From a virus, in the IMG/VR virus record IMGVR_UViG_3300031216_000071, positions 1-22,512 of that record: DNA of 22,512 nucleotides; one strand, written 5' to 3'. The notes beneath the pieces are model-generated. The model was not told the DNA's origin and ran no database searches. It saw nothing but the letters and a program-made list of their open reading frames with translations. Each line of letters begins with the position of its first letter. Within the stretch, counting starts at the first letter, position 1. Made by a program: the position numbers and the translations under genes. Positions 1 through 22,512 of the stretch are shown here, piece by piece.

Positions 1-310
1 TATGATATATAAACTTAAAATATATATAAATAATTAAAATAATTTAAATAATTAATAAATAATTTCCGCTTTGCTTAGACTGTCTAGATGTCTAATAAAA
101 TTACACCACATATGATATATAAACTTATAATATATATAAATAATTAAAATAATTTAAATAATTTAATAAATAATTTCCGCTTTGCTTAGACTGTCTAGAT
201 GTCTAATAAAATTACACCACATATGATATATAAACTTAAAATTTATATAAATAATTAAAATAATTTAAATAATTAATAAATAATTTCCGCTTTGCTTAGA
301 CTGTCTAGAT
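1..310. repeat. 110-bp AT-rich tandem repeats, about 2.8 copies
   Basis: Unit 1 is 1-110, unit 2 is 111-221 (one extra T) and unit 3 runs from 222 to 310, where it breaks off after CTGTCTAGAT. Units are nearly identical. Each has a long A/T block, a short GC-richer core (TTTCCGCTTTGCTTAGAC), a small palindrome (TAGACTGTCTA) and the box ATTACACCACATATGATATA. The array begins at the window edge, so more copies may lie upstream. No ORF fits. A diverged copy lies inverted at 14876-14961. Function is unknown; origin iterons, a packaging site or a regulatory region are possible. Confidence 0.95.
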
Positions 311-380
311 TGGTCATACACCTCCCTACCCCTACCCTATTCGCTTGTAGTCCGACCCAGCGGCGTCGTGGCGTTCTCTA
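311..380. other. GC-rich non-coding patch
   Basis: After the tandem repeats comes a C-rich stretch (CCTCCCTACCCCTACCC at about 321-337), then a patch at about 353-378 that is roughly 70% G+C by eye in an otherwise strongly AT-rich window. CGAC at 353-356 and GTCG at 365-368 could pair. I see no ORF and no tRNA fold. It separates two different repeat arrays and so is probably part of the same functional non-coding region. Confidence 0.5.
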
Positions 381-450
381 GCCTAATTATATATAATTCG
401 ACTCTAAAGCCTAATTACCTATAATTCGATACATAAGTCTAATCATTACA
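381..450. repeat. 28-bp tandem repeats, two full copies plus a degenerate third
   Basis: Units are 381-408 and 409-436, with a degenerate start of a third from 437 (GTCTAATCATTA). The shared core is GCCTAATTA, two variable bases, then TATAATTCGA. The first unit contains the perfect 14-nt palindrome AATTATATATAATT. Size and symmetry fit protein-binding sites such as operators or iterons, but no function can be assigned from sequence. Confidence 0.75.
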
Positions 451-491
451 TTAAATCGCTTACAAGGTCTTTAAAGCTAGCACCCGACCAC

Positions 492-508
492 ATAACAAGG
501 CATTACCA
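492..508. repeat. 17-nt direct repeat shared by both large gaps (copy A)
   Basis: ATAACAAGGCATTACCA lies 19 nt before the first gene start. The same sequence with one mismatch is at 15021-15037, in the other large non-coding gap, in the same orientation. The hexamer ACAAGG is also at 462-467. It may be a transcriptional or replication signal; this is inference. Confidence 0.6.
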
Positions 509-526
509 ATATTTAATATATAGTAT

Positions 527-697
527 ATGATAAACAAACAAGATTCATACACAAGAATATTCTTAAAACAATTTGCAATAATACTTTTTGTAGTATTACT
601 ATTAGACAATTTATGGATTTATAGAATTTTTAATATATCCGTTTTAGTTAGTGTAGTATGGATTTATAGCTTATTTAAAAACAAAACAAACAAATGA
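527..697 (+). CDS. Small membrane protein, 56 aa
   Basis: This short ORF starts with ATG at 527 and ends with TGA at 695-697. It overlaps the next start as ATGA, the usual arrangement for translational coupling. The peptide begins MINKQDSYTRIF and has hydrophobic stretches at about residues 16-29 (FAIILFVVLLL) and 36-50 (FNISVLVSVVWIYSLF). One or two inner-membrane spans with a lysine-rich C-terminus (KNKTNK) are therefore likely. It is the first gene after the repeat region. Function is unknown. A short holin-like or host-membrane role is conceivable but unsupported. Confidence 0.6.
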   Translation: MINKQDSYTRIFLKQFAIILFVVLLLDNLWIYRIFNISVLVSVVWIYSLFKNKTNK

Positions 698-933
698 CAG
701 AAACAGAATTTTTAAAACATCAAGGAGATTACTTCTATTTAAGGACAATGAAATATGTAGTAATGTACACAGCAGAAGATGAACTACAAAATATAAGAGA
801 GAATAATTTAGTATTATTTTTAACATTTGAACAAGGTAGATTCTCTATAAAATATAATGAACTAGCGGAAAAGGCAGAATTAGATTTAACTGAATTTAAA
901 AGAGAAAATCCAGAAATAGAATTTGATGCATAA
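694..933 (+). CDS. Conserved-looking small acidic protein, 79 aa, unknown function
   Basis: I do not recognise a family. The 79-aa product is soluble and rich in Glu and Asp. It has no membrane span or signal peptide, and its C-terminal half (about residues 50-79) looks helical and charged. The start overlaps the preceding stop by 4 nt (ATGA), and the stop TAA overlaps the next start (TAATG at 931-935). The gene is thus locked between a membrane peptide and a sigma-like protein in one translationally coupled unit. That tight coupling is the best evidence that it is real. A partner or regulator of the downstream sigma-like protein is possible but only a guess. Confidence 0.75.
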   Translation: MTETEFLKHQGDYFYLRTMKYVVMYTAEDELQNIRENNLVLFLTFEQGRFSIKYNELAEKAELDLTEFKRENPEIEFDA

Positions 934-1514
934 TGACAGTAGATATAACACAAGCACTCTCGGATAAGATGAAAGACTATTGCCTTATAAATGCAACACA
1001 GTATAGTAGTGATACATCCACGACAACAAGGGCAAATAGATACATAGCAGAAGAAGCACACTCCAAGGTAATGATTAAAATCTGGGAAAGAAATGTGGCT
1101 AATAAATGGGAAGAAAAACATTGTAACGATAACTACTATTTTATAATGTGTAAGATGACAATTCTTAATCAAATAACTACGGAAAACGCAAAGAAAAGAC
1201 AAAGTTATTTAGATTTTAATAACCTATCTCTAGATAAAGAATTAGACGAGGGTTATAAATTTGATTTGTCAGACGAAATAGATATACATAAAAAAGAAGA
1301 AGATGATTTATTCGAAACTAAATTGAAATTTGTAGTAAATACATTGTCCGATTGTGTACATATTACAGACTTTGATGTAGAAATATTTTACTTTTGTTTT
1401 CTTAAAAGAGGTACAATATTAACTGCTGCAAAGAATTTTAAATGTTCAATTCAAACAGTGAGTAATTCAAGATTAAGAATAAAAAACACAATTAAATATT
1501 TGTGGTTAAAATAA
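933..1514 (+). CDS. RNA polymerase sigma factor-like protein (ECF/sigma-70 type)
   Basis: The 193-aa length matches group 4 (ECF) sigma factors. About residues 35-90 resemble region 2: AEEAHSKVMIKIWERN matches the helix often written AEDLVQEVFLKIW, and CKMTILNQITTENAKKRQ matches the ARNLAID-RKRKR segment. An acidic linker follows (about 100-125). About residues 145-190 resemble region 4, with the helix-turn-helix LTAAKNFKCSIQTVSNSRLR. If active, it would direct RNA polymerase to phage promoters. Alternatively it is a divergent DNA-binding regulator. The start overlaps the upstream stop. It lies just upstream of the terminase genes and could drive late transcription. The call rests on pattern similarity, not on a search. 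Confidence 0.65.
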   Translation: MTVDITQALSDKMKDYCLINATQYSSDTSTTTRANRYIAEEAHSKVMIKIWERNVANKWEEKHCNDNYYFIMCKMTILNQITTENAKKRQSYLDFNNLSLDKELDEGYKFDLSDEIDIHKKEEDDLFETKLKFVVNTLSDCVHITDFDVEIFYFCFLKRGTILTAAKNFKCSIQTVSNSRLRIKNTIKYLWLK

Positions 1515-1520
1515 AATAAT

Positions 1521-1528
1521 GTTTTTAG
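1521..1528 (+). promoter_or_regulatory. GTTTTTAG pre-start motif, copy 1
   Basis: GTTTTTAG is followed after 2 nt by the ATG at 1531. Similar sequences precede the starts at 4227, 12756, 15170 and 19274. TTTGTGGTT at 1499-1507 lies 22 nt upstream and resembles the TTTG -33 element of Bacteroidota promoters. The motif's role is unknown. It also argues that the downstream gene starts at 1531. Confidence 0.4.
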
Positions 1529-1530
1529 AT

Positions 1531-1815
1531 ATGAAGAAAGAAGAGTTATTATTAAAAATGGAAGTATTAGATAAAAGAACTTCCGAGTACAAATTACTTA
1601 AAAAAGAGTATGATTTGATAGTATATGTAGTGCCTAATGATGTATATGACAGAGTGTCAGTATATAATGGTAGAGTTCCAGCTGAAGATGTAGCTTGGTT
1701 ATTCACAACATACAACAAATTATTTAAAAGAAAATGGAAGATGTGTCATTGCCCTGGCACAGTTAAGAGGATGATAGCAAAAATAAAAGTAACATATGAA
1801 AGAGAACGAAAGTAA
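1531..1815 (+). CDS. Small conserved phage protein with a CxC motif, unknown function
   Basis: ATG at 1531 gives 94 aa. An ATG at 1519 would add MFLD, but those codons are the recurrent GTTTTTAG pre-start sequence, so I prefer 1531. The N-terminal 30 residues are lysine- and glutamate-rich and probably helical. The C-terminal part has CHCPGTVKRM followed by a basic tail. Small proteins with a cysteine pair and a G-[TK]-hydrophobic-x-x-M pattern are, as I recall, common just upstream of terminase genes in Bacteroidota phages, with no assigned role. The last 20 nt overlap the small terminase subunit gene, which suggests coupled translation. A packaging accessory role is inference. Confidence 0.7.
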   Translation: MKKEELLLKMEVLDKRTSEYKLLKKEYDLIVYVVPNDVYDRVSVYNGRVPAEDVAWLFTTYNKLFKRKWKMCHCPGTVKRMIAKIKVTYERERK

Positions 1816-2248
1816 ACAAAGCAATACGATGAATTCCTACGGGAATAAGGACAGAGACTACACTTGGAGTGATGATGAAGTAGTAGAAGCATTCGAAAGA
1901 TGTAAGCTATGGTTTCTACCTAATCTAGTCAGAAATGCTGATGGGGTGTTAGTAGACACGCATATAGAGAACGTATTCATTGATAATTTCCTTATGAAAG
2001 AGGGTCTATATAGAATGAAGTTAGAAAACATTTATAGAATTAAACCATATTTAAAAGATTATTATGACGAACTATCACAAATTCAAGAAAGTAAACTAGC
2101 ACAATTAGCTTTGTTTAGGAAAGTGGACTCAACAATGGCTAAATTCACATTGTCATCTAAGCATAATTGGAAAGAGAAAACAGAGAATGTCAATACAAAC
2201 ACTAATAAAAATGAATTTGATTTAAAGAGTTTAATAAAATTTAAGTAA
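1796..2248 (+). CDS. terS: Probable terminase small subunit
   Basis: The 150-aa product lies directly before the large terminase subunit, the standard position. The N-terminal 20 residues are polar and disordered-looking. A tryptophan- and acid-rich region follows (YTWSDDEVVEAFERC), then a helical core at about residues 50-105. The C-terminal part, AKFTLSSKHNWKEKTEN at about 118-134, resembles the F-L-L-K-x-x-H-G-Y-K-E-K end of many phage small terminase subunits. The small subunit recognises viral DNA and regulates the large subunit. The start overlaps the previous gene by 20 nt; ATG at 1829 is an alternative. No clear N-terminal helix-turn-helix is visible, so the call leans on position and the C-terminal motif. 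Confidence 0.7.
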   Translation: MKENESKQSNTMNSYGNKDRDYTWSDDEVVEAFERCKLWFLPNLVRNADGVLVDTHIENVFIDNFLMKEGLYRMKLENIYRIKPYLKDYYDELSQIQESKLAQLALFRKVDSTMAKFTLSSKHNWKEKTENVNTNTNKNEFDLKSLIKFK

Positions 2249-2256
2249 TAATTAAT

Positions 2257-3468
2257 ATGGAACAAGTTGTATTTGATACAAAGTTTGAACCTCTATTTGG
2301 TGAAGACTCTAGATATTATATTATATCTGGCGGTAGAGGAAGTTCTAAATCATTTACAGTAGCATCTTATTTATTATTTAAAACTTTCCAAGACAACGAG
2401 GTTATATTATTCACCAGGTACACGATGGTGTCTGCCCATTTGTCAGTTATTCCAGAATTTGTAGAGAAAATAGAATTATTAGAATTAGAAGATTCTTTTA
2501 TTGTCAACAACACGGAAATAATAAATAAACAGACAGGTTCTAGAATTTTGTTTCGTGGATTAAAGACTGGTGCTAAGATTCAAACAGCAGCCTTGAAATC
2601 AATCGCTGGACTTACTACTTGGGTTCTTGATGAAGCGGAAGAACTACACGACCAAAAGTTATTCGATACAATTAACTTTTCTATAAGAACTGTTCTAGCA
2701 GAGAATGAAATCATACTAGTATTCAATCCCCCGACAAAAAAGCACTGGCTATACACTCGATGGTTTCTAGACAAGGGAGTAGAACCTGGCAGCAATATAA
2801 CCCTAGACAACATAACGTATATACACACATCTTATTTGGATAATTATGATAACCTTAACAAAGATATAATAAAAGAATTTGAAGAACTAAAGATAAAAGA
2901 TTATGATAAATATAACAATATTGTATTAGGTGGATTCAAAGATAAGGCAGAGGGATTAATCATAACAAATTGGGAAGTAGGAAAGTTTCCTAGTGTTCGT
3001 GCAGAGTATGGTTTGGACTTTGGATTTTCTAATGACCCTTCTGCTTTAGTTAAATGTCATATAGACCACGCTAAGAAGCTTTTATATGTTAAAGGTCTAT
3101 TATATCAAACAGGAATAATACCTTCTAAGCTTGCAACTCTAGTATCAAATTTATGTGGTAGAGACCTTATCATTGCAGATTCCGCATCACCTGACATTAT
3201 TGCTGAATTAAAAAATGGTGGGTGTAATATTAAACCAGTAAGCAAGGCAAAGATAGTTGATAGATTAGAAATAATGAGAGACTATAAAATCATTGTAGAC
3301 CCCTCATCAACCGATATTATAAATGAATTTAATGAATATTGCTGGGATGAGAACTACGCACTAGGGGATAGACCAGTCGACAAGTATAATCACTACGTAG
3401 ATGCGATTAATTACTATATACTATATAGACATCGAGTAAAGAAAGTGTCAAGATTTAGAATATCTTAA
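2257..3468 (+). CDS. terL: Terminase large subunit (ATPase and nuclease)
   Basis: The 403-aa protein has the full two-domain architecture of PBSX/Terminase_3-type large subunits. In the N-terminal ATPase domain, GGRGSSKS at residues 25-32 is the Walker A loop and WVLDEAEE at 122-129 is Walker B with the catalytic acid (D125, E126). The C-terminal RNase H-like nuclease has three acidic positions: D254 in GLDFGFSNDP, D308 in IIADSASPD and D382 in NHYVDAINYYI. The enzyme pumps DNA into the procapsid through the portal and cuts the concatemer. The start at 2257 follows an AATTAAT tract, 8 nt after the small subunit. Length is normal for the family and no key residue is missing. Confidence 0.96.
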   Translation: MEQVVFDTKFEPLFGEDSRYYIISGGRGSSKSFTVASYLLFKTFQDNEVILFTRYTMVSAHLSVIPEFVEKIELLELEDSFIVNNTEIINKQTGSRILFRGLKTGAKIQTAALKSIAGLTTWVLDEAEELHDQKLFDTINFSIRTVLAENEIILVFNPPTKKHWLYTRWFLDKGVEPGSNITLDNITYIHTSYLDNYDNLNKDIIKEFEELKIKDYDKYNNIVLGGFKDKAEGLIITNWEVGKFPSVRAEYGLDFGFSNDPSALVKCHIDHAKKLLYVKGLLYQTGIIPSKLATLVSNLCGRDLIIADSASPDIIAELKNGGCNIKPVSKAKIVDRLEIMRDYKIIVDPSSTDIINEFNEYCWDENYALGDRPVDKYNHYVDAINYYILYRHRVKKVSRFRIS

Positions 3469-3487
3469 TTAAAAATAACATATAAAT

Positions 3488-4006
3488 ATGACAGTAAAAG
3501 AATATATGACAGTAAAATTATTGTTTGAAAGCTATGATGATGACAAAGAAATAATGAGACAACTATTAAAGCTTAACAAACATTTAACATTAGATGATGC
3601 TAACAAAATGGTTATAAATTACTTAGATGGTGTTCATAAAAAACAAGAAGATGTTATACAGAGATTTACTTACAATGGTGTAGAATTTGGATTAATTCCA
3701 AATCTCGAAAATATGTACACTATTGAATTCTTAGAAATAGAAAGCTACGAAGATAAGACAGACAAAATACACAAACTATTATCAGTACTTTATAGACCTG
3801 TTAAATATTCTATCTTTAAAGGGTATGAGATTGAAAAGTTTGTCGATGCGAATAAGTATTCTGACATAATGCTAGAGATAGACATCAAAATATACCATTC
3901 AGTTATTGGTTTTTTTTTGAGTTTAAACGAAATTTTATTACAAAATACCCAAGAATCTATAACCAGTCTATACCAGAAGAAGGTCAAACAAAAACAAAAC
4001 GATTAA
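3488..4006 (+). CDS. Tail assembly chaperone, short (unshifted) product
   Basis: The 172-aa zero-frame product is the gpG-like tail assembly chaperone. It is mostly helical and acidic at the N-terminus, with hydrophobic segments near residues 100-145. The identity is argued by size and by the T-run at 3910-3918. Beyond the run, the -1 frame stays open to 4194 and encodes a sequence typical of the chaperone extension. After the slip site the zero frame has only about 30 residues, ending in a lysine- and glutamine-rich tail. In tailed phages the short form and its frameshifted partner coat the tape measure and recruit tail tube protein. Here the gene sits next to terminase, about 8.7 kb upstream of the tape measure, instead of beside it. 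Confidence 0.75.
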   Translation: MTVKEYMTVKLLFESYDDDKEIMRQLLKLNKHLTLDDANKMVINYLDGVHKKQEDVIQRFTYNGVEFGLIPNLENMYTIEFLEIESYEDKTDKIHKLLSVLYRPVKYSIFKGYEIEKFVDANKYSDIMLEIDIKIYHSVIGFFLSLNEILLQNTQESITSLYQKKVKQKQND

Positions 4007-4194
4007 TTTCAAAGAGAGAAGAGATAGCAAATAAATATGGGTGGTATAATCAAATAATGATAGCTGCTGACTTTAAGTTCCTAGATATAAGCAAAGTACT
4101 AGACCAACCTGTCGCTGAATTTTTACATTACCTCAACTATATGACAGACAGAAGAGAAGCAGAAGATGAAGAAATAAAGAAATCACAACAGTAA
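3488..4194 (+). CDS. Tail assembly chaperone, -1 frameshift extended product (about 235 aa)
   Basis: Reading 3488-3916 and then shifting back one base at the T-run (continuing from 3916) gives an open frame to TAA at 4192-4194. The extension has no start codon near its beginning. It contains KRLISKREEIANKYGWYNQI, then MIAADFKFLDISKVLD, LHYLNYMTDRREAE and a charged C-terminus. The W-Y-x-x-I-x-x-A-x-x-D/F and S/E-V-L patterns resemble gpT-like extensions of Bacteroidota phage chaperones. The extended form is normally made in a small fraction of translation events and binds the tape measure. A sequencing error in the homopolymer would look the same, but the conserved two-frame arrangement makes programmed frameshifting much more likely. 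Confidence 0.8.
3910..3919 (+). other. -1 ribosomal slippery site
   Basis: The zero-frame codons are GGT TTT TTT TTG, so T_TTT_TTT (3910-3916) or T_TTT_TTG (3913-3919) can re-pair in the -1 frame. It lies about 90 nt before the zero-frame stop. Downstream structure is weak: GTTTAAAC and a short ATTTT/AAAAT pairing, with no obvious strong pseudoknot. Confidence 0.75.
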
Positions 4195-4198
4195 ATGG

Positions 4199-4214
4199 TT
4201 GTTTTTAGATAAAA
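4199..4214 (+). promoter_or_regulatory. GTTTTTAG pre-start motif, copy 2
   Basis: TTGTTTTTAGATAAAA is identical over 16 nt to 19249-19264. It starts 28 nt before the ATG at 4227, just after the chaperone extension stop. Role unknown; promoter or translation leader. Confidence 0.4.
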
Positions 4215-4226
4215 GAAAAAGAATAT

Positions 4227-4682
4227 ATGAATAATAATTTTTATAAAATTTCAGAAAGAATAAAGGAAGTCTTAAATGAAAATCCCTTAGTCAATACTAT
4301 TATATACGCAAGAAATGAAGAAGCGGATATATTAAAGAATAATTTATATCCTCTAGCACATATCAATCCTCAACCTAGTCCATATTCAAATTCAGCGGTT
4401 AATACTTTTGTGTTTGAGATTGGTATTCTAAATCAAAGAACTAGAGATAACAGACATAATGACACAAAGTACTTGGGCAACGATAACCTCATCGATAATC
4501 ACAACACTTGCTATTCTATTTTAAACGAGTTCTTAACCGTTCTAAGCGTTGATAATGATGATAGTATATATATGTTGTCTGTAAGTGATTTAACCCCTAT
4601 ATACCTACAACACGTTAACGGGTTGGATGGTTATGCAGTTACTATAACATTACAAATCGCAAATAATACACAAGTATGTTAG
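4227..4682 (+). CDS. Probable tail terminator / head-tail joining protein
   Basis: The 151-aa protein has a helical N-terminus (residues 1-20), then alternating beta segments (NTIIYARNEEADI, VNTFVFEIGILNQ). A helix follows (CYSILNEFLTVL), then a last pair of strands (DLTPIYLQHVNGLDGYAVTI). This alpha/beta order fits tail terminator proteins of the lambda gpU / HK97-type neck family, which cap the tail tube and dock it to the head. Size and position beside an HK97 gp10-like gene agree with that. There is no decisive motif, so the assignment is by context and general fold pattern. The next gene's ATG overlaps this stop (ATGTTAG at 4676-4682), so translation is likely coupled. Confidence 0.55.
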   Translation: MNNNFYKISERIKEVLNENPLVNTIIYARNEEADILKNNLYPLAHINPQPSPYSNSAVNTFVFEIGILNQRTRDNRHNDTKYLGNDNLIDNHNTCYSILNEFLTVLSVDNDDSIYMLSVSDLTPIYLQHVNGLDGYAVTITLQIANNTQVC

Positions 4683-5143
4683 GAAAGAATTTAAGTAATG
4701 CAGTCCTTGGAATTGCAATCGAATACCAAAATGCTTTTCAGAGATTTTCCCCTGTATTTAACAGTGATTTAAGAAAGAGTATAAAGTTGAAAAGAACTGA
4801 AAATGGTTTTCTAATCAATGGTTTAAATTATTTTGAGTTTTTAGATAAGGGAGTAAGTGGTAGTTTAAATGCTAAGAACGCATATTCTATATTCCAGTAT
4901 GATACACCATTCTCTTATAAAGATAAAAAACCTAGACTTGACCAAGGCTTAGGTGATTGGGCAAAGAGTAAAGGGATTAATAAATATGCAGTACAGAACT
5001 CTATATTCAGAAAGGGTATAGTACCTAGAAAGATTACACAAAAGGTAGAGGTTCAATTGGCAAGGGGTAGAGGTGTAGAAGATAGAATAGCAGAGGGATT
5101 CTCTAAAGATTTAAATGATTACTTTAAAAATAAAAATAAATAA
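4676..5143 (+). CDS. HK97 gp10-like head-tail connector / tail completion protein
   Basis: The 155-aa product matches the pattern of HK97 gp10-like proteins. An N-terminal helix is followed by the paired element FNSDLRKSIKLKRTENGFLI. The hallmark YFEFLDKGVSGS follows (family form: Y-A-x-x-V-E-x-G-T). A central insert is near residues 70-105, then RKGIVPRKITQKVE (family: G-x-x-P-x-P-F). The protein joins the neck or completes the tail. The start overlaps the preceding stop by 7 nt, which supports co-translation. The C-terminus is lysine- and asparagine-rich. A short coding stretch at 4837-4848 coincidentally contains GTTTTTAGATAA. Confidence 0.7.
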   Translation: MLGKNLSNAVLGIAIEYQNAFQRFSPVFNSDLRKSIKLKRTENGFLINGLNYFEFLDKGVSGSLNAKNAYSIFQYDTPFSYKDKKPRLDQGLGDWAKSKGINKYAVQNSIFRKGIVPRKITQKVEVQLARGRGVEDRIAEGFSKDLNDYFKNKNK

Positions 5144-5149
5144 AAAAAT

Positions 5150-7936
5150 ATGGCTAATATATTTCAACAAGACATTAGATTAATACCATCGACAGTAGGT
5201 GGTACAGACATAAATATACTAAATGGAGAAACCTTTACTTATCAAATAAATAAAAATTTAAAGGGATTAGCATATGATGGTAATCCAGCTTTCGTAGATA
5301 AACAATTTATATCAGATTCCGTAGTCGATAAAGATAATTTTATATCTTTTGATAATCTTGTGGTTGATAATGATATAGGTGACTTTAATGATATGGTAAG
5401 GACTATTGAAGTTTTTGAATTAAATGATATAGAACTAATTGCAATAGGTGGAGATTTTACTGAATACAATTTTAATGGTGTTAGTACTAAAGCTACTTTT
5501 TTTATAATATTAAATAAAGATGATGGTACACCATATAAAACAGATGATATAGATTATGAGGATATTTTAGAAGAAAGAGGTGGTATTGGTCGTGTTAATA
5601 AAATAAAATTCCACGAGTCAAATCAATCTATTGTAATGGTTGGTAGATTCATAGCTGAAAGATTAGATGTGGATTGTAATGATTTAGTAGAATTTGATTT
5701 AGTTTTTGATGAAATTACTGCTTCTAATGTAGCTTTCCAACAAAGGGGTGGACTTGATGCTAGTACACCAACAGGGGTTTTATCATTGGATATAAGACAA
5801 GATTCAGGTACTATTATTATTGGTGGTGGATTTTCAGAAGTATTTAATCAAGACGCACGTGTTTATTTCTTAGATTATTTATTAGAAACTGCATCCGATA
5901 CTTTATTAAATAGTACAAAAGATGCATTCAGCGATGACACTATAAGGGATATATTAGTGACAAAAACAGGAGACTTTAAATGTATTTTTGCAGGTGGTTT
6001 TGATTATGTGTCTACTTCTGGTGACACTTCTTATATTGTAGAAATAGATATTAATGGGGTAAATCAAAATACATTTAAACCAATTAGTGTTTCAGATGGT
6101 ATAGCTGCTAATGGTGGTCCAACTAATTTTCAGCTAGGTATAAATACAGTTTATATACAAGATGAATTATTATACATAGGTGGGTATTTTAATAAATATG
6201 ATGGTGTGTCTTGTTCACCACTTATAAGAACTGACCTTTCTGGTAATATTGATGAATTGTTTTTATCCGCTTTCCCCTCTCAAGTTCAAGATTCAGTTAG
6301 TGTTAATACTATAAATGGATATTATAATAATGGATTTAGTGTATTATTTATGAAATCTTTTTTAGACACACCTGGACCTCCTGGACCAGGTGGTGGAACT
6401 CCTGAACCAGATACTAGAACTTCATTTGGTGACTATAGAGGATTTGATGTTGATGGAATTGAAGTTGCTTCACCTAGTCAAAATGATGGATCGCCACTAA
6501 ACGAACCACAATTATGTTTTGGTGCTATATATTTTGATAATAAAAAATTAATAATAGGTAGTAGATTTAGTGGGGTTGGTATATCAACACTACCAATTAG
6601 TTCTAACCAAATTATAGTAGTTGATGATTTAGAAACTACTAGAAACAATATTTTCGATAACCTAGTATTAAACAATTCTATAAATTCTGATTTGGGATTC
6701 CGATATAGAAAATTAGGAACGGATATAATAAGAATTGAAAAGATATTACAAGCTGGGGATATCATTACATCAAGTAGAATTACTAGTCAAAATGATAATG
6801 TTGTGATTACTACTAATTCAACAGTTGATGAAGTTGAGAAAACTATTCAACGGTTGGTTGTTAATATCCCAATTAGAAAAGATAATTATATAAAAAATAC
6901 ATTATCAAATGTGTGGTCGAGTGCATCATTTCAATTAACAGTATTTGATGATGAAGATATTTCTATTACAGATGATAATACTATAACTGTTATCAAACAA
7001 AGGATAACAGATGACCAACGAACTCAATATGTTAATATAAGTCCATTAATTAACCAACAGTCATTAGAAACCAATATTAGTTATTACAATAGCTTAAATT
7101 ATGGTTCTTCATTTCCTGTTATAAATGTCGCTAAGATAGGTAAGTATGGTAATATTAATGTAAAAACACTATTAAATGAAACAATATTACAAGTAACAGA
7201 AAAATTGTTATTCATAACAGATGGCTTTAAGGAGTACAAGCCTGTTTTGTTAAATGGTTCTAAAAGATTATTTGGCTTAAATGACAAAATAACTATTCCA
7301 TTTATTTCAAATAGAGTTAAAACAATAACATTATCACAACAAGGGTTTAAAGCAAATACTATTTTTAATGAAGGATTTGGTATTATCGACCCTACTAAAC
7401 CAGGGGATTTTATTTCATATGTATGTATAGATTTCTCACAATATTTTATACAAGAAACTACTCAAGTGGTTTTTAAAAATGGACTTGGACAAGTACTAGA
7501 CACCATAACATTATATAAGCCTAACACAAGTTGTATTTTTAATCCTGTTAAAATTATATTCAAAAATAGTTATGGTGTCTTAGAGAACTGTTATATGAAT
7601 GGACGAACCAATGATTCTATTAGTACTAAAAGCGATTCCTTTAAACGAGATGCTATTGACATAAACGGTAATATACCTATCGCACTTAGACATACCAATA
7701 AAGTATTTAATAAAACAGGTGATAGAGAATGGGTATGTAATACTGGATTAGTAAGTGATTATATGAATGGATGTTATGAAGATTTATATATGAGTGAAGA
7801 AGTATGGTTAGAAATAGATGGTGTTACAAGGGCAGTTTCTTTAAAAGATACTAATTTCAGAAAAAAAGATGATACACAAAATGATATGATTAATTATCAA
7901 TTTACTTTTAAGGAAGATAAAAAAATAAATAAATAG
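5150..7936 (+). CDS. Large tail protein with delta-60-like beta-propeller (Dit-like or adsorption protein)
   Basis: The 928-aa protein has repeated blade motifs of the form hydrophobic-GG-x-F: IAIGGDF (about 98), VMVGRF (162), IIIGGGF (224), IFAGGF (279), LYIGGYF (341) and LIIGSRF (465). Each is followed by a strand and a loop, as in delta-60 (DUF5122) beta-propellers. A proline- and glycine-rich linker, PGPPGPGGGTPEP, is near 407-419. About residues 500-750 are beta-rich and unassigned. The last 150 residues (VKIIFKNSYGVLENCYMNGR) resemble C-terminal regions of Bacteroidota phage tail-tip proteins. It precedes the putative hub protein and lies in the tail cluster, so a distal-tail or receptor-binding component is likely. 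Which part binds a receptor cannot be said. The start follows an AAATAAAAAAAT tract, 6 nt after the previous gene. Confidence 0.65.
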   Translation: MANIFQQDIRLIPSTVGGTDINILNGETFTYQINKNLKGLAYDGNPAFVDKQFISDSVVDKDNFISFDNLVVDNDIGDFNDMVRTIEVFELNDIELIAIGGDFTEYNFNGVSTKATFFIILNKDDGTPYKTDDIDYEDILEERGGIGRVNKIKFHESNQSIVMVGRFIAERLDVDCNDLVEFDLVFDEITASNVAFQQRGGLDASTPTGVLSLDIRQDSGTIIIGGGFSEVFNQDARVYFLDYLLETASDTLLNSTKDAFSDDTIRDILVTKTGDFKCIFAGGFDYVSTSGDTSYIVEIDINGVNQNTFKPISVSDGIAANGGPTNFQLGINTVYIQDELLYIGGYFNKYDGVSCSPLIRTDLSGNIDELFLSAFPSQVQDSVSVNTINGYYNNGFSVLFMKSFLDTPGPPGPGGGTPEPDTRTSFGDYRGFDVDGIEVASPSQNDGSPLNEPQLCFGAIYFDNKKLIIGSRFSGVGISTLPISSNQIIVVDDLETTRNNIFDNLVLNNSINSDLGFRYRKLGTDIIRIEKILQAGDIITSSRITSQNDNVVITTNSTVDEVEKTIQRLVVNIPIRKDNYIKNTLSNVWSSASFQLTVFDDEDISITDDNTITVIKQRITDDQRTQYVNISPLINQQSLETNISYYNSLNYGSSFPVINVAKIGKYGNINVKTLLNETILQVTEKLLFITDGFKEYKPVLLNGSKRLFGLNDKITIPFISNRVKTITLSQQGFKANTIFNEGFGIIDPTKPGDFISYVCIDFSQYFIQETTQVVFKNGLGQVLDTITLYKPNTSCIFNPVKIIFKNSYGVLENCYMNGRTNDSISTKSDSFKRDAIDINGNIPIALRHTNKVFNKTGDREWVCNTGLVSDYMNGCYEDLYMSEEVWLEIDGVTRAVSLKDTNFRKKDDTQNDMINYQFTFKEDKKINK

Positions 7937-7939
7937 ATT

Positions 7940-10900
7940 ATGGGGTTAAATTATTACATTGGAAATAGAAAAGAAGACCAAACTAAATCATTGTTTACCA
8001 CTGCTGAAAAGATAGACCTTTTTGAGGAAGGTAAAATAATGTATAAAGGTAAGCTAGTTGATGCGGAAAATATAGAAGCTATCTTTAATGATATAGTTAA
8101 TACTTTTACAGTTCCAGCCACAAAAAAGAATAATAGAATATTTAAAAACTGGTTTCAGATAGGTGTAAAGGATGGCTTAAACCCAAACATTAGAGTTGAT
8201 TCTTATATTGAATATAACACATTACCATTCAGGTCTGGTAAAACTCAACTAGAAGAAATTAGAAATAAAGATGGGATGTTAAATAGTTATGGTATTACAT
8301 TTTATGGTGAAATTACTGGACTAGAAGATTTATTTACTTTGAAAAGAATTAACGAAGATACTGGACTAGAAGAAAGTACTGGGGAATTGTCTAAACTAAA
8401 AGATTTGGATTTTTCTAAATATAATTTTACTTATGATGAACGAAATATAGTTGCCTTATTAACTTCTCCTGGCTTAGTATTAACAGAAACTTTAAATACT
8501 GTTCCAACTTTGATAATGCCAATGATTATACCTACGGATAGACTTATTGAGTATAACACAGGTTCAACCGAAGATGCTAAAGATATAACATTAGATGAAG
8601 GTAGACTATTCTTAGAAGATTTACGCCCAGCTATAAGACAAACCGCTATTATAGAAGCAATAGAAGAACAATATGGTATTACATTTTCTAGAGATTTCAT
8701 AGACACTACTGACTTTACAACACTATACACTTGGTTAAATAGAAATGAAGATGGTAGTAATGTATTTAAGTGGGAAGCCTTAGAAACCTCTAGGGATCTC
8801 GGTGATGAGTTTTTAACATTTGATTTTTATAATATTTTCTTAAAATTTAATGGCGGTAATCTTGCTAATGAGACTGGTGTTACATCTCCTAATGAAAGTT
8901 ATGAAATTAATTTTGAGTATAAGTTCTGGTATAAATTCCCTAACGAAACCTTTTTCAGAATAAGACTCGTAAATAGAGAGGGAGTTGTATTAAATACTTC
9001 TGAAATTACACAAGGTAGAGGAACTACTAATCCACAAATTGGTAATAATGGTTTCTTCGAATTAGTTTTCAACACACAATTTCAAATGATTCCTAATTCA
9101 GAAGATGAAATAGACCAAGCGTTTCAAATAGAAATTCAGATAAATGATGAAATGAATGAAGCGGATGGTAATCAATACTATGCCGATATGATAACTACTT
9201 GGAAGTTAGCCGATACGTCAGGTACAGGTACACAAATCGATGATGCTAGTGCACTTGGAGGTGTAAGAAGCATACTTGAAATTCTACCTACATTTACAAT
9301 AGCTAGAAATATGCCTGACATAACTGTACTTGGTTATTTAAAGAATTTAATTAAAGAATTTAAATTGATTATTAGACCGATATCAACTACTGAATTTCGT
9401 TTACAAAATATTAACGATTATTACGCAGAAGGAAATGTTATAGATATCACAAAATATTCCGATGTAAATACAGAAGAGAGTGTCATATACAAGAACAATA
9501 AATTAATTTCATACAATTATGCGGTAGAAGAAGATAGTGCATTACAAGAACAATTTAAAATAGCTAATGATAGATATAGAGGTAATGCTATTAAGAACTT
9601 TGATGTGGATAATAAGAAAACAACTAGTATAGAGTTAACTACTGAAGTTCCTTTTTTTGTTAGACTATTGGATTCAGACACAAACCGAAAAACAAATATA
9701 AACATAGCACTTTATAATAGTCAAGATAGTGATGGTGGAGTTTCTAAAATATATCCAGAAAATATGTTAAGCTTTTATTACAATGGGATTACACCTATCA
9801 CAAATTCCGATACAATAATCCCTATAAAAATAGATTTATTACCTAGGGCTACAGAGACTAGTGGGGGTGGTAAAACAGAGACAAATATTATTGACATTTT
9901 GTCAGTACCTATTTGTGATTCGAGTAATAACTACGTTGTTTCCCAAGTAACTAATAATCTAGACTTTAGTGATACCACAGTAAATGGGTGGCATAATGTT
10001 AATTTAACAAAAAACATTTATAACAAAAACCATTTACCTTGGATAACTAATTTACTAAATCCAGATTCAAGAATAACTACTGTTGAAAGTGTATTACAAC
10101 CTAACGATATTAATAAAATAGAGTTAAATACACAAATAATATACAAGAATAATAGATATAGTATAGAGGATTTCGAGATAGATTTAATTACTAACGAAAC
10201 TAAATTTAGATTATTCCCTGATTTTAACAATAAATATTTAATATCAGACACTAGTATTAACCAAACCGAATTCTTTTTTAATGCGGATGGTGGGTTTTCA
10301 AACATTGTAATAAGGACTAGTGAGATTATAGGAGATGTAACTACTGACCAAAGTTGGATTGATATAAGTCCATTAGATGGTAATAGAAGGGTATTTAATA
10401 TCCCATTTTTTATAAAGACCAACTACAAAGATACTGAAAGAAATGGCATAATAAATATAACAATAGGTGAAGAAACTTATGTAATTGACATTAATCAATC
10501 TAAAAGAATAGGTAGCCTGGGTAATACACAATTGACTATAAGTCCAGACAGAGGTGATTTCCAAAGCAATTTACAACAGTTTGAAATAAATGTAAGTTCA
10601 AATGGATTCTGGACGATTGGTGATTTACCAGATGAGATAACACTTATAAGTGATTCAATTGGATTTGGTAATGATGTCATAACTTTAGAAATAGAAGAAA
10701 ACAATACAAGAGATGCTATTAGTGGCACGTTTATTATATTCCCTCTAACAGAACAATCATTCAGTACATATACTTATGAACAAGCTGGTGTAGACTATAT
10801 TGAAGTTGAAAGCACATTAATCAATATAGGTAGTGCTAGTGGTTTCTTTAGTCTTCAAGTAAATACAAATTCAAGTACTAATCCTGTTGTAACTATTGAA

Positions 10901-12727
10901 GAAAGTTTTATAACATTAGTTAATACATCAAGTAATATAGATGGTTATAGTTACACATTTACAGTAACTGAAAACCAATCAACTACAAGTGATAGAGATA
11001 GTGAAATTTCTTTTAGAATTGGTGCGGATGCTAGTTCTTATTTATTCTCGACTACATTAGTAAATCAAAGTAAAGGTGTTGCAGATATAACAGTCATACC
11101 ATCAAACGTTAATTTATCTTTTGAGAGTCAAACATACGAATTTGAGGTTGCTGCTAATGTCGCTTGGGAAGTTAGTTCTAATGCAAATTGGATAAATATT
11201 AACACAACCTCTGGTAATGGTAATTCAACAACAGTTAGTATAACATTATTACTTTCTAGCTTTACAGAGAGACAAGCTGAAGTAATAGTTGAGAATTCAG
11301 AATTTTCAATAAGTGATACATTACAAGTTACCCAAGCATCATTTAGTCCAGGTAATCCTCCTAACCGCCCATCAACACCAATAACTACTATTACTTATTT
11401 GGATGATGGTGATAGAATAGATTTAAGTTGGGTAGATTATGTGGTATTATACGATGGTATTGTTATTGAATATGAAGTATATAGAATTGATGATGGTAAT
11501 CGTATACTTATTGGCACAACCGAAACTAATTTATTCACAGACTTTGATTTCGTAGGTGGTGATAATCGTAGATATGTTGTGATAGCTAAAGTTCTATATA
11601 ACCAAGGAACTAGTAGTACAGATATTAGAACTAGTCCAGAAAGTTTCCCTTCAATTAACATCCCAGTTGATAGAAAAGTAATACTAAGACCTAATTTTGT
11701 TAATGTTAGTGAAGAAAGTGGTAGTGATACATTACAAGTTATCTCTAATACTTCTTGGAATATAACATCTAATTTATTTGTTTCGATTCCACCAGAAGAT
11801 AATAGTGGTAATGGTAATAAAGAAGTTAGCTTTTTATACGATGATAATATTGAATTCTCTCGTAGTGCTAATGTTACTCTTAATTCAAATGTGGGTATTA
11901 ATAGCGATTTAACATTAATTTCACAAGCTAGATTTATACCATTTATATCTCTATCCCCTAACACTATTGATTTCATAGAGACAAATCCAGTGAATAAAAG
12001 TGTAAGCGTAGAGAGTAATTCGACCTGGATAGTTGGAGAAATACCTAGTTGGTTTACAATTGGAAATGGATTCGGTGATGGTAATGGTGCATTCACTATA
12101 ATACCTACTACTAACTCAACAGGACAGACTAGAAGCTGGATATTGAAGGTAGTAGCGAATGGTAATTCTAATGGTAATACTACTAATGATTCTATTAAGG
12201 TCAGTCAAATAGGAGTACAAGAACAATTAACAATAATTCCTGAAATCAAAGAAATAAATAGTAATTCACAGACCTACAACATTACCATAGAAAGTAATGG
12301 GAGTTGGAATTTGAATATAGATGCTGCATATCCTTGGTTAACTGCTAGTGAATTTTCAGGTACTGGTAATACGAATGTACTTGTAAGTGCTGGTGGTAAT
12401 ATAGGAAGTGTACTACGTGAAGGTATTATAGACATAACTACTAGTGATGTTTCAAAAACACATACTTGTAGACAAGCCCCTATTTTAGTTGGTGATTTAT
12501 ATGAGTACATAGTTAGCAAAGGTAGTACAGAGTCAAGTGCTTGTTCAATCGGAACTAACTTTACAGTGTATTCAGAGAACTCTAGTTTTGCTGGAAGTCA
12601 GACACTATATGAAGATGCGTTTGGTAATGATACAGTAGATGCAGACTTCTATTCTAAAGGTGGAATATTTATACAAACGGATAGTAGTGGTGAGAATATA
12701 GTTTCAGGTCTTTGTTCTAACTTTTAA
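7940..12727 (+). CDS. Giant tail-tip/hub protein with BACON and FN3 domains, 1595 aa
   Basis: The N-terminal part (about 1-640) begins MGLNYYIGNRKEDQTKSLF and includes FTVPATKKNNRIFKNWF, a pattern I associate with Bacteroidota tail hub (Tal-like) proteins. From about 767 a string of beta-sandwich repeats follows, each ending in a V-x-Q-x-x element: BACON-like units at about 767-858, 859-951, 952-1046, 1047-1138, 1245-1333, 1334-1429 and 1430-1520. An FN3-like domain (PNRPSTPITT... RRYVVIAKV) lies at about 1140-1244. The unit NANWININTTSGNGNS is the clearest BACON signature. The last 75 residues contain CSIGTNFTVYSEN and YSKGGIFIQ, a C-terminal module common in these phages. BACON domains are thought to bind carbohydrates or mucins. 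The repeats probably extend the tip toward the host or its surroundings. Confidence 0.8.
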   Translation: MGLNYYIGNRKEDQTKSLFTTAEKIDLFEEGKIMYKGKLVDAENIEAIFNDIVNTFTVPATKKNNRIFKNWFQIGVKDGLNPNIRVDSYIEYNTLPFRSGKTQLEEIRNKDGMLNSYGITFYGEITGLEDLFTLKRINEDTGLEESTGELSKLKDLDFSKYNFTYDERNIVALLTSPGLVLTETLNTVPTLIMPMIIPTDRLIEYNTGSTEDAKDITLDEGRLFLEDLRPAIRQTAIIEAIEEQYGITFSRDFIDTTDFTTLYTWLNRNEDGSNVFKWEALETSRDLGDEFLTFDFYNIFLKFNGGNLANETGVTSPNESYEINFEYKFWYKFPNETFFRIRLVNREGVVLNTSEITQGRGTTNPQIGNNGFFELVFNTQFQMIPNSEDEIDQAFQIEIQINDEMNEADGNQYYADMITTWKLADTSGTGTQIDDASALGGVRSILEILPTFTIARNMPDITVLGYLKNLIKEFKLIIRPISTTEFRLQNINDYYAEGNVIDITKYSDVNTEESVIYKNNKLISYNYAVEEDSALQEQFKIANDRYRGNAIKNFDVDNKKTTSIELTTEVPFFVRLLDSDTNRKTNINIALYNSQDSDGGVSKIYPENMLSFYYNGITPITNSDTIIPIKIDLLPRATETSGGGKTETNIIDILSVPICDSSNNYVVSQVTNNLDFSDTTVNGWHNVNLTKNIYNKNHLPWITNLLNPDSRITTVESVLQPNDINKIELNTQIIYKNNRYSIEDFEIDLITNETKFRLFPDFNNKYLISDTSINQTEFFFNADGGFSNIVIRTSEIIGDVTTDQSWIDISPLDGNRRVFNIPFFIKTNYKDTERNGIINITIGEETYVIDINQSKRIGSLGNTQLTISPDRGDFQSNLQQFEINVSSNGFWTIGDLPDEITLISDSIGFGNDVITLEIEENNTRDAISGTFIIFPLTEQSFSTYTYEQAGVDYIEVESTLINIGSASGFFSLQVNTNSSTNPVVTIEESFITLVNTSSNIDGYSYTFTVTENQSTTSDRDSEISFRIGADASSYLFSTTLVNQSKGVADITVIPSNVNLSFESQTYEFEVAANVAWEVSSNANWININTTSGNGNSTTVSITLLLSSFTERQAEVIVENSEFSISDTLQVTQASFSPGNPPNRPSTPITTITYLDDGDRIDLSWVDYVVLYDGIVIEYEVYRIDDGNRILIGTTETNLFTDFDFVGGDNRRYVVIAKVLYNQGTSSTDIRTSPESFPSINIPVDRKVILRPNFVNVSEESGSDTLQVISNTSWNITSNLFVSIPPEDNSGNGNKEVSFLYDDNIEFSRSANVTLNSNVGINSDLTLISQARFIPFISLSPNTIDFIETNPVNKSVSVESNSTWIVGEIPSWFTIGNGFGDGNGAFTIIPTTNSTGQTRSWILKVVANGNSNGNTTNDSIKVSQIGVQEQLTIIPEIKEINSNSQTYNITIESNGSWNLNIDAAYPWLTASEFSGTGNTNVLVSAGGNIGSVLREGIIDITTSDVSKTHTCRQAPILVGDLYEYIVSKGSTESSACSIGTNFTVYSENSSFAGSQTLYEDAFGNDTVDADFYSKGGIFIQTDSSGENIVSGLCSNF

Positions 12728-12740
12728 TTAAAAAAAATAA

Positions 12741-12750
12741 TGTTTTTAGA
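12741..12750 (+). promoter_or_regulatory. GTTTTTAG pre-start motif, copy 3
   Basis: TGTTTTTAGA lies 14 nt downstream of the hub protein stop and is followed by CATATATG, whose ATG is at 12756. It has the same relation to a start as the copies near 1531, 4227, 15170 and 19274. Confidence 0.4.
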
Positions 12751-12755
12751 CATAT

Positions 12756-12893
12756 ATGATAACACAGACAATTATACGAATAAGAGAAAATGGTAATAAA
12801 TCAAACCACCCCTATATGAAAATGTTTAGAGGGCGGTTTGAATTGTTAAGAACCATTAAAATAATATTACGAAAATTTAAAATAATAGATTAA
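12756..12893 (+). CDS. Possible 45-aa basic protein
   Basis: ATG at 12756 opens a 45-codon frame that ends with TAA at 12891-12893, 2 nt before the tape measure start. The peptide begins MITQTIIRIRENGNKSN and ends RTIKIILRKFKIID. It is strongly basic (many Arg and Lys) with a helical-looking second half. Support comes from the pre-start motif and the exact fit against the next gene. Against it stand the small size and a strong hairpin within the frame (12801-12841). The region may instead be a structured intergenic leader. No function can be suggested. Confidence 0.4.
   Translation: MITQTIIRIRENGNKSNHPYMKMFRGRFELLRTIKIILRKFKIID
12801..12841 (+). other. Strong hairpin between hub and tape measure genes
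   Basis: TCAAACC (12801-12807) pairs with GGTTTGA (12835-12841), and CCCT (12810-12813) with AGGG (12830-12833), giving about 11 pairs around a 16-nt loop. No T-tract follows, so it is not a classic intrinsic terminator. It could be an RNA processing or attenuation element. Confidence 0.6.
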
Positions 12894-12895
12894 AT

Positions 12896-14821
12896 ATGTC
12901 AATAATTAAAAAGATATTTGAATTTGTAGTAGATAATAAAGATGCTATAAAAGATGTTAAAGATACTGAAAAGGCTATAAAGGGTGCGACAGACGAGACC
13001 CAAAAGTTAAATAAAGAAACTAAGAAGACCCCTAAGCTTCTAAAGTTATTTAAGAATGGTATTAAAGGTATTGGTACCGCTTTAAAAGCTGCTGGTATAG
13101 GAATTGTCATTGCTTTATTTGCCAAGTTCACAGAAGCCTTAATGAAGAACCAGAAGGTAGTTGATGCCTTTAATGTGGTAATGGAAGTACTTTCCAGAGT
13201 AATGAATGACTTTGTTAGTTTCCTTATAGATAGTAGTGAACCTATATCAAAGTTCTTTACAGAAGCATTTGAGAATCCCAAGAAACTTATTAGTGACTTA
13301 GGAGACTCTATTAAAAAGAACCTTATTGAGAGATTTGATTCTTTTGTAGATACTTTAGGATTAGCAGGAAAAGCACTTAAACAAGTATTTGAAGGAGACT
13401 TTGCGGAGGCATGGGAAACAGCAAAAGAAGCAGGTAAGGAGGTAGTTGATGTTTATACAGGCGTAGATAACAGTTATGATAAGATAAGTAAGACATTAAA
13501 GAAAACGGGACTTGCTATTGCTAATTATGCTAAAGAGACTTATGATGCTGCTGATGCACAAGTTGAATTAAGAAAAAATGCCAAATTAGCAGAAGCACAA
13601 ATAGAACTGTCTATTCTACAATCACAAAAAGAAGTAGAACAGTTAAGACAAGTTAGAGATAACACAGAACTAACTATAGAAGCCAGAATAAAAGCTAACG
13701 ATAAGATAGCCTTAAAATTACAGGAACAAGGGAAGGAGGAAAAGAAACTTGCAAACATAAGACTAGCTACAGCAGAAGCAGACTTAGCAAATAATAAAGA
13801 CAATGTTGATTTGCAAATTGCTGTTAAAAATGCTAAAAGTAAAGTAGCAGACGTTGAAGAGAGAATTGCAGGCTTTGCTTCTGAACAATTGATTAATGAA
13901 GCTGCGTTAAGGGAAGAGAGAAGGACTAACTTACAGGAATTAAGAAAGATTGGTAAGTCTAAAAAGGAGTTAAGTAAGGCTGAATTAGAGACTACTCTAG
14001 AGAACCAAAGACTCTTAATAGAAAGAACTGTAGAGAATGAGGATGAAAAGAATGAACTGCTTCTAAAAGCAGCTATGCAGTATAATCAAGGTGTACAAGC
14101 ACTAGAAGATGAATCATTAGCTAAGTTACAAGAGATTAGAGATAAATATATTGATGAAGATAATATAGGTCTATCACAAGTTGAGATATTTGAAAGAGAA
14201 AGAGAAGTTCAAAGAGAAGCTTATGTAAAAGAACTAGAAGCATTAGAAGAATTTGAAGAAGAAAAAGCTGCATTACTTGCTAAGTTTGATAAAGATACAG
14301 TAAAAAAGAAAGTTGATGTAGAAAACAAGCAAGCACAAGCCACTAAAGATGCTAAGAATAAGGAAATACAAGCATATTTAGGTGCAACTAGTGCTATTGT
14401 ACAGTCACTTGGACAAGGTAGTATAGCTGCTAAAGGATTTGCTATTGCTGAGTCTGCATTTAATACCTACTTAGCTATTACTAAAACATTATCTGCATTT
14501 GCTGGAGTACCAGTACCAGGCTATGCTATTGCACAAGCAGTTGCTACAGGAGTATTTGGTTTATTACAAGTAGGTAAGATTGCATCTACTGACCCTACTA
14601 CTGGTGCTGGACCTGCATCTAGTGGTGGTGTAAGAGGTGCTGGTAATACTATATCTACTGGGCCTAGATTTGATACTGTAGGAGATTCAGAAGGTGTAAG
14701 AAATGCCCAGAATGAAGAGTCTAGGGATAATACTCCAAGAGAGACTTATGTTGTATCAGGTAAAGTAACAAACCAACAAGATTTAGATAGAAATAAACAA
14801 AACAACTCAAGATTTGTATAG
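12896..14821 (+). CDS. Tail tape measure protein
   Basis: The 641-aa protein has the features of a tape measure. The N-terminal 55 residues are charged and coiled. A hydrophobic helix follows (about 60-82: AAGIGIVIALFAKFTEALM), then long alanine-, lysine- and glutamate-rich coiled coils at about 215-490. A second hydrophobic glycine/alanine-rich segment is at about 495-560 (FAGVPVPGYAIAQAVATGVFG). The C-terminus is a disordered Gly/Asn/Arg-rich tail (PASSGGVRGAGN). Tape measures set tail length at roughly 0.15 nm per residue, so a tail of about 95 nm is inferred. The gene is unusually placed after the tail-tip genes and far from its chaperone. A hairpin and long gap follow, marking the end of this transcription unit. 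Confidence 0.85.
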   Translation: MSIIKKIFEFVVDNKDAIKDVKDTEKAIKGATDETQKLNKETKKTPKLLKLFKNGIKGIGTALKAAGIGIVIALFAKFTEALMKNQKVVDAFNVVMEVLSRVMNDFVSFLIDSSEPISKFFTEAFENPKKLISDLGDSIKKNLIERFDSFVDTLGLAGKALKQVFEGDFAEAWETAKEAGKEVVDVYTGVDNSYDKISKTLKKTGLAIANYAKETYDAADAQVELRKNAKLAEAQIELSILQSQKEVEQLRQVRDNTELTIEARIKANDKIALKLQEQGKEEKKLANIRLATAEADLANNKDNVDLQIAVKNAKSKVADVEERIAGFASEQLINEAALREERRTNLQELRKIGKSKKELSKAELETTLENQRLLIERTVENEDEKNELLLKAAMQYNQGVQALEDESLAKLQEIRDKYIDEDNIGLSQVEIFEREREVQREAYVKELEALEEFEEEKAALLAKFDKDTVKKKVDVENKQAQATKDAKNKEIQAYLGATSAIVQSLGQGSIAAKGFAIAESAFNTYLAITKTLSAFAGVPVPGYAIAQAVATGVFGLLQVGKIASTDPTTGAGPASSGGVRGAGNTISTGPRFDTVGDSEGVRNAQNEESRDNTPRETYVVSGKVTNQQDLDRNKQNNSRFV

Positions 14822-14824
14822 AAC

Positions 14825-14857
14825 GCTAACACTTCGCCTAGGGGCTTGTTGGCTTTT
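14825..14857 (+). terminator. Probable intrinsic terminator after the tape measure gene
   Basis: GCTAACA (14825-14831) pairs with TGTTGGC (14847-14853), with further GC-rich pairing possible in the loop (GCCTAGGGGC). TTTT follows at 14854-14857. It begins 4 nt after the stop codon. The T-tract is short. Confidence 0.6.
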
Positions 14858-14875
14858 ATTGGAGGTGGGTAAATA

Positions 14876-14961
14876 AAGGGAAATATTAATTTATTTATTT
14901 ATTTAATTATTACACATATATTTAAAGGTTTATATATCATATGTGGTGTAATTCTAGACAA
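14876..14961 (-). repeat. Diverged inverted copy of the 110-bp repeat
   Basis: Read on the minus strand it gives TGTCTA, then ATTACACCACATATGATATA and TAAAC, then an A/T block ending in ATATTTCCCTTT. In the units at 1-310 the same order is TGTCTA, the identical box, an A/T block and AATAATTTCCGCTTT. The box is identical over 25 nt; the rest is diverged and has small indels. Confidence 0.85.
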
Positions 14962-15020
14962 GGTAAACAATCACACATCACAGAATAATAAGATAAATAA
15001 GACAAACAATATACAAGGAA

Positions 15021-15037
15021 ATAACAAGGCAATACCA
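15021..15037. repeat. 17-nt direct repeat shared by both large gaps (copy B)
   Basis: ATAACAAGGCAATACCA differs at one position from 492-508 and has the same orientation. It lies 132 nt before the start of the first head-module gene. Confidence 0.6.
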
Positions 15038-15155
15038 TAGTCAACCATTTACCTCCCCTTTTTTACATACCTTACTCTATTAACCCTTATAAACACTGGT
15101 GTTCCCAAAGGTTAAAAAATGTAAAAAACACAGCTATAATATTAATTTATAAAAA

Positions 15156-15166
15156 TTGTTTTTAGG
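15156..15166 (+). promoter_or_regulatory. GTTTTTAG pre-start motif, copy 4
   Basis: TTGTTTTTAGG is followed by TATATGG with the ATG at 15170. It is the last element of the second large gap and stands in front of the head module. Confidence 0.4.
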
Positions 15167-15169
15167 TAT

Positions 15170-15646
15170 ATGGAGATAAATGCTAAGATAAAATTAGAAG
15201 ATAATAACGAAGACCCTATTCTAAGAATGGCAAGAAAATATGGATTTAAAATTCCTAACGATTTAGTTTTTGGAGAAATAGAATATATAGACTTAGCTAA
15301 GGGCGAGGAAACAGTATATAGATATGAAGGTCCAAGTCCAGAGAGAGATTTCTGTAAACAAATGATTCGTTTAGATAAATTCTATTCTAGAGAAGAAATT
15401 AACATAATGTCTTTCCAAGGTAGGAATAAATCATTTGGTCATAAAGGACAGAATTATAGTATTTGGAAATATTTGGGGGGACCATTTTGTAAACATCGGT
15501 GGGTGGTATATACTATAATAAGAAACAAAAGAAATAAAATAACACAAACTGTTAAAGTTAACAACGCACCAGGTATTTCGGGAGAAGCAGCAAATGCTAG
15601 CAATAGATTTAAGACTCACCCAAATGGACCTTTTAAAAATTTATAA
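15170..15646 (+). CDS. Conserved phage head-region protein with Cys/His motif, 158 aa
   Basis: The function is not established. The region from about residue 46 contains YRYEGPSPERDFCKQMI, DKFYSREEINIMSFQG and IWKYLGGPFCKHRWVVY. A similar string (G-P-x-x-R-x-F-C, Y-S-R-x-x-I, G-G-x-x-C-x-H-x-W) recurs, as I recall, in proteins next to the protease or portal of Bacteroidota phages, sometimes as the C-terminal part of a longer head protein. The cysteines and histidine could bind zinc. The short length and the HNH gene just downstream leave open that this is one part of a formerly longer gene. The C-terminus (ASNRFKTHPNGPFKNL) looks disordered. It opens the head module after the large gap. Confidence 0.65.
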   Translation: MEINAKIKLEDNNEDPILRMARKYGFKIPNDLVFGEIEYIDLAKGEETVYRYEGPSPERDFCKQMIRLDKFYSREEINIMSFQGRNKSFGHKGQNYSIWKYLGGPFCKHRWVVYTIIRNKRNKITQTVKVNNAPGISGEAANASNRFKTHPNGPFKNL

Positions 15647-15649
15647 TAT

Positions 15650-16438
15650 ATGAAAAAATGTACTAAGTGTAAAATAGAAAAGGAAATTATAGAATTTTCT
15701 AAAGATAAACAAAAAAAAGATGGATATAGACCATCTTGTAAATCTTGTAATAATAGAAATGCTAATAAAATGGTTGATATAGACAGAGAGAGATTAAGGC
15801 TTGTTGGTATTGAATTTTTAAAAAACAATCCCGAATATATAAAAACTTGTGCAATTTGTAAAGAAAATTTAGACCATAGTAGATTTCATAAAAATTACAA
15901 ATCAAAAGATGGGTTAGGGTATAAATGTAAAGTATGTCAAAACCAATATATGAAAGACAATAAAGAACATTTAAAGAAAAAAAGAATTGAATATGTAAAA
16001 AATAACAGAAAAAAAATAAGAACTACCAAAAGAAAACGACATATGGAAAGAATGAGTACAGACTCTCTTTATAATTTTGAAATGAGAACTAGGAAAATGA
16101 TATATAACTCGTTCTATCGTGGTGGATATACTAAAAATAGCAAGGCAAGTGAATTAATTGGTCTTAATTATAATGATTTAATGATATGGTTAAATGATAA
16201 AGCATCAAATGGTCTTAATCTTAATTTAGATAAAATACATATAGACCACGTTATACCAATAGGATTGTGTAATAATGAAAGTGATATAAATACATTAAAT
16301 CATTTTAGTAATTTACAATTAATGAGTGAAAGTGAAAACATAATTAAGTCTAACACAGAACCCTCTTTTGAACAATTAAAAAGAGTTTTCAATAATCATA
16401 ATAATAAGGAAGAATTGTATAAAATAATTTTTAAATAA
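15650..16438 (+). CDS. Free-standing HNH endonuclease with two zinc-finger repeats
   Basis: The 262-aa protein has two tandem four-cysteine units: C4/C7/C30/C33 and C67/C70/C93/C96. Each contains a K-D-G-Y/L-x-x-x-C-K-x-C ending, so the unit is duplicated. A basic helical linker follows (about 100-135), then the HNH nuclease: IHIDHVIPIGL with H197, D199 and H200, N221 in HFSNLQLM, and N230 in SENIIKSN. Such endonucleases nick or cut DNA and are usually mobile genes in phages. It sits between two head genes in a 3-nt/15-nt fit, which is typical of an inserted homing-type gene. Its AT content and asparagine/lysine bias look higher than those of its neighbours by eye. Confidence 0.88.
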   Translation: MKKCTKCKIEKEIIEFSKDKQKKDGYRPSCKSCNNRNANKMVDIDRERLRLVGIEFLKNNPEYIKTCAICKENLDHSRFHKNYKSKDGLGYKCKVCQNQYMKDNKEHLKKKRIEYVKNNRKKIRTTKRKRHMERMSTDSLYNFEMRTRKMIYNSFYRGGYTKNSKASELIGLNYNDLMIWLNDKASNGLNLNLDKIHIDHVIPIGLCNNESDINTLNHFSNLQLMSESENIIKSNTEPSFEQLKRVFNNHNNKEELYKIIFK

Positions 16439-16453
16439 AAAATAAATAAAATA

Positions 16454-17647
16454 ATGGAAAAAAAGACATACAAAATAGATTGGGATAGTAATGAAGATGG
16501 TATTTTATACGGTGTATCACTAGTAAACAATCCCGCAAATCAATATGAGTACATAGAATTTTCAGAAGAACAAACTAAAATAATGCTAGCGGATGATAAA
16601 AAGAAATTACTTGCTGGGGTTGTATTAGTTCCAGACCAAAAAATACCTAGATTCACTAAAGAAAGAGGTGAGTTTAATATCGTATTTGATAAGCAAACTA
16701 TTGAAAAGCTATCACATAATTTCCTATCACAAGAAGGGTTCAATAAAAACAACTGGTACAATCACGATAAGAATAATAAAATAGATAATAGTGTTATAGT
16801 GGAGTCGTGGTTACTTAGTTCAGAGACACAAGATAAAGCTATTGCATTGGGTTACAAGGACTTACCTTTAGGAACGTGGTGTATTGTTATGAAATTAAGT
16901 GATGATGGATATACAGAATATATTGAAACGGGTAAGGCTAAGGGCTTTAGTATTGATTCCTATTTAAAATTAGAGGAAATTATGTTTTCAGATATAGAAG
17001 AAGAAGTACCGACTAAAGAAGAAACTATTAAAAATAAAATAACACAAAATATGAAAAATTATCTTAAAGAATTTTTAAAATTCTCTTTATCAAAAGAAGA
17101 GGAAAAAGAAGAAGTTAAAATGTTAGAAATTCCACAAGAGGAAGGAGAAGCATTAACAGTAGCATCACTAGAAGAAGGACAAATGGTAATGAGAGGTGAA
17201 GAAGTAATCTCAAATTCAGAATTTACATTTGAAGGTAAAGTTTATAAGACAGACGAAGCTGGAATGATATCACAAATTAGTGATGTTGAAGCAGAACCAG
17301 AAGTAGAACTAGAAGAAGAAGAAAAGAAAGATGAAATGTCATTAGAAGACCAGAAGGCTGAACTTTTCAAAATGCTAGATGAAAATCCAGAAATCGAAAA
17401 TATGATGAAGGAAAGATATGGTAAAGAAGAAGATAAGAAAGAAAGTCTTGAAATGTCTGCAAAGCTTAAAAGAGAAAATGATACTATCAAATTAGATTTA
17501 GAAAAAAAGATAGAAGCATTAGAATTAGAATTAGAAAATGCACCAAATACTGGTAAGTTCAAATCACAAGAAATTAATTTGAATGAAAGAAAATCTGAAA
17601 GTATGATTGAGGCATTGACAAGAATATCAAAAACAGTAAATAAATAA
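16454..17647 (+). CDS. XkdF-like prohead protease fused to a scaffold-like domain
   Basis: The 397-aa protein has two parts. Residues 1-185 match XkdF-type prohead serine protease: the start DGILYGVSLVNNPANQYEY is typical, followed by LLAGVVLVPDQKIPR, then WYNHDKNN with H104, and GKAKGFSIDSYL with S166 as likely catalytic residues. Residues 200-397 are acidic, lysine- and glutamate-rich, with predicted coiled coil (about 330-365), as in scaffolding proteins. A protease-scaffold fusion would nucleate the procapsid and then digest the scaffold. An in-frame ATG at 17051 (M200), preceded by AACACAAAAT, could produce scaffold alone, as phage lambda does with Nu3. It lies directly before the major capsid gene, the expected position. 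Confidence 0.82.
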   Translation: MEKKTYKIDWDSNEDGILYGVSLVNNPANQYEYIEFSEEQTKIMLADDKKKLLAGVVLVPDQKIPRFTKERGEFNIVFDKQTIEKLSHNFLSQEGFNKNNWYNHDKNNKIDNSVIVESWLLSSETQDKAIALGYKDLPLGTWCIVMKLSDDGYTEYIETGKAKGFSIDSYLKLEEIMFSDIEEEVPTKEETIKNKITQNMKNYLKEFLKFSLSKEEEKEEVKMLEIPQEEGEALTVASLEEGQMVMRGEEVISNSEFTFEGKVYKTDEAGMISQISDVEAEPEVELEEEEKKDEMSLEDQKAELFKMLDENPEIENMMKERYGKEEDKKESLEMSAKLKRENDTIKLDLEKKIEALELELENAPNTGKFKSQEINLNERKSESMIEALTRISKTVNK

Positions 17648-17672
17648 ATAAAAACAAAAAATAAAAACAAAT

Positions 17673-18560
17673 ATGGCTACAACAACAAACATTAACTCGG
17701 GATATGCAGGTGCATTAGCAGGTGATATCTTTATCCAAGCGTTCAAGAAAAGTGATACAATCACAAAGAATGCTATTACAGTATTACCAAACAACATTGG
17801 AACAGGTTTTTTACCTAAATTAGAGTATGCTGCTGACTTTCAAGACTATGCGTGTGGATTTACACCAGAGGGAGAAGTCGATTATACTGACGTAGAGGTA
17901 ACTTTAAAGAAATTAAAAATCGAACACGAACTTTGTAAAGACGAGTTTCACCAAACTTTCCAAGCACAAACACAAGGACTTTTCGGTGCAGCTAATGAGA
18001 TACCTAGCGACATTCAGTCAGCTATTCTTTTAGCAATCGTTGAGAATTTAGGTGCAAAAGTTGATAATTACATTTGGAATCGTGCAACTTTAGGTCTTAT
18101 CGCTAAGATGAAAGCGAATGGTTCAGGTGTAGTTGAAGTACAAAGTTCAGCTATAAACAAAGGTAACGTAGTTGCTGAAGTTGAGAAAGCTTATGATGCA
18201 GTTATCGATGAAGTAATGGATGATGAAGATTTAGTAATGGTAACATCAAAGAAAGTTTTGAAATTGTATAAGCAAGCAGTTGCAAGTCAAGGACTTAACA
18301 CTACAGTAGGAGATAAGGAATTAGACTTCCTTGGATTGAGAATGGAATCTATCGGTGCAATTACAGGAGACCAAATATTCATTTATAGAGTAAAGAACTT
18401 AGGCTTCTTAACAGGATTAGAAAGCGACCTTAACAACGTGTCTGTTAAAGATATGGATGAAAGTGATTTGTCTGGTACAATTAGAACAAAGGTTGTTCTT
18501 GAAATCGGAGTTGGTTTCTCATTCGGTTCAGAAATAGTATTTTACGGAGATTTTGCATAA
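17673..18560 (+). CDS. Major capsid protein (HK97-like)
   Basis: The 295-aa product follows the protease-scaffold gene, the usual place for the major capsid protein. It begins MATTTNINSGYAGALAGDIF. Segments fitting the HK97 fold are the YAADFQDYACGFTPEGEVDYTD loop region, the long helical stretch AILLAIVENLGAKVDNYIWNR, and the P-domain-like beta strands TTVGDKELDFLGLRMESIG. The C-terminal part (KVVLEIGVGFSFGSEIVFYG) is beta-rich. Codon use is more G/C-containing at third positions than in its neighbours, as often seen for highly expressed genes. A strong terminator follows at 18583-18611. No N-terminal processed delta domain is apparent, which fits with the scaffold being a separate fused product. 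Confidence 0.85.
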   Translation: MATTTNINSGYAGALAGDIFIQAFKKSDTITKNAITVLPNNIGTGFLPKLEYAADFQDYACGFTPEGEVDYTDVEVTLKKLKIEHELCKDEFHQTFQAQTQGLFGAANEIPSDIQSAILLAIVENLGAKVDNYIWNRATLGLIAKMKANGSGVVEVQSSAINKGNVVAEVEKAYDAVIDEVMDDEDLVMVTSKKVLKLYKQAVASQGLNTTVGDKELDFLGLRMESIGAITGDQIFIYRVKNLGFLTGLESDLNNVSVKDMDESDLSGTIRTKVVLEIGVGFSFGSEIVFYGDFA

Positions 18561-18582
18561 GATTAAACATTAAATAATTAAT

Positions 18583-18611
18583 AAAATCCTCTCTATATGA
18601 GGGGATTTTTT
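18583..18611 (+). terminator. Intrinsic terminator after the major capsid gene
   Basis: AAAATCCTCTC (18583-18593) pairs with GAGGGGATTTT (18599-18609) as an 11-bp stem with one G-U pair and a TATAT loop. The 3' arm ends in a run of six T (18606-18611). It is the clearest terminator in the window and would make the capsid transcript end here or partly read through. Confidence 0.88.
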
Positions 18612-18636
18612 ATAAAATAAAAAAAAATAAAAAAAT

Positions 18637-19176
18637 ATGAGTATATGTAATATAACAAGAGAAATTGATGGCGGTGCTTGTAAGAACACAACTGCTGGAT
18701 TTAAGGCAATTTATATGGCTAACTTTGATGCTGACTATGATTTTACAGTAGAATCTGATGCATTAGAAGGACATCTTCTGACTGGGCTTCCAGCTTCATT
18801 TGAATCGTATAAATTCCCTTTAAAAAACACTGGAAACAACTATAATGAACCTTCGACATCTTCAAGAGATACGGGTACAACTGTATTTTCTGGGACTTTG
18901 AATGTAGTTTTAACAAACATTAAAGCACTAAAAACTTTCCAAATTAAGAATATAGTATGGGGTAGACCTATCGTATTCGCTGAAATGGAAAATGGTGAAA
19001 TACTAGCAGTAGGCTTGCGTAGAGGTGTTGAATTTAACTCAACTACTAATGTGGAAGGTGGACTCGATGGTGTCAATGCATACCAGCTAGTTGGATTATC
19101 ACAAGAAGCTGAACCAGCATACTTCTTAGACGCATCGACTGTAACTGCCTTAAAGGCATCTGTTGTAACTGCTTAA
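18637..19176 (+). CDS. Probable major tail tube protein
   Basis: The 179-aa protein is beta-rich. It begins MSICNITREIDGGACKNTTAG and contains FKAIYMANFDADYDFTVESD, VFSGTLNVVLTNIKAL, and GEILAVGLRRGVEFN...GGLDGVNAYQLVGLSQEAEPAYFL. The early cysteine-rich turn, the A-[IV]-Y-x-A-N-x motif and the C-terminal G-L/N-G-Y-x-L-x-x-x-G-x-E-x-x-P-A form match what I recall of tail tube proteins in Bacteroidota siphophages. It would form the hexameric rings of the tail. The position directly after the capsid gene, instead of next to the tape measure, is unusual. A minor head or structural protein is the main alternative. The start follows a long poly-A-rich tract downstream of the capsid terminator. Confidence 0.6.
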   Translation: MSICNITREIDGGACKNTTAGFKAIYMANFDADYDFTVESDALEGHLLTGLPASFESYKFPLKNTGNNYNEPSTSSRDTGTTVFSGTLNVVLTNIKALKTFQIKNIVWGRPIVFAEMENGEILAVGLRRGVEFNSTTNVEGGLDGVNAYQLVGLSQEAEPAYFLDASTVTALKASVVTA

Positions 19177-19177
19177 T

Positions 19178-19250
19178 AAAAGTATAAAAAAGACGAATTG
19201 GAAAGGCTTATCATTAATTTGGTAAGTCTTTTGTGGTTCATACTTTTTTT
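19178..19250 (+). terminator. Intrinsic terminator after the tail tube-like gene
   Basis: The outer stem is AAAAGTAT (19178-19185) with ATACTTTT (19240-19247). The inner stem is AAAGGCTTATC (19202-19212) with GGTAAGTCTTT (19221-19231), with two G-U pairs. Seven T run over 19244-19250. The T-run merges into the pre-start motif at 19249, so a terminator directly abuts a candidate promoter or leader. Confidence 0.8.
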
Positions 19251-19264
19251 GTTTTTAGATAAAA
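19249..19264 (+). promoter_or_regulatory. GTTTTTAG pre-start motif, copy 5
   Basis: TTGTTTTTAGATAAAA is identical to 4199-4214. The ATG follows at 19274. TTTGTGGTT at 19230-19238 lies 21 nt before the motif, as also seen near 1499, which is consistent with a -33-like element. Confidence 0.45.
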
Positions 19265-19273
19265 AGGATATAT

Positions 19274-19669
19274 ATGGTAGTTATAGACATAAATGACACT
19301 CGCACACTATACTTAGCATCTACAATGGATGTGTCGGAGACTCAAACTCTAGGGTCAACTATTCTAGGAGATAATTTTAACATCATATATATCTATCCAA
19401 GGACATACCAAGAAGTATTAAAATTAAATATATACAATATATTCTCGGACATAGAATATAATATAGAAAGTTATGCAATACAATTAGACAGAGGTAGACA
19501 AGGTGTTTATTTAGATTTTGATTTTGATAATGATAAAGAATATTTGTTAAGGGCTGACACATTGTCAGACGAATTAGTTTGGAGAGGTAAAGCATTAGCA
19601 ACAACACAGACTGACTTGCAAAACTATACAACAATCGATGAAATTAATAATGGCATCATAAAAATATAA
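19274..19669 (+). CDS. Small beta-rich structural-region protein, unknown function, 131 aa
   Basis: I cannot name a family. The 131-aa product is acidic and beta-rich. Sequences such as DTRTLYLASTMDVSETQTLG, DNFNIIYIYPRTYQ and EVLKLNIYNIFSDIEYN are followed by a tail region YLLRADTLSDELVWRGKALA. The alternating strand pattern and the conserved-looking Y-x-x-x-A/E-x-x-L-x-x-G-x-A/L ending recall small uncharacterised proteins of Bacteroidota phage structural clusters. Its place between the tail tube-like gene and the portal suggests a virion component such as a neck or decoration protein, but this is inference. The start is preceded by a pre-start motif and GGATATATATG, one of the few starts with a GG in the leader. 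Confidence 0.6.
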   Translation: MVVIDINDTRTLYLASTMDVSETQTLGSTILGDNFNIIYIYPRTYQEVLKLNIYNIFSDIEYNIESYAIQLDRGRQGVYLDFDFDNDKEYLLRADTLSDELVWRGKALATTQTDLQNYTTIDEINNGIIKI

Positions 19670-19677
19670 TAAATGAT

Positions 19678-20790
19678 ATGAACAAAATAGAAGTATTTAA
19701 TTTAAACTCATACAGCCGTGTGAATCCCCAATCATTACTACAGATAGGTAATAAGTATTTGATGAACGGACCAGACAATAATTTCTTTAATTTAGTCGAG
19801 GAAAGATATTTGGGAAGTCCTAGTCTTCAAGCAGTTATAGATAATTACGTTAGATATATTCTAGGGGAAGGTCTTATAGCTGAAGAAGGAATTACCCAAG
19901 AGAGATTAGATTCTATATTATCTAAGAAGGATTTAAGAAGATTAGTTAAGCAATATAAGCTACAAGGTAATGCACCATTGCAGATCATATATAACAAAGT
20001 AGGACCACAAAAGGTAACTAAAATACACTCATATTTTGCTAGACAAGTAGCAGTTAATCGCCCAAAAGATATGATGGATGACCCTAACTCGTACTGGTTC
20101 TCATATGACTGGAAGCTTAGAGGTAGATTTAGACCTCAATTAATTCCCTCGTTTAAGTGTGGAGTAGACAAGGAAACTGAAATGTATTATTCACAAAGTG
20201 ATTCAGAACAACCATTTTTTAGTTTACCCGATTACTTTTCGTGCCTACAATATGCACAGGTTGAGGAAGAAATATCTAACTACTACATAAAACATATTCA
20301 GAATAATTTCTCGGCAGGTAAAATAGTCAATATTAATCAAGGTACAGCAATTACGGAAGAAGCAGAAGAAGATGTTAAGATGGATATGAAAGCTAAGCTG
20401 ACTGGTTCGACAAATGCGGGTCAAATAATCGTAAGTATCAACGAAAATAAAGAAAATGCTACAACTGTTGATAATATAGAAATTATAGATGCGTACCAGC
20501 AATTCACGACACTGGCTGAACAGGCTAACGCTAAGATACTATTGTCGAATAAGGTAACATCGCCAAGTCTTTTCGGACATAATGTAGCTACTGGATTCTC
20601 TAGTGATTCTGAACAAATGAAGACTGCATTAAAGACTTTATATCGTTCACAAATAAACCCTATGCGTGAAGATATACTAAATGATTTACAAGAAATTCTA
20701 AAAGTAGGATATCCCGATGCCAAGATAGGCTTTAAAGATTTTGAGGAACTAACTGAAATAGATGATATCGAAAATAAAAATAAAATATAA
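19678..20790 (+). CDS. Portal protein
   Basis: The 370-aa protein has features of PBSX/SPP1-type portals. FNLVEERYLGSPSLQAVIDNYVRYILGEG near the start resembles the region where subunits contact neighbours. QYKLQGNAPLQIIYN and KIHSYFARQVAVNRP follow as the clip/stem-side strands. SNYYIKHIQNNFSAGKIVN resembles the conserved F-x-x-x-N-x-F-x-P/S stem region. LSNKVTSPSLFGHNVATGFSSDSEQMKTA is the typical late-portal motif, with L-x-x-A-x-I-x-P-L/P and a helical C-terminus. The portal is the dodecameric vertex through which the terminase pumps DNA. At 370 aa it is on the short side but complete. Its gene lies after the capsid gene, the reverse of the usual order. Confidence 0.8.
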   Translation: MNKIEVFNLNSYSRVNPQSLLQIGNKYLMNGPDNNFFNLVEERYLGSPSLQAVIDNYVRYILGEGLIAEEGITQERLDSILSKKDLRRLVKQYKLQGNAPLQIIYNKVGPQKVTKIHSYFARQVAVNRPKDMMDDPNSYWFSYDWKLRGRFRPQLIPSFKCGVDKETEMYYSQSDSEQPFFSLPDYFSCLQYAQVEEEISNYYIKHIQNNFSAGKIVNINQGTAITEEAEEDVKMDMKAKLTGSTNAGQIIVSINENKENATTVDNIEIIDAYQQFTTLAEQANAKILLSNKVTSPSLFGHNVATGFSSDSEQMKTALKTLYRSQINPMREDILNDLQEILKVGYPDAKIGFKDFEELTEIDDIENKNKI

Positions 20791-20792
20791 AT

Positions 20793-22070
20793 ATGGCAAC
20801 ATTATTAATTAAGCAAGATGATATAAGTAAGAATACACCAATCGGTGGTAATGTACAGACTGCTAGGTTATTACCTGCTATCAAAGCAGCACAATTAAAT
20901 AACATTAAGCCTTTGTTAGAATATGATTTATATAATAAAATAGTAACTGAATTTTCTGACGATACTTTAGCAAATCAATATTTGGAACTGTATGAAGATT
21001 ACATAGCACCGATGATAATTCACCTGTCTGCAAGTATTTACTTTGGATATGGTGCATATTCTATAAGTGACGCAGGTATTTTTAAATCTATAACCAAAGA
21101 TGCAGAAGGGATAAATAAAGATGAGGTTGATTATTTGGTCAAAGCACAATATGCTACATACAAAGATTATAAGAGAGAATTTTATTCATTTATTAACACT
21201 AATTCAGCATTGTTTCCTGAATGGACTAAAAAAGAACCAAAAATACAGAAGCACGGTGGGTGGCTGTTGGGTACTTCTAAGGGAAGAAATGGTAAATCAA
21301 CTAATGGTAGTTTTCCAACTGTTGAATGGGGTAATATAAATGGCACTTTGGCTAACCAAATAGATTTAACAAGTGCGATAGATTTAAAGGCTAATGCACT
21401 TGATATAAGCCTTGTAGGATTTAGTGGAGAATATTCTGACCTACTTAATATACCGCCTATAACTACTGACTGGGGTGAGATTGGTGGTACTTTAACTACA
21501 CAAACAGACTTAATAGATGCCTTGAATCTAAAGGCTAATGCATTAGATGTAAGCCTTGTAGGATTCAGTGGAGAATATAATGATTTACTTAATAAACCAA
21601 CCATAGCAAGCGATTGGGGGTTGATTGGTGGCACTTTGTCTAATCAGACAGACTTAATAGATGCTTTGAATTTAAAGGCTAATGCTGCTTCTTTAAGCAA
21701 TGTTGCTACTAGTGGAGAATATTCAGACTTACTTAATACACCTATTTTTAAAACTATAAATACAGAATCTCTTATAGGTCCTGGTGATATTGTAATACCC
21801 GTAGATTTCAAAACTATTAATAATTTATCGATTCTTGGTACAGGAAATATACAGTTAAACTCTGCTGCGTTACTTAAAGCAAATAACCTTTCTGACTTAC
21901 AAGACCTAGCAGCAGCACAGGCTATATTAGAGTTTGATAAGAAAGTGTCAACTGACACAAATAACGAACCTCCTGGAAGTGATAAAGTAGTAAATATGGT
22001 GTCGTTAACACAAGCAGAATATGACGCAGGTACGCCAGTAGCTACTACATTTTATATCATAAAGGACTAA
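20793..22070 (+). CDS. Head-tail connector fused to fibre-like repeats
   Basis: Residues 1-145 resemble the Bacteroidota head-tail connector family (DUF6712-like): MATLLIKQDDISKNTPIGGN, the stretch AAQLNNIKPLLEYDLYNKIV, and LSASIYFGYGAYSISDAGIF. After a basic Gly/Ser/Asn linker (about 155-175) come three 48-residue repeats starting at W179, W227 and W275. Each has the form W-G-x-I-x-G-T-L-x-x-Q-x-D-L followed by LKANA and SGEYxDLLN, like the SYNDLxNKP repeats of phage fibres. The C-terminal part contains FKTINxxSLIGxGDI and FKTINNLSILGTGNI elements and ends TTFYIIKD. The fusion would place a fibre at the neck or collar. A frameshift artefact joining two genes seems unlikely because the frame is continuous. 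Confidence 0.8.
   Translation: MATLLIKQDDISKNTPIGGNVQTARLLPAIKAAQLNNIKPLLEYDLYNKIVTEFSDDTLANQYLELYEDYIAPMIIHLSASIYFGYGAYSISDAGIFKSITKDAEGINKDEVDYLVKAQYATYKDYKREFYSFINTNSALFPEWTKKEPKIQKHGGWLLGTSKGRNGKSTNGSFPTVEWGNINGTLANQIDLTSAIDLKANALDISLVGFSGEYSDLLNIPPITTDWGEIGGTLTTQTDLIDALNLKANALDVSLVGFSGEYNDLLNKPTIASDWGLIGGTLSNQTDLIDALNLKANAASLSNVATSGEYSDLLNTPIFKTINTESLIGPGDIVIPVDFKTINNLSILGTGNIQLNSAALLKANNLSDLQDLAAAQAILEFDKKVSTDTNNEPPGSDKVVNMVSLTQAEYDAGTPVATTFYIIKD
21327..21758 (+). repeat. Three in-frame 144-bp repeats in the connector-fibre gene
   Basis: Units start at 21327, 21471 and 21615. The first two share AGCCTTGTAGGATT(T/C)AGTGGA and CTAATGCA segments; the third is more diverged (AATGTTGCTACTAGTGGA). 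They encode the W-G...L-L-N-x-P units of the putative fibre. Repeats of this length may recombine and change fibre length. Confidence 0.85.
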
Positions 22071-22091
22071 AAATTAATATATATAAGAATA

Positions 22092-22295
22092 ATGGGAATG
22101 AAAATAGGTAATAATAATATAGCAAAGGCATATATAGGGTCTACAGAAATACTAAAAATATATTTGGGTGATATACTTGTTTTTAATAATTCGGATGTCG
22201 GACCTAACAAAATGACTATTATAAGCGTGGAATTAACAGAAGATATTACACCACCCGCAAAAATGTCTATTGAAAGTGTAACATTTTCAAATTAA
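22092..22295 (+). CDS. Small structural-like protein, 67 aa
   Basis: The product starts MGMKIGNNN (ATG at 22098 is an alternative). It contains a duplicated short strand motif: AKAYIGSTEI followed by LKIYLGDILVFN. The pattern Y-[IL]-G-[SD]-x-x-[IL] is common in small proteins and tail-fibre segments of Bacteroidota phages. The second half is acidic and beta-like (MTIISVELTEDITPP, MSIESVTFSN), with a short repeat of M-[TS]-I-[IE]-S-V. It has no signal peptide or membrane span. Its place after a fibre-like gene suggests a minor fibre or baseplate-associated protein, but no function is known. Confidence 0.6.
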   Translation: MGMKIGNNNIAKAYIGSTEILKIYLGDILVFNNSDVGPNKMTIISVELTEDITPPAKMSIESVTFSN

Positions 22296-22313
22296 AATAA
22301 ATAAATAATTAAT

Positions 22314-22512
22314 ATGGTATTAGAAATAACAGCAAATTTAAATGGAGGTGATTTAGTAACACCAGATAATGAATTGACTTTCAATATATATGGTAGTGCG
22401 GACAACTATGCTTCACCCATAGCTAATTTAGGTAGTGCAGTAAACGATGCAAAGGTAAGTGTGTTAAATGGTGTTGTGACTATTATAAACGTGGATGTTG
22501 GAAATGAAACTT
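22314..22512 (+). CDS. Partial gene cut by the window end, unknown
   Basis: ATG at 22314, after an AATAAATAAATAATTAAT tract, opens a frame with no stop to the window end (66 codons seen). The visible part begins MVLEITANLNGGDLVTPDNE and continues with beta-like, Asn/Gly/Ala-rich sequence (NIYGSADNYASPIANLGS). The composition resembles tail or fibre proteins. Too little is present for an assignment; the spacing and leader type match the preceding structural genes. Confidence 0.7.
   Translation, partial: MVLEITANLNGGDLVTPDNELTFNIYGSADNYASPIANLGSAVNDAKVSVLNGVVTIINVDVGNET

Follow-up and report, generated by a model that had tools for sequence, protein, structure and literature searches.

A 25-nt box repeated in the two largest intergenic gaps of a flavobacterial-type phage contains a 20-nt core that is conserved beyond chance. 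The box is most likely a putative protein landing site controlling viral DNA replication or gene expression, and the element as a whole is confined to certain lineages and belongs to a generally familiar type of control element, with a putative function. The first-pass annotation of this DNA had left origin, packaging, recombination and operator functions all open, and our results narrowed them no further than to a DNA element that acts in cis and probably binds a protein. In the literature that we searched, no such control sequences were described for P12024-like phages. The 20-nt word, exact across distant members and present in either orientation at one gene boundary, provides a precise target for locating an origin or a phage-specific regulator, and could be used as bait to isolate the protein that recognizes the box.

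Virus and gene layout

The window analyzed here is a whole IMG/VR record of 22,512 bases, which is linear and probably a fragment. The virus is a P12024-like siphovirus of the flavobacterial type. Its nearest isolates are the Nonlabens phages P12024S and P12024L (Inhavirus), with 46.5% identity for the large terminase subunit, and the gene order terminase-tail-head is common to all three. The main genes are listed below; tail protein genes and a gene in the capsid position are also present, and all listed genes are on the plus strand.

933..1514, plus strand: gene for a likely ECF-sigma-like protein, two small genes downstream of gap 1
2257-3468, plus strand: terminase large subunit gene
12896-14821, plus strand: gene for a tape-measure-like protein, named from position and length (PHROG match 'virion structural protein')
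16454-17647, plus strand: head protease gene
19678-20790, plus strand: portal gene

The box in the two largest gaps of the window

The two largest gaps in the window, gap 1 (at least 526 nt) and gap 2 (348 nt), are followed in size by a gap of 97 nt. As previously proposed, the repeat and its minus-strand copy sit in exactly these two gaps, each of which opens a gene module: gap 1 lies before the packaging/tail genes and gap 2 before the head genes. The tandem repeat at positions 1 to 310 proved to be real by TRF analysis (period 111, 2.8 copies, 97% matches). It runs off the left edge of the contig and thus has at least three units.

1..310, plus strand: tandem array of three head-to-tail 111-nt units
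75-88, 186-199 and 296-309, plus strand: TTAGACTGTCTAGA, upstream of the box in each unit
100-124 and 211-235, plus strand: exact 25-nt box ATTACACCACATATGATATATAAAC; the window starts with a truncated copy (1-14)
15-65, 125..176 (52 nt) and 236-286, plus strand: A/T-only tracts after the box
354..487, plus strand: element X, about 130 nt
14822..15169: gap 2, from the tape-measure stop to the next gene
14871..14966, minus strand: single diverged repeat unit with the exact box at 14928-14952, an A/T run at 14881-14912, the TTTCCCTTT core and TGTCTAGA

Each gap-1 unit consists of TTTCCGCTTTGC, TTAGACTGTCTAGA and the box, followed by an A/T-only tract of 51-52 nt. TTAGACTGTCTAGA contains an 11-nt dyad, TAGACTGTCTA; diverged forms precede the boxes of a sister phage (G002, see below). 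The three A/T tracts are the longest A/T-only runs in the window, whose three least stable 60-nt DNA stretches also fall in the array.

Outside the array, the 25-nt box recurs identically only at 14928-14952 on the minus strand, and scanning the window with up to three mismatches revealed no further matches (shuffles give 0.00), so that no box was found at random places beyond the two gaps. The longest exact inverted match between gap 1 and gap 2 is 26 nt, compared with a maximum of 17 nt in 2000 gap shuffles. The minus-strand order TGTCTAGA - box - A/T tract - TTTCCCTTT is retained over about 90 nt, and the A/T part has drifted, which agrees with the initial description. A short sequence, AACAAGGCA, occurs with similar flanks and in direct orientation in both window gaps (494-502 and 15023-15031, plus strand) and also in gap 1 of G002.

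Element X, which is common to both gaps of G002, contains a degenerate 28-nt tandem direct repeat at 380-443. A structured RNA identity for X was ruled out by an Rfam search of the gaps, which gave no match, and by folding of X, which showed no unusual RNA fold (z-scores of +1.00 and -0.13 on its two strands). Exact-pattern searches for X, using narrow patterns, gave no match in contigs of viral or bacterial genomes. Gap 2 of the window has one decayed unit without X.

Occurrence of the box in close relatives

An exact box search of viral contigs identified two contigs beyond the window: G001, a near-identical strain, and G002, a collinear sister with roughly 64-80% DNA identity over longer aligned blocks. 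In gap 2 of G002, an exact box unit and a second one carrying three mismatches are spaced 95 nt apart and are followed by X, which is also found, inverted, at the left end of this contig. That end begins about where the last unit of the window stops, suggesting that both assemblies break at the array. The gap-1 array of G002 is itself off the contig, and the arrangement is best read as an inverted pair of array plus X that would flank the packaging/tail module. The two X copies of G002 share 90.6% identity, compared with 73-75% identity to the window X, which suggests that X was duplicated or homogenized within the G002 lineage.

Another contig, G005, likewise starts at gap 1. This raises the explanation that the gap-1 array is a terminase recognition (packaging) site, since the terminase genes are downstream of it and the assemblies of the window, G002 and G005 all start here. 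However, the contig starts are hundreds of bases apart, in agreement with assembly having broken off at a tandem A/T-rich repeat, and in two distant relatives (below) the box is at the tape-measure/head boundary, distant from the terminase gene. A packaging site is therefore very improbable. The G005 record contains the sigma-like gene and no box. A scan with the alignment of ORF 933-1514 for relatives having this flanking gene found G002 only. When the pattern CNCACATATNATATATAAA, which excludes the main box, was scanned, it matched the second copy of G002 alone among the known loci, together with 14 other contigs.

Conservation of the core in distant relatives

A slightly relaxed box search identified two more distant contigs, G003 and G004; the tape-measure protein of G004 is 34% identical overall to that of the window, and about 45% over the best stretch. 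Each has one exact 20-nt box, GCACCACATATGATATATAAAAC, on the plus strand directly behind the stop codon of the tape-measure gene and about 50 nt ahead of the head-protease start in sense orientation, and an A/T tract then follows, which could be merely a gene leader. These boxes are on the opposite strand to the gap-2 box of the window and G002. Thus, the tape-measure/head boundary is the place of the box in every contig found with GCACCACATATGATATATAAAAC (in the window also gap 1), and in the window, G002, G003 and G004 the A/T-rich tract invariably follows the box on the same side. According to our base-composition estimate, a 20-mer match by chance is expected at most about once across the collection, and a chance match at this particular boundary is much less likely still.

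The near-identity of G003 and G004 begins about 150 nt before the end of the tape-measure gene and extends across the A/T tract, with diverged DNA on both sides. This island appears to be a sign of exchange at the tape-measure/head joint, and because it is shared, the two contigs were counted as one event rather than two. The earlier proposal of selection on the box is therefore supported by the same 20 nt within unrelated flanks in distant phages, but it is limited by the small number of independent lineages. The island could also mean that the box is an insertion or a recombination joint where modules meet, passed on by phage exchange and not kept for regulation. The bare junction of most relatives and the closer similarity of the two G002 X copies to each other than to the window X point in the same direction. 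On the other hand, no recombinase gene was found beside the box, the packaging/tail module lies the same way round in the window and G002 with no inversion, and the tandem array of the window is more than a joint; we consider this explanation unlikely. A XerCD/dif-like site was considered in view of a paper on flavobacterial phages that use dif (PMC9719478), and was dropped because, by eye, one arm alone resembles dif sequences.

In contrast with these carriers, 47 other tape-measure/next-gene junctions in the family have no box, and most of them are 20-60 nt long. These junctions include near-duplicates, as well as L049 (84% identical tape measure), L054 and L081/G005. With close relatives among the bare junctions, the box should be considered lineage-specific and not a family feature. 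The view that related phages would keep the box in these gaps thus held for G002, G003 and G004, but not for the 47 bare junctions. Elsewhere this junction is usually shorter than about 60 nt, so that the gap-2 element has the look of an insertion, and judging from this comparison it is apparently inserted, or retained, in some lineages only. In the incomplete records of the window, G002, G003 and G004, a profile scan placed convincing box sites in both window gaps, in gap 2 of G002 and once each in G003 and G004, and nowhere else.

Among isolated phages and plasmids, box matches were at chance level only. P12024S and P12024L resemble the window in gene order and in having extra DNA at the tape-measure/head boundary; however, they have no box, array or X, and this boundary contains minus-strand genes. 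The best profile match in P12024L (13.6 bits at 33472) is in the tape-measure/head boundary region and within the shuffle range, and is only suggestive. Comparison of the same region between P12024S (L048, ~32640-33540) and P12024L (L047, ~33440-33500) revealed an inserted DNA methyltransferase gene; the insert of P12024S lies between CGTTGT and ACAACACC(G/A)CATATAAAT repeats resembling integron attC sites. A tape-measure search of bacterial genomes yielded no confirmed case. Derivation of the box from an inverted tape-measure 3' end was rejected, as the match in L130 has five mismatches and such matches are common and were judged to be chance.

It is also conceivable that the element is A/T-rich repeat DNA copied between the gaps, with no role. 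The window units are 97% alike, so their tandem similarity may be recent, and most relatives lack the gap-2 box. Nevertheless, in the window, G002, G003 and G004 20-25 nt have stayed exact at one and the same boundary while the flanks have drifted, and we regard this explanation as improbable.

Possible functions of the box

Our tentative first choice is that the repeated unit is a cis-acting, iteron-like origin element, composed of a 20-25 bp asymmetric box and an A/T-rich tract of about 40-50 bp. A phage initiator would bind the boxes of the gap-1 array, the A/T tracts beside them would melt and replication would start; gap 2 would hold an inverted second copy, array-like with X in G002 and down to one unit in the window. 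Iteron origins have repeated initiator sites beside A/T-rich unwinding DNA (PMC10797057). The likeness to such origins (phage lambda ori with the O protein; plasmids RK2, F and P1) lies in asymmetric direct repeats beside easily melted A/T DNA: several direct repeats are present in gap 1 of the window (at least three units) and gap 2 of G002 (two), and the adjacent A/T-only tracts are 51-52 nt long. In contrast to known iterons, the A/T tract is within each unit, the spacing is 111 nt, an inverted copy is found at a distance of 14.6 kb, some sites consist of a single box (G003, G004 and gap 2 of the window), and the initiator is postulated. No initiator gene was recognized in the window, a fragment that lacks the replication module and the left flank of the array.

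Several observations favor the origin reading. First, the 20-nt core is unbroken across distant lineages with differing flanks. Second, the array has the least stable DNA and a constant head-to-tail period of 111 nt. Finally, the array is accompanied by X, with its 28-nt degenerate direct repeat and lack of an RNA fold. On the other hand, the single box in G003, G004 and gap 2 of the window counts against an origin, as do the two places per genome, which would be unusual, the GC skew of the window, which gave no origin signal, and the two gaps, in which no DnaA-box match was found.

The box might instead act as a promoter or operator for a regulator of the phage, for which the ECF-sigma-like protein is a plausible candidate, with the array controlling the packaging/tail operon and the gap-2 site the head operon. 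ORF 933-1514 matched the NCBIfam sigma70-ECF model over most of its length, though weakly and below the curated cut-off (E 0.01), as did its homologue in G005 (E 0.019, also below the cut-off). Its predicted structure has low confidence (mean pLDDT 60); the best Foldseek matches of this model were mostly sigma factors, none of them at E 0.001 or better. The ORF occupies about the position of gp35 in P12024L, a protein that scores above the cut-off of Pfam Sigma70_r2, and a direct profile comparison of the two gave no match. The product is likely sigma-like and may be considered a candidate reader of the box.

The location of this gene downstream of gap 1 and of the boxes ahead of gene modules resembles late promoters that depend on phage sigma factors, and the sense orientation and single-copy sites in G003 and G004, together with the dyad TAGACTGTCTA upstream of the box, are also consistent with a promoter or operator. 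In addition, the host-type -7 promoter motif TANNTTTG (consensus from PMC6847099) was not found in either gap. However, the orientation of the box is not tied to the genes: it is forward in gap 1 and in G003/G004 but reversed in gap 2 of both the window and G002, where it points away from the head genes and back into the tape-measure gene. Moreover, all 20 nt are conserved as one contiguous core with no variable spacer, almost every relative expresses these modules in the absence of the box, and G005 has the sigma-like gene without a box in its record. A promoter or operator is a close competitor of the origin reading and only slightly less likely. Asymmetric sites of repressor size in intergenic DNA are also known as the stoperators of mycobacteriophage L5, but those are numerous genome-wide, whereas the profile scan of our incomplete records found the box in two places in the window, and no repressor was seen.

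Because a promoter should face its own genes in every lineage, the free orientation of the box favors an origin. Together with the unbroken 20-nt core and the A/T tract on the same side, it makes the origin-like element a somewhat better fit than a promoter, whereas the single-copy sites and the sigma-like gene near gap 1 fit a promoter or operator better. On either reading the element would be cis-acting DNA that binds a protein. Were it an origin, its inverted pairing in G002 would be an uncommon arrangement. It is rather doubtful that an inverted origin-like pair surrounds the packaging/tail module while the exact 20-nt core travels between diverged phages as a boundary element in either orientation.

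Other observations on the window

A 158-aa protein (15170-15646), encoded directly after gap 2, matches the C-terminal part (442-516) of the portal family phrog_33693, and the portal gene at 19678-20790 matches only 15-364 of this family. Unless misassigned, a portal domain may have been detached and moved to 15170-15646. An endonuclease VII/HNH-type gene is present at 15650-16438, and the corresponding place in G002 has no such gene. The gene at 20793-22070 begins with a DUF6712 domain and contains three in-frame 144-nt (48-aa) repeats at 21317-21748. Finally, the motif TGTTTTTAG was observed just ahead of gene starts at 1520, 4200, 12741, 15157 and 19250 (plus strand) in the window, and was found in G002 and G005 too; it appears to be a small conserved intergenic element of operons.
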